A DNA stretch of 64,000 bases from a virus. A program made the position numbers and the translations under genes. This document shows positions 1 through 64,000 of the stretch, in pieces. The stretch is taken from IMG/VR virus record IMGVR_UViG_3300042923_000241, positions 1 to 64,000 of that record; one strand, written 5' to 3'. A model generated the notes under the pieces. It was not told the origin of the DNA. It made no database searches and was given only the letters and a program-made list of their open reading frames with translations. Position 1 is the first letter of the stretch; every line of letters starts with the position of its first letter.

Positions 1-2
1 AA

Positions 3-107
3 ACAAGAAGCATTGAGAAGCTAAAGAAATTCTCAGTAGTGAGCATCGTTCTGACAAGCGCAATGTACATAGTCAACGGGATTTTTAGCAAAATGGCAGG
101 GGGATAG
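3..107 (+). CDS. C-terminal end of a small membrane protein (cut by window edge)
   Basis: Open frame running in from the left edge to a TAG stop. The readable 34 residues contain a basic stretch (EKLKKF) followed by a hydrophobic segment (VVSIVLTSAMYIVNGIF), so this is the last membrane segment of a small protein. A holin or a membrane partner of the lysin would fit, because the right edge of the window ends in lysis genes and the attP layout suggests a circular map. Function is inference. Confidence 0.5.
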   Translation, partial: TRSIEKLKKFSVVSIVLTSAMYIVNGIFSKMAGG

Positions 108-160
108 TATCAGTGTTGCCACTTCCCCTATCCCCTTTGTTCGCTGTTTTTTTATTCGTT
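100..160 (+). terminator. Possible intrinsic terminator after the first gene
   Basis: A 7-bp inverted repeat (GGGGATA at 100-106, TATCCCC at 129-135) overlaps the stop codon and is followed by a T-rich stretch ending in TTTTTTT near 147-153. The loop is long, so this is only moderately convincing. Confidence 0.35.
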
Positions 161-249
161 TTATCTGGCTTCAAGCCTGTTTTTTATGGTAATGGTTCTC
201 CTATTTGCGGTACAAATATCGGTAGGAATATCGGTATAGGAGGTTTTCA

Positions 250-591
250 ATGAAATTATTTGTCCTGGCGATGCTGATTGTGTTTGTCATGTCCGGCGTA
301 TGCTTGGCAGGTTTTTTTGACAGCGCATCCGATAAAATTAACGAAAAGGTTGATAAACAAGCCGACAAACTAATGACTAAGGTTATCGCTGGCCTAGAGA
401 AAGGATTCGACTGGATTGTTAAGAAAATTTTGGGCTTTATTTATTGGGTGGTTCAAACGCTTGCTGTTGTATCGATTGGTTGGCTGCTGTCGTTGCTGTG
501 CGATCATGATAGCCGGAAAGCTGTGAGAATTTTGGTCATCCTGTGCGCGGTATCGCTAACCATTGATAAGTTGCGTAGTCTGATTAATTAA
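250..591 (+). CDS. Small secreted or membrane-anchored phage protein
   Basis: 113 aa, preceded by TATAGGAGG. The N-terminus is a signal-peptide-like hydrophobic stretch (residues 1-20, ending VCLAG), followed by a charged helical part (FFDSASDKINEKVDKQADK) and two more hydrophobic segments (about 60-83 and 90-105). It lies between the lysis edge and attP. A holin, spanin-like or superinfection-exclusion protein is possible; no family recognised. Confidence 0.6.
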   Translation: MKLFVLAMLIVFVMSGVCLAGFFDSASDKINEKVDKQADKLMTKVIAGLEKGFDWIVKKILGFIYWVVQTLAVVSIGWLLSLLCDHDSRKAVRILVILCAVSLTIDKLRSLIN

Positions 592-609
592 TATAAAGGA
601 GTGTTTTGA

Positions 610-816
610 ATGGAAAAAATCATACGTTTAGTTAACGAGGTTGCCGAAATGTGTCAGCGCGAAGAAGTTCCATTGCTCTGCATCTATGGCAAAAGCGGTG
701 ATATTGAAGTGAAAGAATATGCGCCGGATGAAACACCGGAAATCTACAGCAAGGCGCGAAGTGTGTTGTTTAACTCGACAAAACCGAAGATGCGGACAAT
801 GAGAATTCAAGGGTAG
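610..816 (+). CDS. Small hypothetical protein
   Basis: 68 aa starting 16 bp after the preceding gene, with AAAGGAG upstream of the ATG. Mixed charge, no membrane segment; one Cys in MCQRE and one in LLCIYG. Cotranscribed with the membrane protein upstream and the last gene before the attachment site. Function unknown. Confidence 0.5.
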   Translation: MEKIIRLVNEVAEMCQREEVPLLCIYGKSGDIEVKEYAPDETPEIYSKARSVLFNSTKPKMRTMRIQG

Positions 817-886
817 GTAATCATAACTAAAAGCAAACTTGGCTTCCAGCGATTTGGTAATCTTCTCATCAAAATCTTGACCATAT

Positions 887-936
887 CTGACAACATTTTG
901 ACAACATCAAACCGATTTGACAACAATTTGACAACA
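887..936 (+). repeat. attP P-arm: four integrase arm-type repeats
   Basis: Four direct copies of (T/C)TGACAACA start at 887, 898, 917 and 928, arranged as two pairs, each with an 11-bp period (about one helical turn). The same 9-mer occurs on the other side of the tRNA-derived core (1153-1193). Paired arm-type sites on both flanks are the signature of a lambda-type attP bound by the N-terminal domain of a tyrosine integrase. Confidence 0.7.
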
Positions 937-1058
937 ATTTGTTGAAATATTTATTAGCATTTGTTAACTAAAAGTAGCCAAATGGAATTATGGTAAATGG
1001 CGTAGTTGTTGGAGAAGTGCCGTTTATCCTTGATTTTACTGGTATCTTTTGCTACCTT

Positions 1059-1111
1059 GCAACGGACTTCTAATCCGTTGGTCGTACGTTCGAATCGTAC
1101 CAGGCGCGCCA
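1059..1111 (+). other. attP core: 3' half of a tRNA-Arg(UCU) gene
   Basis: The stretch folds as the 3' part of a tRNA: anticodon stem ACGGA/TCCGT (1062-1066, 1074-1078) with loop CTTCTAA and anticodon TCT at 1069-1071, T arm GTACG-TTCGAAT-CGTAC (1084-1100), acceptor strand CAGGCGC, discriminator G and CCA at 1109-1111. The 5' half (acceptor, D arm) is absent upstream, so it is not a functional tRNA gene. It is the identity segment that restores the host tRNA-Arg after integration. Confidence 0.8.
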
Positions 1112-1146
1112 CAGTAACCACAAGGCTTCAAGAGCAATCTTGGAGC

Positions 1147-2430
1147 CTATTTTGTTGTCAAATCCGTTGCTGTTTGACAACAATTTGACAACATGGAAGT
1201 ATTTGTATTTTTTATTTGCTTCATTTTTTCTTCCAGCTTATTGGCAATTCCTTGGCGGTCTTTATAAGTTAAGTGGGTGTAGCGTTGTGCTATTTTAGCG
1301 GTTGCCCACCCTCCTTGTGCTTGTATTTCGTAAGGATGAAAACCTAACCTGAATAGCATAGTGGCGTGAGTGTGGCGCATGTCGTGAAATCGAACGCTCG
1401 GACTCATTCCTGCTTGTAAAGCAAGTTTCTTGAACTGCTTGCTTATTTCATAGTTTGGTATCAGCGAGCCGTCCTCTTGGCAAAATACATAATTGTTGCC
1501 CTGATATTTTATTCCGAATTCATCTTTCTGCTTGTCCTGGACTTCTTTATGCGTTTTTAGCGTCTGTGTGGCATCAGAAGGTAGGTCAAGACGACGATAG
1601 CTGCTGTTTGTCTTTGGCAGAGCATCAATCGTCCCTTGGCGCGTTTGCATAGTTGCTTCTTCGATAACAATAAACCCTTCGTCTAAATCAACGTTATTCC
1701 AACGCAAATTAAGCAATTCGCTTGATCGGCAACCTGTGTACCAAGCAATGACGAAGAATGCATACAATTCATGTTTGCTTGCCAACTCCAAGAATCGTTT
1801 CACTTCTTCGTCTTCAAACGGAACTATTTCGCTTTCGTCTAGTTTTGGTTTGTCAAGTGAAGCACAAGGGTTTTTGTCAACGATCTCAAATTTCACAGCT
1901 TTATCGAATGCAGCGTTGAGCATAACAAACAAATATTGAATTGACCGCTTAGACAACCGTTTGGCGTTCTTAAAATCTTCTTCTGTTGGATTCTTCTTCT
2001 TGCAAACAGGTGAAGACTTTCTCTCTACAAGAAAATCACTAATATGGACAGGTTTAATATCTTTTAGCTTCATGTTGCCTAGTTTCGGCACAACATGAAT
2101 ACGATTCAGCGATTCATAGCGTTCCCACGAATTTGTACGGACGGTATCGACTTTTATTTTATACAACCAATCTTTCATCCATTGCGCTAATGTCATATTG
2201 TCATATTTAGCGGTAGGAGAATTTGCTTGTTTCGCCTTCTCTGCCAGTTCTTCTGTTTCTTTTTTGTAGTTTATTTTGAATTCTTCTCTTTGACGTATTG
2301 CATCCGCTTCGCTAATTGTACTGTAAAGCGTCTTGATTTTCTTTTTTCCTGTTTCTCTTTCAATATATGTGCATGTTTTTGACCATCTGCCGTCTTCTCT
2401 ATTCGGAGGTGGTGCTTTTTCTTTTGCCAC
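1147..2430 (-). CDS. int: Tyrosine site-specific integrase
   Basis: 427 aa tyrosine recombinase that catalyses integration and excision at the adjacent tRNA-Arg core. Order: N-terminal arm-binding region (about 1-65), SAM-like core-binding domain (about 75-190), catalytic domain (about 205-400). Catalytic set visible: Arg235 in TGCRSSELL, His349-x-x-Arg352 in HDMRHTHA, Trp375 in GGWA, nucleophile Tyr384 in QRYTHL. The GTG at 2430 is preferred because AAGGAG lies 8 nt before it; a GTG three codons earlier would overlap that site. The last codons contain the P'-arm repeats, so the attachment site overlaps the gene. Confidence 0.95.
   Translation of the reverse strand: MAKEKAPPPNREDGRWSKTCTYIERETGKKKIKTLYSTISEADAIRQREEFKINYKKETEELAEKAKQANSPTAKYDNMTLAQWMKDWLYKIKVDTVRTNSWERYESLNRIHVVPKLGNMKLKDIKPVHISDFLVERKSSPVCKKKNPTEEDFKNAKRLSKRSIQYLFVMLNAAFDKAVKFEIVDKNPCASLDKPKLDESEIVPFEDEEVKRFLELASKHELYAFFVIAWYTGCRSSELLNLRWNNVDLDEGFIVIEEATMQTRQGTIDALPKTNSSYRRLDLPSDATQTLKTHKEVQDKQKDEFGIKYQGNNYVFCQEDGSLIPNYEISKQFKKLALQAGMSPSVRFHDMRHTHATMLFRLGFHPYEIQAQGGWATAKIAQRYTHLTYKDRQGIANKLEEKMKQIKNTNTSMLSNCCQTATDLTTK
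1153..1193 (+). repeat. attP P'-arm repeats inside the integrase 3' end
   Basis: TTGACAACA occurs at 1174-1182 and 1185-1193 (11-bp period) and inverted at 1153-1161. They match the P-arm repeats at 887-936 and lie within the final codons of the integrase (ATDLTTK). Confidence 0.7.
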
Positions 2431-2445
2431 AACTTTCACTCCTTG

Positions 2446-2610
2446 CTACGTTGATTTATTTATATTGTGTTTTATCAACAGATCAGCAAAGGCTTCTTCT
2501 GTCAATTTAGAAATAGGGATTCTCGTTTTACTTGACAGTTCGCGAATCTGTTTGGCTTGCTCTTTTGGTATTGTTGTGTTCAGATATTCTCTATATCGTA
2601 ATTCACCCAT
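2446..2610 (-). CDS. Ribbon-helix-helix DNA-binding protein
   Basis: 54 aa from an ATG preceded by GAGGTGG; an in-frame GTG further up has no ribosome site. Sequence pattern (REYLNTTIPKEQAKQIREL, then a second helix ISKLTEEAFADLLIKH) fits the Arc/CopG ribbon-helix-helix fold. It sits 15 bp upstream of int in the same operon, so it may regulate int or act as a recombination directionality factor. Fold call is family knowledge; role is inference. Confidence 0.65.
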   Translation of the reverse strand: MGELRYREYLNTTIPKEQAKQIRELSSKTRIPISKLTEEAFADLLIKHNINKST

Positions 2611-2717
2611 TAATAACCACCTCGCCACTACTATACCAAAACAGCAAATTACTGTAAGCTAGTTGTAGCTTGTAGTAGCTTGTGGCAATTAATGATAAAT
2701 GATATGATAAGGGTGTT

Positions 2718-2815
2718 TTTCGACACGGCTTTTGTATTTATTTGACGAGAATTGTCGAAACATTTTATTCTATGTTAAGCAGGACTTTTGTTCCGTATTG
2801 CGTACTGAATCGACA
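2718..2815. promoter_or_regulatory. Putative operators in the divergent int/cro control region
   Basis: Between the leftward int operon and the rightward Cro-like gene there are TTTCGACA (2718-2725), its exact reverse complement TGTCGAAA (2753-2760) and a further TCGACA (2810-2815). Repeated half-sites in a divergent control region suggest operators for one of the neighbouring HTH proteins. Confidence 0.35.
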
Positions 2816-2830
2816 TAAGAGTGTTAAAAA

Positions 2831-2839
2831 TGTTATACT
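2831..2839 (+). promoter_or_regulatory. Extended -10 promoter for the Cro-like gene
   Basis: TG-T-TATACT is an extended -10 element; the first ATG of the Cro-like protein lies at 2860, giving a very short leader. No convincing -35 is seen. Confidence 0.4.
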
Positions 2840-2859
2840 AATTATTTTTTGTCACTATT

Positions 2860-3216
2860 ATGGCGATATTATTCTCCGAGAAGGGAGTCGTTATCGCTAC
2901 TCGTAACAGGATTCGTGACATTCGTTTAAGCAAAGAAATGACGCAAAAAGAATTAGCACGAAAGGCGGGGATGAGCCAGACAACAATATCGGATATGGAA
3001 AACTCAATGGTCAACATTACCGAGAAACAATTAGACAAACTAGCCGACGCTCTTGGCGTTGAAAAAGGGGAGATATTGCTCGACTTATTGAAAGTTTCCG
3101 CAATTATTTTTATACGGGTTGCAGGAATTCTACAGCAAGACACAGAATTGTTTTCAAAGCATTTCATCGAACAAGCGTTCTCCCTGTGGAGGTGTTGTAT
3201 TAATGGTACAACCTGA
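2860..3216 (+). CDS. XRE-family HTH regulator (Cro-like)
   Basis: 118 aa or about 107 aa. The HTH domain (TRNRIRDIRLSKEMTQKELA, recognition helix SQTTISDMEN) occupies roughly residues 15-75; the rest (about 78-118) is hydrophobic and basic without a recognised domain. Start is unusual: the only upstream ATG (2860) has no ribosome site, while a good site (AAGGGAG, 2881-2887) lies just before codon 12, which is ATC. It is divergent from the int operon and convergent with the CI-like gene, so it probably takes part in the lysis-lysogeny switch. Confidence 0.75.
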   Translation: MAILFSEKGVVIATRNRIRDIRLSKEMTQKELARKAGMSQTTISDMENSMVNITEKQLDKLADALGVEKGEILLDLLKVSAIIFIRVAGILQQDTELFSKHFIEQAFSLWRCCINGTT

Positions 3217-3319
3217 GTACATCGTCATGCCATTGCGGAACAGAAAATGGGTGTTTAGAGAAGGTGTGTATTTAGTCAATCCGGATTACCTAAAGTTGTT
3301 TTTGTCGTATTTCAAGTAA
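3203..3319 (+). CDS. Very small protein downstream of the Cro-like gene
   Basis: 38 aa starting at an ATG preceded by GGAGGTGTT, overlapping the end of the Cro-like gene. Sequence MVQPEYIVMPLRNRKWVFR, C-terminus LKLFLSYFK. No family recognised; the good ribosome site and operon position support it. Confidence 0.5.
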   Translation: MVQPEYIVMPLRNRKWVFREGVYLVNPDYLKLFLSYFK

Positions 3320-3321
3320 TG

Positions 3322-3354
3322 AAAAACGCAGGGCTTTATCGGCTCTGCGTTTTT
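3322..3354. terminator. Bidirectional intrinsic terminator
   Basis: AAAAACGCAG (3322-3331) pairs with CTGCGTTTTT (3345-3354), giving A- and T-tracts on both sides. It separates the convergent Cro-like operon and CI-like gene. Confidence 0.8.
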
Positions 3355-3731
3355 CCTTTTAATTGGCGTATTGCTTCTAATTGAATTGCCAATTCTTCTG
3401 GCGTTACGTCGTAGTCGATTGCTCTGTCTATAATTACATCATATGGCGTTCGGGTATCTCTCTTTTGGTCTTCTTCTGGCATTAAATCTCGCAACACAAG
3501 TTTTACGTCATCTTCTGCAAGAAAGTCTAGCGACACGTTTAATACTCTGGCAAGTTTAATTAACGTTTCCAAGCTTGGCTTTTTGCGATCTGTTTCAAGA
3601 TGATTAATAAATGAACGACTTAATCCAACTAGTTTTCCTAATTCTTCTTGCGTCATTTTCTTTTCGTCTCTTGCGTATCGAATCCGCTTTCCCAAAGTTA
3701 AATAGATACTATTAGTACCCAAAACGATCAC
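3336..3731 (-). CDS. CI-like XRE repressor, copy 1
   Basis: 131 aa from GTG; a TTG three codons later (3722) fits the AGGGGTGA ribosome site better. XRE HTH in the first 75 residues (KRIRYARDEKKMTQEELGKL, FINHLETDRKKPSLETLIKL), then a short Asp/Glu-rich tail with TRTPYDVIIDRAIDYDVTPEEL. There is no LexA/CI-type peptidase domain, so induction would need an antirepressor or another route. A close paralogue lies at 34002-34379. It faces the rightward early promoter at 3831. Likely the prophage repressor. Confidence 0.8.
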   Translation of the reverse strand: MIVLGTNSIYLTLGKRIRYARDEKKMTQEELGKLVGLSRSFINHLETDRKKPSLETLIKLARVLNVSLDFLAEDDVKLVLRDLMPEEDQKRDTRTPYDVIIDRAIDYDVTPEELAIQLEAIRQLKGKTQSR

Positions 3732-3739
3732 CCCTAGTT

Positions 3740-3769
3740 ATAATATGCGATATATATGTTATTGTACAA
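3740..3769 (-). promoter_or_regulatory. Leftward promoter for the CI-like repressor
   Basis: On the minus strand TTGTAC (3769-3764) and TATTAT (3745-3740) are separated by 18 bp, just upstream of the repressor start. Confidence 0.45.
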
Positions 3770-3830
3770 GTTGTAATTTTTTCCTGCGTGACTAAAAGTA
3801 GATTTATTTACATATACTAATAAATTACGC

Positions 3831-3859
3831 TTGACAAAAGATAACCAAGGTAGCATAAT
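3831..3859 (+). promoter_or_regulatory. Rightward early promoter
   Basis: TTGACA (3831-3836), 17-bp spacer, CATAAT (3854-3859): near-consensus sigma-A promoter. It drives the rightward early operon and diverges from the CI-like gene, as expected for a repressor-controlled PR. Confidence 0.7.
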
Positions 3860-3951
3860 GTAACCAGAAGCAGAATATAATGGTAAAATACAATCAAAGA
3901 CTTTTATTTTTAGCTAAGAATGCTACCAAAGTAGCAAAAGGAGGTGGTAAT

Positions 3952-4149
3952 GTGGAAAAAATGAACATCGGCACAAAAGAAGCAGCAGAACGCTCCGGAT
4001 TGAGCATTAAGAAGATTCGCGAACTTTGCAAAGTTCCCGGTTTTCCCGCTTTTCTTTCTGGAAAACGCAAAATTCTTATCAATGTTGCGAAGTTTGATAA
4101 GTGGCTAGAAGATAAAGCCGACAGGAGATCAGGGTTTAAGAAGAGTTAA
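3952..4149 (+). CDS. Excisionase-type winged HTH protein
   Basis: 65 aa from a GTG placed just after AAAGGAGGTGG, which decides the start over an upstream in-frame ATG. MNIGTKEAAERSGLSIKKIR followed by FLSGKRKILINVAKFDKWLE is the arrangement of MerR-like excisionase proteins (HTH_17 type). First gene after the early promoter; could be an excisionase or early regulator. Confidence 0.7.
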   Translation: MEKMNIGTKEAAERSGLSIKKIRELCKVPGFPAFLSGKRKILINVAKFDKWLEDKADRRSGFKKS

Positions 4150-4234
4150 TTTTTTTACAGGCAAACAGGACAGACTCCCTCATTATATTCTATCCCATCC
4201 AAACGGAAAATATACCACCGAAAGGAGAAAAATT

Positions 4235-4444
4235 TTGTCGCCATTATCAGACGAAGAAAACGCCAGACGAGAACGCCTAATTCGACTGGGAATGTCTTAT
4301 CACGATGTAGCAAGAATCTGCGGAGTGAGCCACAGCTCGATTATCGACTGGTGTGAACTGCGAGGAATTAAGTCTATACATAAAGTCGGTGGCCCAAGAA
4401 GAAGTCTTTTCCCAAGTACGGATAAACGTTTTTACGAGGTGTAG
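4235..4444 (+). CDS. HTH protein of resolvase/sigma-like type
   Basis: 69 aa, TTG start preceded by AAAGGAGA. Residues 15-45 (RLIRLGMSYHDVARICGVSH, then SIIDWCELRGI) form an HTH of the kind seen in Hin/resolvase C-termini and small phage regulators. Basic tail GGPRRSLFP. Function unknown beyond likely DNA binding. Confidence 0.65.
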   Translation: MSPLSDEENARRERLIRLGMSYHDVARICGVSHSSIIDWCELRGIKSIHKVGGPRRSLFPSTDKRFYEV

Positions 4445-4447
4445 AAG

Positions 4448-4921
4448 GTGGATTGGAAAACAAAACTTCGCTCACTTATTGACCCCAAAAAGCCAGCAGC
4501 AGAATCAGAACCCGAACCAACTCAACTAACAGCAAGTCAAGTCATTAACATCGTTTCCGATTTTGTCTATCTTGCTGAAAACATCCAGGCACAGTACGAC
4601 TTCAATTATCAGCAGGTCGGTAACACAGATCAAGAAACATCTGAATTACTACACGAAATTGAGATCATTTCTTTGGACGCTTGTTACGGTTGGAAAATAT
4701 TAAGGGATGTCAAAAAGGTTAGGCAAGACAGGAGGTATTACAAAGATCAAAACGCAGTTATTGGGTATATGGCAAATTATATAAATCAAGATAGTCCACT
4801 AACACGAGAATTACGGAACTTACTAGCACAAATGAACGGCAAGATTGAGTATCAAGCAAACAGAGTTTATCATCCGAAAATCAGACAAGATTTAAGATGT
4901 GCGACAAGGGAGGAAAATTAG
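4448..4921 (+). CDS. Hypothetical helical protein
   Basis: 157 aa, GTG start 3 bp after the previous stop with AAGGTG spacing. Pro/Glu-rich linker at 15-30 followed by a mainly alpha-helical body (TASQVINIVSDFVYLAENIQ, ETSELLHEIEIISLDACYG). No catalytic motif or family recognised. Part of the tightly packed early operon. Confidence 0.6.
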   Translation: MDWKTKLRSLIDPKKPAAESEPEPTQLTASQVINIVSDFVYLAENIQAQYDFNYQQVGNTDQETSELLHEIEIISLDACYGWKILRDVKKVRQDRRYYKDQNAVIGYMANYINQDSPLTRELRNLLAQMNGKIEYQANRVYHPKIRQDLRCATREEN

Positions 4922-5116
4922 TTGGAAGGGTTAGGACTTTGCGGAATATGGCGAGTAAATCCTGTCAAAAAGATTGACGCAATTCAAACAATTGGTCATA
5001 AGGTCTATTGCCCAAACTGCGGAAGTGACCATATTTCAAGAGAACAAAGAACCTGTTTCGGCACTCCTGGTTACATCGTTGAAGCGACTTGTCGAGAGTG
5101 TAAGACTAAGTTTTAG
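4922..5116 (+). CDS. Small zinc-ribbon protein
   Basis: 64 aa from TTG immediately after the preceding stop, with GGGAGG upstream. Four cysteines in two knuckles (CPNCGSDH and ATCRECKTKF) make a treble-clef/zinc-ribbon likely. Common fold in phage small proteins that bind nucleic acid or host factors; partner unknown. Confidence 0.6.
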   Translation: MEGLGLCGIWRVNPVKKIDAIQTIGHKVYCPNCGSDHISREQRTCFGTPGYIVEATCRECKTKF

Positions 5117-5127
5117 GAGGTTAGCAT

Positions 5128-5283
5128 ATGTGCATCTGCCGAACCTGCGCTGACTGCAAAATATCCGAATCCGGTCTGAGTTGCAAGCATGGCGAACGTT
5201 GGTGTTCAAGTACGGCGTGTCTGACTTGCACTTGGCACAAAGTTAAGTGCGGACTGTATGTCGAGAGGGAGGACAAGAAGTGA
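5128..5283 (+). CDS. Cys-rich mini-protein (10 Cys in 51 aa)
   Basis: 51 aa, ATG preceded by AGGAGGTTAG. Cysteines are arranged CICRTCADC, SCKHGERWC, ACLTCTWHKVKC, giving enough ligands for two metal sites. Its stop overlaps the next gene's GTG (GTGA). Function unknown. Confidence 0.6.
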   Translation: MCICRTCADCKISESGLSCKHGERWCSSTACLTCTWHKVKCGLYVEREDKK

Positions 5284-5552
5284 ACGAAATTGAGAAACTT
5301 GAAAGCGGTGATTTAGCACTTGTAGCATTTTATAAGTGTGGTAGTTATGAATCTGTTGACCCGATTGCAGTCGTTAACCTTGCCAAACTCGGACAAGCCA
5401 CAAAGCGGTACATTGCAGAACTGGCCGAGCATCACAAAACAAGCACTAACGACGATGAGTTTTATCCCTGTCTTGATCTTCTTTATGACGCAGAAGGTTG
5501 TGAAGGTTGCAAACTTGCTGAGATTTGCGGGTTGATTGCGGAGGAAAAATGA
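5280..5552 (+). CDS. Small protein with C-terminal CEGCKL-ICGLIAE motif
   Basis: 90 aa from GTG, overlapping the previous stop, with GGGAGG upstream. The C-terminal half (FYPCLDLLYDAEGCEGCKLA, then EICGLIAEEK) has four Cys and closely resembles the protein at 57097-57270 (RPCVDLDYNKEQCEGCKLYE, then ICGLIAED). The N-terminal helical part differs. Family unknown to me; a small metal-binding module is likely. Confidence 0.6.
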   Translation: MNEIEKLESGDLALVAFYKCGSYESVDPIAVVNLAKLGQATKRYIAELAEHHKTSTNDDEFYPCLDLLYDAEGCEGCKLAEICGLIAEEK

Positions 5553-5582
5553 TTATCGTCCCGTGGCGAAGCTGCAAAACGC

Positions 5583-5804
5583 ATGATTCAAGAGTTGGAT
5601 AATCCGACGCCAGAACAATTAGAAAAACAAAAGAAGGTCGGCGAGATGGTGAGTGAACTAGCAAGCGTATTTCGGAAAGAGATGACAACCGCAGACAAAT
5701 ACTGTGAGGTCGGAATACCAAAACAGTTATGTTGGTTTTGTCAGAAAAGATATGGAGTTTGCCGACAGTTGACGAAGGAGGACAATCATGGACAATCCAC
5801 TTAG
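5583..5804 (+). CDS. Small Cys-containing protein
   Basis: 73 aa, ATG without a clear ribosome site. The frame is the same as that of the gene ending at 5552, separated only by its TGA and ten codons. C-terminal half has CEVGIPKQLCWFCQKRYGVC, a four-Cys cluster. Start is uncertain and translation could depend on coupling or readthrough from upstream. Confidence 0.45.
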   Translation: MIQELDNPTPEQLEKQKKVGEMVSELASVFRKEMTTADKYCEVGIPKQLCWFCQKRYGVCRQLTKEDNHGQST

Positions 5805-5892
5805 CGGCGCACAAGGACTTGTTAACGGCTTTATCCTAGCATCAGCCTTTTGGATTATCGTCTACGCTCTGTCTCTGTTGTGGTGGAAGTGA
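5788..5892 (+). CDS. Single-pass membrane mini-protein
   Basis: 34 aa, GAAGGAGG before the ATG, overlapping the end of the preceding frame. One hydrophobic helix (FILASAFWIIVYALSLLWW) with a short polar N-terminus. Function unknown. Confidence 0.5.
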   Translation: MDNPLSGAQGLVNGFILASAFWIIVYALSLLWWK

Positions 5893-5896
5893 TGGA

Positions 5897-5977
5897 ATGG
5901 ACTTTGAGGTTTTTGAAGCATTACTAGCGGTTCTGATGATTCCTGCGATGCTGTTTGCGGCGGCATTAGCACAATAG
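5897..5977 (+). CDS. Hydrophobic micro-protein
   Basis: 26 aa (MDFEVFEALLAVLMIPAMLF plus AAALAQ) in a row of tiny membrane ORFs; ribosome site is weak (GTGGAAGTGATGGA). Its stop is embedded in the ribosome site of the next gene. Confidence 0.35.
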   Translation: MDFEVFEALLAVLMIPAMLFAAALAQ

Positions 5978-5988
5978 GAGGTAGTAAA

Positions 5989-6093
5989 ATGCCAAGAGTG
6001 CCATTTTATCGGCGCAGAGATTGGTCGGATTGGATTCCCGTATTGTCGGTGTTTTTACTTGGCTTTATTTGCGGGGTGATAGCACTATGGTAA
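5989..6093 (+). CDS. Single-pass membrane mini-protein
   Basis: 34 aa, AGGAGGTAGTAAA before the ATG. Basic N-terminus (MPRVPFYRRRDW) then one membrane helix (IPVLSVFLLGFICGVIALW): an N-in, positive-inside anchor. Stop overlaps the next start (ATGGTAA). Confidence 0.5.
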   Translation: MPRVPFYRRRDWSDWIPVLSVFLLGFICGVIALW

Positions 6094-6203
6094 AGAAGTT
6101 TGTTCCTCCGTCAGATGAAGTTAGAAAACTTGCGGTTATGGTGTATGTTTCCGCTTGTCTACGAGAACAGCGAATTGATTTGAGAAAATGGAAGGGGAAA
6201 TAA
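6087..6203 (+). CDS. Small basic protein
   Basis: 38 aa, ATG overlapping the previous stop. MVKKFVPPSDEVRKLAVMVY with a basic C-terminus (RKWKGK). No family recognised. Confidence 0.4.
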   Translation: MVKKFVPPSDEVRKLAVMVYVSACLREQRIDLRKWKGK

Positions 6204-6205
6204 AA

Positions 6206-6478
6206 ATGTTATCGTCAGTATTCAATCGGTTTTATCAAATTAATGCGATCAAGGCCACGCTTGCTATGTTCGAAGGCAAGGTATCAAAGCGCACACAAGC
6301 GGCATTAGACAAGGCACATTTGATTGTCAGATTGCGTTGCAAGTGCGGTGCTACGGCAACACTCAGAAAGATAAACGGTCAGCATGTTTGCGAACATTGC
6401 GTTGCGAGATTGTCTGACAGGGCACAGCAGTTGTTGACATTGCCGCGCAGAGAACGGCGTAAATTAGGCGTTTGTTAA
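6206..6478 (+). CDS. Small zinc-finger protein
   Basis: 90 aa; ATG with AAGGGG 8 nt upstream is chosen over an in-frame ATG 18 nt earlier. Central CKCGATATLRKINGQHVCEH supplies CxC and CxxHC ligands; the flanks are helical and basic (LPRRERRKL). Nucleic-acid binding is a reasonable inference. Confidence 0.55.
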   Translation: MLSSVFNRFYQINAIKATLAMFEGKVSKRTQAALDKAHLIVRLRCKCGATATLRKINGQHVCEHCVARLSDRAQQLLTLPRRERRKLGVC

Positions 6479-6501
6479 GAAAAAAATAAGGAGTGGTAGA
6501 A

Positions 6502-6741
6502 ATGACAACATTTGAAAAAGTGCGGGAAATCATCGCAGAGCAGTTGGGTGTAAGTGAAGGCGACGTAAAACTTGAAACTACCTTTGGCGGTGATCTTGGT
6601 TGCGATTCTTTAGATAATGTTGAATTGGTAATGACCTTTGAAGAAGAGTTTGATATTGAGATTCCAGATTGCGACGATGACTTATTCAACAAAACCGTCC
6701 AAGATGCAGTTAACTACATTGAAAAGGAGTGTTCCAAATGA
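6502..6741 (+). CDS. Phage-encoded acyl carrier protein
   Basis: 79 aa, ATG after AAGGAGTGGTAGAA. The whole protein matches the ACP fold: helix 1 [19 protein letters not shown], acidic loop, the phosphopantetheine motif G-C-D-S-L with Ser36 as attachment site, recognition helix [21 protein letters not shown], and a final helix ([12 protein letters not shown]). Length equals bacterial AcpP. No fatty-acid or polyketide enzymes lie nearby, so it would use the host AcpS and either feed on or divert host lipid synthesis. ACP also partners SpoT, MukB and IscS in bacteria, so a regulatory decoy role is possible. Fold call strong; role open. Confidence 0.85.
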
Positions 6742-6878
6742 AAAAGCACAAAAACGAGTTAGTTGCAAATCCTGGTTGCGAAGATTGTTCAAAGCATTGC
6801 AAATATCAGAAGATGACTACCGTAAAAACTGTTGTTGTCAATGGCAAGTATGGTTGCAATACGTCAAAGGGGTGGTAG
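6738..6878 (+). CDS. Cys-rich mini-protein
   Basis: 46 aa, ATG overlapping the ACP stop (ATGA). [15 protein letters not shown] and [10 protein letters not shown] give four Cys. Translationally coupled to the ACP gene. Function unknown. Confidence 0.45.
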
Positions 6879-6880
6879 AC

Positions 6881-6988
6881 ATGAAGTATGTTGCATATGC
6901 GTTTTGGGCGCTTTTCTTGCTCTGCTTGTTATGGGATTCCTTCCCGTTTATGCCAAGTTTGGCGTTGGTTTCTTCTTCGGCAGTATAG
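6881..6988 (+). CDS. Small membrane protein, possibly frameshifted
   Basis: 35 aa from an ATG with GGGGTGG upstream. The first 20 residues (MKYVAYAFWALFLLCLLWDS) form a membrane helix. In the -1 frame the same DNA continues to 7017 as a second, better membrane segment (FGVGFFFGSIGMAILLSDD). The natural product may be a two-helix protein of about 45 aa, read through a frameshift or broken by an indel. Confidence 0.4.
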   Translation: MKYVAYAFWALFLLCLLWDSFPFMPSLALVSSSAV

Positions 6989-7037
6989 GAATGGCAATTC
7001 TTCTTTCGGACGACTAATCAAACGGAGGTAACAGCGA

Positions 7038-7226
7038 GTGACTACTTCTGATTTTCAAGCAGGTTACAATGCGGCTATCTTTTCGCCAATTCTCAAAGAC
7101 CTATCTGTAGAACAACTCATAGACTGCGCTGTACGTCACATTGCAAGCGGATTTGAACACGATCTTGGTATGGCACAAGGACTATTCGATTTAGCGAGGG
7201 GGAAGGAGAATGGGACGGGTAATTAA
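7038..7226 (+). CDS. Small hypothetical protein
   Basis: 62 aa, GTG with GGAGG upstream. MTTSDFQAGYNAAIFSPILK, then a helix with an HDLGMAQGLFDLA stretch. Overlaps the start of the YopX-like gene. Unknown function. Confidence 0.5.
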   Translation: MTTSDFQAGYNAAIFSPILKDLSVEQLIDCAVRHIASGFEHDLGMAQGLFDLARGKENGTGN

Positions 7227-7632
7227 GTTTCGCGGTTGGGATACGGTCAAAAAAATAATGTATTCTGCAGAAGAAATGGGTGCAGACGAATTAACACTTA
7301 ATCCGGATGGACGCGGTTTTGTTAATGTCAATTCTTGTTCGCCAAAATTAAGTTTATATTGTCCGCACATCATTCCTTTGGAATCAACTGGACTGGCAGA
7401 CAAATTCGCTGACGAATTGTTTCAGGCAGACTTAGGAAAAGACCTACGTGGCAATCTGTATGAAATTGTTTGGATGGACAGAGAAGCGGGTTGGGGAGCG
7501 AAGAACCTTTCAGATACAGGCGAACATCCTGAATGTAACCCTTGCCGAATCAGTTATGGCTGGTTGAAAATGCAAAGGTTTGAGAAAGTCGGAAACGTTT
7601 ACGAGAATAGTTACCTGCTAGGCGGTGATTAA
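7210..7632 (+). CDS. YopX-like phage protein
   Basis: 140 aa. N-terminus VIKFRGWDTVKKIMYSAEEM is the diagnostic start of the YopX family, found in many Firmicutes phages; function unknown. The C-terminal half (about 75-140) departs from the usual YopX beta-rich end and carries HPECNPCRISYGW, suggesting a fused or diverged tail. GGGGGAAGGAG ribosome site, overlapping the upstream gene. Confidence 0.65.
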   Translation: MGRVIKFRGWDTVKKIMYSAEEMGADELTLNPDGRGFVNVNSCSPKLSLYCPHIIPLESTGLADKFADELFQADLGKDLRGNLYEIVWMDREAGWGAKNLSDTGEHPECNPCRISYGWLKMQRFEKVGNVYENSYLLGGD

Positions 7633-7755
7633 ATGTACCGCGAGACAGGCAAACGTGCAAGAAAGATACTCAGCAACGGCAGACATGAAATCTTTGTTGA
7701 GATTTACAAGGAAAATGTGTTGGTCGAAATTTGGTTTGGGAGGAAGGTATCTTGA
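7633..7755 (+). CDS. Small basic protein
   Basis: 40 aa (MYRETGKRARKILSNGRHEI), ATG overlapping the YopX-like stop. Beta-rich, basic. It overlaps the TTG of the next gene, indicating translational coupling. Confidence 0.4.
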   Translation: MYRETGKRARKILSNGRHEIFVEIYKENVLVEIWFGRKVS

Positions 7756-8276
7756 AATTCAGACTAAAAACACCGGATGAAATCGACTTTTCAAAACTCA
7801 TTAAGTCGTTTCCGAAAGGTTCAAGAATTGGACTATACAGCGATGAAAACATTAACCTTGTAACAAACACGCACTTTATGCTCAATATTAGCGAAGAAAT
7901 GATGTGGCGGTTGCAATGTAAGTTTGAGATTCGCTGGAATAACGGGTGGTATTATGTCGGCGGCGACAACCGGAAAAAGACTGAACAATCAAAAATGATG
8001 GAACTGTATAGTTCTATTACAACCAATCCTGACTTGAAGCCGTTTGAGGTCACTAACTTGCGGACAGACGACTGCGATTTACTAGTTGGAGCAGACGGAT
8101 ACGCTATTGTCCAAACCAAATACATGAACCTATTCTCAGACATTCAGAACATCAAAGCACTAGATCAATGGAGTCCATTTTTGATTAACAACCAACACAT
8201 TGTCACTCCTGTTCGGTATGGCGAAGGAAGTATTGAGAAGTGGTTAAGGCCAATTAAACATGAGACAGCGGTATGA
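7752..8276 (+). CDS. Hypothetical protein
   Basis: 174 aa from a TTG preceded by GGGAGGAAGG. Mixed alpha/beta, Trp-rich mid-part (EIRWNNGWYYVGGDN). No motif recognised. Ends inside the next gene's start. Confidence 0.55.
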   Translation: MKFRLKTPDEIDFSKLIKSFPKGSRIGLYSDENINLVTNTHFMLNISEEMMWRLQCKFEIRWNNGWYYVGGDNRKKTEQSKMMELYSSITTNPDLKPFEVTNLRTDDCDLLVGADGYAIVQTKYMNLFSDIQNIKALDQWSPFLINNQHIVTPVRYGEGSIEKWLRPIKHETAV

Positions 8277-8469
8277 CATTTTCAATCCTGTTGCGGTGAT
8301 GGAGTTAAAACTACACAGGGACAAGCTATATAGCAAATTAGAACCGCTTTATCTCAGCTTATATTACGAAAAAGACGCAGTAAAATTCAAGTTCCAAGAC
8401 CAGTACATATCAGCATTAGTCAATCAGATTAAGCGGTTGGACAAGCAGTTGGAATCAGTGAATGTTTAA
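8260..8469 (+). CDS. Small helical protein
   Basis: 69 aa overlapping the previous gene by 17 bp. Heptad-like C-terminus (ALVNQIKRLDKQLESVNV) suggests a short coiled coil. Unknown role. Confidence 0.45.
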   Translation: MRQRYDIFNPVAVMELKLHRDKLYSKLEPLYLSLYYEKDAVKFKFQDQYISALVNQIKRLDKQLESVNV

Positions 8470-8484
8470 GGGAGGAAGAGAGAA

Positions 8485-8625
8485 GTGGAACGAAACGATT
8501 GTGATACTTGTAAATACTTAGAAAAATCTTCTATAGAAGAACCTTGCAAAACCTGTTGTGATTATGCGCCAATTGCAATGTTCTCGCGATGGGCAGAACG
8601 GGAGGAACGGAATGAGACTAATTAA
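8485..8625 (+). CDS. Cys-rich mini-protein
   Basis: 46 aa, GTG after GGAGGAAGAGAG. CDTCKYLEKSSIEEPCKTCC supplies five Cys, followed by a charged helix. Resembles other small C-x-x-C proteins in this operon. Overlaps the next ATG. Confidence 0.5.
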   Translation: MERNDCDTCKYLEKSSIEEPCKTCCDYAPIAMFSRWAEREERNETN

Positions 8626-8884
8626 AAAACTCTGGCTTTGGCGGTTTGAATTAAAAATCAGCAAAGTCAAAGACAATGAGAAGATCGAGTTTTTGGCAAG
8701 GGAATTACTGAAAGAGTTGGAGGGACAGGGGTATTCATTGAAAAGCACAGACGGTGTTTACGGTGTTGACCTCAGTATATATCCCACTATTAACAACATG
8801 TTTAGAGTTCAAAACTCTTTAGCAGGATGGTTAATCCCTTGCGGTACATATCAACCTGTGATTAAGAAGGAGGTAACGGAATAA
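8612..8884 (+). CDS. Hypothetical protein
   Basis: 90 aa from an ATG with GGGAGG upstream. Basic aromatic N-terminus (MRLIKKLWLWRFELKISKVK) and a helix with LARELLKELEGQGYSL. No family recognised. Confidence 0.5.
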   Translation: MRLIKKLWLWRFELKISKVKDNEKIEFLARELLKELEGQGYSLKSTDGVYGVDLSIYPTINNMFRVQNSLAGWLIPCGTYQPVIKKEVTE

Positions 8885-9312
8885 TGTTTGGTTGGGTTAC
8901 AAGTGACGTTAAGCCTGGTTTTGAGGGCAAGAAGTTTAATGTCGATGACGCAATGCGCCGACTCGAAGAAATAAAAAAAGAAGAAAAAGAAAAGCAACAC
9001 GAACAAGCTCGAAATATTATGGCTTTAGAATCAAAACTACATAAAGTCGAATCGGAATTGGAGATTGCAAAAATTCTTGCCGAGAACTTAATTTATCACA
9101 AGGAAAATGACGAATTATTTCCTACGAAACTCATTCAATTCCGGCAAGCACGGTTAAACAAGAATGACGACGTAGAAATGGTAATTTGTGAGCGTTTCGG
9201 CAAAACGCCATTGATTTGCAAACAAGACGAAGCAATTCAACTTCGCGACTTCCTCTTAAAGCACTTCCCAGTTAATGAAGTTGACATTGAAAAGCCGGAG
9301 GTATCGGAATGA
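8884..9312 (+). CDS. Coiled-coil protein
   Basis: 142 aa, AAGGAGGTAACGGA before the ATG. Residues 20-70 form a charged coiled coil (AMRRLEEIKKEEKEKQHEQA); the C-terminal part is alpha/beta. Directly upstream of the recombination genes; could be an accessory factor, but nothing proves it. Confidence 0.55.
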   Translation: MFGWVTSDVKPGFEGKKFNVDDAMRRLEEIKKEEKEKQHEQARNIMALESKLHKVESELEIAKILAENLIYHKENDELFPTKLIQFRQARLNKNDDVEMVICERFGKTPLICKQDEAIQLRDFLLKHFPVNEVDIEKPEVSE

Positions 9313-9521
9313 GCAAGGCAACTACCGTTAAGGCGTTAATTCTAGCAGAGTCGGCAAGAATTATTGAACTTCTTAATCTGATTCCAGATGAAAATCTCAA
9401 ATACAGCAATTGGGAATATTCAAAAGAAAAAGCTGAATTGAAAGCGAAAATGGCAGAACTTCGGCGAGATACTATTGCGTTAGAAAAGATTCTGTACACC
9501 TACGGAGGTTGCAACGAATGA
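9309..9521 (+). CDS. Small helical protein
   Basis: 70 aa, ATGA overlap with the upstream gene. Largely alpha-helical (LILAESARIIELLNLIPDEN, KAELKAKMAELRRDT). Coupled to the SbcC-like ATPase that follows with a 4-bp overlap. Confidence 0.5.
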   Translation: MSKATTVKALILAESARIIELLNLIPDENLKYSNWEYSKEKAELKAKMAELRRDTIALEKILYTYGGCNE

Positions 9522-11473
9522 AATTACTCAGTCTGGTTCTGAAAAACTTCAAAGGCATAAAAGACTTTACTTTGTCGGCAGATGGTGAAAATTTATCAGT
9601 TATGGCTGATAATGCAGTTGGAAAAACTTCACTCTACGATGCCTTTCTCTGGCTCATCACCAACAAAGACAGTCAAGGAAAATCGCTTGACGACTCAATT
9701 AAAACTCGCACGCCAGAAGGCGAACCGCTTCATCATCTTGACCACGAAGCCGAAGCAATTCTTGACCATAACGGCAGAAAGGTTTCGCTGAAAAAGGTTT
9801 ATCACGAGCTTTGGCCTAAGAAGAGAGGTTCGGCGAAAGAATCATTCTCAGGACACGAAACACTACATTTCATTGACGGGGTGCCGAAAAGCAAGAAGGA
9901 ATACGATGCTTTCATTTCCGGTATTGCAAGCGAAGATACGTTCCGTTTACTTACAAATCCCATGTTTTTCAACAGTCAGCTTCATTGGCAAAAGCGCAGA
10001 GAGATTCTTCTTGAAGTCTGCGGTGACATTTCCGATTCAGACGTAATTGCTTCTGATGTAAGACTGAAACCGCTAACGGCTATTCTCAACGGCAGAACTG
10101 TTGATGATGTGAAGAAAGTCATTAAGGCACAACAGAAGAAAGTCAATGACGAGATTGAGAAGATTCCTGGTCTGATTAACGAAAATAACCGCATGATGCC
10201 GGACGTTACCGCTTTGCCTTCAAAGGATATTCTTGCGATTGAAATTGCTACTTTCAGACAACAACAAGCGGATAAACAGCAGGAATTGGCGCGAGTCGAG
10301 AACGGTGGCGAGACTGCTGAATTGACCGTAAAGTTGCGAGAAGCCGAAAGTCGGTTGCTTGATGTTAAAAACAAGTGGCGTGAAGCAAATGAGGACAAGA
10401 CGTTCGCTAAACGGCAAGAATTTAATCGCCTTAACGCTGAACTGTCGAGCGTAAACACAAAAATTGAGCAGAACACTCGCCAACAACAGCACAACACAAA
10501 TCAAATCGAGCGTTGGGAAGTTGAACGCCAAAAGAAACTTGACCAATGGAACGCGGTTCACGCCGAAGTCTTTGAAAAGTCAATCGAATCAGTTTGTCCA
10601 ACTTGCAAGCAAGACTTGCCAGCAGATCAGGTTGAAACGGCGAGAAAGACCGCGCTTGAAGCGTTCAATCTCAGCAAGGCACAACGCAAGGAACGGATTA
10701 GCCTTGACGGCAAGGGAATTCGTGAACAAATCGATTCGTTGACGGCACAGAACAAAACTCTTGGTGCGGAATGGGACGGTTTAAACGACGATGCGGTTGT
10801 CCTGCGAAATAAAATGGCAGAGTTGCATGTTGAGATTAACGAAGTCAAACCTGCCGATTCAGTTGAAACCACGAAAGAATATCAAGGAGTCTTTGCGGAA
10901 ATTGCGGATATCAAAGGGCAAATATTCTTGTTGAACACGAAGAATCAGGAAGTCATTCAGCAAATCAAAACCGATATTGCTACGTTCGGCACAGAAATCG
11001 CCAACAGAAACGCTCAAATCGCTTCACATGACACAGCAGAATCCAATAAAAAGCGTATTGCTGAGTTGGAACAGCAAGAGAAGACGTTGGCTACTGAGTA
11101 TGAACGGTTGGAAGGCGAACTTTTCTTGATTGAGTCCTTTATAAGAGCCAAGGTTGATCTGCTAGAAGAACGTATTAACAGCAAATTCAAGATTGTGAAG
11201 TTTAGGTTGTTCGAGCAAAACATAAATGGTGGAATTTCCGAGATGTGTGAAGCAATGGTTGACGGAAATTCTTTTGGAAAAGGTCTAAACAGAGCAGCCG
11301 AAATAAATGCCGGACTCGATATTATCCGTGTTTTATCGCGGCACTACAACTTTTATCCTCCGACTTGGCTAGATAACTGCGAAGCTATAAGCAGACCGCT
11401 TGAAATGGACTGTCAAGTAATTCGCCTTTACGTTTCCGAAAAAGACAAGACGCTAAGAGTTGTAAAAAGCTAA
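9518..11473 (+). CDS. SbcC/Rad50-like recombination ATPase
   Basis: 651 aa from the ATG after CGGAGGTTG. N-terminal P-loop ATPase with Walker A ADNAVGKTS (residues 30-38), long coiled coil (about 200-540) broken by a zinc-hook-like CPTC (360-363), and a C-terminal lobe with FGKGLNRAAEINAGLDIIRV and a Walker-B-like WLDNCEAI. Phage relatives of this family are found next to RecT and a nuclease in double-strand-break processing or annealing cassettes, as here. An HNH gene is inserted between it and recT. Confidence 0.85.
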   Translation: MKLLSLVLKNFKGIKDFTLSADGENLSVMADNAVGKTSLYDAFLWLITNKDSQGKSLDDSIKTRTPEGEPLHHLDHEAEAILDHNGRKVSLKKVYHELWPKKRGSAKESFSGHETLHFIDGVPKSKKEYDAFISGIASEDTFRLLTNPMFFNSQLHWQKRREILLEVCGDISDSDVIASDVRLKPLTAILNGRTVDDVKKVIKAQQKKVNDEIEKIPGLINENNRMMPDVTALPSKDILAIEIATFRQQQADKQQELARVENGGETAELTVKLREAESRLLDVKNKWREANEDKTFAKRQEFNRLNAELSSVNTKIEQNTRQQQHNTNQIERWEVERQKKLDQWNAVHAEVFEKSIESVCPTCKQDLPADQVETARKTALEAFNLSKAQRKERISLDGKGIREQIDSLTAQNKTLGAEWDGLNDDAVVLRNKMAELHVEINEVKPADSVETTKEYQGVFAEIADIKGQIFLLNTKNQEVIQQIKTDIATFGTEIANRNAQIASHDTAESNKKRIAELEQQEKTLATEYERLEGELFLIESFIRAKVDLLEERINSKFKIVKFRLFEQNINGGISEMCEAMVDGNSFGKGLNRAAEINAGLDIIRVLSRHYNFYPPTWLDNCEAISRPLEMDCQVIRLYVSEKDKTLRVVKS

Positions 11474-11476
11474 AAC

Positions 11477-12127
11477 ATGAACAAAAACGAAAACATTGAG
11501 GGGTTTCGCGTTGGTAGACTTATAGTAAAGAAGTTTCTTGGTTCTACTGATAATTGGTCTGGACTTTGGGAATGTGAATGTGATTGTGGCAAAACAGTCA
11601 ATGTTTATAGTTGCTACCTGATAAACGGAGGAAGGAAAAGTTGCGGATGTTTAAAAGTCGACATACTCCGCGACAGAAGCACTAAGCACGGCCTTTCTGG
11701 CGGCGCAGGACACGCTACTCGTTTATACAGAATATGGCTCCATATGCGAGGACGCTGTTTTAGTAAAGACAAGTCGGATTACAAACATTACGGAGGACGT
11801 GGTATTACCGTTTGTAAAGAATGGGACGATTATAAATCGTTTTATATGTGGGCATATGCAAACGGATATAAAGACGACTTAACTATCGAGCGTGTTAACA
11901 ACGACGGAAATTACGAACCGAGTAATTGTAAGTGGGCAACAAGAAAGGAACAGTCGAGAAATACTAGGGCAAGTCATTTTATCACGTTCAACGGAATCGC
12001 AAAGACTTTAGCTGAATGGTCTGAAGACTTAGGGTTTAGCGGCAATTTACTACTGATGAGATTGCGCCGTGGATGGTCGGTAGAAAAAGCATTAACAACG
12101 CCAGTTAAAAAGGTTGAGAGGGGATAA
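11477..12127 (+). CDS. HNH homing endonuclease (free-standing), copy 1
   Basis: 216 aa. N-terminal zinc ribbon (CECDCGKTVNV, SCGCLK), central YGGRGITVCKEWDDY and ERVNNDGNYEPSNCKW typical of phage HNH endonucleases, and a C-terminal DNA-binding part (TFNGIAKTLAEWSEDLGFSG) of the NUMOD/AP2 kind. No good ribosome site; it sits in an otherwise tight ATPase-recT pair, which marks it as a mobile insertion. Paralogue at 21968-22600. Confidence 0.85.
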   Translation: MNKNENIEGFRVGRLIVKKFLGSTDNWSGLWECECDCGKTVNVYSCYLINGGRKSCGCLKVDILRDRSTKHGLSGGAGHATRLYRIWLHMRGRCFSKDKSDYKHYGGRGITVCKEWDDYKSFYMWAYANGYKDDLTIERVNNDGNYEPSNCKWATRKEQSRNTRASHFITFNGIAKTLAEWSEDLGFSGNLLLMRLRRGWSVEKALTTPVKKVERG

Positions 12128-12130
12128 AAC

Positions 12131-13120
12131 ATGTCAGAAACAAAACAAACCAAACAAGTCGCCAAAGTTGAAGAGTCAATGGCACAACGCTTCACCAATA
12201 AAGTCATGTCATTATTTGGAACCACTGTAGGCGACATTAATCTTACCAAGTTTCAACAACGCCTAGCTCAAAATTATTTCATGAGCATCGACGCATCGTT
12301 AAGAGCAGCCGAAGAAAAAAGAATCAAGGGCAACTCCGGAAAGGAAGAACGCTATCAAAACCTGCTTCCTTACACTTGGACAAACGTTGATATGGAGTTG
12401 TTGTCGCAAAGCGTTGTCGCTGCTGCCAGGACGGGGCTTGACCCCGCACAAAAAAATCACATCAGCATGATTCCGTTTAAGAACGGAAACAAGTATGGCA
12501 TTGGTTTTATTGAAGGCTATCGGGGTATTGAGCTTAAAGCGAAGAAATATGGTCTTGATATTCCCGATGCAGTCATTGTCGAACTTGTCTACTCTACCGA
12601 CAAATTCAAGGCAATTAAAAAAGACCGCAACAACCGAATTGAAAGCTACGAATTTGAGGTAACAAATGAGTTTAATCGCGGCGAGATTGTTGGTGGTTTT
12701 TACTATCATGTTTACTCGAACAACCAAGAAAAGAACAAGCTTGTCATGTTCACATACGCTGACATTCTGAAACGCAAACCAAAATATGCGTCTGCTGAAT
12801 TTTGGGGTGGAGAGAAAGATATTTGGAAGGACAAGAAAGTTGTCGGCAAGGAAAAAATCGACGGTTGGCACGACATGATGTGTCATAAAACGCTTCACAG
12901 AGCCGCCTACAGCAATATCACGATTGACAGCCAAAAGATTGACACTGATTATCTTGCCTTGAACCAGCTTGAACAGCAGATGAACGACGCTACTGTTTAT
13001 GCCGAGATTGCCGAACACGCCAACAGCGAAGTAATTGACGTTACGCCAGAAGAAGCATGCGATGCGGAAATAGCAGAGATATTCCCGGCTGATGAAGTGA
13101 AAGCGAAGCCTAATTTCTAA
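12131..13120 (+). CDS. recT: RecT-family single-strand annealing protein
   Basis: 329 aa. Conserved RecT elements: FQQRLAQNYFMSIDASLR, VVAAARTGLDPAQKNHISMIPF, YGIGFIEGYRGIELKAKKYG and the DMMCHKTLHRAAY region. Binds single-stranded DNA and anneals homologous strands. Acidic C-terminal tail. Cotranscribed with the SbcC-like ATPase and followed by a metallo-beta-lactamase-fold protein with a 1-bp overlap. Confidence 0.93.
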   Translation: MSETKQTKQVAKVEESMAQRFTNKVMSLFGTTVGDINLTKFQQRLAQNYFMSIDASLRAAEEKRIKGNSGKEERYQNLLPYTWTNVDMELLSQSVVAAARTGLDPAQKNHISMIPFKNGNKYGIGFIEGYRGIELKAKKYGLDIPDAVIVELVYSTDKFKAIKKDRNNRIESYEFEVTNEFNRGEIVGGFYYHVYSNNQEKNKLVMFTYADILKRKPKYASAEFWGGEKDIWKDKKVVGKEKIDGWHDMMCHKTLHRAAYSNITIDSQKIDTDYLALNQLEQQMNDATVYAEIAEHANSEVIDVTPEEACDAEIAEIFPADEVKAKPNF

Positions 13121-13818
13121 TGGATATTCGGACGATTGCAAGCGGAAGTACAGGGAATTGCTACTATATCAGTGGCAATTCTCCTATCCTCCTCGACTGC
13201 GGGATTGCTTTCCCTGAGATACAAAAAGCATTGAATTACAAGGTTTCTGAATTGGTGGGATGTTTTTTGTCCCACTCACACGGAGATCACAGTCGAAGCA
13301 TTAAAAAAATGATGCAAGCAGGAATCGACTGTTACGTCAGTCAAGAATCGGCCAGCGAACTTTCGTTATCAGGCCACAGAGCAAAAATAGTCGAACCCTT
13401 GAAACCGTTTCAAGTTGGCGAGTGGACTTGTTTAGCGTTTCCTCTAGAACATGATGTGTATAATCTTGGTTATTTGTTGGCGAATAAGCACGGAATGAAA
13501 CTCGCCTATATAACCGACACGTTCTACTGTCGCTACAAGTTTCCTGGATGTACACATTTACTCATCGAAGCTAACCACTCCTACGAAATCCTTGACCAAC
13601 GTGTCGCATCAGGTTCTTTACCAGAAGCACAGAGAAAACGACTGATGCAGAGTCATTTTAGCCTAGAGAACGTGAAGAAGTTTTTGCTTGCTAATGACTT
13701 GTCAAGAGTGCATGAAATTTGGCTTTTGCATTTAAGTTCCGGCAACAGTAATGCAGAACAATTCAAGCGAGAAATTCAATCCACTTGCGGAATCCCTACT
13801 TATATTGCGGGAGAGTGA
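13120..13818 (+). CDS. Metallo-beta-lactamase-fold hydrolase (YycJ-like, possible nuclease)
   Basis: 232 aa. Motif HSHGDHSRS (about residue 53) is the metal-binding HxHxDH; further ligands likely in AFPLEHDVYNLGY, YITDTFYC and the late LLHLSSGNSN. The fold and N-terminus (IRTIASGSTGNCYYI) match YycJ/WalJ-type enzymes, several of which are exonucleases. Position after recT suggests it supplies nuclease activity to the recombination cassette; that role is inference. Confidence 0.85.
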   Translation: MDIRTIASGSTGNCYYISGNSPILLDCGIAFPEIQKALNYKVSELVGCFLSHSHGDHSRSIKKMMQAGIDCYVSQESASELSLSGHRAKIVEPLKPFQVGEWTCLAFPLEHDVYNLGYLLANKHGMKLAYITDTFYCRYKFPGCTHLLIEANHSYEILDQRVASGSLPEAQRKRLMQSHFSLENVKKFLLANDLSRVHEIWLLHLSSGNSNAEQFKREIQSTCGIPTYIAGE

Positions 13819-13822
13819 AAAA

Positions 13823-14092
13823 ATGGACGAACAGACATTAAAATATCTGAAAGAGAAAGCGGATAAAGGACAAAGGTTACAGTCACAAATCAAGCAACTA
13901 ACCGACTTTGTTGTCAGAACACCTACATGTTCTTGTGCGAAAGTTTTAATTAGAATGAACGGAACTTGCAACTGGCATTGCTTGGATAATATTTTTGGTG
14001 AAGAAGAGACTTATCGTATTGTCGTTGAATCGCTAACAGAATCAACTAACAAGAAACTCGAAGAACTCAAAGCGGAATTTGAAAGATTGTAG
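13823..14092 (+). CDS. Small coiled-coil zinc protein
   Basis: 89 aa, ATG after GGGAGAGTGAA. Helical N-terminus ([20 protein letters not shown]), four Cys and two His around [20 protein letters not shown], helical C-terminus. Unknown function. Confidence 0.5.
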
Positions 14093-14103
14093 GAGGAAAT
14101 ATC

Positions 14104-14274
14104 ATGCCCATTATTGACCAAAGCCGTAGGTGTTCGTTTTGTAAGAAATGGCAAGGACAAATCAAACAACTTATTGCTGGCCCTGATTGCTTTATTTGCG
14201 ATGAATGTGTTGATTTGTGCGGCGAAATTCTTAAAGATGCCAAGAAAGATGCGGAGGAAAGCAACAATGCCTAA
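14104..14274 (+). CDS. Stand-alone ClpX-type zinc-binding domain, copy 1
   Basis: 56 aa. Nearly the entire protein is the N-terminal C4 zinc domain of Clp[21 protein letters not shown] then [14 protein letters not shown], with Zn ligands Cys10, Cys13, Cys32 and Cys35. The AAA+ domain is absent. In ClpX this domain dimerises and docks adaptors and substrates such as SspB and lambda O, so a free copy could be a ClpX decoy, adaptor or inhibitor. AGGAGGAAATATC precedes the ATG. A second, diverged copy lies at 20131-20298. Confidence 0.8.
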
Positions 14275-14503
14275 CCTATCCGACTTCACAACAGACGAGT
14301 TGATTGCAGAAATCAACGAACGCGAAGAAATGCATAAAGTCCTTGACAGCGTTGGTGTCGATTCGCTGATTGAAGCGATTGACGAGAAGACCGGACTACA
14401 AGAATATAGCGTCAGACAAGGTTACAAATATGCTGTCTGCACCGAACACGGCGATGTTATCACCGATACCGACAAAGCACGAATTCTGATTATCGAGGAT
14501 TAG
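14267..14503 (+). CDS. Small hypothetical protein
   Basis: 78 aa, ATG inside the end of the preceding gene, with GGAGGAAAG as ribosome site. Acidic helical N-terminus ([20 protein letters not shown]) and a beta C-terminus. Translationally coupled to the ClpX-like zinc protein, so the two may act together. No family recognised. Confidence 0.5.
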
Positions 14504-14522
14504 CCTAGAATCGTTTTACAAC

Positions 14523-14594
14523 TTCCCCGCTTGTCATTCTACCTAAACTGCTATTAAAAGTGCTTGTGGCTCAACGTAGAGCGTCAGGCGGGGA
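14523..14594 (+). other. Intergenic long-range inverted repeat
   Basis: TCCCCGC (14524-14530) pairs with GCGGGGA (14588-14594) around a 57-nt loop, in a roughly 140-bp gap between 14503 and 14643. May be a 5' leader element or small RNA. No T-run follows. Confidence 0.3.
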
Positions 14595-14642
14595 TTGTTG
14601 CGACCTAAAAGGTGTCTGAAAGAAGCAAAAGGAGAGATGAAA

Positions 14643-15032
14643 ATGAATGAAACGATTAACGGTGTCAAAGAAGCAGTAACAGGTTTAATGCCTTATCTTG
14701 AAAAGGCAGCAGAAAAGTTAGGCACAACGGCACAATATTTGTGGGCATTACAATTAAAACAAGCGTATGTATTGTTTTGGACAAACATTGTGTATATCAT
14801 TCTGACTTGTTTTGGATGGTTTATTTTCTACAAGGGAGCAAAAAAACTCACCAAAACGCAAGACAAAGATTTAGTGATGGGTCTTTTCATATTTCTAGTT
14901 TCACTAGGTATAGCATTAACGGCTTCAACTCTTGTACACCTGTCAAGCATTAACGAATATATGACAATGCTATTTAATCCCGAATATTGGGCATTAAGCG
15001 AAGTCGTAAAACTGCTTAGAGGTGGCAAATGA
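14643..15032 (+). CDS. Integral membrane protein
   Basis: 129 aa; the second ATG in ATGAAAATG is chosen for spacing to AGGAG. Two membrane helices (about 40-62, VLFWTNIVYIILTCFGWFIF; about 80-100, MGLFIFLVSLGIALTASTLV). Amphipathic N-terminus. Function unknown; position in the replication region makes a lysis role unlikely. Confidence 0.55.
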   Translation: MNETINGVKEAVTGLMPYLEKAAEKLGTTAQYLWALQLKQAYVLFWTNIVYIILTCFGWFIFYKGAKKLTKTQDKDLVMGLFIFLVSLGIALTASTLVHLSSINEYMTMLFNPEYWALSEVVKLLRGGK

Positions 15033-15175
15033 TTCACCCCTACTACCTAAAATCGAATTATTATGCAATCTTATCGGCTATTTTCAATCCAAAACTAACA
15101 GTCAATTCTGCGATTGATGAGTTTTTCGACAGGCGGTATAAGACGGAAAAGGAAACTCAGGGAGGTACAAAATGA
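15029..15175 (+). CDS. Small hypothetical protein
   Basis: 48 aa, ATGA overlaps at both ends. MIHPYYLKSNYYAILSAIFN, then a charged tail that encodes the next ribosome site (GGGAGG). Unknown. Confidence 0.45.
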   Translation: MIHPYYLKSNYYAILSAIFNPKLTVNSAIDEFFDRRYKTEKETQGGTK

Positions 15176-15684
15176 ACATCGCCGACATTCTGCCAAAACT
15201 TAAACCTGCAAAGCGCGGGGAAAGCGATAAGTACAGTTGGAATCTGTGGCGGTATCTTAACGAACACAGAAACGTCCGAATTTGTTGGTATAGCAAATCG
15301 ATAATTGACGGAACTCCAAGTCCGTTCGACCCTACAAAATCATTGCACTCGATGCAGACTTACGTCTTAATCGGCGATAACGGTACAATTGGAAACAGAA
15401 CCTACAACATTATAAGCAAAGGCGAGTACGGACTTTTTGAAAATTACAGCTTTTCTCAGTGGGATATAGATAAATTCATTGACATTACCGAATGGTTTTT
15501 CAAAGAATACCTACGAATCGGACGTTGCATTTTTGACAGAAATCATTGTGGTTGGTGGCAAGGTGCAGACGGAAGATTTACGCAGATTAACCGTAATTCT
15601 CGCAAGTGCAATTGGTGCGGTCAACATCAGCGAAGACGGATTGAGAAGGTTGTTAAGGTGGAAAGACGGGTTCGGTGGGAGTGA
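15172..15684 (+). CDS. Hypothetical protein with C-terminal Cys pair
   Basis: 170 aa, GGGAGGTACAAA before ATG. Aromatic-rich alpha/beta body (YSWNLWRYLNEHRNVRICWY) and a basic end with SRKCNWCGQHQRRRIEKVVK, possibly zinc- and nucleic-acid-binding. Immediately upstream of the DNA methyltransferase. Confidence 0.5.
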   Translation: MNIADILPKLKPAKRGESDKYSWNLWRYLNEHRNVRICWYSKSIIDGTPSPFDPTKSLHSMQTYVLIGDNGTIGNRTYNIISKGEYGLFENYSFSQWDIDKFIDITEWFFKEYLRIGRCIFDRNHCGWWQGADGRFTQINRNSRKCNWCGQHQRRRIEKVVKVERRVRWE

Positions 15685-15695
15685 GTAAATTATAA

Positions 15696-16484
15696 ATGGA
15701 AATTGACTACATCAAACAAGGCAACTGTCTGGATTTAATGACGGAGTTGCCCGAAAAATCGATTGACATGATTCTTTGTGATTTACCATATGGAACGACG
15801 GTTAATAAATGGGACACCGTAATACCTCTCGATAAATTATGGGCGCAGTATGATCGGGTTATAAAAATTAACGGCGCAATAGTGTTAACGGCGGCACAAC
15901 CATTCACATCGACACTCATTGCAAGCAACCTTGAAATGTTTAGATATTCTTGGGTGTGGTTAAAAGAAAACGGAACAGGATTTATAAATGCACACCATCA
16001 ACCGTTAAAAATATGCGAAGACATATGTGTATTTTCAAAAAGCAAATCTGTTCCGAGCGCAATACAGATAGTCACCTATAATCCGCAAGGGCTAGAAAGG
16101 TTGGGTAAAATAGTTAGACGAGGTAGCGCAGGAGAAAATTACAATAAAAAAACTGTTAAAAACGAGAACTTCCAAGAGTTTACTAATTACCCGACAAATT
16201 TATTGTACTTCCCTAGAGACAAACAAAAACTTCATCCAACTCAAAAACCGGTATCGTTGTTTGAATATCTTATCAGGACATACACTAATCAAAACGATTT
16301 GATACTTGATAATTGTATTGGCAGTGGCACAACTGCAGTTGCGGCAATTAACACGGAAAGGCATTATATCGGATTTGAGCTTGACCAATATTATTTTAAT
16401 AATGCTAAAAACAGGGTACAAGAACATTTGTTTAACCGAACGATTAATTGTGAGATTAATCAGGAACAGAACGGATTGTTTTAG
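15696..16484 (+). CDS. Site-specific DNA methyltransferase (N6-adenine/N4-cytosine)
   Basis: 262 aa. Catalytic DLPYGTT (residues 29-35) precedes the AdoMet-binding ILDNCIGSGTTAVAAI (about 208), i.e. beta-class order. Ends with the usual GFELDQYYFNNAKNRV helix. No restriction enzyme nearby, so this is an orphan enzyme that probably masks phage DNA from host restriction or regulates expression. Target not predictable. Confidence 0.9.
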   Translation: MEIDYIKQGNCLDLMTELPEKSIDMILCDLPYGTTVNKWDTVIPLDKLWAQYDRVIKINGAIVLTAAQPFTSTLIASNLEMFRYSWVWLKENGTGFINAHHQPLKICEDICVFSKSKSVPSAIQIVTYNPQGLERLGKIVRRGSAGENYNKKTVKNENFQEFTNYPTNLLYFPRDKQKLHPTQKPVSLFEYLIRTYTNQNDLILDNCIGSGTTAVAAINTERHYIGFELDQYYFNNAKNRVQEHLFNRTINCEINQEQNGLF

Positions 16485-16497
16485 GGAAGGTGGTTAA

Positions 16498-17292
16498 GTG
16501 CCTAACAGATTTATCAAAGAGTCAATTTGCACAAGCGAAAACCTAGACAGGTTAACAGCCGAAGAAGAAGTGTTTTGCTATCGCTTAATTGTAAATTGTG
16601 ATGACTTTGGACGATTTCATGCAGACCCAATATTGCTAAGATCGAGATTATTTCCACGAAGAACAGAAAAAATCAAACCACAAGACATCGTGAAATGGTT
16701 ATTTGCCTTATCAGAAACAGCAAAAATGATTGGTCTGTATAAAAACGGTGACAAAATTTACCTGCAATTCATCAAATGGAGCGAACATCAACAAAAAAGA
16801 GCCAATACCAGTAAATTCCCTGCGCCAGACGACACAGAAAGTCAATTGATATCAATTGATATCAACGGTAATCATTCGATAACAAATGTTTCCGTATTCG
16901 TATTCGATAACGATAAACGTATTCGTAATCGTAAAACGAATAACGAGTCCGAATACAGTTGTGAGTTTGAAGAATTTTGGAAAGAGTACCCTAGGCAAGA
17001 AGCAAAGGCGACAACATACAAGCAATGGAATTTGAGAATCAAAAGTGGTGAATTAGTTATCGACATGATTAACGGCGCAAAATGCTATGCCGTTGACTGC
17101 AAAGGACGCGAACGCAAATTCATAAAATTACCTTCTACGTTCATTGGGCCGGACAAACATTATAAAGATTATGTAAGAGGAGTGCCGAATGGAACCAATC
17201 AGCAACAGCCTGGACAGACTCAAAACAAAACTAAATATCAAGACGATGAGTACGCAGGATTCTTTGGAAGAAATGATCCGACTGATTCCTGA
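16498..17292 (+). CDS. Phage replication initiator / primosome protein
   Basis: 264 aa, GTG start after GGGAAGGTGG. N-terminal winged-helix-like region (MPNRFIKESICTSENLDRLT, EEEVFCYRLIVNCDDFGRFH) typical of Firmicutes phage initiators, a low-complexity linker (DNDKRIRNRKTNNESEYS) and a C-terminal part FEEFWKEYPRQEAKATTYKQ. The linker DNA carries iteron-like repeats. Overlaps and precedes the DnaC-like loader by 104 bp, as in O-P type modules. Confidence 0.75.
   Translation: MPNRFIKESICTSENLDRLTAEEEVFCYRLIVNCDDFGRFHADPILLRSRLFPRRTEKIKPQDIVKWLFALSETAKMIGLYKNGDKIYLQFIKWSEHQQKRANTSKFPAPDDTESQLISIDINGNHSITNVSVFVFDNDKRIRNRKTNNESEYSCEFEEFWKEYPRQEAKATTYKQWNLRIKSGELVIDMINGAKCYAVDCKGRERKFIKLPSTFIGPDKHYKDYVRGVPNGTNQQQPGQTQNKTKYQDDEYAGFFGRNDPTDS
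16893..16956 (+). repeat. Iteron-like repeats, candidate replication origin
   Basis: CGTATTCG occurs at 16893-16900, 16899-16906 and 16918-16925, with an inverted CGAATAC at 16950-16956, in an AT-rich part of the initiator gene. Lambdoid and many Firmicutes phages carry the origin inside the initiator gene. Confidence 0.45.
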
Positions 17293-18079
17293 AATTTCCA
17301 AGATGCCAACACATGCCTTTGATGATGACTACCTGCGGATTTGGCAAGTATACGAACGGCGTAAAGAATGTCTCAATTGTAAAAAGCAAGGCGATGAGTT
17401 AGAAAACTGTGTCAGTTTTCAAGTTGATTATGACGAGCAAAAACAATCACTCGCCATATCCTGCAAGCGATGTGAAAAGCAAGAAACGCACTTTGCGAGT
17501 AAATACGTTGAAAAGATGCTCGGTCAGTCAATGTTAAGCAAACGATTCTTTGACCGGACATTTGAAACATTCAAAGTGGACAAGCAGAATCAAGTTGCTT
17601 ATAAAAAATGCCTTGCGTATGCTGAAACTTTCAAGAATCACTTAAAAGGTGAAGGTTTAATTTTGATTGGCGGTTACGGTACAGGCAAAACTCACTTAGC
17701 AATTGCCGTACTGCACAGAGTCCTAGAAAGTGGCATTGTTGGCGTTTTCTCTACTGTGCCTGAGTTGTTAGCTGAGATCAGAAAAAACTTCAACGAAGGC
17801 GCAACGGATAACGAGTTAATCAAGTTAATCAAGACAACGCCGTTCCTGATTTTCGACGACATGGGAACAGAGAAGACAACTGATTGGGTACAGGAACAGC
17901 TTTTTATCATCGTTAATGCGAGATATGAAAATATGTTACCGACAGTCATTACGTCAAACTGCACAATTCAAGAACTCGAAACAAAGATTGGCGCACGAAC
18001 AGTCAGCAGAATTATCGAAATGTGTGACGGAATTTTGCTTGACGGTGACGATTATCGAAAAAATAAGTTGAAAAAATGA
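17189..18079 (+). CDS. DnaC/DnaI-like helicase loader ATPase
   Basis: 296 aa. AAA+ domain in the C-terminal 170 residues: Walker A GGYGTGKTH (about 155), Walker B FLIFDDMG (about 222), sensor TSNCTIQEL. N-terminal half has CLNCKKQGDELENC and CKRCEKQ, a zinc-binding region typical of loaders. Loads the replicative helicase at the phage origin. Shares DNA with the initiator gene. The true start could lie downstream; the first ATG is kept. Confidence 0.9.
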   Translation: MEPISNSLDRLKTKLNIKTMSTQDSLEEMIRLIPEISKMPTHAFDDDYLRIWQVYERRKECLNCKKQGDELENCVSFQVDYDEQKQSLAISCKRCEKQETHFASKYVEKMLGQSMLSKRFFDRTFETFKVDKQNQVAYKKCLAYAETFKNHLKGEGLILIGGYGTGKTHLAIAVLHRVLESGIVGVFSTVPELLAEIRKNFNEGATDNELIKLIKTTPFLIFDDMGTEKTTDWVQEQLFIIVNARYENMLPTVITSNCTIQELETKIGARTVSRIIEMCDGILLDGDDYRKNKLKK

Positions 18080-18092
18080 AGGAAAAACCAAC

Positions 18093-18716
18093 ATGCAAGA
18101 CAGATTAAATCAATTAATAGCGCAAGCAGCAGGCGGCGACGAAGATGCACTCAAAGAAGTCATTAACCATTATCGCGGTGCGGCAATTAAAAAATATCAA
18201 CGCAATAATTGGACTTTTGACATGGACGACTATCTGAGTGCAGCCGCAGAAGGTGTTTGGGAAGGCGTTAAGACGCTAGACGCAAAGCGAATGGTTAACA
18301 TCAACGCAAGAATTTGGTTGCATATCGTCGTTAGGGCAACAATCGGCAATTACATCAGAACAATGTCAACCATTAAGGCAAGAATAAATAGTTCGGCAAT
18401 GAGATTAGATGCACCAACACTGCTAACAAAGTACGGCAGAAAAATTGACCAAAAAATAACGGTTCTTGACACGTTATACGACAAACAAAATGCAGAAAAT
18501 GCCATTATAGACGGCATGAACATTCAAGAAGTGTTAAGCGATTTTACTGCCAAGCTGAGTCGGTTTGAACGAGAAGTCCTATGTCTGCAAGATTTAGGAT
18601 ATGGACAAAAAGACACATCAGAAGTGTTGGGTGTAAATCCGAAAAAGATTGACAACGCATTGACCAGAATCAGAAGAAAAGCCAATAAATTGCAGATTCG
18701 TGAACTGTTAGCGTAA
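18093..18716 (+). CDS. RNA polymerase sigma-70-family factor
   Basis: 207 aa. Region 2-like MDDYLSAAAEGVWEGVKTLD and ARIWLHIVVRATIGNYIRTM, and region 4-like LSRFEREVLCLQDLGYGQKD with HTH VLGVNPKKIDNALTRIRRKA. Would redirect host polymerase to phage promoters. A separate ArpU-like regulator is at 28063-28524, so middle and late control may use two factors. Confidence 0.8.
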   Translation: MQDRLNQLIAQAAGGDEDALKEVINHYRGAAIKKYQRNNWTFDMDDYLSAAAEGVWEGVKTLDAKRMVNINARIWLHIVVRATIGNYIRTMSTIKARINSSAMRLDAPTLLTKYGRKIDQKITVLDTLYDKQNAENAIIDGMNIQEVLSDFTAKLSRFEREVLCLQDLGYGQKDTSEVLGVNPKKIDNALTRIRRKANKLQIRELLA

Positions 18717-18731
18717 TAAGGAGGTGCTAAT

Positions 18732-19184
18732 TTGGGCGGTTATTTTGGAATTGGGATAGAGAACACGAAGGATTATCAAAACATCGGAACGCTTTACCGA
18801 AGTGCTTTTATTATGGGAGCATCGTTTATCTTCACCATAGGCAAGAGGTATCAAAAACAGTGTTCAGACACAGTAAAGGCATGGAGAAATATTCCGCTTT
18901 ACGCATACGAAACATTTGACGAGTTTTACAATGCAATGCCGTATGATTGCCGACTGATTGGCGTTGAGTTGGACGAGCGTTCAAAGCCTATCGCAAAGTT
19001 TTCTCATCCGAAACGGTGCATATACCTGTTGGGTGCAGAAGATGTTGGCTTGTCTAAAGAAGCACTGAGTAAGTGCCACGAATTAGTGCAACTTCCTGGT
19101 GACTATTGTCTGAATGTGTCAGTTGCAGGAAGTATCGTTATGTATGACAGGCAAGCAAAACAAGCCAGCAAAATAGCGATATAA
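18732..19184 (+). CDS. SPOUT-family RNA 2'-O-methyltransferase (TrmH-like)
   Basis: 150 aa, TTG start with AAGGAGG. SpoU/TrmH motif 1 NIGTLYRSAFIMGA, motif 2 RCIYLLGAEDVGLSKEAL and motif 3 VQLPGDYCLNVSVAGSIVMY, which builds the knotted AdoMet site. Length fits catalytic-domain-only TrmH/TrmL enzymes. TrmL-type enzymes methylate the tRNA wobble ribose; target in this phage is unknown. Confidence 0.85.
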   Translation: MGGYFGIGIENTKDYQNIGTLYRSAFIMGASFIFTIGKRYQKQCSDTVKAWRNIPLYAYETFDEFYNAMPYDCRLIGVELDERSKPIAKFSHPKRCIYLLGAEDVGLSKEALSKCHELVQLPGDYCLNVSVAGSIVMYDRQAKQASKIAI

Positions 19185-19337
19185 GAATTTCGTCCAAAAT
19201 TGCTACTAGATTCGTTTTTAATCTTTTCACAACAAACCTACCAAGAATCAGATTGAAACGCATGGCGGTATGGTTTTAGAAGAATCAGCATGGTTTAGAA
19301 TGCTACTTTCAGTTATCAAATGGTGAGAAGGTGAGAA

Positions 19338-20138
19338 ATGTTAGTTGAAAATACGCTGTTTGGAGTTAGGGATAAAGTGCAGATTGCTATTGACCGAATA
19401 AAGCAGTTTGAGCCAGAAGACGGATATTATGTGGCGTTCTCAGGTGGCAAAGATTCCTGCGTAGTGCTAGACATAGTTAAAAGGGCAGGAGTAAAATTCG
19501 ATGCTCACTATAATCTGACTACAGTTGACCCCCCCGAATTGATTTATTTTATTAGAGAAAATCATTCAGAAGTTGAAAAACACTTACCAAAATTAACAAT
19601 GTGGCAATTGATACCGAAAAAGAAGATTCCTCCAACAAGAATAATGCGTTATTGCTGTGCTGTTCTTAAAGAGGGCGGGGGACATGGAAGGTTTGTCATT
19701 ACAGGCGTAAGGTGGGCAGAAAGCGCAAAACGAGCGAAACGCAGAATGACAGAAACTTGCATGACGGACAATTCTAAAAGGTTCTTACATCCCATTATTG
19801 ATTGGTCAGATGAAGAAGTTTGGCAGTATATCAGAGAAAACAAACTGCCTTACTGTTCGTTATATGACGAAGGTCAAAAAAGAATAGGTTGCGTTATGTG
19901 CCCGATGGGCAACACAAAGGGAATGGAAGAAGACGCAAGGCGTTGGCCTAAAATCGCCGCAATGTACAAATGGGCGTGTAATAAAACATATGAACGGTTA
20001 GTTGAAGAAAATCCAGACAAAGAGCGCACGTGGAAATCAGGCGACGATATGTACAGTTGGTGGATAACCAATAAGGCAAGCGAGAAAGACAATGGCATGG
20101 TTGATATATTTGAAGATGGTCGAGTGGACTATGAATAA
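19338..20138 (+). CDS. PAPS-reductase-family / ATP-pyrophosphatase protein
   Basis: 266 aa, ATG after GAGAAGGTGAGAA. PP-loop AFSGGKDSCVVLDIV (about residue 34), MRYCCAVLKEGGG, HPIIDWSDEEVWQYIRENKL and a Cys cluster RIGCVMCPMG as in CysH-like and DndC-like proteins; the second cluster may bind a metal or Fe-S. Phage members are common but mostly uncharacterised; sulfur transfer, base modification or counter-defence are options. Confidence 0.85.
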   Translation: MLVENTLFGVRDKVQIAIDRIKQFEPEDGYYVAFSGGKDSCVVLDIVKRAGVKFDAHYNLTTVDPPELIYFIRENHSEVEKHLPKLTMWQLIPKKKIPPTRIMRYCCAVLKEGGGHGRFVITGVRWAESAKRAKRRMTETCMTDNSKRFLHPIIDWSDEEVWQYIRENKLPYCSLYDEGQKRIGCVMCPMGNTKGMEEDARRWPKIAAMYKWACNKTYERLVEENPDKERTWKSGDDMYSWWITNKASEKDNGMVDIFEDGRVDYE

Positions 20139-20298
20139 CAAAAATAGTAGAGAAACGCAAAACAAAAACACGGCATTGCCTAAATGCTCCTTTTGTTGGA
20201 AGTCGCCAAAAGATTCTTTAATAGCAAACAAAACGATGGAAGTTTTTATTTGCGCTGAGTGTATAGATGCTTGCAATCAGATTATTTCAAAAAAATGA
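20131..20298 (+). CDS. Stand-alone ClpX-type zinc-binding domain, copy 2
   Basis: 55 aa, ATG overlapping the previous stop. After a polar N-terminus comes CSFCWKSPKDSLIANKTMEV then FICAECIDACNQII, the ClpX C4 zinc pattern with ligands Cys19, Cys22, Cys41 and Cys44. More diverged than copy 1 (14104-14274), with a 2-residue longer spacer. Adjacent to ssb, i.e. in the replication operon. Role unknown; ClpX interaction is the obvious hypothesis. Confidence 0.7.
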   Translation: MNNKNSRETQNKNTALPKCSFCWKSPKDSLIANKTMEVFICAECIDACNQIISKK

Positions 20299-20315
20299 AA
20301 GTGGAGGAATGAAAT

Positions 20316-20741
20316 ATGAATCAATGTCAATTCGTCGGAAGACTAACCGCAGACCCAGAAGTCCGATACACGAAGACAGGCAAAGCGGTCGCATCGTTTA
20401 CCCTAGCTGTCAATCGTAATGCATATTCTTCACAGAGAGAGCCGAACGAAAAGGAACCTGCCGACTTCGTCCCTATTGTGGCGTGGGAGAAGCTTGCTGA
20501 AATGACAGGTAACAACCTAGCAAAAGGCAGCCGTGTCTTTGTACAGGGCAGATTACAGATTCGCTCATATGAGACTCAGGACGGACAGAAACGTCGAGTT
20601 AGCGAGATTGTGGCAGATATTATTGCGCCGAATTTTGAGATAGCTAAAGACAATAACAGGCAACAACCGCCACAAGCTGATGCAAAAGCAGCGTTCGGCG
20701 GCAGAGAAGTGTTTCCGCCAGAAGAAGAAATCCCATTTTGA
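20316..20741 (+). CDS. ssb: Single-stranded DNA-binding protein
   Basis: 141 aa. OB fold from MNQCQFVGRLTADPEVRYTK through GSRVFVQGRLQIRSYETQDG, linker, and the acidic C-terminal tip EEEIPF that recruits partner proteins. GGAGGAATGAAAT upstream of ATG. Protects and organises phage replication intermediates. Confidence 0.95.
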   Translation: MNQCQFVGRLTADPEVRYTKTGKAVASFTLAVNRNAYSSQREPNEKEPADFVPIVAWEKLAEMTGNNLAKGSRVFVQGRLQIRSYETQDGQKRRVSEIVADIIAPNFEIAKDNNRQQPPQADAKAAFGGREVFPPEEEIPF

Positions 20742-20752
20742 GGTGACAAAAC

Positions 20753-21355
20753 ATGGACAACTTCACACAATCACCAGGCAACCAATTTTCCAGACTGAAT
20801 CTGCTGCAACAGTTCATGGCAAATCACAAAGGCTTCATTGCCGGAGGTTGTTTCAAAAATCTATTCAGCAACGAAAGAATCAAAGACGTTGACATCTTTT
20901 TTGAAAACGAAATTGACTTTTTCAACGCAGTAAGATATTTCGACAACGATTCAGATTATGTTAAACGCTACGAAAACAAAAAGGTTGTTGCCTACAAGAA
21001 CACCAAAAACAACATCGTCATTGAGTTGATTCGTAGCGTGTTCGGAAGTCCTAAAGAGATAATTGACAAATTCGACTTCTCAATAACTAAGTTTGCCTAT
21101 TACAAACAAGAGAATGGCGAATCAGTCAGTTATGAAGCTGTGTATCACGAAAAATTCTTTGAACATCTGCACTTAAAGCGGTTGGTGCTGAATAAACAAA
21201 TATACTTTCCTGTATCAACTTTTGAGCGGTCTTTGCGATACACAAAATACGGATACGGACTATGCAGAGAGAGTAAAGAAAATCTCATCAGTGCGATAAG
21301 AGAAACGCAGATTTTAGACGGAATCAGTAACAGTCTTTATGATGGAGTTGATTAG
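20753..21355 (+). CDS. Phage nucleotidyltransferase-fold protein
   Basis: 200 aa. FIAGGCFKNLFSNERIKDVD followed by IFF fits the G-G-x(n)-D-x-D pattern of the pol-beta NTase superfamily. The remaining residues include a helical domain. Likely transfers a nucleotide to RNA or protein; the substrate is unknown. A second, unrelated NTase lies at 24693. Confidence 0.65.
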   Translation: MDNFTQSPGNQFSRLNLLQQFMANHKGFIAGGCFKNLFSNERIKDVDIFFENEIDFFNAVRYFDNDSDYVKRYENKKVVAYKNTKNNIVIELIRSVFGSPKEIIDKFDFSITKFAYYKQENGESVSYEAVYHEKFFEHLHLKRLVLNKQIYFPVSTFERSLRYTKYGYGLCRESKENLISAIRETQILDGISNSLYDGVD

Positions 21356-21357
21356 CA

Positions 21358-21600
21358 ATGAGTTGGCGTGAACACTCAAAATCAGTAATTCGTCAAGCCG
21401 TAACCGAACTGTCGCCGACAATTCCAGATGCTAACGAATTGTTTAAGCACATCAGCCTAAAATACTATCCTTTCGGCGAACGTGACTATCATCCGTACAA
21501 GCAATGGCTGAAAGTGCTTGCTGATGAGAAAAAGATTTATGTCTGGAAGAACAAGCCTAAAACTGAAACAGAAAATGTGAACGTGGGGATGTTTGAATAA
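21358..21600 (+). CDS. Small hypothetical protein
   Basis: 80 aa, starting 3 bp after the NTase stop. MSWREHSKSVIRQAVTELSP, KQWLKVLADEKKIYVWKNK; looks like a compact helical domain, possibly winged-helix. Unknown role. Confidence 0.45.
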   Translation: MSWREHSKSVIRQAVTELSPTIPDANELFKHISLKYYPFGERDYHPYKQWLKVLADEKKIYVWKNKPKTETENVNVGMFE

Positions 21601-21602
21601 TT

Positions 21603-21791
21603 ATGCAAGAAACAACTGCGACTTATAAACGATACTACTGCCCCGTATGCGGACAAGCGATTGTTGTAGTTCCTGATAATGCCAATGCAAGCGGAAACGC
21701 CTTCATCAGATGCGTCTGCATGACGGTACTTAGAATCGGACTAAAGCGCAAGAATGGCGAGGTTGTGTTTACGGTGTTGGGGAGGAAGTAA
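21603..21791 (+). CDS. Com-like zinc-ribbon protein
   Basis: 62 aa. YYCPVCGQAI and RCVCMTV give paired Cys at the ends of a beta hairpin, like Mu Com-type translational regulators and other zinc ribbons. Function in this phage not known. Confidence 0.5.
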   Translation: MQETTATYKRYYCPVCGQAIVVVPDNANASGNAFIRCVCMTVLRIGLKRKNGEVVFTVLGRK

Positions 21792-21792
21792 C

Positions 21793-21981
21793 ATGAACGA
21801 CATAGACAAATGGAAACTTCGCGCACACCAAATAGCGGAGCAGCAAGGCAAACCAATGCGGGTAGTTAGACATCCGAGAGGTGAATTTCAAATATCGGCA
21901 GACACGGGGAAACATCCTGTACCAGACTACCTTAATTATGTACAGGTATACTCCACGAGGGAACAAGATGCCAAAATTTAA
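21793..21981 (+). CDS. Small hypothetical protein
   Basis: 62 aa from ATG after GGGAGGAAGTAAC. MNDIDKWKLRAHQIAEQQGK then a beta-rich C-terminus. Overlaps the HNH gene that follows by 14 bp. Confidence 0.45.
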   Translation: MNDIDKWKLRAHQIAEQQGKPMRVVRHPRGEFQISADTGKHPVPDYLNYVQVYSTREQDAKI

Positions 21982-22600
21982 AGACTTAACAAATATGAAG
22001 TTTGGAAAGTTAACCGTTTTGCGTCGAGCAGAAAACAAAAGTAAACTCACTAGGTGGGAGTGTATGTGCGATTGTGGAAACAAAACGACCGTTTATGCTA
22101 TCGCGCTAATGAGGGGAGCAACAAAGGGTTGCGGTTGCCTTAGACACGAAACTAAGGCGCGGTATAGGCACGGCAAGACGTGCGACAAAATTCATGGTGT
22201 TTGGAATACGATGCTTCAAAGATGTTTTAATCCAAATATTGAAAAATATAAAAATTATGGTGGTCGCGGCATTACGGTATGTGAAAGATGGTTGGATTTT
22301 GAAAACTTTTTATCAGATATGGGCGAACCGCCAAAAGGTTATTCTTTAGATAGAATTGACAATTTTGGCAACTATGAACCAGATAATTGCAAGTGGTCAA
22401 CACAAGAACAACAACAGAATAATAAGCGTAATAACATTATTATTGAATATAACGGCGAGGTTCATACATTAGCAGAATGGTCTACGAAACTTAATGTTAG
22501 ATATGGCTCTCTTTGGAATCGCTATAAAAGAAAATGGAGCACAAAAGAAATGTTTGAAACACCACTTAAAACTTATTACAAGGGAGGATTGGCAAGGTGA
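21968..22600 (+). CDS. HNH homing endonuclease, copy 2
   Basis: 210 aa from the ATG after GAGGGAACAAG. Same architecture as 11477-12127: zinc ribbon (CMCDCGNKTTV, GCGCLR), YGGRGITVCERW, LDRIDNFGNYEPDNCKW and a C-terminal NUMOD-like part (EYNGEVHTLAEWSTKL). DNA is noticeably AT-richer than its neighbours, consistent with a mobile insertion. Confidence 0.85.
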   Translation: MPKFKDLTNMKFGKLTVLRRAENKSKLTRWECMCDCGNKTTVYAIALMRGATKGCGCLRHETKARYRHGKTCDKIHGVWNTMLQRCFNPNIEKYKNYGGRGITVCERWLDFENFLSDMGEPPKGYSLDRIDNFGNYEPDNCKWSTQEQQQNNKRNNIIIEYNGEVHTLAEWSTKLNVRYGSLWNRYKRKWSTKEMFETPLKTYYKGGLAR

Positions 22601-22887
22601 CTAATTGGGACAAAGCCTTAGAAGCGATTGACTTAGAATCGCAACTAGCAAAATGCGAAAATTGTCCTTGTTCGCAAGTTGCGGGTTGCATCAGTTGCGG
22701 TCATTATCACCACGATTGCGCCGACTCTGATTGTAGTACAAGCCATATTATACCGCCAGGAAAACTCAGATTATGTTCGGCAGATGACTGCGTTATGACA
22801 ATGATTAAATTGCAACGAGAGAATGAGCAAATGAAAGCGGAATTGGGAGGGCTTAACAATGACAAAACTTTACGGCGCATCAGATGA
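22597..22887 (+). CDS. Cys/His-rich protein
   Basis: 96 aa, GTG/ATG-type overlap with the HNH stop. Residues 20-60 contain CENCPCSQVAGCISCGHYHH then DCADSDC, up to two metal sites; C-terminus is helical. Unknown function. Confidence 0.5.
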   Translation: MTNWDKALEAIDLESQLAKCENCPCSQVAGCISCGHYHHDCADSDCSTSHIIPPGKLRLCSADDCVMTMIKLQRENEQMKAELGGLNNDKTLRRIR

Positions 22888-23143
22888 TTTAATTGAATTA
22901 CATGGCGACTTATACGAAGAATTTGACCGCTACGACAGCGAAGGCGACTATCTGGCTTTCTCTGACGGAACAGTCGTTTTTATGTACTACGACGATAACG
23001 GAATTTGGAGAATCAGAGTTGACTTCAAAGGCGGTTTGTTTGATCGAAAAGAGGAAGGCGACATTGAAAGTGACACAAACGATGTTGTTTACTTCAAAGA
23101 CGGTTTGAAGTGGTGTGTGATTGGGAAGGAGCTGGCAAAATGA
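22859..23143 (+). CDS. Acidic beta-rich hypothetical protein
   Basis: 94 aa overlapping the previous gene by 29 bp; GGGAGGGCTTAACA upstream. Many Asp and Glu, net strongly negative, which recalls DNA-mimic proteins, but no family is recognised. Confidence 0.45.
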   Translation: MTKLYGASDDLIELHGDLYEEFDRYDSEGDYLAFSDGTVVFMYYDDNGIWRIRVDFKGGLFDRKEEGDIESDTNDVVYFKDGLKWCVIGKELAK

Positions 23144-23481
23144 ATCTTGATTTAGCGAAGATTAGAGCGACGGCTGAAAATGCGACTCCGGGGCCGTGGA
23201 TAGCCTTTTCAGATGAAATATGCATTGCGACGGAGCAAGAGGTCGGACTACGGTATCCGACAATTGCATCGAATATTGATAGTCGAAAAAAATGGTTTAA
23301 TTATGCTGATTCTCAATTTATCGCAACCGTCAATCCTCAAACAGTCATTGCTCTGCTTGATTTGGTGGAATCACTAAAATGTTGCGGGAATTGTAAGCAC
23401 TTCGGCGATTGGGAACCTGATAATATTTGCGCCACTCAATGCGATGTTGAAAAGTTTAGCCTGTGGGAAATGTCAAAATGA
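23140..23481 (+). CDS. Ead/Ea22-like protein
   Basis: 113 aa. N-terminal IRATAENATPGPWIAF and central ADSQFIATVNPQTVIALLDL are the hallmarks of phage Ead/Ea22-like proteins of unknown role; the C-terminus adds CCGNCKHFGDWEPDN and a second Cys pair. Confidence 0.65.
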   Translation: MNLDLAKIRATAENATPGPWIAFSDEICIATEQEVGLRYPTIASNIDSRKKWFNYADSQFIATVNPQTVIALLDLVESLKCCGNCKHFGDWEPDNICATQCDVEKFSLWEMSK

Positions 23482-23846
23482 AACTAATCATTCCCGGTAA
23501 GCTCCCCGGTCTAAACGAATACGTAAAAGCCTGTCGCGCTAACAGATATGCCGGGGCGCAGATGAAGCAAAAAGCTGAAGATGGAATAAAAGTTGAGATT
23601 GGCAGACAACTTGGCGACAAAAAGTTTGAGTCAGTAAGACTTGCCTTTCATTGGTTTGAACAGAACAAACGCAGGGATTTTGACAACATAGCCTTTGCCA
23701 AAAAGTTTCTATTGGACGCATTGCAAGCGACAGGGACATTAAAAAATGACGGTTGGAATCAGATTGCCGGATTCAGCGATACGTTTTCAGTGGACAAGAA
23801 GTGTCCTAGAATTGAAGTCGAAATTCAGGAGGTTGTTTCACCATGA
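23478..23846 (+). CDS. rusA: RusA-family Holliday junction resolvase
   Basis: 122 aa from the ATG overlapping the upstream stop. MKLIIPGKLPGLNEYVKACR and RRDFDNIAFAKKFLLDALQA with the following LKNDGWNQI contain the conserved Asp residues (D-x-D-N and N-D) of RusA metal sites. Resolves recombination intermediates before packaging. Confidence 0.9.
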   Translation: MKLIIPGKLPGLNEYVKACRANRYAGAQMKQKAEDGIKVEIGRQLGDKKFESVRLAFHWFEQNKRRDFDNIAFAKKFLLDALQATGTLKNDGWNQIAGFSDTFSVDKKCPRIEVEIQEVVSP

Positions 23847-24085
23847 AACCAATTCGTTGCATCTACTGTGGCGCAATAGAAGGTGAACCAATTGAAGAAT
23901 TAGTGCCTGTGCCTAGTATGCGTTGGGAAGGCGATTGGCAACATGTAGACTTTCATCGTGAAGTCGTCAGAGAAGTGTCGTTTAATTCAATTGAAAATCG
24001 AGATGGCGAAACAGAGTATGTCTGTTCGGAATGTCGGCAGAGGTTTACTTTTAGGGAAATAAAAGAGTCGGAGGTAAACAAATGA
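23843..24085 (+). CDS. Zinc-ribbon protein
   Basis: 80 aa, CAGGAGGTTG upstream. IRCIYCGAIEGE at the start and VCSECRQRFTF near the end make a four-Cys zinc site. Coupled to RusA (ATGA overlap). Confidence 0.5.
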   Translation: MKPIRCIYCGAIEGEPIEELVPVPSMRWEGDWQHVDFHREVVREVSFNSIENRDGETEYVCSECRQRFTFREIKESEVNK

Positions 24086-24714
24086 GCAGTAGCAGTTTAT
24101 GGGTAATGGATAAAAACTTCAACGGTGAATGTCTGAAAGAATTCAGTAATTCTTGGTGGTTTGCACCTATGGCGTGGGATATTTTGCTCAACAAATATAT
24201 TCCAGGGAAACCGTGGGAAGAAAAACGGCACTTTATCAGTTCTGTGATGTTCGATGATACATTGAACGGTAGACTAAACGAAAAAATTAATAATTCGTCA
24301 GTTCAAGAAGATCGCGTATTATGGGAACTTGGCAATCAACAGATTTTCTTCACGAAGGACAACCATTTTGTTGCTGATGCGATAAATAAATTTCTGACAA
24401 CAAACAGCCGTTGGGCGACAGAACTTGGCGCACACATTTTTACTAGGTTTGCCGAGGTCGCTGGCGAAATCAGGTCGCTTGACGAAAACCAGTATCCGTA
24501 TTTCATATTAAAAAACACAAGCTGTGATGACAATGTTGAATGGTGGTTTGAAAAGTATGACGAGGAAACGGACGAATACGAATCGGTTTCTCTGGATAAA
24601 GTGGACAAGTTTGCGGCAGAGTTTGTGATCGTAGAAGACAACAAGATAGCAGAGTTTATCAGCAATGTTGATTATTTCAAGGAGAAAACCCAATGTTTGA
24701 CGGACGTAAAGTAG
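24082..24714 (+). CDS. Hypothetical protein
   Basis: 210 aa, overlapping both neighbours. Acidic, Trp-rich; residues 150-190 are very acidic (EKYDEETDEYESVSLDKVDK). No motif recognised. Its end overlaps the following NTase gene. Confidence 0.5.
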   Translation: MSSSSLWVMDKNFNGECLKEFSNSWWFAPMAWDILLNKYIPGKPWEEKRHFISSVMFDDTLNGRLNEKINNSSVQEDRVLWELGNQQIFFTKDNHFVADAINKFLTTNSRWATELGAHIFTRFAEVAGEIRSLDENQYPYFILKNTSCDDNVEWWFEKYDEETDEYESVSLDKVDKFAAEFVIVEDNKIAEFISNVDYFKEKTQCLTDVK

Positions 24715-25496
24715 CCTTCAAAGCCTTATTCGGCAGTCACAACTACAATTTGAATACGCCAGAATCAGACCGTGACTATAAATATTTTATCATTCCGACA
24801 TTTGAGGACTTGTATCGAGGAAAATTCTTCTCCACCTCCAAAGTTGGACAGGGCGAAGATTATGACGTTCACGATATTAGGCAATTGCCTAGTTTGTGGT
24901 GGAAAAGTAACATCAACTTCTTGGAAGTGCTGTTTAGTGAAGAAGTTGAGGTTCCGCATACAGATAACATTGTGAATGTTATGGGTGGAGATAGCGAACT
25001 TCCCGTATATCAATATACAGAAAGCACAACGCTTGATTATCCGCAGTTGACTCAAATATTCTCAATGCGTGACAAAATCGTCCGAATGAATCTGCCATAT
25101 CTGTTCAATGCCTGTATCGGTATGCACTATAACAAAATGAAGCTACTTGAAAAAGGAACAGCAGGGACGCAACATTTGGTTGACAAGTTTGGGTGGGATT
25201 GCAAGCAAGGACTTCATGCACTAAGGGTATTAGATTTTCTGATTCGTTTTCACGCAAGAGACTTTGCAGATTTTAAGGGTGCAATTACTTACGACGAAAG
25301 CGAAAGGGTAGCAATGCTGATGCTAAAAAGAGGTCTGATTTCCCTTGAAGGATTTCGAGGGATTGCTAGTGCGATGCTTGCTGATATTCAATACAAATTA
25401 ACTGACGCCTACCAATCTCAGAAACCGGACGAGCAGACCCGCGAAGAAGTTGACAATCTGATTATGGAATTGGTCAAGTCAGAAATTGGGAGGTAA
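24693..25496 (+). CDS. Pol-beta-superfamily nucleotidyltransferase (YcgL-like)
   Basis: 267 aa. LFGSHNYNLNTPESDRDYKY is the G-S-x(n)-S-D-x-D catalytic pattern of minimal NTases of the YcgL/DNA polymerase beta superfamily, followed by a helical C-terminal domain. Widespread in phages, substrate unknown. RBS AAGGAG overlaps the upstream coding end. Confidence 0.75.
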   Translation: MFDGRKVAFKALFGSHNYNLNTPESDRDYKYFIIPTFEDLYRGKFFSTSKVGQGEDYDVHDIRQLPSLWWKSNINFLEVLFSEEVEVPHTDNIVNVMGGDSELPVYQYTESTTLDYPQLTQIFSMRDKIVRMNLPYLFNACIGMHYNKMKLLEKGTAGTQHLVDKFGWDCKQGLHALRVLDFLIRFHARDFADFKGAITYDESERVAMLMLKRGLISLEGFRGIASAMLADIQYKLTDAYQSQKPDEQTREEVDNLIMELVKSEIGR

Positions 25497-25498
25497 AT

Positions 25499-25873
25499 TT
25501 GCGAAAATGCGTATTAGCAACATTAATCCTATTCGCGCTGTTTACTCAACCTGCGTCTTGTATGGCGCAGGAAGGCATAGCAAGGCAAACAATGGTGTAT
25601 TCCGTCGAAGCAACTGCCTACACGCTATTTGACGAGGACTGTACAGGAATAGCGTTTGACGGCAATCCTGCTGTACCTTTCGAGACGATTGCGGTTGACC
25701 CTGATGTTATACCGCTAGGTAGTAGGGTTTTCGTGCCTAGTATGGGTTGGTTTACTGCACATGATACGGGTGGTGCGATACAGGAAATGAAGATCGATGT
25801 TTGCGTTGATTCAACAGAAACAGCTTTTTCATGGGGCCGTCAGCAAATTAACATAATTGTCATAACGCCATAA
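25499..25873 (+). CDS. Secreted 3D-domain protein (peptidoglycan-active candidate)
   Basis: 124 aa, TTG start. Signal peptide about residues 1-24 (LATLILFALFTQPASC then MAQE), then the 3D domain: VEATAYTLFDEDCTG, TIAVDPDVIPLGSRVFVP, FTAHDTGGAIQEMKIDVC with the three Asp residues that name it. 3D domains occur in Sps/YuiC-like lytic transglycosylases. It lies outside the lysis cassette, so an early secreted cell-wall enzyme is suggested. Confidence 0.8.
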   Translation: MRKCVLATLILFALFTQPASCMAQEGIARQTMVYSVEATAYTLFDEDCTGIAFDGNPAVPFETIAVDPDVIPLGSRVFVPSMGWFTAHDTGGAIQEMKIDVCVDSTETAFSWGRQQINIIVITP

Positions 25874-25952
25874 AAAAATGCCCACTCCAACACGACTATC
25901 GGAGTAGGCGAGAATTTCAGCTAATAAAGTCTATGTGAGAGGAAGAGAGTTT

Positions 25953-26333
25953 ATGCGAGAAAACATTGCGTCAATTAGTGAATTGACCGAAAGAATATAT
26001 AAAAATGCCATTTCCAAAGGATGGTATGAAGAAGAAAGGTCATTCGGCGACATTATATCCCTGTGTCATGCGGAACTATCCGAAGCGTTAGAGGAATATC
26101 GCAACGGACACAAACCAAACGATATTTACTACTCTGTTTCTGAAAAGTCCGTAACGAATGGCAAGTTTGAAAACGACTTGAAGCCGGAAGGAATTCCGAT
26201 TGAGTTGGCAGATGTGGTCATTAGAATAATGGATTATTGCGGTCATGTTGGCATTGACCTGCAATCTGCTATCGAAATAAAAATGGCGTATAACGAGTCA
26301 AGAAGTTATAAACACGGGGGAAAGGTAATTTAA
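25953..26333 (+). CDS. MazG-like nucleotide pyrophosphohydrolase
   Basis: 126 aa from ATG after GAGGAAGAGAG. LCHAELSEALEEYRNG (E-E-x-x-E type metal site) and ELADVVIRIMDYCGHVGIDL are the two helices of the all-alpha NTP-PPase fold. May clear ppGpp or non-canonical dNTPs, as suggested for phage MazG proteins. Confidence 0.8.
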   Translation: MRENIASISELTERIYKNAISKGWYEEERSFGDIISLCHAELSEALEEYRNGHKPNDIYYSVSEKSVTNGKFENDLKPEGIPIELADVVIRIMDYCGHVGIDLQSAIEIKMAYNESRSYKHGGKVI

Positions 26334-26349
26334 GAATGGAGGTTTCTTA

Positions 26350-27009
26350 ATGACCAACTTAACAGACCGCCTACAAAAAGGCGTAACTAAAGTTGACAAT
26401 AACGTCTATGCGATTGCTTGCGATAAAGAGGATTTGGACAGGTTGATTAAGGCTGTTGGGGAGAATGCCGAATTAAGGCGGCAGGTTGATGAATTGACCA
26501 CACAAAACAGCGGCTTGCTTCAAGATTATTTTGCCAAAGACAGAGAGGTTACAAAATATCTTTGTTTGTCGGTTGAAATTCAAGACAAGTTGGATAAAAG
26601 TCAGTTAAAGATCATAGATCAACAATTAAAATTACAAACTCGTGACCTTGAACTAGATGGATTAAAAGATACGCTACAAATTGCTATCAACAACGGTGAT
26701 AACTGGCAGGAATCGTGGCGTAAAGCTAAAGATAAATTCGCCGCCCGTGAAGCGGAACTATCCTTGGTAAAATTCAAACTGGATAGTCTCGCAGATATGT
26801 ATAAAGATATTAGGCACAATAATGAATTGCTAAAAATGGCACTAAAAGCGGCTAACTCCAAATCTCTAGAAGATTATTCTCCATATTATGCCTACGACCC
26901 CGACCAGGACGTTGAACAGTTAAAATCACTTTGTAACGGAGTAATCGTTCATATCCCGGTTGATTGGTTAACTGAATTACTGGCAGACAGGGACAAGTCT
27001 AATGCGTAA
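26350..27009 (+). CDS. Coiled-coil protein
   Basis: 219 aa, GGAGGTTTCTTA before ATG. Residues 30-180 are heptad-rich (LRRQVDELTTQNSGLLQDYF, KLKDTLQ-type repeats). C-terminal QLKSLCNGVIVHIPVDWLTE. Function unknown. Confidence 0.5.
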   Translation: MTNLTDRLQKGVTKVDNNVYAIACDKEDLDRLIKAVGENAELRRQVDELTTQNSGLLQDYFAKDREVTKYLCLSVEIQDKLDKSQLKIIDQQLKLQTRDLELDGLKDTLQIAINNGDNWQESWRKAKDKFAAREAELSLVKFKLDSLADMYKDIRHNNELLKMALKAANSKSLEDYSPYYAYDPDQDVEQLKSLCNGVIVHIPVDWLTELLADRDKSNA

Positions 27010-27097
27010 CTGTTGCATCATCAAAGGCAATCGAAGCGAGAGCAGAACTGTCAACTGGCAGATAAGACAATTGAAGAAGCGGGAGGGGAAGAAATGA
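27002..27097 (+). CDS. Basic micro-protein (tentative)
   Basis: 31 aa, ATG overlapping the previous stop and ending in the next gene's ATGA. MRNCCIIKGNRSESRTVNWQ; highly basic. Could be only a translational coupling stretch. Confidence 0.3.
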   Translation: MRNCCIIKGNRSESRTVNWQIRQLKKREGKK

Positions 27098-27294
27098 AAG
27101 TATATAAAGTGACACAGGATGGCGAATGGTGTGCATATGCAAAGCTTGATGATGCTTTTCAGCATCTAGTCGACGAATTGGAATCAACGATATGTGACCT
27201 TGTTGTAGGTCAAAGAACCCCTGATATTCATATCGAGGTTGACGAAATGACCGAAGAAGAATATGCAAGTTTGCCAGAATTTGACGGGTTTTAG
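27094..27294 (+). CDS. Small acidic protein
   Basis: 66 aa from ATG after GGGAGGGGAAG. MKVYKVTQDGEWCAYAKLDD, C-terminus rich in Glu (EVDEMTEEEYASLPEFDGF). Unknown. Confidence 0.45.
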   Translation: MKVYKVTQDGEWCAYAKLDDAFQHLVDELESTICDLVVGQRTPDIHIEVDEMTEEEYASLPEFDGF

Positions 27295-27305
27295 GAGGTA
27301 GCGCA

Positions 27306-27797
27306 ATGTATAAACTTAAATGCTTTGAAGGAACAGAACCGAGAATTGGCGTGACCGACGAATTTATAAATCGAAACAAATTATCAATTAACCAAGAAGC
27401 AGCAAAGAAGCTTCTTGAGGATACAGGAGATATGTTCGGGTTTTCTAAAGAAGTCGCCATTGAATTTGTTGATTATGATACAGCAAAACCAAATCTTAAT
27501 AACACTTACATTACAAAGGTTGAATCAGGCGAAGTCGAGTTTAGTTTTATTGCTGATGTTAAAGAAGCAACGCAAGACTTTCTTGACTATATGGTGTTTG
27601 CATGGGACAAGGCTATGGGAGAAAGAGGAATATCGGCGGGAAGAAGCATTGAAAAGCTGTCTGCTTGGATGAAAATTCTAAACAGGCCAGATATTGCCGA
27701 TGTATTACAGAGCGGCTCGCTTTACTCTCCATATGGCAGACCCGCGCTTCGCAAGGCTTGCGAAATGCTAGAGATCAAATGCCCAAATTATCTTTAA
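27306..27797 (+). CDS. Hypothetical protein
   Basis: 163 aa, AGGAGGTAGCGCA before ATG. Alpha/beta, with a helical C-terminus (GRSIEKLSAWMKILNRPDIA; ALRKACEMLEIKCPNYL). No family recognised. Confidence 0.5.
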   Translation: MYKLKCFEGTEPRIGVTDEFINRNKLSINQEAAKKLLEDTGDMFGFSKEVAIEFVDYDTAKPNLNNTYITKVESGEVEFSFIADVKEATQDFLDYMVFAWDKAMGERGISAGRSIEKLSAWMKILNRPDIADVLQSGSLYSPYGRPALRKACEMLEIKCPNYL

Positions 27798-27812
27798 AGA
27801 TGGAGGTAGCAA

Positions 27813-28070
27813 ATGTCAACAATTAAACATCAGCCGAACTGCCAGAAATGTGGCAGAAACGGTCAAATATATGAACCACGCGACTGCAAGAAAAAACTGC
27901 CGTTGGAATGTCCTGTCTGCACGGTTGAGAATAAAGCACATCGGTTGTCGCCTGTGAGATGGCAGTCGCTGGCTGGCATTTGCCCTGAGTGTACTGGTTA
28001 TAATGGTTATCCTGGTGATGGGCTGTGTAAGAGTTGCTATGAGAATAAGTACGGTGCTGATAATGAGTAG
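27813..28070 (+). CDS. Multi-zinc-finger protein
   Basis: 85 aa with four C-x-x-C knuckles (CQKCGR, CPVCTV, CPECTG, CKSCYE), enough for two zinc sites. ATGGAGGTAGCAA upstream. Overlaps the ArpU-like regulator by 8 bp. Confidence 0.55.
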   Translation: MSTIKHQPNCQKCGRNGQIYEPRDCKKKLPLECPVCTVENKAHRLSPVRWQSLAGICPECTGYNGYPGDGLCKSCYENKYGADNE

Positions 28071-28524
28071 GGCGAATCCGTTAAGGTGGAAGATTGGGAA
28101 AGAAAGAGAAAAGTGGAATGACCCTGTTGTCGAACCGTTGCTGTGGTCTATTCCTGCAAGAATCGCTAAGATGCAGTTGCAAACAATGCCGACTTGTATT
28201 CCCAACTATCAAAGCCTAGACATGCCAAGAGGAACCGATATAACCGACAGTACCGGCAAGTATGGCATAAAGAGGGCTACAAGCGATACGCTTTCCGTAT
28301 TTGGCATAGACGCAATAGTTTGTGTTGATGACCCCGATTTAATAACTTGCAAGAATGTCGAATTGATATTCAACATGTTACAAGATGACCTTCAAGACAT
28401 CTGTGAAATGTACTATTTTCAGAAGATGAAGCCTGCGGCGATTATTGAAGTTCTAGGCATTAGCGAGAGGACTTTCTACTATAAATTGCAAGAAATGAGA
28501 GAGTTTTTCAAAAGTATTGCATAA
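28063..28524 (+). CDS. ArpU/RinA-like late-gene transcription regulator
   Basis: 153 aa. The C-terminal 55 residues (LQDDLQDICEMYYFQKMKPA, IIEVLGISERTFYYKLQEMR) are a sigma-region-4-like HTH as in the phage late activators ArpU and RinA. Located at the end of the early/middle genes, and followed by TTGCAG repeats and a promoter-like element: probably its own target. Confidence 0.7.
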   Translation: MSRANPLRWKIGKEREKWNDPVVEPLLWSIPARIAKMQLQTMPTCIPNYQSLDMPRGTDITDSTGKYGIKRATSDTLSVFGIDAIVCVDDPDLITCKNVELIFNMLQDDLQDICEMYYFQKMKPAAIIEVLGISERTFYYKLQEMREFFKSIA

Positions 28525-28581
28525 TTGCAGAAAGTTTGCAGTATTAATGTATGGAACATTGCAGTAAGCGTGGGTTATACT
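28525..28581 (+). promoter_or_regulatory. TTGCAG repeats with downstream -10: candidate late activator sites
   Basis: TTGCAG at 28525-28530, 28536-28541 and 28559-28564 (steps of 11 and 23 bp, same helix face), then TATACT at 28576-28581. No consensus -35, as expected for an activator-dependent promoter. Adjacent to the ArpU-like gene. Confidence 0.5.
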
Positions 28582-28612
28582 AATACTATGAAATAGTATA
28601 TAAAAATCAATG

Positions 28613-28636
28613 CCACTCAGAAATGAGTGGTTTTTT
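28613..28636 (+). terminator. Intrinsic terminator
   Basis: CCACTC (28613-28618) pairs with GAGTGG (28625-28630), followed by TTTTTTC. Placed right after the TTGCAG promoter, it could also act as an antitermination or attenuation point. Confidence 0.75.
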
Positions 28637-28674
28637 CTTTATGTATTCGTAATAATCGGAGATGATAAGATGAC

Positions 28675-28899
28675 ATGAAAACCGACACTTTATTGCCAAT
28701 TTGCCTAGACTGCCTTTGGCTAACCAACAATATTTGCAAACATCCTCATCCTGCAAAACCGGATGAGATTCATATATGCTATGATGGCAAGGGAATTGTC
28801 CCTGATTTGATGTATCATAGTGGGACAGACTTGTACAAGCGTAACGGGAAATGGGTTCAGCGAAAGACCGTTGAAACTGTTGCTAAGAAAAAGAAATAG
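28675..28899 (+). CDS. Small Cys-containing protein
   Basis: 74 aa. CLDCLWLTNNICKHPHP is a compact metal-binding cluster near the N-terminus; the C-terminus is very basic (QRKTVETVAKKKK). Unknown function. Confidence 0.5.
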   Translation: MKTDTLLPICLDCLWLTNNICKHPHPAKPDEIHICYDGKGIVPDLMYHSGTDLYKRNGKWVQRKTVETVAKKKK

Positions 28900-28907
28900 G
28901 TTAGAGT

Positions 28908-29711
28908 ATGAGAGAGGGAATGTGCGTGGGTGTTGAATATACGGTATATATGCACATTAACAAAACAAACAATAAGAAATATGTCGGCATAACCCGTGTT
29001 GATCCTGTAAAAAGGTGGAGTAACGGTAACGGTTATACAAAAAATAATCATTTCCACAAAGCTATTGAGAAGTATGGGTGGGATGGTTTTGAACATGAAA
29101 TACTATTTGAAAAATTAACAAAAAACGATGCTCGCAAAAAAGAAGCAGAATTGATACTTGAACACCAATCATTTAATAGAAACTATGGATACAATTTAAC
29201 ATATGGCGGTGAGTGTGGCGATGCCACTACGGAAGAAACGCGGGAAAAAATGAGGAAAGCAAACACCGGAAAACACCACTCAGAAGAAACACGACAAAAA
29301 ATAGGTAAAGCTAGTGCCGGTAGGCGGCATACAGAAGAAGCGCGACAAAAAATGAGTAAAGTGTGGTCTGGTGTGCGCCGTTCTAAAGAAACACGACAAA
29401 AAATGAGCGAAGCTAGAAAAGGACAACAAGGCACCATGTTAGGGAAAACGCATTCGCTTGAAGCACGTCAAAAAATAAGCAATGCCATGTCGGGGGAAAA
29501 CAATCCTATGTTTGGCAAGACGCTTTCGCTTGAAACAAAACAAAAAATTAGAGAAGCTAGAATTGGTAAGAAACAATCAGAATCTACGCGACAAAAAATA
29601 AGGGAAGCCAATAGTGGCAAGCGAATTTCCGAAGCTACACGACAAAAAATGTCAAATGCACAATTAGCTTGGCGCAATAACAAGAGTGTTGGCGAATTGG
29701 TGGCTCCCTAA
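28908..29711 (+). CDS. GIY-YIG endonuclease with eight NUMOD3-like repeats
   Basis: 267 aa; ATG at 28908 kept, later starts possible. GIY-YIG nuclease domain at residues 9-95 (YTVYMHINKTNNKKYVGITR, with R-W-S-N-G and the late NLTYGG). Then eight tandem 17-22-residue repeats of the form (S/T)-E-E-T-R-Q-K-(M/I)-x-x-A-x-x-G, the NUMOD3 DNA-binding motif of SegA-like homing enzymes. The end of the gene overlaps the first helix of the structured RNA region downstream. Confidence 0.88.
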   Translation: MREGMCVGVEYTVYMHINKTNNKKYVGITRVDPVKRWSNGNGYTKNNHFHKAIEKYGWDGFEHEILFEKLTKNDARKKEAELILEHQSFNRNYGYNLTYGGECGDATTEETREKMRKANTGKHHSEETRQKIGKASAGRRHTEEARQKMSKVWSGVRRSKETRQKMSEARKGQQGTMLGKTHSLEARQKISNAMSGENNPMFGKTLSLETKQKIREARIGKKQSESTRQKIREANSGKRISEATRQKMSNAQLAWRNNKSVGELVAP

Positions 29712-30420
29712 CCATGCCGAAATGCTAAAGTTCACAGACGTTTTGCCGAGCGGAAGTAAGGGAGAAAATCGGTAATAAGCGCATTGAGGAAGAACTGGCA
29801 ACTTTCGCCCTCTGTCCAATCAAGCTGATGCTTATGTTTTGGGCAGAGTAGGAGATGCAGGACTGTCACCCTGCCAATGCGCTAAAAACACTACTGCAAA
29901 AGCAGTCCTAACAATACCGTTCCATACGGTTCTAAGATTGGCACAAAGGGCGTTATGCTGATTGGAGCAGGGTTCCGATTACCGGGACGACAGCATAGCA
30001 AGCGCAGGTAGGGTGGGTACTGCGCTAAAAAAGAGCCGTTAAATCGGTAAACAACTAGAAAGCAACTGGCGGAGTGTACACCTTCAACAAATGCAATTGC
30101 TACTGTTGAATGCCGTTAGTTGCGCTGAACAAAATTTGGTTCGGATTTTTACATAGGGGAGTGTTAGCACTTCGCTTTTGGTTTTTGCCGAACCGATTAC
30201 ATCTGGCATTGCCAGCCGGTTAGTCGGAAACCGAGACTGAATTTCGACAATTGGAATTGGAATGTAGTCGGAGTCATGACCGACGAGGGCTTGCCGGAAG
30301 GCATAGCAAGCGGGATGCGTGGATGGGGCTACCCTGCACTTTATATTCGCCATTTACTCACAGTTTGTGGCTTGCAAAGGTTTTGGCTGTTGTACCCCTA
30401 AACAATGGCCTTTTAATTTT
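29704..30420 (+). ncRNA. Candidate giant structured phage RNA (ROOL/GOLLD-like)
   Basis: About 700 bp without a credible ORF on either strand but filled with perfect or near-perfect stems: 29704-29709/29759-29764, 29779-29786/29875-29882, 29810-29817/29841-29848, 29857-29861/29870-29874, 29893-29897/29902-29906, 29916-29920/29926-29930, 29952-29960/29991-29999, 29972-29977/29983-29988, 30001-30007/30020-30026, 30062-30067/30118-30123, 30083-30089/30104-30110, 30138-30144/30188-30194, 30203-30207/30211-30215, 30267-30271/30280-30284, 30289-30294/30306-30311. A rightward terminator (30385-30420) closes it. Size, phage location and ornate folding match the ROOL and GOLLD RNAs known from phages; I could not confirm a family. 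Group I intron core motifs and a group II domain V were looked for and not found. The 5' end is uncertain. Confidence 0.7.
30385..30420 (+). terminator. Terminator of the structured RNA
   Basis: GGCTGTTG (30385-30392) pairs with CAATGGCC (30403-30410, two G-U), followed by TTTTAATTTT. This gives the plus-strand orientation of the RNA. Confidence 0.65.
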
Positions 30421-30438
30421 GTTTTTGAGGTGAGCTTT

Positions 30439-30609
30439 TTGAAATTGGTTGAGTTTAGGACTAAATGTCGTTGCGGATGTGACGAAACACATTTTTGTTT
30501 TAAGATTTTAGGGTGTGGATTTGGTACTTTACTGACTGCGGGGAATGGTGGATTAAGCTGTATTGGTTTAACAACTGTTTGTCGTATTCGCCGTGTCAAG
30601 GCTTTATGA
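30439..30609 (+). CDS. Small Cys-rich protein
   Basis: 56 aa from TTG with GAGGTGAG upstream. CRCGCDETHFCFKILGCGFG then several more Cys (7 in all) and a basic C-terminus. It follows directly after the structured RNA. Weakly supported. Confidence 0.4.
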   Translation: MKLVEFRTKCRCGCDETHFCFKILGCGFGTLLTAGNGGLSCIGLTTVCRIRRVKAL

Positions 30610-30670
30610 TAAACGGTAAAGAAATATAAGTGACTAGCAATTTTAAGGGGTATTCAATGATGTTTTTGAC

Positions 30671-30701
30671 AAAAGAAAAAGACCGCCTTATTTGACGGTC
30701 T
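30671..30701 (-). terminator. Terminator of the leftward island
   Basis: On the minus strand AGACCGTC pairs with GGCGGTCT and is followed by TTTTCTTTT. It ends the leftward gene island at 30.7 kb and overlaps the last stop codon. Confidence 0.75.
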
Positions 30702-30876
30702 GGTTGAGTTGTTCTTTGAAGAAGTTCGCCATGTGCCTTGCAACCTGAGTGGCAAATTCTTCATCTTGCAAAGGTGTTTTTCTGCCAACGTGATCTAGGA
30801 TGTTAATGAGCAGTTTATAATCTTCATCGCCAAGTACAATGACTTTTGAGTTGTTATATGCTGTTACTACTTGCAA
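30688..30876 (-). CDS. Small hypothetical protein (island)
   Basis: 62 aa, TTG start with AAGGAG 9-10 nt upstream. Beta-alpha start (MQVVTAYNNSKVIVLGDEDY) and helical C-terminus (VARHMANFFKEQLNQTVK). Last gene of the leftward island. Unknown. Confidence 0.55.
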   Translation of the reverse strand: MQVVTAYNNSKVIVLGDEDYKLLINILDHVGRKTPLQDEEFATQVARHMANFFKEQLNQTVK

Positions 30877-30900
30877 TTTTTAAGACTCCTTCCATGAAGA

Positions 30901-31050
30901 TTATTCGCTTGCCTGTTCTGCCTTGGACTGGACGGTTTGCATTAGACTCCATATAACATATGCTTCTTCGTCTGACAAGTCATTTGTTTCCTCGTCGTGA
31001 TAAAGTTCTAGGAGTTCAGCCAAGTCTTCGAGTTGGTATTTTTTCATCAT
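30901..31050 (-). CDS. Small acidic protein (island)
   Basis: 49 aa (MMKKYQLEDLAELLELYHDE, then EETNDLSDEEAYVIW), GGAGGAATT before ATG. Very acidic N-terminal half, helical. Unknown. Confidence 0.5.
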   Translation of the reverse strand: MMKKYQLEDLAELLELYHDEETNDLSDEEAYVIWSLMQTVQSKAEQASE

Positions 31051-31140
31051 AATTCCTCCAATCTGATTTTCTCCAGAGCTTACAGACTACCCTTCCATGT
31101 GATTTTCGCCAGTTCTTGCTAGGCTCCTGCCATGAAGATT

Positions 31141-31242
31141 TTACCATTGACCTGTAGAAAAATATCTCTTCCATGCCATGCGTTTTCTGTCTGCTCTTTG
31201 TTTGCGGTCAAGATAGGCTGCTAGGGTGGATAGAATTTTCAT
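31141..31242 (-). CDS. Basic mini-protein (island)
   Basis: 33 aa, AGGAGGTATCCCC before ATG. MKILSTLAAYLDRKQRADRK then RMAWKRYFSTGQW: amphipathic and basic. ATGA overlap with the upstream gene. Confidence 0.45.
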   Translation of the reverse strand: MKILSTLAAYLDRKQRADRKRMAWKRYFSTGQW

Positions 31243-31391
31243 GGGGATACCTCCTGTTCTTCAGTAACTCCATCACAAAGTCTGCCTTGGTGGTTTTCGC
31301 AATTCGTTTTGGTGATTAATCCGCAATAACAGGTTTTACCGAGATAGCAAGACTTACATGGGCAGAGCAAACATTCTTCTTTTGTTTTCAT
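31239..31391 (-). CDS. Cys-rich mini-protein (island)
   Basis: 50 aa with CLLCPCKSCYLGKTCYC and two more Cys. GGAGGTAACACC before ATG, a leader shared with the gene at 31388-31582. Overlaps both neighbours. Confidence 0.5.
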   Translation of the reverse strand: MKTKEECLLCPCKSCYLGKTCYCGLITKTNCENHQGRLCDGVTEEQEVSP

Positions 31392-31582
31392 GGTGTTACC
31401 TCCAATTCTTTTTTGTAAAAATACATAATATCGTTTGTGTATATCCTTGGGATGTTGGTGGGGAAAACGTCATGCAAAACGCCGTACTGATACCACGGGT
31501 TAGATTGCGTTCCATATGGGCCTTCTATGGCAACGATTGTTCCTGCGCCAAACTTTGTTATAACTCTTTGTTTTAGTTTCAT
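31388..31582 (-). CDS. Small SH3/KOW-like protein (island)
   Basis: 64 aa. MKLKQRVITKFGAGTIVAIE followed by WYQYGVLHD reads like a small beta-barrel. Ends in EVTP, encoding the next ribosome site. Unknown role. Confidence 0.5.
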   Translation of the reverse strand: MKLKQRVITKFGAGTIVAIEGPYGTQSNPWYQYGVLHDVFPTNIPRIYTNDIMYFYKKELEVTP

Positions 31583-31782
31583 GGTGTTACCTCCTGATGT
31601 CCAATTAGCCTAAAATTATTTATGCGTGCATCGTGACTATAATTGACGAAACCACCACGGACAAAATATTGCCAATATCTTACCTGCATTGTTTCGCCGT
31701 CATCGTTAAGCTTTACCACTAATGCCTTGTCTGTTGGCTTGTCTCCCCATTTACTCATAACAATGTCGCCACGCTTAAACAT
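31579..31782 (-). CDS. Small beta-barrel protein (island)
   Basis: 67 aa from ATG with AAGGGGCGGT upstream. FKRGDIVMSKWGDKPTDKAL, VRYWQYFVRGGFVNY. Similar design and the same QEVTP end as its neighbour, so possibly a local duplication. Unknown. Confidence 0.5.
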   Translation of the reverse strand: MFKRGDIVMSKWGDKPTDKALVVKLNDDGETMQVRYWQYFVRGGFVNYSHDARINNFRLIGHQEVTP

Positions 31783-31882
31783 TTTCACCGCCCCTTTTGA
31801 TTTGTACTCCTTGAAATGTGCCAGAAAGTAACTGTTCTGACACGCTTCAAGCGGTACAAAGACCGCTTTTATTTACAGCGTC

Positions 31883-32092
31883 CTAGAAAACCAATTCTTT
31901 GTTGCCGATACTCTTTTGGTAGCGATACCAATTAACCATCATTGTTAAATCGCCAGGACTTATTTCTTCTTCGTAATCAACTAATCCGGACTTAGCGTTA
32001 AATGTAGTGAGTAATATTTTGCCGTCATATTGTTGCTGGGTTAATTGCATTGTTCTGCCGTTGTTAATTTCGGTTTCAATTTTGTTTATCAT
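31883..32092 (-). CDS. Small hypothetical protein (island)
   Basis: 69 aa from ATG after GGTGGAGGAATTAAA. MINKIETEINNGRTMQLTQQ, YEEEISPGDLTMMVNWYRYQ. Alpha/beta; no family recognised. Confidence 0.5.
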   Translation of the reverse strand: MINKIETEINNGRTMQLTQQQYDGKILLTTFNAKSGLVDYEEEISPGDLTMMVNWYRYQKSIGNKELVF

Positions 32093-32253
32093 TTTAATTC
32101 CTCCACCTTTACGCATTTAACCATTCGATCTTCAACACAGCCGAGATTAAACCATTTGCCTAGGTAGTATTCTACTGCATCCTGATAGGATAGGTTGATG
32201 CCAGTTACAAAGGAATCGCCGTCTGAGAAATGGACTTTTGCTGTGGTTTGCAT
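32089..32253 (-). CDS. Small hypothetical protein (island)
   Basis: 54 aa; second ATG chosen for spacing to AAAGGAGG. MQTTAKVHFSDGDSFVTGIN then a helix with YQDAVEYYLGKWFNLGC. ATGA overlap with the following gene. Confidence 0.5.
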   Translation of the reverse strand: MQTTAKVHFSDGDSFVTGINLSYQDAVEYYLGKWFNLGCVEDRMVKCVKVEELK

Positions 32254-32271
32254 TTTCATTCCTCCTTTTGA

Positions 32272-32508
32272 TTATGCGTAAAACGAGACTGTTTCGCCGG
32301 TTACTGAGTCGTGATGGGTTATAATTGTGTAACCGTATTTGTTTAGGCCTTGCACATGAGATTCAATTCTCGCCTTTACATATTCTTGTCCGCGCCCAGA
32401 GTGGCGTTGATGTTTTGTGTATTTTTGCAAAAATTCTTCGATGCTTCTAACATCGTTAACCTGATATTGTCTAAACTTATCTTTCATATCGGTTCGTGCT
32501 ACTTGCAT
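32272..32508 (-). CDS. Small hypothetical protein (island)
   Basis: 78 aa from ATG after GGGAGGAATTTGTAAA. MQVARTDMKDKFRQYQVNDV; basic middle (KYTKHQRHSGRGQEYVKAR). Unknown. Confidence 0.5.
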   Translation of the reverse strand: MQVARTDMKDKFRQYQVNDVRSIEEFLQKYTKHQRHSGRGQEYVKARIESHVQGLNKYGYTIITHHDSVTGETVSFYA

Positions 32509-32509
32509 T

Positions 32510-32722
32510 TTACAAATTCCTCCCAACAATATTTTGATGGCCTTCCATGCATGATTTACAAGTACATTTCATTCCGTTTTGACGTTTTGCTATTCCACGA
32601 TTAAATGATTCTTGCGCTGCTTGATAACTAATTCTGTTTTCAATATATAACCTTGTCATCGTTTTTGTGTCGTTGTGATAACCTGCATACTCAATACTGG
32701 CTAGTGCTGTTTTTCGATTCAT
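32510..32722 (-). CDS. Small protein with Cys motif (island)
   Basis: 70 aa, AAAGGTAGGTAATGAA before ATG. MNRKTALASIEYAGYHNDTK; C-terminal GMKCTCKSCMEGHQN may bind metal. Unknown. Confidence 0.5.
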   Translation of the reverse strand: MNRKTALASIEYAGYHNDTKTMTRLYIENRISYQAAQESFNRGIAKRQNGMKCTCKSCMEGHQNIVGRNL

Positions 32723-32815
32723 TTCATTACCTACCTTTCATTTTTACCATTTGTCAAGTGCCTACAAAAAACGTCTGTCTGTAGACCTTTGACAAGAGGT
32801 AAAAACCTCTTGAAA

Positions 32816-33028
32816 CTAACGCCGTTTATTAATGAGACAAGATTGGTGACCAAAATAACTGTTGCAATTGTGTTGAGTCCAACCGCCGAGCGTTTGGCCG
32901 TTATGCTCATAATTAAAACTTTCTTCCTCATATTGTGAGTAAACTTCCGAAACCGGCTTTCCACAAACCTCACAGTTACCATATTTGCTGGACGATGCGC
33001 TTTGATTTATTAATCTGTAGCGGTACAT
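32816..33028 (-). CDS. Small zinc-binding protein (island)
   Basis: 70 aa from ATG after GGGGGTATAAAA. CEVCGKPVSEVY and HNCNSYFGHQSC supply Cys/His ligands. Unknown. Confidence 0.5.
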   Translation of the reverse strand: MYRYRLINQSASSSKYGNCEVCGKPVSEVYSQYEEESFNYEHNGQTLGGWTQHNCNSYFGHQSCLINKRR

Positions 33029-33104
33029 TTTTATACCCCCAGTTATCATTTATTTCATTTTATGCTACTTTGGGACACGTTGCAAGGTAAAAAATATTTG
33101 CTTG

Positions 33105-33878
33105 TCAGATAGTCAATGATTTCAGCTTTTCAATTACAGATTTTGCAGCGTATCTGCCGTTGCCGTTTAACATTCTGACCCATGCCATACGGCTAGGCGA
33201 CCATTTGAAACCCCATGATTTCAGCAGTGATCTGATTTCGTCAGACGGTTTGCCGTCAAAGATAAACTGACAGCGATTGTCTTCCTCTTGATAGGTAAAG
33301 CCTTCATGCTTGACGGAAACTGGTTGACGTTCAACTTTTGCTTGCAGTTCTTCCATGCGTTTTTTCGTTGCTCTGATAGTTGCGCCGTTGTTGGTGATTG
33401 TGTAACTTGCATAACCATATTGGCAACAATGGCTAGGTTTTTTCAATTCGGCAATTTGCGAATCAGTATAGCCGAGAGTGCGTAGCCCGTCAATGTCATT
33501 CTTTTTAAGCAGTTTATTCGCTTGTTTCATGCGCTCCTGTAGTGCTTCTAACTTTTCAAGTTTCGCTTGCAGTTTACTGATTGCGTCCTCATCGTCAGAG
33601 GATATGCCACCTTTGCCGACAGAAGCGGCTTTGTCTTCATAATGCTTGGCTTTATCGGAAGCTTCAAATGCCTTGCCGAACGTGTTGTGTATTTTGTTTC
33701 TAAAATTTCTGTCTCTGCTTTCGGAGTGATGACCCACTAAGATTGGTTGACCGAAAGGAATACATTCTGCCATTTTGTGTGCTTTTTGATAGAGTTGATT
33801 GGAGTCCTTGTTGGCTGATTCTGCTCTGCCTAAATACCTTTGGCGACGATCTTCTAGTTTTTGCTCGTATGCGTTCAT
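33105..33878 (-). CDS. DUF3560 domain protein (island)
   Basis: 257 aa, AAGGAGGAAAAAC before ATG. N-terminal helical part, then CIPFGQPILVGHHSESRDRN, the signature of DUF3560 proteins of phages and plasmids. Coiled coil at about 95-130, and a C-terminal SWGFKWSPSRMAWVRML block also seen in these families. Function unknown; some relatives accompany anti-restriction or replication genes. Confidence 0.8.
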   Translation of the reverse strand: MNAYEQKLEDRRQRYLGRAESANKDSNQLYQKAHKMAECIPFGQPILVGHHSESRDRNFRNKIHNTFGKAFEASDKAKHYEDKAASVGKGGISSDDEDAISKLQAKLEKLEALQERMKQANKLLKKNDIDGLRTLGYTDSQIAELKKPSHCCQYGYASYTITNNGATIRATKKRMEELQAKVERQPVSVKHEGFTYQEEDNRCQFIFDGKPSDEIRSLLKSWGFKWSPSRMAWVRMLNGNGRYAAKSVIEKLKSLTI

Positions 33879-34001
33879 TTGTTTTTCCTCCTTACATTCT
33901 ATGCTTCTTTCAGTAACCTTTTGGAGTAATTTTTTTGCCTCCTACTAAATGCCTATACAACTTCAATATAGACACTTAGCAAGCGGCAAAAACCGCTGCT
34001 T

Positions 34002-34379
34002 TTAAGCTGCTTTTCTGTATGTGTCGAGATAAAATTCTAAGTCTGCCGGAGATATGTCGTTATTAATTGCCTTGTCAATAACTACAGTGTAAGGCGTGCG
34101 TTTGTCGTTTATCGGCAGATAGTCCTGCATAATTAGCTTAGATTCATCATCGGCTAACCAATTGAGAGAAACGCCGAGTATTTTCGCTAACTTAATAAGT
34201 GTTTCTAAACTGGGTTTCTTTCTGTCTGTTTCGAGGTGGTTCACGAATGAACGACTAAGCCTGAGTGCCTTGCCGAGTTCTTCCTGTGTAAGGTCTAGTT
34301 GCTTTCTAGCAAGATGGATTCTTTCGCCGAGTGACATATAGTCGATTGATGTGTTAATTCCTCTTTGACATAGCTTCAT
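34002..34379 (-). CDS. CI-like XRE repressor, copy 2
   Basis: 125 aa, GGAGGTATTGAACA before ATG. HTH with LARKQLDLTQEELGKALRLS and NHLETDRKKPSLETLIKLA, the latter 19 residues identical to copy 1 (3336-3731). C-terminus KRTPYTVVIDKAINNDISPA matches copy 1 in pattern. A paralogue serving the leftward island; it could regulate the island or modulate immunity. Confidence 0.8.
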   Translation of the reverse strand: MKLCQRGINTSIDYMSLGERIHLARKQLDLTQEELGKALRLSRSFVNHLETDRKKPSLETLIKLAKILGVSLNWLADDESKLIMQDYLPINDKRTPYTVVIDKAINNDISPADLEFYLDTYRKAA

Positions 34380-34439
34380 TGTTCAATACCTCCATTGATA
34401 TATTTTAATTTGTCATATTGTTATTTAAGGTGTGTTTTG

Positions 34440-34650
34440 TGTCAACTAGCAAAAACCTGCTTTTCCTACGCGAGTAGTATTCAGTCCTGGAATCTGCTAG
34501 TGGACACGTTGCGGCTTTGCAGTTAGTCGCCAACTATAAGGGTTCCTGCTATCGCCTTTACTCGCGGACTTTAGACCGCCGTTGGTAGGGTTACAGGGAG
34601 CCGAGTTAATCGGCTTGATGCCAGAGAGATACAGGCGGTTAGCCATGTAC
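34440..34650. ncRNA. Second hairpin-rich gene-free stretch
   Basis: About 210 bp between island genes with no credible ORF. Long-range stem CGCGAGTA (34469-34476) with TACTCGCG (34559-34566), hairpin AGCCGA-GTTAA-TCGGCT near 34600, and ACCGCC near 34575 with GGCGGT near 34635. Strand undetermined. Could be a small structured RNA or a repressor leader. Confidence 0.4.
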
Positions 34651-34656
34651 TCTGCG

Positions 34657-34887
34657 TTAGTAAATCGAGTTTATCAACTCTTGTATGTGGCTATTGTATT
34701 CTTTACTCTTTTGCTCTACAAAAGCATCTTCTAAGCTGTCATCGTTCCACAGTGCAGAGTCCATTTTCTGTAGTTCTGCGATTTCTGTTTTTACTTTTTG
34801 CTCAGTCTTTTTATCTACACTAATTTTTGCTCTGTTTGCTAATTGACGTTGCCAGTGTATCCTCATAAATGTTTCGCCAGTTGCCAT
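34657..34887 (-). CDS. Helical protein (island)
   Basis: 76 aa from ATG after AAAGGAGTTAAGTCT. MATGETFMRIHWQRQLANRA, coiled-coil-like KKTEQKVKTEIAELQKM. An in-frame upstream start lacks a ribosome site. Unknown. Confidence 0.5.
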   Translation of the reverse strand: MATGETFMRIHWQRQLANRAKISVDKKTEQKVKTEIAELQKMDSALWNDDSLEDAFVEQKSKEYNSHIQELINSIY

Positions 34888-34949
34888 AGACTTAACTCCT
34901 TTCGGCAGGACTTGTGACCTGCTCCTGTGCATTACCGGCCCGAAGGCCG

Positions 34950-35165
34950 TCACTCTGCGATTAGCTCAAAGTGTGGAATGTCATAGTCTGAATAGCAAAA
35001 CTGCTGAATTTTACCTATTTCCATTGCGGCCTTTAACTCAGGGTCTTCATTAGCCAGAGCTTTAAGCCACTTGCTAATAGTAACCGCCATCGGATCAAAT
35101 GCTGAGTTTCTGCATCTCTGGAAAACAATATTGTTTATGTTATTAACTTTTTCTTGCAATGTCAT
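34950..35165 (-). CDS. Small hypothetical protein (island)
   Basis: 71 aa, GGAGGCGGTAAGG before ATG. MTLQEKVNNINNIVFQRCRN; helical. Unknown role. Confidence 0.5.
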   Translation of the reverse strand: MTLQEKVNNINNIVFQRCRNSAFDPMAVTISKWLKALANEDPELKAAMEIGKIQQFCYSDYDIPHFELIAE

Positions 35166-35274
35166 CCTTACCGCCTCCGTTTGCTTCTTTCGTTCTCTTT
35201 ATCTTGATATAAGTATAGCATAAGTGCTAGCACAATGCAAGCATAATTTAAGATAAAAAAATAGGAACTTTATC

Positions 35275-35454
35275 CTATTTCAATAAATTTTCAATCTCAG
35301 AAATGTATTTTTCTATAGCTGCCTTGGCGAAACTATTCTCACTGTAGTTAGCACCTGGACGGGACTTATTCAGTAGATCAGTCGCCTTCTGGATTCGATC
35401 TTTAATGTCTGAGTCTGCCGGGAATCTGGCATATATGACTGTGTACTTTGCCAT
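35275..35454 (-). CDS. Small RHH-like protein, first gene of the island
   Basis: 59 aa, GAGGTGACAGC before ATG. MAKYTVIYARFPADSDIKDR, KAAIEKYISEIENLLK; strand then two helices, similar in outline to ribbon-helix-helix proteins. Might autoregulate the leftward operon. Confidence 0.5.
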   Translation of the reverse strand: MAKYTVIYARFPADSDIKDRIQKATDLLNKSRPGANYSENSFAKAAIEKYISEIENLLK

Positions 35455-35583
35455 GCTGTCACCTCATACAGATTAGAGTATTAGCTCAATGATAGCACTT
35501 TGTTAGCATGTTGGCAAGAGGTTGCTAGTAATGGTATTTTGGTGGCTGGCAGCATATAAGAATAGAGAGGGAGATAAGGCAAT

Positions 35584-35757
35584 ATGATTGATCGTAACAA
35601 ATATCCTATATTGGGTTATGCGCCTGGGGATTATTTCTGTATATGCTGTATCTGTAACCAACAGTTTATAGGCGATAAGAGAGCAGTACACTGTGAGCCT
35701 TGTGCTGTTAAGGGGCAACAGAGACTGATAGAGAATAGTATGGGGGCAGGGATATAA
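35584..35757 (+). CDS. Phage zinc-finger mini-protein
   Basis: 57 aa. GYAPGDYFCICCICNQQFIG then DKRAVHCEPCA is a four-to-six-Cys zinc module common in phages. Divergent from the island. ATGA overlap with the next gene. Confidence 0.55.
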   Translation: MIDRNKYPILGYAPGDYFCICCICNQQFIGDKRAVHCEPCAVKGQQRLIENSMGAGI

Positions 35758-35894
35758 TGATCGACCACATAACGAATAACATAATGAATAACATTACAAC
35801 AATAAATGATGGGTTTAATAAATACCCACTACTATACGCATTGATTATTTTGCTCTTTATTTCTCCAATCATTGGAGATGACGACTTCGATTAA
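35757..35894 (+). CDS. Single-pass membrane mini-protein
   Basis: 45 aa, coupled to the preceding gene. Polar Asn-rich N-terminus and one membrane helix (YPLLYALIILLFISPIIG) with an acidic end (DDDFD). Unknown. Confidence 0.45.
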   Translation: MIDHITNNIMNNITTINDGFNKYPLLYALIILLFISPIIGDDDFD

Positions 35895-36005
35895 ATTGTT
35901 TGCGGATTAGACACAATTTAGATGTGGTTGAGAAATGTTAAAACGGATAGTTTAAATGAGTGTTTAAAAACAAATGCTATTCATCGCGTTTCCTACCATG
36001 TGTAT

Positions 36006-36052
36006 TGTCAAGTAAAACTACTTGACACCTATATATTTTATATTGTCAAGTA
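36006..36052. promoter_or_regulatory. TGTCAAGTA palindrome and third half-site
   Basis: TGTCAAGTA (36006-36014) and TACTTGACA (36019-36027) form a perfect 9-bp inverted repeat with 4-nt spacer; a third TGTCAAGTA is at 36044-36052. Looks like an operator upstream of the packaging genes. Confidence 0.45.
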
Positions 36053-36059
36053 AAAGCGG

Positions 36060-36420
36060 TTTACGGACACAGCCTAGCATCAAACTAAAGTGGCATATCG
36101 CACACTTGACGCTCGGTTAATCAGATCAAAGTCACACTAAGCAGCAGTATTTGTAGTGTCAGCCGTGGACATTGCCTGATTTTACTTGTTATTGTTAACA
36201 CATAATCATAGTAAACCCTGCAAGCCTTGATATTGCTGGATTCGTCTGTTTACACAATCAATATTATCGGACGCAAACAGTTGTTCTGATTAATGCAATG
36301 CCAGCCGGGGCGGTGAGATTCGCCATTCCAAACGCCGGTACTTTGCTGGCAGCGGGGCGGGTATTGCGCTGGCGTGATATGCGTGTTAAAAATCCGTTAT
36401 AAATAAAACTCAATAGAAAA
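36060..36420 (+). other. Structured intergenic region upstream of the terminase (cos/pac or ncRNA)
   Basis: About 360 bp without a credible gene. GC-rich hairpins near its end: TGCCAGC (about 36299) with GCTGGCA (about 36345), GGCG/CGCC inside, and CAGCG/CGCTG just after. A strong rightward terminator follows at 36424. Might hold the packaging site or encode a small RNA. Confidence 0.4.
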
Positions 36421-36423
36421 TTC

Positions 36424-36460
36424 AACCAATCCATATAAAACGTGGGTTGGTTTTCTTTTT
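36424..36460 (+). terminator. Intrinsic terminator before the small terminase
   Basis: AACCAATCC (36424-36432) pairs with GGGTTGGTT (36444-36452), followed by TTCTTTTT. Confidence 0.8.
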
Positions 36461-36493
36461 GCCCATATGTTAAACAACAGAGAGGTGAACCCA

Positions 36494-37138
36494 ATGCCAT
36501 CGATGCCGCCTGTTCCTGGCAAAGACGTACACAACCCCTTACAAGGTATGCAGCAATCAAAAATAGACTTCTATGGATTAGGTGAAATAGTCAAGAAATA
36601 TCGCTTTGCCAATATGGGCTACGTTGATATTGCTAACCGGCTTAATATGGATCACCTTGCAGACGGCTGTCCGACAATCTCAACAATGGCTGTTCAACGT
36701 TGGTGTAAGAAGAATATCCGTGATGAAGACAACCCTGATTGCAGGGAGAATCAAGAACAGGCTATTAACATCTACGGTGAGAAACGCGATGTTCTTAATT
36801 CGATTCAAGATCAAATTGATACTATCAATCTTTACATGGATCAACTGAATAAGATGGTCAAAGAAAAAGGCGATGTTATCAAATTATCTGGACTGATTAA
36901 AGATCAGTCTTTTTTAATGCTCAAATGGCTGGCTCAGAAACAGATGATGCTAAAAGATGTCGAAACAACTCAGGACAAGATTTACAACTTCAACAATTTT
37001 AATAAGGCTTTGACTATCATCACTGATATGATTAAGGCGAAGGATGTTGCGTTGTATGCCGACATACTGTCTGAGTTGAGTAAAGACCAACAAGTAGTTG
37101 AGATGTTGAGGTCGATTGAACCTGAGAAGAAAAAATAG
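36494..37138 (+). CDS. terS: Putative terminase small subunit
   Basis: 214 aa from ATG after AGAGGTGAACCCA. N-terminal HTH region (YRFANMGYVDIANRLNMDHL, TMAVQRWCKKNI), then long helices suited to oligomerisation (LNSIQDQIDTINLYMDQLNK). Position before the morphogenesis genes and the DNA-binding N-terminus support the call; the large subunit is 5 kb further on, which is unusual. Confidence 0.65.
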   Translation: MPSMPPVPGKDVHNPLQGMQQSKIDFYGLGEIVKKYRFANMGYVDIANRLNMDHLADGCPTISTMAVQRWCKKNIRDEDNPDCRENQEQAINIYGEKRDVLNSIQDQIDTINLYMDQLNKMVKEKGDVIKLSGLIKDQSFLMLKWLAQKQMMLKDVETTQDKIYNFNNFNKALTIITDMIKAKDVALYADILSELSKDQQVVEMLRSIEPEKKK

Positions 37139-37199
37139 CTTGTTGGCGAATTGTTGGCAGTAGGTATATTTAAACGATTTACATGCCGAAAAACCTACA

Positions 37200-37233
37200 A
37201 GCCTTGTGGTTGTTGGCGTGAAGGCTATTTTTC
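37200..37233 (+). terminator. Probable terminator after the small terminase
   Basis: AGCCTT (37200-37205) pairs with AAGGCT (37221-37226), followed by ATTTTTC. Confidence 0.5.
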
Positions 37234-37292
37234 TTACATTGAGTTTTGCACCTAAGACTTTGCTCGTTGGATGGGGTGATAGAGGGGATTGA

Positions 37293-37802
37293 ATGGATGA
37301 ATCCTTATTGGAATTTATCAATAGGAATGTCAACGCCACTAATGCCAATGTTGCAATATCGCGTGAATTTGCAGGAAACGGTAGAGAGCATATCTATATT
37401 AGTGTTGATGGCAAGCCTTGGTATAACTTTTGGCATGACCCGAACAAGAGCAAGAGTAGAGATTCACCCAAGCATTCTGGTGGCAAGAAACCTTATGTTA
37501 TGGTGATGACAGAAAAGATAGACGAGTTAAAGAAAAACGGCATAAAGAACGTCGAAGAAATGATTGGTTTTTTGGTCTGTCTTGGAAAGTATATTGAATG
37601 GAATACCGGCAGGCTGATTAACGTTAGAAGCAAAAAATCGTTGCTGTACGCTGACATACAAAAGATTTACGGTTGCAGCAATAACAAGCTAAATCGAATA
37701 CTTGCTGAACTAAAAGAGCATGACCTTCTGTTAAATGCGGCAGAGGGTTATTTTGTTTCACGTTCTTTGATTAAAAAAGGGAAAAGCAAAAATAAGGAAT
37801 AG
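37293..37802 (+). CDS. Winged-helix DNA-binding protein
   Basis: 169 aa, GAGGGGATTGA before ATG. Residues 80-160 (FLVCLGKYIEWNTGRLINVR, YADIQKIYGCSNNKLNRILA, ELKEHDLL) form a winged helix like those in RepL or MarR-like proteins. Possible regulator of late or packaging genes, or a replication accessory. Confidence 0.55.
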   Translation: MDESLLEFINRNVNATNANVAISREFAGNGREHIYISVDGKPWYNFWHDPNKSKSRDSPKHSGGKKPYVMVMTEKIDELKKNGIKNVEEMIGFLVCLGKYIEWNTGRLINVRSKKSLLYADIQKIYGCSNNKLNRILAELKEHDLLLNAAEGYFVSRSLIKKGKSKNKE

Positions 37803-37821
37803 AATCAGCAGGAGGAAAGCA

Positions 37822-38043
37822 ATGAAAGTTTACATTTGTTCACTAATATGGGACTACAACGTAGTTTATGGCGGCAACGGAGAAAAAGAAAACGTTCCCA
37901 ATGGGACAAGAATCGAAGCCGAAATAACGTATCCTGCAACAGAAAAAACGGCAAGCGTAACTTTTAGAGGAACGGTCAAACACAAAGATAGAATCTGCGA
38001 TATGAACGAAGCGAAGAAAATCGTGGAGGGTATTATAAAATGA
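37822..38043 (+). CDS. Small hypothetical protein
   Basis: 73 aa, AGGAGGAAAGCA before ATG. Beta-rich (MKVYICSLIWDYNVVYGGNG; EITYPATEKTASVTFRGTVK). Unknown. Confidence 0.5.
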   Translation: MKVYICSLIWDYNVVYGGNGEKENVPNGTRIEAEITYPATEKTASVTFRGTVKHKDRICDMNEAKKIVEGIIK

Positions 38044-38405
38044 GTAGTCCAATGTGGGATTGGTTCGGCTTAACTCGCGCTTCTTATCTAGTCTTACCGC
38101 GAACATTACTTTGCGGTATGCCCGAAGAATGGCAAGAGAAATTCGCTAATATGCTTGATGAAATGCGAGAAGTCTACGACTGTAGTCAAATTCAAGATAA
38201 TTACACAGTTCAACTTCGCGGTGAAAATAATCGCTTTATTAGTGACCCATTGCGAAATTACAGGCATCCTCCTGAGTTGCCATATAGGAAACGAGAAGGC
38301 AATAATTGCCCGTTTCCTGATGGTTGCAACGAACGTAAAACCTGCACTAAAACAGAATGTAATGCCGATGTGTGTTCTAACGGATACGCATACAGGATGA
38401 GTTAA
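38040..38405 (+). CDS. Hypothetical protein with C-terminal Cys cluster
   Basis: 121 aa overlapping the previous stop (ATGA). MWDWFGLTRASYLVLPRTLL, helical middle, and a C-terminal six-Cys part (CPFPDGCNERKTCTKTEC). Unknown. Confidence 0.5.
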   Translation: MSSPMWDWFGLTRASYLVLPRTLLCGMPEEWQEKFANMLDEMREVYDCSQIQDNYTVQLRGENNRFISDPLRNYRHPPELPYRKREGNNCPFPDGCNERKTCTKTECNADVCSNGYAYRMS

Positions 38406-38422
38406 CTTAAAGGAGAATAACA

Positions 38423-38578
38423 ATGAAAATCTGTTGTTGTTCACTAGCAGGAACGTCTGCTTGTGATAAATGCCAAACAAATGACAAGCCAAACAAATAC
38501 GAGCAAGCCTTCATTGACTTGCCTGACCACTTGATGAAAGAGATTAGCGACTTAATTGGTAAAGGAGAATCAGAATGA
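38423..38578 (+). CDS. Cys-containing mini-protein
   Basis: 51 aa, AAAGGAGAATAACA before ATG. MKICCCSLAGTSACDKCQTN, then a helix (LPDHLMKEISDLIGK). Overlaps the next ATG. Confidence 0.5.
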   Translation: MKICCCSLAGTSACDKCQTNDKPNKYEQAFIDLPDHLMKEISDLIGKGESE

Positions 38579-38748
38579 TTAACGGCGTTGCTCATCTAAC
38601 ATCACCTCTAGGGAGCGAGGGAGAATTTCACAAAAACGTGCTTGAAGCAATTCGCAAACATCAAGAAGTTGGGTTGGAAGTTGAAATTCATTATCAACAT
38701 ACGGCAAATGGATATTCGGCATTGATTATAGGAAGAACAAAGTCCTAA
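38575..38748 (+). CDS. Small alpha/beta protein
   Basis: 57 aa. MINGVAHLTSPLGSEGEFHK, LEVEIHYQHTANGYSALIIG: helix-strand-strand pattern. Good AAAGGAGAA ribosome site. Unknown; possibly structural cofactor. Confidence 0.45.
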   Translation: MINGVAHLTSPLGSEGEFHKNVLEAIRKHQEVGLEVEIHYQHTANGYSALIIGRTKS

Positions 38749-38770
38749 CCGCCAAAAGCGGTATTTTTTA
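38749..38770 (+). terminator. Short intrinsic terminator
   Basis: CCGC (38749-38752) and GCGG (38758-38761) around CAAAA, followed by TATTTTTT. Confidence 0.5.
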
Positions 38771-38803
38771 TGACTAAAATTCTAATCAAAGGAGGTACAA
38801 AAC

Positions 38804-40009
38804 GTGACATTATTGCCTGAATACAATCAGCAACACGGAGAAAAACTCCTTGATTGGAAATATCGGCTTATATTCGGCAAGGCAAAGAAAGATGTCAAAC
38901 TGAGTTGGGACGAAATCAGCGAATTGCTTGGCATTGGCTGTAGTGGCGAGTATCTTAGAAAAATCGCATACGGCGTACTTGAATACGCTGAACATCAAAA
39001 GTCGAAATACAAAGATACTGATAAAACCCCTATTGAACAAATGAAGATCGACGACATGGAATCTAAACGGCTTACTATGGAACGCGAGAAAATGCGTATG
39101 CAAGACCAAAAGCGCGAATTAAATAACCTGCTACGCGAATACGCTAGAGCCGAGCACATTAAAGAAGAAATAAAAACGGCTGTGGCAGAGTTGGCGAACT
39201 CCAAACCGTTAACCGTCAATATCAAGGTGACTAAAAGCGGAACAAGAGAAGCTGTTTTATTGTTGTCGGATTGGCATAAAGGTCAAAACATAGCAAATCA
39301 TTGGAATCTGTTTAATGACGTTGAATTTAAGCGACGCATAGAAACATTGGTCAGTAAAGCGATTGCCTACTGCCACGAAAACAACGTGCGTCGAATCAAC
39401 GTATTTGCGCTTGGTGACATGATTAACGGTTTAATTCGTGCTACTGCGAGGATCAACAATACCGAGGATAGTATCAGACAGGTAATGGCGGTATCGGAAA
39501 CACTTGCCGGAATACTAATCGCATTGGCAGAAGAATTCGACGAAGTGAGACTGTTCTGTTCAAGGGGAAACCACGACAGAGTAACGCCGAATATAAAAGA
39601 AAGCATCTCGAAAGAATCCTTCTTTGACATTATCCCTTGGTTCTTGCAAGCGAGACTAGGACACATCAAGGCGATTCAAATAGTGCCGAACGAGTACGAT
39701 GACGAAATCATTGTAACTGAGATATGCGGACAAACCGTATTTGGCGTACACGGAAATCGTGATAAAGTCGGAAACGTAGTTCAAAATCTTGCGCTGATGA
39801 TTAAAAAGTTTCCTGATGTGGTCGTGTCGGCGCATCTTCACCACAACATTGAGGATGAAATTCACGGTTGCGATGTAGTGGTTAATTCTTGTCTATGTGG
39901 TACGGACAACTACGCAAAAGAGATTCGCGCAACAGCAAAGGCGGCACAGAAGTTGCTTATTTTTGATAGCAACGAAGGTAGGCTCTGTACTTACAATATT
40001 AAACTTTAG
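38804..40009 (+). CDS. Metallophosphoesterase (calcineurin-like)
   Basis: 401 aa, GTG after AAAGGAGGTAC. N-terminal HTH-like region (SWDEISELLGIGCSGEYLRK) and coiled linker (about 85-125), then the phosphoesterase core: LLLSDWHKGQ (D-x-H), FALGDMINGL (G-D), CSRGNHDRV (G-N-H-D), VFGVHGNRDK (H) and VVSAHLHHN (H-x-H). Fusion of a DNA-binding-like start to a phosphoesterase is typical of Firmicutes phages; substrate unknown, nuclease activity possible. Confidence 0.85.
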   Translation: MTLLPEYNQQHGEKLLDWKYRLIFGKAKKDVKLSWDEISELLGIGCSGEYLRKIAYGVLEYAEHQKSKYKDTDKTPIEQMKIDDMESKRLTMEREKMRMQDQKRELNNLLREYARAEHIKEEIKTAVAELANSKPLTVNIKVTKSGTREAVLLLSDWHKGQNIANHWNLFNDVEFKRRIETLVSKAIAYCHENNVRRINVFALGDMINGLIRATARINNTEDSIRQVMAVSETLAGILIALAEEFDEVRLFCSRGNHDRVTPNIKESISKESFFDIIPWFLQARLGHIKAIQIVPNEYDDEIIVTEICGQTVFGVHGNRDKVGNVVQNLALMIKKFPDVVVSAHLHHNIEDEIHGCDVVVNSCLCGTDNYAKEIRATAKAAQKLLIFDSNEGRLCTYNIKL

Positions 40010-40018
40010 AGGTGAATA

Positions 40019-40399
40019 ATGAAATACCGAGTTATCGCGGTTGACTTCGACAAGACAATTGCCGAAAGCAATTACCCCCATTGCGGAACGGTCATTCCGA
40101 AAGCCGGAGAAGTCCTGCGAAAATATCACAGCGCAGGCGGTCAGATTATCATATGGACTTGCAGAACGAGCGGCGATTTAGACAACGCTGTTCGTTTTTT
40201 AATTGACAACAACGTGCCATTTGACGCCGTAAACGAACACCTTCCTTGGCAGATTGAAGAGTTTCACAAATTATTCCCGCACGTTAACCCTGACGGGCGC
40301 AAACTATCTGCCGATTTGTACATCGACGACAAAGACCCGTATTCGCAACTTCTAGGTTATGTTAATTGGTCACTCGTTGAAAAACTGTTGGAGGTATAG
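40019..40399 (+). CDS. HAD-superfamily phosphatase
   Basis: 126 aa. VDFDKTIAES is the catalytic D-x-D-x-T; IIIWTCRTSGDLDNAV carries the T/S and basic motif 2, and ADLYIDDKDP the acidic motif. Small cap-less form. Possibly a nucleotidase or polynucleotide-end phosphatase acting with the dNMP kinase next to it. Confidence 0.8.
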   Translation: MKYRVIAVDFDKTIAESNYPHCGTVIPKAGEVLRKYHSAGGQIIIWTCRTSGDLDNAVRFLIDNNVPFDAVNEHLPWQIEEFHKLFPHVNPDGRKLSADLYIDDKDPYSQLLGYVNWSLVEKLLEV

Positions 40400-40401
40400 C
40401 A

Positions 40402-40962
40402 ATGTTAGTTTTGTTACTTTCTGGCAAAGCACAATCAGGCAAGGATACCTTGGCTGAGTTTGTCAAAGAATACGCTGAACTTGTCGGCAAGAAAGCACAG
40501 CGTATCGCCTACGCTGACGCAGTAAAGGAACTCGCCTATCAGTTCGGCTGGGATGGTCAAAAAGATGAAAAAGGTCGCAGACTCCTGCAACTCATCGGGA
40601 CAGAAGTCGGCAGAGGATACAACCCTAACATTTGGATTGACAAAGGGGTTGAAAAGCTAAAAACAGCACAACTCAACGGCGTTGATATTGTCTGTATCAC
40701 TGATTGCCGGTATCCGAACGAAATTGAAGCTATCAAGTCGCTTGAATGGGTGCTAGGCAAGGTTGTCACTGTCAGAATAGAGCGTCATGGTGCGGGTGCT
40801 GGCGAAAATGCGAATCATGTCAGCGAGACTTCACTTGATGATTGGCAATTTGACCATACAGTAGAAAACGACACTTCATTATGGTGTTATCGAGAAAACA
40901 CATTTTGGTTGTTGTCCGATTTAATGGAGGAACAAAATGAATCAGTCAAAGCGACTAGCTGA
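40402..40962 (+). CDS. Deoxynucleoside monophosphate kinase
   Basis: 186 aa. P-loop LSGKAQSGKDTLA (residues 6-18), lid/core RRLLQLIGTEVGRGYNPNIW, and VCITDCRYPNEIEAI. Matches phage dNMP kinases that raise dNTP supply. RBS GGAGGTATAGCA. Forms a nucleotide-handling block with the HAD enzyme. Confidence 0.85.
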   Translation: MLVLLLSGKAQSGKDTLAEFVKEYAELVGKKAQRIAYADAVKELAYQFGWDGQKDEKGRRLLQLIGTEVGRGYNPNIWIDKGVEKLKTAQLNGVDIVCITDCRYPNEIEAIKSLEWVLGKVVTVRIERHGAGAGENANHVSETSLDDWQFDHTVENDTSLWCYRENTFWLLSDLMEEQNESVKATS

Positions 40963-41128
40963 CTTTGCAAAATCAAAAACATTCTTTGATGGCATAAAGC
41001 AAGCTACGCAAAGTGAACCTTTAGTCATAAACGGCATTGAATATGAAATTCTTGGTGTTTCGAATAACTTTGACGATGCAACTTGTATTACAGCTAGGCG
41101 AGTTGAAATACCGTTTGCGGAGGATTGA
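40937..41128 (+). CDS. Small hypothetical protein
   Basis: 63 aa overlapping the kinase end; ATGGAGGAACAAA upstream. MNQSKRLADFAKSKTFFDGI, beta-rich C-terminus. Unknown. Confidence 0.45.
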   Translation: MNQSKRLADFAKSKTFFDGIKQATQSEPLVINGIEYEILGVSNNFDDATCITARRVEIPFAED

Positions 41129-41131
41129 AAG

Positions 41132-41314
41132 ATGAACTTTAATTATGGCGAATTAACCTTGATTTGGGACGCTCTTGAAAGACTTCCTAGGTCCTACAGG
41201 ATATCATACAGGGATGGCAAGGTGAAGTTTGACCCTGTTAGTGTGGACGATGTTAAGAAGAAGGTCATGGCGTTAGCGAAAGAAATTGAAGAACAGGGAG
41301 AGACAAAACAATGA
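41132..41314 (+). CDS. Small hypothetical protein
   Basis: 60 aa (MNFNYGELTLIWDALERLPR), GGAGGATTGAAAG before ATG; C-terminal helix VKKKVMALAKEIEEQ. Overlaps the next gene by 4 bp. Confidence 0.45.
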   Translation: MNFNYGELTLIWDALERLPRSYRISYRDGKVKFDPVSVDDVKKKVMALAKEIEEQGETKQ

Positions 41315-41499
41315 ACATAGAAACCTTAAAAGCCAAAACCGCTAATATTGTTGGCGAAGATAAAATTCATATGCAGATTCGCGTTCCAAAAGTAACTGAC
41401 GAGAATCGCAAAGACTATGAAAAATGGCTAAAACAGACTGAAAAACTAGGCATTGGATTTGGCAAATATGATGAACTGTTTCAAGGGAAACGAGAATAA
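41311..41499 (+). CDS. Small hypothetical protein
   Basis: 62 aa, CAGGGAGAGACAAAACA before ATG. MNIETLKAKTANIVGEDKIH. Unknown. Confidence 0.45.
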   Translation: MNIETLKAKTANIVGEDKIHMQIRVPKVTDENRKDYEKWLKQTEKLGIGFGKYDELFQGKRE

Positions 41500-41536
41500 C
41501 ACGCAACAAAAACACTTCTTACAGGAGATAATCACA

Positions 41537-41674
41537 ATGACACTAGCAGAAATCAAGCCAAAACCAGTAAAAAAGCCGTTAAATCGGAAGAAAATGCTGA
41601 AAGAATCGCTCGAATATAGCGAAAAGATGGAGGAATACGAGGACAATGGACACTCTGAAGATCAGCAAGATTAA
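41537..41674 (+). CDS. Small basic/acidic tail protein
   Basis: 45 aa, ACAGGAGATAATCACA before ATG. Basic first half (KPKPVKKPLNRKKMLKE) and acidic second half (KMEEYEDNGHSEDQQD). Overlaps the next gene. Confidence 0.4.
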   Translation: MTLAEIKPKPVKKPLNRKKMLKESLEYSEKMEEYEDNGHSEDQQD

Positions 41675-41924
41675 AAAAGCAATTGAAGATACGAGAGGCA
41701 ACGGAAACACAATGTTTCTAACCCATGCCGTTCAATTCAGCGTTGCAGATATGGTAGTTATGTCGGAAACGGAAAAGCGATTTTATAATAAACACGGATT
41801 TCAGAACCTTGTAAGGCTTGATGAAATTGCCACTGACAGACCGTTCGTTCTTGATAACGGCGTTGTTTTTGAAGCAATAAACGAAGCGTTAGAATTAATC
41901 GAAAGACTGCGAGGTGATGCCTAA
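41646..41924 (+). CDS. Small protein, paralogue pair member A
   Basis: 92 aa. IKKAIEDTRGNGNTMF at the start and VLDNGVVFEAINEALELIER at the end match the next protein (IQNAIKAARGNGKYKV; VDNDVLFAAIDEALDRIEEL). A 40-residue insertion separates the two blocks here. Function unknown. Confidence 0.5.
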   Translation: MDTLKISKIKKAIEDTRGNGNTMFLTHAVQFSVADMVVMSETEKRFYNKHGFQNLVRLDEIATDRPFVLDNGVVFEAINEALELIERLRGDA

Positions 41925-42248
41925 ATGCAAAAGCTGATTCAGATTCAGAACGCGATTAAAGCCGCTAGAGGTAATGGCAAATATAAAGTAGACAACGATG
42001 TTCTGTTTGCGGCGATTGACGAAGCGTTGGACAGAATTGAGGAATTGGAAGAACATATTGACTGTTTAGAAACGTGTTCTGACGAGTGTAGTGTTTGTCG
42101 GTATGACGAGAACAATAACATTTGCGATGATGATAAGGAAGAAAATGACGGTAGCAAGTTTATTTATGAAAATGACACCGTTTTCAAATATGATGCCGAG
42201 TGCGATTGCGATAGGTGCAAGGCGATTAGGGAGAAACAGGCTGAATAG
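41925..42248 (+). CDS. Small acidic Cys-rich protein, paralogue pair member B
   Basis: 107 aa. Shares the RGNG-helix block with the preceding protein, then has an acidic Cys-rich C-terminus (CLETCSDECSVCRYDEN; CDCDRCKAIREK). Starts directly after its paralogue. Confidence 0.5.
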   Translation: MQKLIQIQNAIKAARGNGKYKVDNDVLFAAIDEALDRIEELEEHIDCLETCSDECSVCRYDENNNICDDDKEENDGSKFIYENDTVFKYDAECDCDRCKAIREKQAE

Positions 42249-42270
42249 CAACCGAGAGGTTGTTTTTTTA
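42249..42270 (+). terminator. Intrinsic terminator
   Basis: CAACC-GAGA-GGTTG hairpin (42249-42262) followed by seven T, just before the large terminase. Confidence 0.75.
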
Positions 42271-42284
42271 TTGGTGGTGATACC

Positions 42285-43931
42285 TTGAACCTAATGGATG
42301 AAATTATACAGAGCGAAGGGAAGAGTAGGGACGGCCCTGCTGAATCGCAGAATTGGAAAGAACGATGCGCTAAGTCGCTTGAATTGTTTTGCCAGCATTA
42401 CTTTCCTGATGTGTTTACATCTGAATTTTGTGAGTTTCATCGTGACGTATTTCGCAAAATAGAAGGGTACATTTTAAGTGGAGATCACGGTGGGCTGAAA
42501 AAGTATATGGCGAGAGCTGCACCGCGTGGACATGGCAAGTCGCAGATTATCTCAATGGGATTACCGCTATGGTGTGCTTGCTATGGCTACCGATTTAACA
42601 TTTTAATCGTGTCCGATACGGCAGAACAAGCGGCGCAGTTTATCAACGACATTAAGGGCGAACTTGAAGAAAACGAAGCGTTGATTGCTGACTTTGGCAA
42701 TCTTGTTGGTAAGAAAACTTGGAAAACAGATAAGATTGTCACCGCAAACGGCGTTCACTGTTGCGCTAAGGGCGCAGGACAGAAACTTCGCGGGATTAAG
42801 TACCGTAATAAAAGACCGGATTTGGTCATTGTTGACGACCTCGAAAACGATGAATCAGTTGAAACCGAAGGACAGCGCAAAAAGCTGTTCAATTGGTTTA
42901 TGAAAGCACTCTTGAAATGTGGATTCACTGATACAATTTTTATTTACATTGGGACAATCCTGCACTATGAAGCCTTGCTTTACAAAGTCCTTCACGGCAA
43001 AGAATTCGGCATGTGGGACAGGAAAATATACAAAGCGGTATACGAGTTTTCACCTAGTCCGTTATGGGATGAATGGGAAAAGATTATTATGGGTGCGGCG
43101 ATTATCGGCGACGAAGAAAAACGCGACGAGATAGCTTTAACGGCTTATCGGTTTTATCTTGACCATAAAGCAGAAATGCTTCAAGGCGTAAAGTGCCTTT
43201 GGACTGAGAAGGAAGACGATTATTACTACAATCTGATGATTGAAAAGGTCATGGATGAAGAATCGTTCAATAGCGAGGAACAAAACGACCCATTGACCGA
43301 AGAGTCCCGTGAAATTAAAGAAGCGTGGTTAGAAGCTAATACCTACGAAACCTTGCCGGAAATTACAGAGATATACGGCGCAGTTGACCCTAGTCTTGGC
43401 AAAACGAAAAAGTCTGATACGTCGGCAATCGTTATTGTTGGGCGCGGAGTTGATAACTTCTTGTATGTCATGGAAGGTGATGTTTGTCGCAGAAAACCAA
43501 ATGCAATAATTGACGATATGACAGGATATGTCTTGAAGCATTATGCAATTATGCAAGCAAACGGTGGATTTGTGGTCGAAGAAGATGTTTGGCAAGAATA
43601 CTTCTCCAACACTATCAAAGACAAATTCGTTGAGCGTGGCATGTACGTCAATTGGATTCCGGTTAAAGACCAAGGAAATAAAGAACTGCGCATTAAATCG
43701 CTTGCAAGGCTTATTCAACAAGGATACGTCAAGTTTAATAAAAATCATACTACACTGTGGAATCAATTAAAAAATTGGCCTAAAGGACACGACGACGGTC
43801 CGGACGCACTTCAAATGGCGGTTAGTAAATTTGGAGCAAAAGCCGCTATCTGTTTCGACAAAATGCACGTTGGCAGAAATCGAGAACAGCGTTTACCGAA
43901 TGTCTTCTCAATGATGGGCAGAAGGAGGTGA
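42285..43931 (+). CDS. terL: Terminase large subunit
   Basis: 548 aa, TTG start after GGTGGTGATACC. ATPase: Walker A APRGHGKSQ (about residue 79), Walker B DLVIVDDLEND (about 183). RNase-H-like nuclease: GAVDPSLGK with DTSAIVIVG (about 365) and a late Asp in KGHDDGPDAL. Resembles the gp28/P2-Mu-like large terminase group. Drives DNA packaging through the portal encoded next. Confidence 0.93.
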   Translation: MNLMDEIIQSEGKSRDGPAESQNWKERCAKSLELFCQHYFPDVFTSEFCEFHRDVFRKIEGYILSGDHGGLKKYMARAAPRGHGKSQIISMGLPLWCACYGYRFNILIVSDTAEQAAQFINDIKGELEENEALIADFGNLVGKKTWKTDKIVTANGVHCCAKGAGQKLRGIKYRNKRPDLVIVDDLENDESVETEGQRKKLFNWFMKALLKCGFTDTIFIYIGTILHYEALLYKVLHGKEFGMWDRKIYKAVYEFSPSPLWDEWEKIIMGAAIIGDEEKRDEIALTAYRFYLDHKAEMLQGVKCLWTEKEDDYYYNLMIEKVMDEESFNSEEQNDPLTEESREIKEAWLEANTYETLPEITEIYGAVDPSLGKTKKSDTSAIVIVGRGVDNFLYVMEGDVCRRKPNAIIDDMTGYVLKHYAIMQANGGFVVEEDVWQEYFSNTIKDKFVERGMYVNWIPVKDQGNKELRIKSLARLIQQGYVKFNKNHTTLWNQLKNWPKGHDDGPDALQMAVSKFGAKAAICFDKMHVGRNREQRLPNVFSMMGRRR

Positions 43932-43938
43932 GAATTTA

Positions 43939-45270
43939 TTGTTTGAAAGTGTAAAAAAATTCTTTTCAGCAAGGCCGAAGAACATTCCCGCCCCGACTGC
44001 CGAGCAAACTAATTCGGATTGGTTTAGCAGAATTGGCAATCGTGTTTCGCGCCGATTCCGAACATACGGACTCAATACGGCAAAACAGAAGCAGCTTCGC
44101 CAACTATCTCGCAACGGGATTGTCCGGCGTGGCATTGAGCGTATCAAGAAAGGCGTACTTAATCTTGACTATCGCATCGACGCAAAAGGTAAGGTCAACG
44201 CCAAACAATTAGAACAGATCAAGCTAGTCATTAACAACATCTTAGAGAATCCAAACATACGACACGACTACCGTTCGTTTTGGGATATGGTTCTTGAAGA
44301 CTTAATTGTTCTTGACGCAGGAGTATTCAATAAAGTAAAAGGCGGCAACCCTATGCGGCCTTTATTTTTATACCCTGTTGACGGTACAACGATGGAGATT
44401 TTAGAGCCATATGACTTCGTTAACCCTGACGGTGATGTGTATGCTCAAAACGCTTCTTGGTTAGGGCAGGAAAAACGATTTAGCACTCACGAAATCGCCT
44501 ATCTGCAAATGAACCATTTTACCGATACGCCTTATGGTTTATCGCCGATAGAAAAACTGTGGCGGTATCTGAATTACTTTTTGGATGCACTCGACAATGC
44601 GGCAGACACGGCGAGTAATGACACGCCAAAATTTATGATTTCCTTTGAAGGCGTAGACATAAACAATACTACCCTAAAGGCATATCGAGAGTACATGGTC
44701 AACGAGATCGAAGGCACAAGTCACATTCCAATTGTCGGCGGCAAAGTAAACGCCGTGCAGATTGGCGCGATTAACAGCGATAGCCTTTTCCTTGAATGGC
44801 AAAAGTTTCTACTGACGTTGGTTGCCAAGTGCTTTGATTTACCGGAGTCTTTTTTCATCACTAGCGATGTCAATGACAGAAACACACTTGACCAACAACA
44901 ACAGCAGGTAACGCAAGAAGCAGTTAAGCCATACGCGGATTTGATTGAAAAGGCGATTAACGAACACATTCTCAAAGAATTGGGATATTACAACGTGACA
45001 GTCCAATTCGTCTACGAGGAAACCGCCACACAGAAGAAAGAGAAGTCAGACCGTATAGGCAAGGAATACACGCTCGGTATTATAACTCAGCGTCAAGCCT
45101 TAACTGAACTTGGATATGCCATTGTTGAAAACAAGTACATTGACATGACTTCCAAGGAAGCGACTGCCGCGATGAACGTTGATTACCCTGCAAATAATGG
45201 CGGTTTTAAGGGACAAGGAGATTCCGCTAACGGTTGGGCAAACAAACCGACAACTAACAAGACTGACTAG
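43939..45270 (+). CDS. Portal protein
   Basis: 443 aa, TTG after GGAGGTGAGAATT. LRQLSRNGIVRRGIERIKKG, FWDMVLEDLIVLDAGVFNKV, FTDTPYGLSPIEKLWRYLNY and the Gln-rich FITSDVNDRNTLDQQQQQ are standard portal elements. Forms the dodecameric DNA entry ring. Size is normal. Confidence 0.9.
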   Translation: MFESVKKFFSARPKNIPAPTAEQTNSDWFSRIGNRVSRRFRTYGLNTAKQKQLRQLSRNGIVRRGIERIKKGVLNLDYRIDAKGKVNAKQLEQIKLVINNILENPNIRHDYRSFWDMVLEDLIVLDAGVFNKVKGGNPMRPLFLYPVDGTTMEILEPYDFVNPDGDVYAQNASWLGQEKRFSTHEIAYLQMNHFTDTPYGLSPIEKLWRYLNYFLDALDNAADTASNDTPKFMISFEGVDINNTTLKAYREYMVNEIEGTSHIPIVGGKVNAVQIGAINSDSLFLEWQKFLLTLVAKCFDLPESFFITSDVNDRNTLDQQQQQVTQEAVKPYADLIEKAINEHILKELGYYNVTVQFVYEETATQKKEKSDRIGKEYTLGIITQRQALTELGYAIVENKYIDMTSKEATAAMNVDYPANNGGFKGQGDSANGWANKPTTNKTD

Positions 45271-45284
45271 CGAAGGGAGGTGAT

Positions 45285-46235
45285 ATGTTGGACAAAATTA
45301 AACTTGAACTGACAAACCTACAATTTACAACTACGCCAAATCGAATCAATGAAATGAAATGGGAAGGCGCAGTAACGAAAATTGGACAGGTTAGCGATGG
45401 TATTCCTGGCGGTGCTATGTATCCCGTAATTTGGGAACGAAGCGCAATCGAAGCGGCAATGGATACACTTATCGGCATGCCGTTAAATTGTCGTTGGCCC
45501 GAAGAGTGGTTCTCTAATCCTGCGTACGCCTTTACCGGACATGAAGAGCGTTTTGTCATTGGCATGGTGCAGAAGGTCTGGATTGACGGTGACTATTTAA
45601 TGTGTTCAGGAATAATCTGGAAAGACAATTTCCCCGACGTCGCTTTTATGATTACAAATGCCAAAGAAAGTCTAGGCTTTTCGGTAGAATGTTACGGGAA
45701 AAACAAAACTGTTCAGGATGAGATCGAACACGTTTACGAAATGGAATTTACAGGTTTAACAATGGCGTGGAGTAACATCTGTGCCTTTGAAGACACTTTC
45801 ATCACGCAATTAGTCGCGTGTAGAAAAAATAAGAATAAAAGTGAGGATGATGTTGATATGACACCAGAAGAAATGAAAGCTATGTTGGAAACCTTTACCC
45901 AGGGAATTACCGCTACGATTGCAGAGGTAAAAACTGGCGTAGAAGCCAAAATGACTGCAATGGAAGGTAAAATTGAAGCCGCCAAAGTTGCTATTGTTGA
46001 CCCAAATGCTGAAGAATTAGCAAAGATTCAAGCGACTGTCGATGCTTTGAAAGCAGAAAACGAGCAACTGAAAGCCGCTAAACCTGCTATTCCTGCGCCG
46101 ACTGCTGCTCAGACCGCTGCAAGTAAGGGCGATATTGACTTTGACAGCGAACGAGACAAGATTAACAAAATGACTTGTTCTAACGAAGAACGCATGAACG
46201 AACGCTTTAAGCTGTCCTATAAAGCAGCACAGTAA
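45285..46235 (+). CDS. Prohead protease fused to scaffold
   Basis: 316 aa, GGGAGGTGAT before ATG. N-terminal 180 residues look like a capsid maturation protease: GHEERFVIGMVQKVW (His candidate) and ESLGFSVECYG (Ser candidate). The C-terminal 130 residues are a scaffold-like coiled coil (EEMKAMLETFTQGITATIAE, LAKIQATVDALKAENEQLKA). Located directly before the major capsid gene, as in HK97-like heads. Confidence 0.8.
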   Translation: MLDKIKLELTNLQFTTTPNRINEMKWEGAVTKIGQVSDGIPGGAMYPVIWERSAIEAAMDTLIGMPLNCRWPEEWFSNPAYAFTGHEERFVIGMVQKVWIDGDYLMCSGIIWKDNFPDVAFMITNAKESLGFSVECYGKNKTVQDEIEHVYEMEFTGLTMAWSNICAFEDTFITQLVACRKNKNKSEDDVDMTPEEMKAMLETFTQGITATIAEVKTGVEAKMTAMEGKIEAAKVAIVDPNAEELAKIQATVDALKAENEQLKAAKPAIPAPTAAQTAASKGDIDFDSERDKINKMTCSNEERMNERFKLSYKAAQ

Positions 46236-46263
46236 CCCCACAACGAAATACATATGCGAAACT

Positions 46264-46287
46264 GACTGTCAAAGACGGTCTTTTTTT
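46264..46287 (+). terminator. Intrinsic terminator before the major capsid gene
   Basis: GACTGTC-AAA-GACGGTC (46264-46280, one G-U) followed by seven T. Could tune the protease-to-capsid ratio. Confidence 0.75.
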
Positions 46288-46316
46288 ATGCTCAAAAATG
46301 AAAGGATGATGACATA

Positions 46317-47372
46317 ATGCAAAACAAACAAGCAATGTTCCAACTTGATAGCTCTGAGGTATATAACAAGTACCTAAATGCCGCACAAGAGCGCAAAATG
46401 ACTGCCGCGACCACTCCTACACTTAACAGTGGTCATAATATTCACTTAGCTTTATTTGAAGACACGATTTATGACTACATGCGCCGCGATGTAAGTATCT
46501 ACAATTGGGTTCCGTCTGTTGAAGCAACTGGACAACCTACGATGTGGTTTGAACAGACTAAAAACCCTGCCAATGAGCAATTTAGTTCTCCGACCACGCT
46601 GACCTATAAGGCTGTTGACGACGATTATGGGCGTGTTCCTAAATCGGCAATGATTAAGTGTATCACTAGCAAATTCTCCTTCCCATTCTTCAATACTCTT
46701 GTAGCGCGGCAGCAGGGCGTTCTTCCCGACTTCGTGCAGAAAGACATTGCTGATTGGGCTTGGAGCTTCAAGCGGTTCGTCAATAAGAAAATGTACTACG
46801 GAACTGATACTGACCTTGCAACTCCGACCACTAACGAGTACATGGGCATTATGACGCAAATCACCAATGCTGTTGCTCGTCTGAAAACCGAAACAACCAC
46901 TACTATTCTTGACGTTGTTGAGGACGCTATCGCTAACATGGAAAGCGATGTCGTTAACGTGACCGGTACTGCGGCTGACCTTGTTGTGTTTATGAATCCT
47001 AAGACTCGCAACAAAATGGTCAAGGAAGAACGCGCAAGAAACAGCAACTTCCGTATGGAAAAAGCCGAGTTGATTCCTGGTTTTAACATTCCTGGTATCG
47101 ACACCGCCAAAGGTATCATTCCGATTGTTGCCGACCCGTTTATTGACGTTATCGACAACACCGCCAACGTCAGTTACGATCACCCGATCATGATTCTAAA
47201 CAAGCGTCTGATTGAACGTCGTTACATTGGCGCGAAAGACCCAATGGTATTCGATTGGAACATGGGCAACGACCAACTGTCGGGTGACAAATTAGCTGTC
47301 CTGTTTGACAACATCATCGTTCGCGGTGCATCTTTCGGACACGTTAAAATTAACTATCAGTTAGCGAAGTAA
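46317..47372 (+). CDS. Major capsid protein
   Basis: 351 aa, AAAGGATGATGACATA before ATG. HK97-fold-like features by position and composition: N-terminal arm, LFEDTIYDYMRRDVSIYNWV, PDFVQKDIADWAWSFKRFVN, and a beta-rich C-terminal half (FMNPKTRNKMVKEERARNSN). Forms the shell after scaffold removal. Confidence 0.85.
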   Translation: MQNKQAMFQLDSSEVYNKYLNAAQERKMTAATTPTLNSGHNIHLALFEDTIYDYMRRDVSIYNWVPSVEATGQPTMWFEQTKNPANEQFSSPTTLTYKAVDDDYGRVPKSAMIKCITSKFSFPFFNTLVARQQGVLPDFVQKDIADWAWSFKRFVNKKMYYGTDTDLATPTTNEYMGIMTQITNAVARLKTETTTTILDVVEDAIANMESDVVNVTGTAADLVVFMNPKTRNKMVKEERARNSNFRMEKAELIPGFNIPGIDTAKGIIPIVADPFIDVIDNTANVSYDHPIMILNKRLIERRYIGAKDPMVFDWNMGNDQLSGDKLAVLFDNIIVRGASFGHVKINYQLAK

Positions 47373-47394
47373 GTTAAAGATTTTGGAGGGGTTA

Positions 47395-47414
47395 ATTCCC
47401 CTCCAACTTTATTA
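47395..47414 (+). terminator. Hairpin after the major capsid gene
   Basis: GGAGGGG-TTAATT-CCCCTCC, perfect 7-bp stem; only a weak T-rich tail, so it may stabilise the upstream mRNA rather than terminate. Confidence 0.55.
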
Positions 47415-47432
47415 CCGATAGGAGGCTAGAAA

Positions 47433-47789
47433 ATGGCTTTTACCAAAGAACAACGAGAAGCAAAGAAACTTGCGCAGTTAGTTGAGAATCAGGGTGAAAA
47501 ATCAGAAGTTGTCGGCGAATCTGGTGGAGCAGAGCAAGAAACTACGGAAACAAAAGATGTAGAAACGGAACAACCACCAGAACAGGGAACAGAGCAAGAA
47601 ACTGCGGAAGAAAAACCGGAATACGTTACGATAAAACTCAACAAGGTAACGGCGTTAAAACTGCTTGGATGCGTGCCTAATTCGCTATATGTACAGGGGA
47701 AAAACGTAATGTTTGACAACCTGCAGGCAACTGTTCACGTTGATGTACAGGCGTATTTAGCCGAGCAAGGACTAATTGAGGTGGACTAA
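47433..47789 (+). CDS. Head-associated acidic protein
   Basis: 118 aa, GGAGGCTAGAAA before ATG. First half is low-complexity Glu/Gln/Thr (EQETTETKDVETEQPPEQ); second half a small folded domain (YVTIKLNKVTALKLLGCVPN). Between capsid and connector genes; perhaps a capsid decoration or head-tail factor. Confidence 0.55.
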   Translation: MAFTKEQREAKKLAQLVENQGEKSEVVGESGGAEQETTETKDVETEQPPEQGTEQETAEEKPEYVTIKLNKVTALKLLGCVPNSLYVQGKNVMFDNLQATVHVDVQAYLAEQGLIEVD

Positions 47790-48328
47790 TGGCTGAGTTA
47801 GACAACTACGGTTACGCGCTGAAACTAATTGAATCCTATATTGGCAAGCCGTTAACGGTGCAGACCGTTGTCGAACCAATGGTCAAAACAAACAAGAAGG
47901 GTATTGGAACGCTAAAAAACTTGCCTATTGTCGCAGTAACGGAAGTCAAAGGTATTCAACGCAGACAACAGACGCAATTCGGTTTCACCGCTAACAATGT
48001 GACCGAAACGACTATAGACCCGACAAGTCTGTACTTTGTTGATGAGTACGGTCATTTCATTGTCAATCTTGATACCGCCATTCTGACTCAGATATGGGGA
48101 GAACCAGACTTTTACAAAGTAAAATACACCTACGGGTTCGCCGCAATCCCTGACGAAATTGAAACTGTTGCGCGAATCATCGAATCCAACATCTTAAAGA
48201 AAGAAGAAATGGGCGGTCTAAACGGAGTCAAGCAGATTTCAACTCTTGACTTTAATGTGGCTCTGTTTGACGACAAACTCATTTCCAGCAACGAACTCAG
48301 CGTCTTGAATAAGTACAAGGGAGTGTAA
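47789..48328 (+). CDS. Head-tail connector (gp6-like adaptor)
   Basis: 179 aa, 1-bp overlap with the previous gene. Acidic-start helical pattern and late IARIIESNILKKEEMGGLNG are typical of gp6/gp15-like DNA-packaging adaptor proteins. Position right. Confidence 0.7.
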   Translation: MAELDNYGYALKLIESYIGKPLTVQTVVEPMVKTNKKGIGTLKNLPIVAVTEVKGIQRRQQTQFGFTANNVTETTIDPTSLYFVDEYGHFIVNLDTAILTQIWGEPDFYKVKYTYGFAAIPDEIETVARIIESNILKKEEMGGLNGVKQISTLDFNVALFDDKLISSNELSVLNKYKGV

Positions 48329-48331
48329 ACA

Positions 48332-48889
48332 ATGGCATTAGGCGGTTTTTTCCCGCAAGAAATCATTCAGATTCGCGGTAAACCGGATGAAAAAGCTGTT
48401 CCGTCAAGAGTGGCGAGAAGTTCAACAATCAGTACGATTAACAACAAAATGAATCTGCTTCTACAAAAAGGCACGTTAGTTGCCAATGGCGATGAGATAA
48501 CCTTCCGCGACGCTTTGTGGTACGCCACAGCACACTCTAAGACGTTCGTAGGGGAAAGTACGCAGATATATAAATGCAACGCCACTATGACGGTTGTGCG
48601 ACTTGTACCGAAGTACGTTGGAACGAATAAGGTTGGCGATCAAGAGTCAATTATATTGTCCAATGTGCCGATTAACCAATGGGACATTACTGGCAATGTC
48701 AAACAATTTGATTTGGGCTTGTTGCCCAGTACAGTAAAGAAACTCATGGTTGGCAAGGTTGACATTCGGATGAAAGATAGGTTGAAGTTTGATGGCAAAA
48801 ACTTTCAAGTTGACAACATCGACGACGGTAAGCTGGAAGGACTTTACGAAATCCAGATAAGCCAAGACAACCGTCCTACGGTGCTATAA
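48332..48889 (+). CDS. Head-closure protein (putative)
   Basis: 185 aa. Beta-rich, with DRLKFDGKNFQVDNIDDGKL near the C-terminus, typical of phage head-closure/stopper proteins that report a reference frame for the tail. Call relies on gene order. Confidence 0.6.
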   Translation: MALGGFFPQEIIQIRGKPDEKAVPSRVARSSTISTINNKMNLLLQKGTLVANGDEITFRDALWYATAHSKTFVGESTQIYKCNATMTVVRLVPKYVGTNKVGDQESIILSNVPINQWDITGNVKQFDLGLLPSTVKKLMVGKVDIRMKDRLKFDGKNFQVDNIDDGKLEGLYEIQISQDNRPTVL

Positions 48890-49497
48890 TGTCAAGCCCT
48901 AATGTAGTTATGGTCATTGACAAGTGGACACGCATTATCTGCGCTAGAGTTGAAGCGAAGTGGGCAAGCCACAGTCAGATTAAAGGGCAGAAAGAGATTG
49001 ACCAGTTTACTGCTGTTGTTGGCAATACGATTGTTGGCACGATTCGCGCTTCGGGAATGGCGGCATGGATTGAAGAATTCGGGAGTGGTCATTTGCTTGA
49101 CCGTGACAATCCCTATCTCGAAGCCTACAAGCGTTCTCCGATGTGGAATAAAGAGCGTGAGTATGAGGGCAATGAGTGGGTTGGCAGAGAAGCAGGGGCA
49201 ACTGTTTATCGTCCCGATGGCAGTACCGACACTTCGTCCGGCAAGGCGCACGTTCAAGTTAACCGGATGAACAATGCCAGTTATCGCGAAGATGGCGCAA
49301 GCGGTCAATACGGTTTGCACATGGAACATGACTTGAACCGTTCTGGCAATAATCCTGGCTATAAAGCAATTGAGCCGATGCACGTTATAAAATTTGAGGT
49401 TGAAGCGGCAATGCCTGATATGTTAGAAGACATTGGCAATGCGGTTGCACAAGACATATTGGAGTTGATTCCGCTTAAAATTGACATTTACGTTTAG
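48889..49497 (+). CDS. HK97 gp10-like tail component
   Basis: 202 aa, 1-bp overlap with the previous gene. Contains GMAAWIEEFGSGHLLDRDNP, a loop seen in gp10-like minor tail or tail-completion proteins, and an amphipathic C-terminal helix. Order supports the call. Confidence 0.65.
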   Translation: MSSPNVVMVIDKWTRIICARVEAKWASHSQIKGQKEIDQFTAVVGNTIVGTIRASGMAAWIEEFGSGHLLDRDNPYLEAYKRSPMWNKEREYEGNEWVGREAGATVYRPDGSTDTSSGKAHVQVNRMNNASYREDGASGQYGLHMEHDLNRSGNNPGYKAIEPMHVIKFEVEAAMPDMLEDIGNAVAQDILELIPLKIDIYV

Positions 49498-49515
49498 CGA
49501 GGTGGTGGTTTTTGA

Positions 49516-49929
49516 TTGAAAGACACGATTGATTTTCAAGATGAACTGTTCGACTTGTTCCGCTTCGACACAGAATTGTGTTCGCTGTTGCCGGTTCTTG
49601 ATTCCGCAAATATTGAGGAATGTGACACAAAGATAAAGCGCATCATTCAAGACCCGACAATTATAACGGCAGACGGATTGCCGTTTTTTGATTTCACCTT
49701 CACTGATGCGATAGCAACAGGAAATTACAAAGTCAATAAGGGATATTTGGAGTTTAATATCTACGCAGGTTCGAGGTATATTGCTGCGAATCAAATCGCC
49801 AAGGCAATTGACAGAATCATAAAGGCCAATTACGAAGGATTGCAAAAGTTTGGCCCGATTCAGGTTGGTTGCCCTGTCAAAGATATATTGCAGTTTCGGG
49901 TAATTTATAAACCACTTGTCGCCAGTTAG
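49516..49929 (+). CDS. Tail terminator protein (putative)
   Basis: 137 aa, TTG start with GAGGTGG. DTELCSLLPVLDSANIEECD and FNIYAGSRYIAANQIAKAID fit the tail-terminator fold that caps the tail tube. Gene order (between gp10-like and tube) supports it. Confidence 0.6.
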   Translation: MKDTIDFQDELFDLFRFDTELCSLLPVLDSANIEECDTKIKRIIQDPTIITADGLPFFDFTFTDAIATGNYKVNKGYLEFNIYAGSRYIAANQIAKAIDRIIKANYEGLQKFGPIQVGCPVKDILQFRVIYKPLVAS

Positions 49930-49941
49930 GGCGGCTTTTTT
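49920..49941 (+). terminator. Intrinsic terminator
   Basis: CGCC-AGTTAG-GGCG hairpin followed by GCTTTTTTATTTT, overlapping the tail terminator stop. Confidence 0.65.
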
Positions 49942-49968
49942 ATTTTAGTTTGAAAGGATGATGTTTGA

Positions 49969-50733
49969 ATGGATTTGATTTTTCACGGTGTAGGCGAAAG
50001 CGTACTAAAGTTTAATGACGGCTCTTTTGTTGTTATTGACTCAGCGCAAGACCTGTCTATCGCTTCTAGTGCGACGACTGTTGAGGTTGAGGGTGGTGAC
50101 AGTCTTTACGCTCTAGCAGATTTTGTTAGTAAGAAATCGGACAAATTAACGATTACAAATGCCGTTCTAAATTTGGAAACCATTAAAGCGCAAACCGGCG
50201 CAGAAATTACTGCTGGCTCGGAAGTGCTATTTAACGACAAAAAGACGATTGCGACAGGCGCGTGTACGCTTAGTCAAACGACAGGAGTTATTGTTGATAG
50301 CGTTGCAGCACAAGTTGTCAATGCTAACGGAACTAAAACGCCATTGGTTAATCTTGGTGCAACCGGAACGCCTACTGCTACACAATTTACCGTTACTGCG
50401 GCAGGCGTAGTTGCGGTAGACACAACTCTTAACGACAAAGTAGTTGAGTTTTCCGGTTATTACACCGATGCAAACGGACAAGTTGCCAAGTTGCTTGAAA
50501 CCACACTACCGAAGGTTTGTGAATTCCGTCATACCCTTTTGTCTGAGGAAAGCAATGAAGATGGCAAACAATATCGCATTGACGTTCGCGCCTTCAAGTG
50601 CAAACCTAGCGGTGCATTTACCTATGACGCAAAGAAAGGCACAGCATATGCGCCTAAATTGGAGTTCTCGATTCTGAATCCGAAACGGACTGACAAGCGA
50701 GTTTTGGACTACAACGTGACTGTTGTTGAGTAA
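49969..50733 (+). CDS. Major tail (tube) protein
   Basis: 254 aa, AAAGGATGATGTTTGA before ATG. N- and C-terminal parts form a tube-like beta fold (KKSDKLTITNAVLNLETIKA; YRIDVRAFKCKPSGAFTYDA; LEFSILNPKRTD). The middle (about 95-160, GATGTPTATQFTVTAAGVVA) resembles an inserted Ig-like domain. Polymerises into the tail tube. Confidence 0.8.
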   Translation: MDLIFHGVGESVLKFNDGSFVVIDSAQDLSIASSATTVEVEGGDSLYALADFVSKKSDKLTITNAVLNLETIKAQTGAEITAGSEVLFNDKKTIATGACTLSQTTGVIVDSVAAQVVNANGTKTPLVNLGATGTPTATQFTVTAAGVVAVDTTLNDKVVEFSGYYTDANGQVAKLLETTLPKVCEFRHTLLSEESNEDGKQYRIDVRAFKCKPSGAFTYDAKKGTAYAPKLEFSILNPKRTDKRVLDYNVTVVE

Positions 50734-50744
50734 TTAACTGAATG

Positions 50745-50775
50745 GCCCTGCTCTTAATTGGGCAGGGCATTATTT
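50745..50775 (+). terminator. Intrinsic terminator after the tube gene
   Basis: GCCCTGC (50745-50751) and GCAGGGC (50762-50768), then ATTATTTTTA. Confidence 0.75.
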
Positions 50776-50791
50776 TTAGGGAGGTTAAATA

Positions 50792-51160
50792 ATGTCAGAC
50801 CCCTACATGATTACAGACAATGAAATTCTTGGCAGAGACGAGAAGATGCACGAAGTCAAGCCGATGCTACTGAAATATACCGATAAGGTTATTTCGTTGT
50901 CAAAGAGACTTGTTCGTGACGACGTGATGTTTGCTAATATCATGCCGCCAAAGTATGAAAACGGCTTGCCTGTTATTGACGGAAAGGGTGATATTGTCAC
51001 AGACAAAGAGCCGTATAAGGCGATGATTGGTCTGCTTGAAATCGCCACTAACGAGAGGAAAACACAAATTGAAGAATGGTGCGATTTGGCGATAGCACAG
51101 GAAATTCTTGATCGGTTTTATTGTATTAGTAACCTAAAAAAAAACATGAAGGAAAAGTAG
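50792..51160 (+). CDS. Tail assembly chaperone G
   Basis: 122 aa, GGGAGGTTAAATA before ATG. Helical protein in the place of lambda gpG, between tube and tape measure. Ends in an A-rich run containing the heptamer A-AAA-AAC (51139-51145) in the correct phase for -1 slippage, so a fraction of ribosomes should make the longer G-T form. Confidence 0.8.
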   Translation: MSDPYMITDNEILGRDEKMHEVKPMLLKYTDKVISLSKRLVRDDVMFANIMPPKYENGLPVIDGKGDIVTDKEPYKAMIGLLEIATNERKTQIEEWCDLAIAQEILDRFYCISNLKKNMKEK

Positions 51161-51363
51161 AACCGCCAGACCTGTCTAAGATAAGGGCGTGGTTCGCAGA
51201 AAATACAAGCATTGACCCTAAAAGACTGATGAATGAATATACCGTGGCAGAAGTTGAGGACTTAATGAAAGGTTTTGAGTCAAACAACAAGCAGTCCAAT
51301 TCTTCCGGCAAAGCGTTAGATGGTAAAGATGCCATTAATGTCTTAATAAACAAGAAACTCTAG
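51145..51363 (+). CDS. Tail assembly chaperone T domain, made by -1 frameshift
   Basis: 72 codon extension in the -1 frame (HEGKVEPPDLSKIRAWFAEN, ending INVLINKKL), with no start codon or ribosome site of its own. Expressed as a G-T fusion of about 190 aa after slippage at 51139-51145. G and G-T coat the tape measure protein during tail assembly in siphoviruses. Confidence 0.75.
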   Translation, partial: HEGKVEPPDLSKIRAWFAENTSIDPKRLMNEYTVAEVEDLMKGFESNNKQSNSSGKALDGKDAINVLINKKL

Positions 51364-51381
51364 GCGGTATACCGCCTTTTT
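51363..51381 (+). terminator. Intrinsic terminator after the G-T gene
   Basis: GGCGGT-AT-ACCGCC palindrome followed by TTTTTACTTT, starting at the last base of the T stop. Confidence 0.65.
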
Positions 51382-51408
51382 ACTTTGTAAATAACGGGCG
51401 GTGATTAA

Positions 51409-54400
51409 GTGTCCGATGAAAACAAGAATATACAGATAAACCTAGCACTCAACAATGGAGAAAAAATACCGACTCTGTTAAGACAATTGCAACAGGTCAA
51501 GCAATTAGCAGATACGGCGTTTCAAAAAGCATCACAAGGCAACGTCGAATCCGCAAAAAGTTTAGAACGGTTAAACGGAATTTATGACAAGCTAGTCAGT
51601 AAAATCCAACAGTACAACAGCGCATTGACCGCAGGTACAGGTAATGACAAATGGCTTAACAGTCAGTTGAAGGCAATGGAAACGCAAGAACGACTGTTAG
51701 AACGCCAAAAGAAATTAGCCGAAAGTTGGAAATACGATAGCACACCAAAGGGCGACCAATTAGAGTTTGGTGGCCCTGTTAAGCAAAAAGGTTATGCCAA
51801 TCCTGAGTTTGTCGCGCAGATGAAAGAGCAATTTGCGGCACGACAGGCTATACAAGAAGCACAAGAGAGAACGGCAATTGATTCAAACAGACGGATAGCA
51901 CAAGCTGAAGCAAACAGGATAAAAGAAACGACAAGTCTATTGCGAAAACAGATGGAAGAATCGGCAACGGCGAATCTATTCCGGTCTTATTCGTCGCAAT
52001 TATCCGGTATACGAAGTGAAGCGCAGAAGTATTTCCAGCTTATTCAATCCGGTACAGGCGATGTTGAAGCACATAAACGCAAATACGCCGAACTGAAGAC
52101 AAGTGCAGAAGGCGTATTTAGCACTATGAACAGGTTCAATAGAGACTTTGGACAACTCGACAGAAGAATATTCAGCATGTCGGAGAGTTTGAATTACTAT
52201 TTTGCGAAAGCACGCAGTCACCTTTCTTGGATTGCATCAGGCGCAATAATCGCAGGACTAATCGCCGTTCCTGTTCAAATCAGTCACATCACCAAAGAAA
52301 CAGAAACTTTAGGGTTGAAAATCAAGCAAAACCTTGAATTGATGGACAAATACAAGGACAGTCACGGCGCATTAGAATCAGACGTAAAGCATCTGTCTGA
52401 CGTTGCTGGCGTGTTTGCTGTCGGTTATCAGACAAACGTTACTGATGTCATGGAAATGATGCAGATTCTTTCTAGACGTTTTAAATCGCCGGAAGAATTA
52501 ACATACTATACGAACATGGCATTGATTATGCACAAATTAGACTTCGTTGCGCCTAAAAAAGCAGCAGAGGACTTGGAAGCAGTCATTTTGTCTATGGGGC
52601 TCGACTTCAAGCAAGCAAGGCTTTTTATCGACCAGTTTAGCGTAGCTGTTCACTCTGCTCGTATTACAGGAACCGACCTTTTGTCTGGTTTGCAACGTTC
52701 TGGCGCGACAATGAAGAACATGAATCTCAATACCGCAGAAGCTATTGCGATGATTTCTACATTGTCAACCGTTACTGCTAAAGCGGGGCCGAACATCGGC
52801 GCGGCATTAAACTCCGTATTGGTAAACATCGACTTCAAGAAAGCGGCGCAAGCATTAAAGGCGTACAGCATTGAGGTCTACGACGCAAACGGAAACATGA
52901 ACAAAGGCGTTGAAATCTGGCGCGAAATAGCAAGAGTCTTTAATGGACTTCCTGATAATAAAGCCAATGAGTTTGCGAACGCAATGAGTGGTGGTAAGTT
53001 CAGGGCAAACGACATGAGGGCGTTGCTGGATAATTGGAATGAGTTTGAAAAAATACTCACGAATATTAACGAAAAAGCGTCGCCGGAATTAACATCAAAA
53101 CTCTTGCAGACAGCAATGGAATCTTACCAAAACGCATTAAACAAAGCGTCTGCATCGCTTCAAATACTTGGAATGACACTCGGTAACGAAGCGTTGCCCG
53201 CATTGAAAGAAATGACCAACGGCTTAACGGAAGGCGTACAGTGGCTAACCAAGCACAGAGAAGAAGTATCGAAGGCAATGGAAGCTATTTGGCTAATCAG
53301 TAAAGCATTAGTTGCTTACAAGACATATCAGTTCCTAGCGAACACGCAAGCCGGTAACTTTGCTGGCAGAATGATGGGCATTGTTAGCACATCGGCAACG
53401 TTTACTGGCGCAGTAACGTCAATTGGCAGGTCGTTCCTTGGCATTCTGCCTGCGATTGCATTAGCAAGTGCTAAACTGGCTATTTTCTTAGCGTTGGCAG
53501 AAGCAGCAAGCAAAATCGGCAGCAAACTGTCACAGAACAATCAAGAAAAAGAGTTTCTTGAAAGCGTCCAGGGCGCAGGTTCACGCGATGCTGGTGGTGG
53601 CAGAGAGTTAACGGCAGAAGAAAAAGAAGTTATCGAAGCTATTGACGCTAGAAACGCATTTACTAATAATGTTGACTTTACTCCTTCTTGGGAAGACAAG
53701 GGAAAAACATTTGAAAGATTAGACAAGAAGGTTGCAGAGAAACTTCAAAAAGTGCAGATGAGCAGAAGTCTTGACGGTGTAAATGCGCTGGTAGAAGCGG
53801 CTGCGAAGAAAATGTCTGACAAGCCTGTTGATATTCAAAAGCTAACCGACCAAGTGACAGGACAAGACATCGGCGGCGGCGGCGGCAAAGGCCCTGCCAA
53901 TCCTCCTGACCCCGCTGTTATGACTCGTAAGCGTGACCAATTTGCACTTCAACAGCAGTACAACGAACTACAAAATCAGTCCAAAATATCGAACCTGCAA
54001 TATACAGATTCGCTTGAACGGTTATCGATGGTTGAAGACATCTACGGCAAGACCGTTGCAACCAACACAGCAAGAATTGACTTGCGGAATTACCGCGTAG
54101 GTCAACTAGGCACACAATACCGTAATGCAGAAGATATGTTGAAATCGTTTGAGGAACAGCTTGATACGGCAATAGCTAAGGACAAAGACTTATCGGCTCA
54201 GATGAAGCAAGTCTATGTTGATTGGGACAATATGTCTAAGGCGCAGAAGTATGAAGCCGTCAAAGACAATAACGACCTAAAAGGCAATTATACGCTGATG
54301 AAGTGGCTAATTGACAAAGTTGGCGAATTAAAAGTCAAACTAGCCGAGTTAAAGGGTGAAACAAATAAGGTTGCTAACGAGAATATCAAATTGGCGACCT

Positions 54401-55425
54401 CTGGCTATTTTAGCAGAGAACAGACATACAACCGCAATCTTGAAGCATCCAACCGAAACACAAGCCACGCAACAGCAATGGCGACTAACGAGTACGATCC
54501 ATATAACGACAAACAGTTGCTTGCGATACGGATACAAGGCGCAAAGGCGAATCAAAAGCTATACGATGCTGAGTTGTTGGGGCTAAAGGCTGAATTTGAA
54601 GCGGCTAAGAAGGCTTACGACGACGAGGGCGATTTTAAGGTTAAACAGTCTCTATTGTTTCAAGTCGAGCAAACACAGCTTGCTTACGATAAACAGAGAC
54701 AAATAGTTGAACGCACGACCAAGGAGATTGCCGATTTAGAACAATCGAAAAACGACAAGATCAATAGCGGAATGGCTGGCATTGTTAGTGATTTGGCTAT
54801 TCAAGGTAATTCACTGAAAGATATTTGGAAAAACTTGTGGTCAGGACTTGCTCAAGAAGCTATTAATCAACTTTTTAGAATTAAAGGCGCACAGTCTAGT
54901 GTTCTTGGTAATTTGCTCGGCTTTGGTGGTGAAAGTTCTGCCACAAAAGGTCTTTCCGACTACGTTGCTATGCCAACTTTTGGCAGTAGTATCCCTCAAT
55001 TTGCTACAGGTGGTAGAAATAGCAAAGAAACCATTGCGCATATTAGCGAAGGAGATAAAGCAGAATGGATTATCCCAACAGCCGACAAACAGCGCGGGCG
55101 ACAACTCTGGCTACAGGCTGGCGACGAACTGGGCATGACTACAGAAAGAGTTCCTTACTTGAAAGACCCTGACTTGGCTCAAAAATTCTCATCTGGCGGT
55201 GAAGGGTTGTCAAGTACCGCACATCTGGCTAAACTTGACACGCAAAACGCCTTAATGCTACAGCAAAATCAGATGCTGGCGGCAATCGCAAATAACAGTC
55301 AAGGCGGCGGTAATGTCGCCGTTTTGCAAGTACAAGCAAGCGACGAACAGATTTTAGCCGCAATCAAGCGTAATCCGCAAGTACTAGCAGGACTAATGCG
55401 GCAGGCACAGTCTGGCAGAATGTAA
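51409..55425 (+). CDS. Tape measure protein
   Basis: 1338 aa, GTG start after GGGCGGTGATTAA. Long coiled-coil N-terminus (1-230), TP901-type core with VKHLSDVAGVFAVGYQTNVT and LSGLQRSGATMKNMNLNTAE (about 330-450), hydrophobic segment around 670-700, more coiled coil, and a C-terminal TGGRNSKETIAHISEGDKAE region. Sets tail length and is ejected with the DNA. Confidence 0.93.
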   Translation: MSDENKNIQINLALNNGEKIPTLLRQLQQVKQLADTAFQKASQGNVESAKSLERLNGIYDKLVSKIQQYNSALTAGTGNDKWLNSQLKAMETQERLLERQKKLAESWKYDSTPKGDQLEFGGPVKQKGYANPEFVAQMKEQFAARQAIQEAQERTAIDSNRRIAQAEANRIKETTSLLRKQMEESATANLFRSYSSQLSGIRSEAQKYFQLIQSGTGDVEAHKRKYAELKTSAEGVFSTMNRFNRDFGQLDRRIFSMSESLNYYFAKARSHLSWIASGAIIAGLIAVPVQISHITKETETLGLKIKQNLELMDKYKDSHGALESDVKHLSDVAGVFAVGYQTNVTDVMEMMQILSRRFKSPEELTYYTNMALIMHKLDFVAPKKAAEDLEAVILSMGLDFKQARLFIDQFSVAVHSARITGTDLLSGLQRSGATMKNMNLNTAEAIAMISTLSTVTAKAGPNIGAALNSVLVNIDFKKAAQALKAYSIEVYDANGNMNKGVEIWREIARVFNGLPDNKANEFANAMSGGKFRANDMRALLDNWNEFEKILTNINEKASPELTSKLLQTAMESYQNALNKASASLQILGMTLGNEALPALKEMTNGLTEGVQWLTKHREEVSKAMEAIWLISKALVAYKTYQFLANTQAGNFAGRMMGIVSTSATFTGAVTSIGRSFLGILPAIALASAKLAIFLALAEAASKIGSKLSQNNQEKEFLESVQGAGSRDAGGGRELTAEEKEVIEAIDARNAFTNNVDFTPSWEDKGKTFERLDKKVAEKLQKVQMSRSLDGVNALVEAAAKKMSDKPVDIQKLTDQVTGQDIGGGGGKGPANPPDPAVMTRKRDQFALQQQYNELQNQSKISNLQYTDSLERLSMVEDIYGKTVATNTARIDLRNYRVGQLGTQYRNAEDMLKSFEEQLDTAIAKDKDLSAQMKQVYVDWDNMSKAQKYEAVKDNNDLKGNYTLMKWLIDKVGELKVKLAELKGETNKVANENIKLATSGYFSREQTYNRNLEASNRNTSHATAMATNEYDPYNDKQLLAIRIQGAKANQKLYDAELLGLKAEFEAAKKAYDDEGDFKVKQSLLFQVEQTQLAYDKQRQIVERTTKEIADLEQSKNDKINSGMAGIVSDLAIQGNSLKDIWKNLWSGLAQEAINQLFRIKGAQSSVLGNLLGFGGESSATKGLSDYVAMPTFGSSIPQFATGGRNSKETIAHISEGDKAEWIIPTADKQRGRQLWLQAGDELGMTTERVPYLKDPDLAQKFSSGGEGLSSTAHLAKLDTQNALMLQQNQMLAAIANNSQGGGNVAVLQVQASDEQILAAIKRNPQVLAGLMRQAQSGRM

Positions 55426-55427
55426 AA

Positions 55428-55453
55428 AAGGAAGGCTTATTTGCCTTCCTTTT
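55428..55453. terminator. Bidirectional terminator between tape measure and moron
   Basis: AAGGAAGGC (55428-55436) pairs with GCCTTCCTT (55443-55451), with A and T tracts on both sides. Serves the rightward tape measure and the leftward secreted-protein gene. Confidence 0.8.
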
Positions 55454-55820
55454 GTTGTACCAACTCTAAAATCTTGTCAACATACGAGTTGTTATCATAT
55501 CCAATGAAGTTCGACGTTATTAGCGGATTGTTGAAGACTGTTTTATTTCCGTTTGCGTCAATCGATTCGTAGTATGTCATACAATAGTTTTTGGAGTCTT
55601 TATCAATATACCAAACAATTTTCTTGTATGGATTGCCATTCTTTTCGGTGATTATTGTTCCTTTAGCCATATCCCAATGCTTTACCTGTATAGACCTAAC
55701 CGTGTTTGTATCTATATATGTGACGAGTCCTTTATTATCGGTGTCAACGACAACTTTTTCTGCAAACGCCACATTCCCAATCAGCAACATGACTGCCAAA
55801 ACCAACAAAATCTTTCTCAA
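55437..55820 (-). CDS. Secreted moron protein
   Basis: 127 aa from TTG (55820) or a GTG three codons earlier, near AAAGGACGG. Signal peptide RKILLVLAVMLLIGNVAFA, then a beta-rich domain (KGLVTYIDTNTVRSIQVKHW, ITEKNGNPYKKIVWYIDKDS). Reverse-oriented inside the late operon with its own terminator, i.e. a moron-type gene probably expressed in the lysogen. Could alter the cell envelope or exclude other phages. Family unknown. Confidence 0.7.
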   Translation of the reverse strand: MRKILLVLAVMLLIGNVAFAEKVVVDTDNKGLVTYIDTNTVRSIQVKHWDMAKGTIITEKNGNPYKKIVWYIDKDSKNYCMTYYESIDANGNKTVFNNPLITSNFIGYDNNSYVDKILELVQQKEGK

Positions 55821-55954
55821 AGCGTCCACCGTCCTTTCGCCTACAGTATAACCAAAATTATACAAGCTATGCAAGCAATATTTTACTTTTCTGATTAATT
55901 ATATGTTTTTTAACTGAATATGGCGATTGTCCTCTTGTTTTTGTTGGTAACCTA

Positions 55955-55999
55955 TTGACATGATTAGCTATGATGAGTTATAATTAATCATAGCTAATC
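55955..55999 (+). promoter_or_regulatory. Consensus promoter overlapped by a perfect 13-bp palindrome
   Basis: TTGACA (55955-55960), 18-bp spacer, TATAAT (55979-55984). GATTAGCTATGAT (55962-55974) and its exact reverse complement ATCATAGCTAATC (55987-55999) flank the -10. Binding of a dimeric repressor would block the promoter, most simply the HTH protein encoded 15 bp downstream. Confidence 0.8.
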
Positions 56000-56013
56000 A
56001 AAGGAGGTAGGTT

Positions 56014-56181
56014 ATGGATGAACTGTTAACCAAAAAAGACCTTTGCCAATGGCTTAAAATCAGTATTCCTACTGTTGATAGGTGGAGAGCTGAAGGTTTG
56101 CCGTTTAAGAAGGTTGGGCGGCAAGTTCGTTTTGAAAAGTCAGAAGTTGAATACTGGCTTGCAAAACAAAACAAAAAGTAA
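56014..56181 (+). CDS. Small HTH protein (excisionase/MerR-like)
   Basis: 55 aa, AAAGGAGGTAGGTT before ATG. LTKKDLCQWLKISIPTVDRW then VGRQVRFEKSEVEYWL is the HTH_17 arrangement. Driven by the palindrome-overlapped promoter, so autoregulation is likely. Located within the tail genes, away from the main immunity region. Confidence 0.75.
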   Translation: MDELLTKKDLCQWLKISIPTVDRWRAEGLPFKKVGRQVRFEKSEVEYWLAKQNKK

Positions 56182-56221
56182 GAGGACTTTCGCAACCCCT
56201 CCAAGAGTACCGAAAGTCCTC
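56182..56221 (+). other. 11-bp inverted repeat between HTH and BRO genes
   Basis: GAGGACTTTCG (56182-56192) and CGAAAGTCCTC (56211-56221), 18-nt loop, no T-run. Sits in the 140-bp gap before the BRO gene; possibly an mRNA stem or a small RNA. Confidence 0.45.
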
Positions 56222-56320
56222 AACCAAAACCCTTCCGACAAGAGCTTGCTGCAGAAGGTGTTTCCTTAATTGTAGCAGATTGCTCTCCTGTCGGCAAGAG
56301 GACAGAAGGAGAGGGAAATA

Positions 56321-57097
56321 TTGAGTAATTTAACATTGGTAAAATCAGAAAGTTTTGGTAATGTGCAATGTGATTTTTATAAGGACAGTAAAGATGTTTG
56401 GATGACGCGGCGGCAAATTGGTGACTCGCTTGAATATGAAGACGGCAACCAGGCAGTCAAGAACATTCACTTGCGCCACAAAGATCGACTTGATAAGTTT
56501 TCAAGGGTGGTTCAGATTGAGACCCCCTTCGGAAAACAATCAACTACGGTTTATTCAATGAAAGGCGTATACGAAATATGCCGTTGGAGTCAACAAGCGA
56601 AAGCCGATGCGTTTTATGATTGGGTTTATGAAACGCTAGAATCATTACGAAATGGCGAATCAAAAATAGTCAACATTGCCGAATACCGAAGAATGGAACT
56701 CGAAGCTAAACACAACAACTCATTGGCAAGAAGGGCAAATGCTCTTTTGAAGATCGAATCTAGATATAGTGACTTATTGTCGCCACAATCTAGGCAACTT
56801 ATTGTAGGTGAAGCGGTAACTGTTTTAACAGGGAAAGAGTTAATCGGTAAACCGCAGATTCCGATTACATACACGGCAACGGAGATTGGCAATATTGCTG
56901 GCGTATCTGCTAACATGATTGGTAGACTTTCGGAAACCCATAAGATAAAAACTGACGAATACGGCATATGGGTTCTTGATAAGTCGAAACACTCGTCAAA
57001 ACAGATTAGAAACTTCCTGTACAACGAAGCAGGTAAGAATAAGATTCTGAGTCTGGTCGGCAAGCGCAACAACCAATTGGCAGGAGGATTGCAATAA
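56321..57097 (+). CDS. BRO-N antirepressor
   Basis: 258 aa, TTG start with GAAGGAGAGGGAAAT. BRO-N domain in the first 110 residues (DVWMTRRQIGDSLEYEDGNQ, YSMKGVYEICRWSQQAKADA, FYDWVYETLES), then a helical linker and a C-terminal HTH-like part (YTATEIGNIAGVSANMIGRL). Family members act as antirepressors. With two peptidase-free CI-like repressors in this phage, it is a candidate inducer. Confidence 0.8.
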   Translation: MSNLTLVKSESFGNVQCDFYKDSKDVWMTRRQIGDSLEYEDGNQAVKNIHLRHKDRLDKFSRVVQIETPFGKQSTTVYSMKGVYEICRWSQQAKADAFYDWVYETLESLRNGESKIVNIAEYRRMELEAKHNNSLARRANALLKIESRYSDLLSPQSRQLIVGEAVTVLTGKELIGKPQIPITYTATEIGNIAGVSANMIGRLSETHKIKTDEYGIWVLDKSKHSSKQIRNFLYNEAGKNKILSLVGKRNNQLAGGLQ

Positions 57098-57270
57098 TGC
57101 GAGAAGCAATTAAGCAATACATAACAGACTTTTCAGCAGCTATACGGAATGACGACACTGCCGTTGATGAGTTTCGTCCCTGTGTCGACTTAGACTACAA
57201 TAAAGAGCAATGCGAAGGTTGCAAACTTTATGAAATTTGTGGACTGATAGCAGAAGACAACAACGGTTAG
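57097..57270 (+). CDS. Small CEGCKL-motif protein, paralogue of the early one
   Basis: 57 aa; ATG shares a base with the BRO stop, AGGAGG upstream. RPCVDLDYNKEQCEGCKLYE then ICGLIAED matches the C-terminus of the protein at 5280-5552. Four Cys probably bind a metal. Being tied to the BRO gene, it may act with it. Confidence 0.6.
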   Translation: MREAIKQYITDFSAAIRNDDTAVDEFRPCVDLDYNKEQCEGCKLYEICGLIAEDNNG

Positions 57271-57327
57271 CTTATTTTTTTTAGCATATTTGCTACTGAG
57301 GAAGCAAATTAAAAATCACAGTTTTAA

Positions 57328-57354
57328 GGATTCGGTTCAGCCGAGTCCTTTTTT
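57328..57354 (+). terminator. Intrinsic terminator ending the inserted cassette
   Basis: GGATTCGG (57328-57335) pairs with CCGAGTCC (57341-57348, one G-U), then TTTTTT. Closes the HTH-BRO cassette before the tail tip genes. Confidence 0.75.
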
Positions 57355-57376
57355 CATGCCAGAAAGGAGGTATCAG

Positions 57377-57784
57377 ATGAAAGAAAACTTCGATCAGTTT
57401 ATCGGAATACCGTGGAAGTTTAATGGCAGGGATAAGGAAGGATTGGATTGTGTAGGGATGTGCGCCTATATCTACGATTATTTCGGTTGGAAGCAGACTT
57501 GGACTGATGGAAAGCCAATTGAGGAAGGTTGGTACAAAACTCAGCCGTTGAGAATGTTACTTTGGCTCAGAAGAAACTTTATACCGACTAAAGACAGAAA
57601 CCTTCTCAAAACTGGCGACATTCTTCTTTTCAAAATCTCTGGCGAACATCATCTAGGGGTATACGAAAAATATGGTCAGTTTATCACAATCATGCCGCCT
57701 TCTCATCGCGAGTTTGGCGGTACTTCTTTTCGCGCTAGGCTGAATCAGTACGAATCAGCAGTAGTCAGCTACTACAGGAGGTGA
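57377..57784 (+). CDS. NlpC/P60-family tail peptidase
   Basis: 135 aa from ATG after AAAGGAGGTATCAG. Catalytic Cys in GLDCVGMCAYIYDYFG (about residue 22) and His in EHHLGVYEKYG (about 94). Lambda-K-like position upstream of tail tip genes. Opens peptidoglycan during DNA entry. Confidence 0.85.
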   Translation: MKENFDQFIGIPWKFNGRDKEGLDCVGMCAYIYDYFGWKQTWTDGKPIEEGWYKTQPLRMLLWLRRNFIPTKDRNLLKTGDILLFKISGEHHLGVYEKYGQFITIMPPSHREFGGTSFRARLNQYESAVVSYYRR

Positions 57785-57788
57785 CTTG

Positions 57789-58157
57789 ATGGACACATTC
57801 ACTTTCAAGCACTATCAGGAAGTCGATATGGACGATCAGGCAAACAACTTTCGTGTTGAGTTTGGAACAGGCAATGAACAGATTCAACGCAAAACGGTAA
57901 ACGGCATATTAAAATGGACATTGCCATTCCGTGGAGATAAAACAGACTTTGATGAGTTATATGCGTTTTGGAACAGTCACAAACATGGTGAACAATTTTA
58001 TTGGATAGACCCCGTAACAGGAACACAACATGTTTGTACGTTTTCCAACGACAATTTTCAAGTTAAAGAGAAATATGGTCACGATGAAACAGGGTATGGC
58101 ATGAAGGCGTTTGATTCGGTTGAACTGATACTCCGCAAGGTTTGGGGTGTTGCGTAA
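57789..58157 (+). CDS. Minor tail protein (putative)
   Basis: 122 aa, GGAGGTGACTTG before ATG. Beta-rich, FDELYAFWNSHKHGEQFYWI. Resembles small distal-tail or gpM-like proteins by place and composition. Overlaps the next gene by one base. Confidence 0.6.
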   Translation: MDTFTFKHYQEVDMDDQANNFRVEFGTGNEQIQRKTVNGILKWTLPFRGDKTDFDELYAFWNSHKHGEQFYWIDPVTGTQHVCTFSNDNFQVKEKYGHDETGYGMKAFDSVELILRKVWGVA

Positions 58158-58978
58158 TGCTTTTGCTCCCAACCAAGATGGCACTCGCCAAAGAAAAGTC
58201 GAGTGTCTTTTTTATTACCCTTTACGCTTTTCACCTCATCAACGAAACGCTTTATTTTGCCGCTTGCGATGAAGACATTCCTTGGTATCTCCCACGAACG
58301 GAAACGCCAATTGTCTACAAAGCAATGCCAATTCAGATTGAGACAGTAAAATCGTCTGTCGATTCCAAGGTTGACAACGTTTCCCTGTCGGTCAGTAATA
58401 TTGACGATGCGTTTACTGGCGCATTGTTTCAAGGGTATGAATTCAGAGGTAGGTTAGTTGAAGTTTTTCAAATATCTTACCCTGAGTCGTTAAACGAGCC
58501 GACAGAATTTAGACCGATGTTCTGCGGTCAGTTAGACGACCCCGAACTCGACGAAAAAGAAAAAACGTTCAAAGTCACACTAAAAAGCAACTTTCCCAAC
58601 ACTCAACCCGGACGGACGTTTATGCTGAGTTGTAACGCAATTGATTTTGGCGACATGGAAACCTGCGGTGCAAGCAAAGTCACTCTTGCAGGAATTGTAC
58701 AACCAGGTTCTAACCAAAACAACATTTACATTCAACAGACAATGGCAAACGACTATTGGCAACACGGCATGCTTACTATTGCTTTTGAAACACGGAAAAT
58801 CATCTCCAACACAGGCAATTACATTGAAGTTGAGTATCCGTTTAGTTTTGCGCCGACAGGTAGTTATACCATTGAAACCGGTTGCTGCAAGAGTGAACAA
58901 AACTGTATTAAGTGGAACAACTTAATTAATCGAAGTGGTTTTCCGGCAATACCGTTCGAAATGAAAATTATTAGCTAA
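58157..58978 (+). CDS. Distal tail protein (DUF2163-like)
   Basis: 273 aa. First part beta-rich (KSSVDSKVDNVSLSVSNIDD), a Cys-rich region with MLSCNAIDFGDMETCGASKV and ETGCCKSEQNC, recalling DUF2163/BR0599-type tail proteins that bind a metal or Fe-S near the tail tip. Sits between the small minor tail protein and the tip protein. Confidence 0.65.
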   Translation: MLLLPTKMALAKEKSSVFFITLYAFHLINETLYFAACDEDIPWYLPRTETPIVYKAMPIQIETVKSSVDSKVDNVSLSVSNIDDAFTGALFQGYEFRGRLVEVFQISYPESLNEPTEFRPMFCGQLDDPELDEKEKTFKVTLKSNFPNTQPGRTFMLSCNAIDFGDMETCGASKVTLAGIVQPGSNQNNIYIQQTMANDYWQHGMLTIAFETRKIISNTGNYIEVEYPFSFAPTGSYTIETGCCKSEQNCIKWNNLINRSGFPAIPFEMKIIS

Positions 58979-59002
58979 TCTTCTTGTAAGGGAGGTGATT
59001 TA

Positions 59003-62000
59003 GTGGGAAAAAAGAAAGGGAAAATATTTGCGTCCATATTTGGATTTGCGTTGGGCTTTGCTAATCCTGCATTTTTTGGTGCTGGAACTGCCTCTTTTAC
59101 TGCCGGTATGTACGGCGCATCTTTAGCGTCTAACCTATGGTCGATGTCGCATAAACCGAAAGTCACGCAAGACTACGGAAGATTCGATAGCCTTATGAAC
59201 ACCATCAGCAGCGAAGCGATGATTCCAATTATATATGGAAGGCGCAAGTGGGCAGGGAATCAAACCTATCACAAGCCGTCTGCCGACAAGAAAAAACTCG
59301 TAAAAGACGTTGTTCTCTGTGAAGGCGAGATTGAATGGATAGAATATGTAGCCGCAAACGATATGCCGATTTACGATACGCCTATTGTCAAGATAAAATA
59401 TACAGGCGCGGCAGAAAAGGCAACCTATTCCGTTAAAAACAGCATTTTTTCCTTGAATTTTTATCACTTAGTTGATATGGACGGCAGTATGGAATGGACA
59501 GAATATGGTTCAGGCCTTTTCGGAGGAAGCAACCCATATCCTCCGTTGACATTTGACATGATCGACAAACAGCCAATTGATTTATATAATTGGCTAAACC
59601 AACAAGTGGGATTTCAAGCGATAGAATTGGTTTCGTATTTTGCATTGTCAACAATTCCTGACAAGGCTAAGTCCGCAAGCAATACAGACTTCAAAAACGT
59701 ATTCGGTTCATTAATCATCCCTGGACTTCCAGGATGCTCATATGAATTTCACAATGGTTCTCCCGCTCAACAGCCGCCAAGCAACTATGCCGATGTTGGC
59801 AGTTATAAGAATATGGCATGGTTGCGTGTTACATTGACATTATCAGAAAAACTACAGGGCAGTAACCCGACAATTACATGTGTTGTTTATGGCAAAAAGG
59901 TTAATGTGTATCGCAACGGTGCGTGGTATTATGAATATTCGGACAACCCTGTTTGGTGCGTTCGTGATTACTGCCTATCTCGCCGTTATGGTCTTGGAAG
60001 ATGGTTTACGGCAAGCGACTTTGACAACGATGCTAACCTTGAATCTGCCGATTACTGTAATGCGGCAGTTAGTTACAAAGACGAAAATGGGGTTATCCGG
60101 CAGGAGAAGCGATATAGTCTCAATATAATTCTTGACCAAAAACGTGATGCCGTTGACCAGTTAAGTGATATGCTCTGCAATTTTGCAGGGTATTTTTCTT
60201 TCAGTCCGTATAGTGTAGCGATTCGGATTGAAAAAGAAACCAGCAAATCATATGACTTTACCGACGCAACGATTATTACAGATAGTGTTAAATTTGGTCA
60301 AAAGCCTAGTGACGAAAATTTTAACCGATATACGGTAGGTTACTTTGACCCGAATAACAATTGGACACAAGTCAAGGTGCTGTTAGAGGATTTCCCTGGA
60401 CAAAAGCAATCCGGCAAGGTTGTCAATTCCGACGTAACATTTCCCGGAACTCTCAGCCAATCACAGGCTTTGCGATTAACCAGACTGCTGAAAGATGTGA
60501 CAAAACTCTGCTCAATCAACATGAGCTTTCAGACGGCAACGATGGCGATGCACCTGCAATGTGGCGACGTTGTGCATGTGACGTACAAAAATTATTTTAC
60601 CGCTATGCCGTTCAGAATACAGGCAATTGATGAGAATAATGGCATTTGGACACTAACGTGTCGGCAATATAATGGTTCGATTTATAACGATCAGTTGGGC
60701 GCAGAGATTCAAGTTAAAAATTACAACTTTATCGCAAGTCCGCTTGTTGGTGTTATTCCGGAAGTTTCCGGTCTAACCCTGTCGCAGACGTACTACAGAC
60801 AAGGCGATGGAACAATTATTTCCGATATCGGTATTAGTTTTAACACGGCTAGTTATCAGTTTTTGCGGCAGTATATCGTTGATTACAGTATTGACAACGG
60901 CGTAAATTGGACGAATTACGTTAACACTTTGGACAACCAAGTCGTATTGCACAATGCGATTGTCAAAAAAACTTACTTGATTCGCGTCCGTGTGCAAAAT
61001 ACCGCAGGCAGAGTGTCGGGCGGATTAGTCTCTGATTCGTTATTCGTAACCGGCAAAGACAATCCTCCTTCAGACGTAACAAGGTTGTCTGTTAGTCAAA
61101 TTGACGACAAATTGCACGTTGCGATAATTCCCAATACAGACCCAGACCTGCGCCATTACGAATTACGGTTAGGCGTAACTTGGGAAGAGTCCGAGAAAGT
61201 AACGATTTTTTACGATCAACTAATTACAATTGATGCGCCACGCGAAGGAACGTTGACGTATTTAGTTAAGGCGGTTGACAACTCAGGAAACCAGTCGACG
61301 AATGCAACAAAGTCTGTAGTTAACGTCTTTAACTTGCCTATAAAAAACGTTATCGCACAACGCGAAGAAATATTGTCGTCGTGGTCTAACACAGACGATA
61401 AATGTTTCTTAGACGGCACGCAACAATGGCAATTAAATAGCAAAAAAACACTTGGAGAGTTTGCATTATTTGCCGATTTCTTTAATTCTCAGTTCGAGAA
61501 GAACGATAACGCCGAGTTGATTTTGCCGGTTGTTGATCTAGGGCAGAACATTATCGAAGAAGGCTTTTTCTTTGTCGACGGACTAGGCAATGTTCAAATT
61601 AACTCAATTGAAATACTCGGTTCGTTTGTGCTTTTTAGCGAGTGGTTTAATGCCGCTCTTACTCCACAACCGGTTAAGTATGTTACTCAGACGTTTATTA
61701 AGTTTGATGTAATATACTCGAAAAGCATAAATACAGAATTGACTATTGAGTACCGAACCAGTATTGATGGTCAACATTTCGGTTCGTGGACACCGATTTC
61801 TATTCGTCAGTTTTTCGGTAGATATGTGCAAATTCGCATATTGCCTAAAACGCTAAACGGAATAACGCAAATAGTTATTTCGTCGGCAACTCAGGCAATT
61901 GATGTGCCGGATGTTGAAAATATCGTTGTCAATAAAGACATTCCTGCACAAAAAACGCGAATTGTTTTTAATCGAAAATTCTACGCAACGCCAAAAAGTC

Positions 62001-62146
62001 TTGCAGTTTACACACAAGACACTACCGGAAAATGGGCAAGTAACAGAACAACAAATATAACAAATGATGGTTTTGATTTAGAAATATTAGACGGCGACAC
62101 GCTAGTCGCAGGGAAAATGCAAGAAGCGAGAGCGAGGGGATATTAA
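59003..62146 (+). CDS. Tail tip / host-specificity protein J-like
   Basis: 1047 aa, GTG after GGGAGGTGATTTA. N-terminal hydrophobic segment (ASIFGFALGFANPAFFGAGT), tip-attachment region (EAMIPIIYGRRKWAGNQTYH) and the gpJ-like VWCVRDYCLSRRYGLGRW near residue 315. Two fibronectin-III-like repeats at about 590-780 (DNPPSDVTRLSVSQIDDKLH). Likely baseplate hub that contacts the host surface. Confidence 0.88.
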   Translation: MGKKKGKIFASIFGFALGFANPAFFGAGTASFTAGMYGASLASNLWSMSHKPKVTQDYGRFDSLMNTISSEAMIPIIYGRRKWAGNQTYHKPSADKKKLVKDVVLCEGEIEWIEYVAANDMPIYDTPIVKIKYTGAAEKATYSVKNSIFSLNFYHLVDMDGSMEWTEYGSGLFGGSNPYPPLTFDMIDKQPIDLYNWLNQQVGFQAIELVSYFALSTIPDKAKSASNTDFKNVFGSLIIPGLPGCSYEFHNGSPAQQPPSNYADVGSYKNMAWLRVTLTLSEKLQGSNPTITCVVYGKKVNVYRNGAWYYEYSDNPVWCVRDYCLSRRYGLGRWFTASDFDNDANLESADYCNAAVSYKDENGVIRQEKRYSLNIILDQKRDAVDQLSDMLCNFAGYFSFSPYSVAIRIEKETSKSYDFTDATIITDSVKFGQKPSDENFNRYTVGYFDPNNNWTQVKVLLEDFPGQKQSGKVVNSDVTFPGTLSQSQALRLTRLLKDVTKLCSINMSFQTATMAMHLQCGDVVHVTYKNYFTAMPFRIQAIDENNGIWTLTCRQYNGSIYNDQLGAEIQVKNYNFIASPLVGVIPEVSGLTLSQTYYRQGDGTIISDIGISFNTASYQFLRQYIVDYSIDNGVNWTNYVNTLDNQVVLHNAIVKKTYLIRVRVQNTAGRVSGGLVSDSLFVTGKDNPPSDVTRLSVSQIDDKLHVAIIPNTDPDLRHYELRLGVTWEESEKVTIFYDQLITIDAPREGTLTYLVKAVDNSGNQSTNATKSVVNVFNLPIKNVIAQREEILSSWSNTDDKCFLDGTQQWQLNSKKTLGEFALFADFFNSQFEKNDNAELILPVVDLGQNIIEEGFFFVDGLGNVQINSIEILGSFVLFSEWFNAALTPQPVKYVTQTFIKFDVIYSKSINTELTIEYRTSIDGQHFGSWTPISIRQFFGRYVQIRILPKTLNGITQIVISSATQAIDVPDVENIVVNKDIPAQKTRIVFNRKFYATPKSLAVYTQDTTGKWASNRTTNITNDGFDLEILDGDTLVAGKMQEARARGY

Positions 62147-62866
62147 TTGCCATTATTTGAAGAAGGAATGGGTGGGACGCAGGGATTCAGTAAGCTAAAC
62201 GGACTATTTGACCCTGCAAGTGCAGACTCACATGACCATAGCGGAATAGACGGCAAGGGGGAGAAAATACCCGCTGCAAACATCATAAACGACGCCACCG
62301 GCAACCTCCCAGCCGGAACCGTGGCGAGTCAGTTGGCGGCATTGGACGGTAGAGGTCTTGCGTGGTTTAAGGCTGAAACATACGCAGTCGGTGACATAGT
62401 TTACAGTCCTAACCTTCCGAGTTACGCCTACGCCGAGTGTATCCAAGCAGGTTCAACAGCAGCGACAGAGCCGACATGGCCTGCGGTTGGCAGCACGGTG
62501 GTAGATGGTACTGTGACATGGATTGTACGAAGCATCACGAAAGTTGCAGTAGCTAATGGAGGTACTGGCGCAAGTGACGCGGCAACATCCAGGGCCAATT
62601 TAGGAGCTATGGTCGCTCCAGTTGGCGGCACAGGATCGAATTTGCCAGGAGAGGTAAGAGTAACGCTTTTTGGCTCTGGCGTACAACCGGTTGTTCCGGC
62701 AGGCGGTACATGGCTTTGGTTCACTACTTTAGTATTCAGTTCTTCCGCGCTTACAGTAGTAGGGGATCAATCCTATTACGGGGCAGGTGTTGCAGCAGGA
62801 GGTGCTAACATTAGTACACCAGCCGTAGGTTATGTAAGAACATTTATGTTTTGGAGGATTGCGTAA
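62147..62866 (+). CDS. Tail fibre / receptor-binding protein
   Basis: 239 aa, TTG directly after the J-like gene. GMGGTQGFSKLNGLFDPASA start, AETYAVGDIVYSPNLPSYAY (carbohydrate-binding-like strand motif), and VANGGTGASDAATSRANLGA, the classical phage tail-fibre repeat. Ends in a short beta tip. Host range determinant. Confidence 0.8.
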   Translation: MPLFEEGMGGTQGFSKLNGLFDPASADSHDHSGIDGKGEKIPAANIINDATGNLPAGTVASQLAALDGRGLAWFKAETYAVGDIVYSPNLPSYAYAECIQAGSTAATEPTWPAVGSTVVDGTVTWIVRSITKVAVANGGTGASDAATSRANLGAMVAPVGGTGSNLPGEVRVTLFGSGVQPVVPAGGTWLWFTTLVFSSSALTVVGDQSYYGAGVAAGGANISTPAVGYVRTFMFWRIA

Positions 62867-63399
62867 TGATAAAAAAACGCCATGACGGAACCTATGAGAT
62901 TTTGAATAACGGACTGCCTTATCATGTTTTGCAGACTGACCCGATATTTGCTGAAGTCGATAGCTATGCGCAGGCTCATCCTGATGAGGTTGAGATCGTG
63001 CCTGCGCCGCCAGGGCCGACGCTGGAAGAATCAAAAGAGACCCTCCGCGCAGCAATTAACACCGAACGAAACCGGCGAGAAATGGGCGGCTTTACCTATC
63101 TTGACAAAACTTTTGACAGCGACCAAACTAGCGTGACCCGTATCAATGCTGCAGTCAACACAGCGGTTGCGGCTATCCTGACTATCTCGGTTTTTTCTGT
63201 GGAGTGGACATGCAAAGACAACTCGACAATCGCTCTGGATGCTCAGCAGTTCCTTGGCCTTGCATCAGCACTGGCGCAACACTCAAACGCCCAGCACGTG
63301 CGAGGTAGGGGGTTAAAAGATCAGACTGAAGCAGCGCAATCAGAAGCGGATTTGGTAGTAGTTGAAAACCTATTAAACGAATGGAAGGCAGAGGCGTAG
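62866..63399 (+). CDS. DUF4376 protein (tail fibre accessory)
   Basis: 177 aa, ATG overlapping the fibre stop. The C-terminal half (GGFTYLDKTFDSDQTSVTRI, NTAVAAIL, WTCKDNSTIALDAQQFLGLA) is the DUF4376 domain, which sits downstream of fibre genes in many phages. Possible fibre assembly chaperone or extension. Confidence 0.75.
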   Translation: MIKKRHDGTYEILNNGLPYHVLQTDPIFAEVDSYAQAHPDEVEIVPAPPGPTLEESKETLRAAINTERNRREMGGFTYLDKTFDSDQTSVTRINAAVNTAVAAILTISVFSVEWTCKDNSTIALDAQQFLGLASALAQHSNAQHVRGRGLKDQTEAAQSEADLVVVENLLNEWKAEA

Positions 63400-63412
63400 G
63401 CCTCTATTTTTA
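63390..63412 (+). terminator. Intrinsic terminator
   Basis: AGAGGC-GTAG-GCCTCT hairpin (63390-63405) then ATTTTTATT, overlapping the DUF4376 stop. Confidence 0.7.
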
Positions 63413-63479
63413 TTAGGGGGTGGGAGCGTTCCTGCCAATACAACGGGTAGCAAAATGGGGAGAGTGGAGTTGATGTAGA

Positions 63480-63722
63480 TTGTCAGAAAAAGACTTTCAG
63501 CAACAAGTGTTAGAGCGACTATCGGCGATTGAAACAAACGGGCAGTATTTCAGCGAAGGGTTAAAAATCATTCGCGAACACGGCGAGAGAATCACGGCGG
63601 CAGAAGCAAGTTCAAGTTCGGCACATAAACGGATTGACGGGATTTATCTGACTGCTGGCATGTTTGGCGCAGTCGCCGGATGGGTTGCTGATTTTGTCGG
63701 GAAGTGGTCAAGAGGTCACTAA
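63480..63722 (+). CDS. XhlA-like holin accessory protein
   Basis: 80 aa, TTG start. Amphipathic N-terminal helix (QQVLERLSAIETNGQYFSEG), ASSSSAHKRIDGIYL, and one C-terminal membrane segment (GMFGAVAGWVADFVG). Matches the hemolysin XhlA family that assists holin-lysin release. Only 1 bp separates its stop from the next start. Confidence 0.75.
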   Translation: MSEKDFQQQVLERLSAIETNGQYFSEGLKIIREHGERITAAEASSSSAHKRIDGIYLTAGMFGAVAGWVADFVGKWSRGH

Positions 63723-63723
63723 C

Positions 63724-64000
63724 ATGAAATTTATTTCCAGTCTGATGTATGAAAACGGCGAGGTGTCCGCAGTGCGGTGCTTCGCTGTTTATCTTATCAT
63801 CATGGCGATGCACGCTTACTATGAAGCAATGTACTCCGGCAAGACATTTAGTCCCGAACAATGGGTAATTCTGCAAGACACTATCCGTGGTGGCGGTGCT
63901 GGCGGTGTAGGTGCGTTGCTAGTGAACAAGGCGTACAACTCTATTTTTAATACGCCACGAAATGAGTATATGAGAAAGTCTTTGATCGGCGTAAGCGAGC
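63724..64000 (+). CDS. Holin-like protein (cut by window edge)
   Basis: 92 readable residues. MKFISSLMYENGEVSAVRCF then a membrane segment (AVYLIIMAMHAYYEAMY), a Gly-rich segment (GGGAGGVGALLVN) and NTPRNEYMRKS; runs off the right edge. Following XhlA, this is a probable holin. The lysin should lie just beyond. Confidence 0.65.
   Translation, partial: MKFISSLMYENGEVSAVRCFAVYLIIMAMHAYYEAMYSGKTFSPEQWVILQDTIRGGGAGGVGALLVNKAYNSIFNTPRNEYMRKSLIGVSE

Follow-up and report, generated by a model that had tools for sequence, protein, structure and literature searches.

Introduction

Among the large structured RNAs of phages, GOLLD combines a conserved 3′ part with a 5′ part that varies (PMC12286853). 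Smaller RNAs act against toxic proteins: in AbiF/RCd22 a toxic phage protein is neutralised through direct binding by a neighbouring RNA (PMC12373285), and phage PhiTE mimics the ToxI RNA against the ToxIN system (PMC3475682). The PBECR proteins are predicted, in the accessible part of the paper that defined them, to have RNase activity and to be injected with the virion, and no mention of an associated RNA was found in that part (PMC5512222). For the skipping-rope RNA (Rfam RF02924) no function is proposed in the literature that we searched; its original description (doi 10.1093/nar/gkx699) lies outside that literature and may already mention a linkage of the kind described below.

We analysed a 64,000-nucleotide stretch of viral DNA (the window; positions 1 to 64,000 of the 77.8-kb record IMGVR_UViG_3300042923_000241), in which an initial annotation had proposed that about 700 bp behind a homing endonuclease gene encode a giant ornate RNA, possibly a diverged ROOL or GOLLD or a new class.

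A structured noncoding region behind a homing endonuclease gene

The features of the region and its surroundings are collected in Table 1. Its lack of a credible ORF is borne out, as the overlapping ORFs of 29712–30420 in the ORF listing are all at most 96 aa long and have no family match; the − strand ORF at 30084–30353, for example, matches nothing in Pfam or PHROGs. A decayed gene was set aside because the ORFs of the region match no Pfam or PHROG family, and the reading as a tRNA array was set aside after a tRNA search of the 64-kb window found none.

Table 1. Features in and around the noncoding region (positions are those of the window).
Feature	Position	Strand	Evidence or remark
Sigma-70-region-4-like regulator gene (RinA/ArpU-like, DUF1492; start inferred)	28063–28524	+	PHROG 1740, PHROG 36, Pfam DUF1492
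Intrinsic terminator behind regulator gene	28612–28631	+	Terminator prediction
GIY-YIG homing endonuclease gene, NUMOD3 repeats	28908–29711	+	PHROG/Pfam matches
Skipping-rope RNA domain (RF02924), lengthened variable arm	29779–29882	+	cmscan 45.7 bits, E 1.2e-7
Structured noncoding segment without known relatives (middle segment)	29884–30335	+	z −3.85, 0/200 shuffles
Most strongly folding sub-domain of middle segment	30040–30240	+	z −4.61, 0/200 shuffles
3′ domain, new pseudoknot motif (hairpin + H-type pseudoknot)	30336–30423	+	Models R1, R2; covariation
P1	30349–30352/30368–30371, inner 30356–30358/30362–30364	+	GCCA/TGGC in window
Pseudoknot	30379–30381/30394–30396	+	GGU with ACC in P2 loop
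P2	30385–30393/30402–30410	+	Carries terminator in window
Intrinsic terminator (P2 + U-rich run)	30385–30420	+	Stem 30385–30410, then TTTTAATTTT
Small cysteine-rich ORF, 56 aa	30439–30609	+	Directly downstream of 3′ domain; no Pfam/PHROGs match

The many nested stems described earlier are likewise real features of a sequence that is noncoding and unusually structured on its + strand: 29712–30420 folds with a z-score of −3.12 against dinucleotide shuffles (none of 100 as low), and the − strand is close to chance (z −1.07 in this test and −1.77 in that of the middle segment). As a control, 38 other 709-nt windows of the same phage gave a mean z of −0.27 (sd 1.76), and two of them fell below 29712–30420, so that folding energy by itself is suggestive and not decisive. 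The lowest value among the sampled windows, z −5.8, belongs to the 709-nt window starting at 56101; on the + strand at 56180–56310, between an excisionase-like ORF (56015–56182) and a Bro/antirepressor-like ORF (56321), there are two strong hairpins that are possibly a small RNA.

The GIY-YIG/NUMOD3 gene reported directly upstream is confirmed, and its stop codon lies 67 nt before the skipping-rope domain; the further statement that it ends inside the first helix is weak, as it rests on a predicted 6-bp helix near 29704–29709/29758–29763. The rightward terminator at the end of the region is present as described and is the only strong + strand terminator-like site from the GIY-YIG gene to 30420. 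A search of the + strand at 28300–30700 for sigma-70 promoters gave none, so that the RNA may arise by read-through from the endonuclease operon. The regulator gene, for which a search for relatives found none, is 1.8 kb upstream of the 3′ motif, with a terminator, a small ORF and the GIY-YIG gene between it and the RNA. For the early gene at 27306–27797 a search for relatives gave one (42% identity), in phage L123; this phage lacks the RNA, has 28 genes for tRNAs and also contains a tmRNA-like gene. Beyond 30688 the genes have a leftward orientation, and at 34906–34959 on the − strand, where two small leftward ORFs meet, there is a type-P5 twister ribozyme (52.2 bits; gathering score 37.6) that probably cuts a polycistronic leftward transcript.

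The 5′ domain is a skipping-rope RNA

The covariance-model search that the initial annotation had recommended (cmscan of 29500–30700, E up to 5) found the skipping-rope RNA and otherwise only one sub-threshold snoRNA; the ROOL, GOLLD, HEARO, OLE and group I/II intron models gave no match. Membership in ROOL or GOLLD is thus unsupported, and the 5′ part belongs to a known Rfam family, which the initial annotation had overlooked. The match spans the whole model (1–80 of 80) and its score exceeds the gathering score of 36.7. Three nested helices singled out earlier coincide with helices of this model: 29779–29786/29875–29882 is the outer helix, 29810–29817/29841–29848 the variable arm and 29857–29861/29870–29874 the 3′ hairpin. 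When the window copy is aligned with 17 other copies, the invariant GAAC.GGCA, GAGATG and CC positions are kept; the copy has the conserved GAAC.GGCA, CGC and GAGATG and a covarying outer helix with 8 of 8 pairs. The 5′ domain is therefore a skipping-rope RNA by its sequence features, although an atypical one in its arrangement. Its best upstream promoter-like site scores 7/12, short of the promoter of its own that is typical of the family (below), no T-run is found in the 90 nt behind it, and the 77.8-kb record contains no PBECR2/3 gene, a GIY-YIG gene standing in its 5′ place.

Skipping-rope RNAs elsewhere and short PBECR RNase genes

The comparison sample comprised 44 skipping-rope copies: that of the window, 13 viral ones and 30 from Bacillota genomes. 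In 31 of the 43 other copies the 100 nt upstream contain a promoter-like site scoring 9/12 or better, which is true of 12% of random stretches; a T-run follows most of the copies within 90 nt, and by these signals the stand-alone copies are typical small-RNA genes. An ORF of at least 60 aa ends no more than 160 nt upstream on the same strand in 32 of the 44 copies, and 20 of these 32 ORFs match the PBECR2 or PBECR3 RNase families, some of them as the C-terminal part of Mu-F/minor capsid proteins (the linked loci are L124–L153, L110, L112, L113, L053, L059, L122 and L091, plus the PBECR3 loci). The reverse test, in 399 Bacillota genomes, found a skipping-rope within 300 nt of 15 of the 18 PBECR3 matches in ORFs of at most 509 aa (one broken gene being counted once); all 15 are on the 3′ side of PBECR3, 13 on the same strand and 2 on the opposite strand. 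PBECR3 domains in longer polyvalent ORFs (693–2356 aa) have a skipping-rope beside them in none of five cases. Roughly one skipping-rope copy in two lacks an adjoining PBECR, and other partners are therefore possible. Skipping-rope together with a short PBECR2 or PBECR3 ORF is a candidate protein–RNA conflict system.

Two further surroundings were seen: the skipping-rope of L126 has an AP2-domain endonuclease, probably of the homing type, 37 nt upstream, and in the large phage contig L066 a skipping-rope, two drum RNAs and five tRNAs lie on one segment.

The 3′ domain is a covarying pseudoknot motif

A blastn search for distant matches to the region found three Geobacillus phages, aligned at 30338–30405 only and in an unannotated gap behind a RinA-family gene, and further members, in prophages of Aneurinibacillus and others, came from pattern scans. 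A covariance model (R1) was built from seven sequences and refined as R2; Bacilli genomes were searched with both models and viral contigs by pattern scan, which gave 19 sites with 16 distinct sequences. Two looser patterns returned chance matches only beyond the known loci.

These sequences share the P1 hairpin, a GG.–.CC pseudoknot and P2. In the 16 sequences 94.7% of the cells pair and both-sided changes occur in 10 of the 18 pairs; the covariation score is 0.431, whereas shuffles give 0.183 (0 of 500 reach the observed value) and sliding the partners gives no more than 0.129. The pseudoknot was left out of both R1 and R2, and its third pair (columns 53–67) is U–A in ten sequences, G–C in four and C–G in two, so that all 16 are paired. 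A DNA operator would agree with the dyad of P1 alone but not with the covariation of the interleaved pseudoknot helix, which speaks for a motif that acts as RNA. By its alignment, the 3′ domain of the window is a covarying structure, a hairpin with an H-type pseudoknot, whose end is an intrinsic terminator. A T-run follows P2 in the window, L006 and L155/L170, and less clearly in L171, but not in the Geobacillus phages, L160, L166 or L168; termination is hence not the function that the relatives share.

No Rfam 15 family overlaps this motif in the window, L001–L003, L005–L007, L155–L159, L166, L168, L169 or L171. The motif is new to Rfam 15, although it could have been published earlier under another name. 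The earlier suggestion of a new class is supported for the 3′ domain by its covariation. Compensatory changes, proposed then as a check, are present in the 3′ domain, whereas the middle segment has no homologue with which it could be aligned.

Surroundings of the 3′ motif and the middle segment

A sigma-70-region-4-like regulator lies upstream of the motif in L001–L003 (where it is annotated as RinA), L159, L160, L171 and the window; in L168 the gene upstream is the small terminase, and the motif adjoins terS in both L166 and L168. The islands around the motif are mosaic, with 50–100 nt stretches that are 90–97% identical between Geobacillus phages at differing offsets from it, and one 28-nt module is identical between L005 and L171. 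The motif is the sole such module common to the window and these islands, and the window's other shared module is the skipping-rope. In the genomes compared, the 3′ domain therefore recurs in unrelated Bacillota phages beside sigma-like regulators or terS, among shuffled structured modules.

Other elements of these islands were also recorded. A second structured module (CGCC.CTATT.CCCGAAACC ... GGGGTTAGGGCGG) is shared by islands of the Geobacillus phages, with a more distant version in the high-GC locus L160, at offsets from the motif start of 138–209 in L001, 77–148 in L005 and 80–125 in L160. A further noncoding block (TTGGCATCCTGA..CCTTCTC ... GGTTCGGGGTG.GAA.GATGG) can be aligned among L006, L155 and L159, about 490–740 nt after the motif in L006 and L155 and about 370–480 nt after it in L159. 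Stretches that resemble tRNAs occur in L002 (~5160–5335), L159 (~1725–1870) and L160/L167 (in the island upstream of the motif); they have a T-arm and acceptor-like ends with the middle replaced or enlarged, and ARAGORN calls none of them. At 1583–1740 in L156 genes for tRNA-Asn and tRNA-Thr come immediately after the motif, and a weaker second copy of the motif is present at 1875–1954.

The middle segment of the window has no match in phages, plasmids or Rfam, and when homologues of the whole RNA were sought, phages gave no more than the 3′ motif and plasmids gave nothing. No strong + strand terminator is found between 29882 and 30385. An exact 12-base repeat, GCATAGCAAGCG, occurs in the segment at 29993–30004 and 30301–30312, with a G-rich hairpin after each copy.

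One composite RNA or several

The order and strand of the two domains, the terminator and the genomic linkages are read directly from the sequence. Because the window's skipping-rope has no promoter, T-run or PBECR gene of its own and the next strong + strand terminator lies in the 3′ motif, the simplest reading is that it has become the 5′ part of a longer RNA extending to 30420. The folding of the + strand, both of the middle segment and of the whole, and the presence of a skipping-rope at the 5′ end and a covarying motif at the 3′ end of the same strand also count in its favour, and the proposal of a large structured RNA with a 3′ terminator is to this extent supported. A single transcript covering the 700 nt is likely; that the region encodes one composite noncoding phage RNA, about 640–710 nt long, acting mostly in trans and made at the junction behind the sigma-like regulator, is the reading we prefer, tentatively and at nearly even chances. 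Against it, the window is the only locus that carries both domains in our set of loci and the viral contig scans and, the middle being without homologues, the fusion is known from one instance only.

That the skipping-rope and the pseudoknot are each found without the other everywhere else could also mean that the region is an array of separate small RNAs (a skipping-rope, one or more middle RNAs and a pseudoknot-terminator RNA) lying side by side like the tRNAs and small RNAs of phage RNA islands and not forming one functional molecule. The free shuffling of modules in the Geobacillus islands, the stand-alone character of skipping-rope in other genomes and its proximity to drum RNAs and tRNAs in L066 all fit such an array; but this copy lacks the signals that would make it a separate unit, no strong terminator intervenes before 30385, and the unusual folding extends over the joined middle segment, so we regard the array as a serious but rather unlikely explanation. 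The terminator could instead belong to a cis-acting leader or attenuator, in which the pseudoknot and P2 form a regulated stop behind the late regulator and control downstream reading. The loci with a T-run after P2 agree with this, as do the ribosome-binding site and short ORF just after the motif in the window, L006, L155 and L159 and the terminator ahead of it in L155 and L159. The relatives without a T-run do not, the downstream genes vary and in the window soon point the other way, and a leader has no need of the 600 nt in front; we consider it improbable.

A diverged ROOL or GOLLD that forms RNA-only cages would suit the size and phage setting of the region, and the division of GOLLD into a conserved 3′ and a variable 5′ part recalls that seen here. 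The silence of both models, the assignment of the 5′ domain to another named family and the construction of the related islands from small exchangeable modules nevertheless leave this idea with very little probability. We give equally small weight to a homing-element remnant, that is, an intron or dead coding sequence behind the GIY-YIG gene, which the position of that gene and the probable homing endonuclease beside the L126 skipping-rope might suggest; the intron models are unmatched, the ORFs are without family matches, and both ends of the region are conserved RNAs with covariation.

If the composite RNA exists, it would, judging from its linkage to the regulator, be made at the onset of the late programme or at induction. 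The skipping-rope domain would bind PBECR-type RNases, as the linkage of the family suggests, and the orphan domain of the window might, more speculatively, be a decoy or immunity device against PBECR RNases of the host or of rival prophages, this phage having no PBECR of its own. The pseudoknot domain might close or stabilise the 3′ end, or might be a handle for a phage or host protein. In its widest form the proposal is that skipping-rope is the RNA partner (antitoxin or decoy) of short PBECR3 RNases in a new protein–RNA conflict system of Bacillota phages, and that the orphan copy of the window phage, built into a larger late RNA whose pseudoknot end is newly recognised, confers immunity to competitors' PBECR RNases. 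We put this forward as a conjecture that is more probably wrong than right.

The reciprocal linkage of skipping-rope to solo PBECR3 RNases is a first clue to its function. If the composite reading is right, the window is a case in which a small RNA family has supplied one domain of a far larger RNA. With the pseudoknot motif, a new phage RNA supported by covariation is placed at the early-to-late transcription junction, which is often left as an unannotated gap; since the motif recurs among structured modules that are shuffled, noncoding RNA at the late junction seems to be general and under selection.

Comparison with known systems

Like GOLLD and ROOL, the window RNA is a large structured phage RNA, but it has no match to their covariance models and its modules are smaller and exchangeable. 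Skipping-rope with PBECR3 resembles the type III toxin–antitoxin RNAs and AbiF/RCd22 in that an RNA gene stands beside a toxic RNA-acting phage protein; it differs in lying behind the nuclease gene and not in front of it, and there is no homology. The window itself differs from a ToxIN-like type III system in that an RNase toxin gene is absent, GIY-YIG being a family of DNA homing endonucleases. The packaging RNA of phi29 is, like the 3′ motif, a structured phage RNA, and in L166 and L168 the motif adjoins a packaging gene, terS, but the resemblance is one of place only. Geobacillus phages PK3.5, PK3.6 and PK5.1 (OP341626-8) have the same pseudoknot motif behind a sigma-like regulator, unannotated in their records; their islands, unlike the window, have other flanking modules and no skipping-rope, and lead into a rightward DNA methyltransferase and late genes. 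Finally, the 5′ domain of the window fits the whole skipping-rope model above its gathering score, as a member of that family should; skipping-ropes elsewhere stand alone, mostly with a promoter and a T-run, and often follow a PBECR RNase gene, whereas that of the window has none of the three, has a longer variable arm and lies within a more extended noncoding stretch, on its 5′ side.
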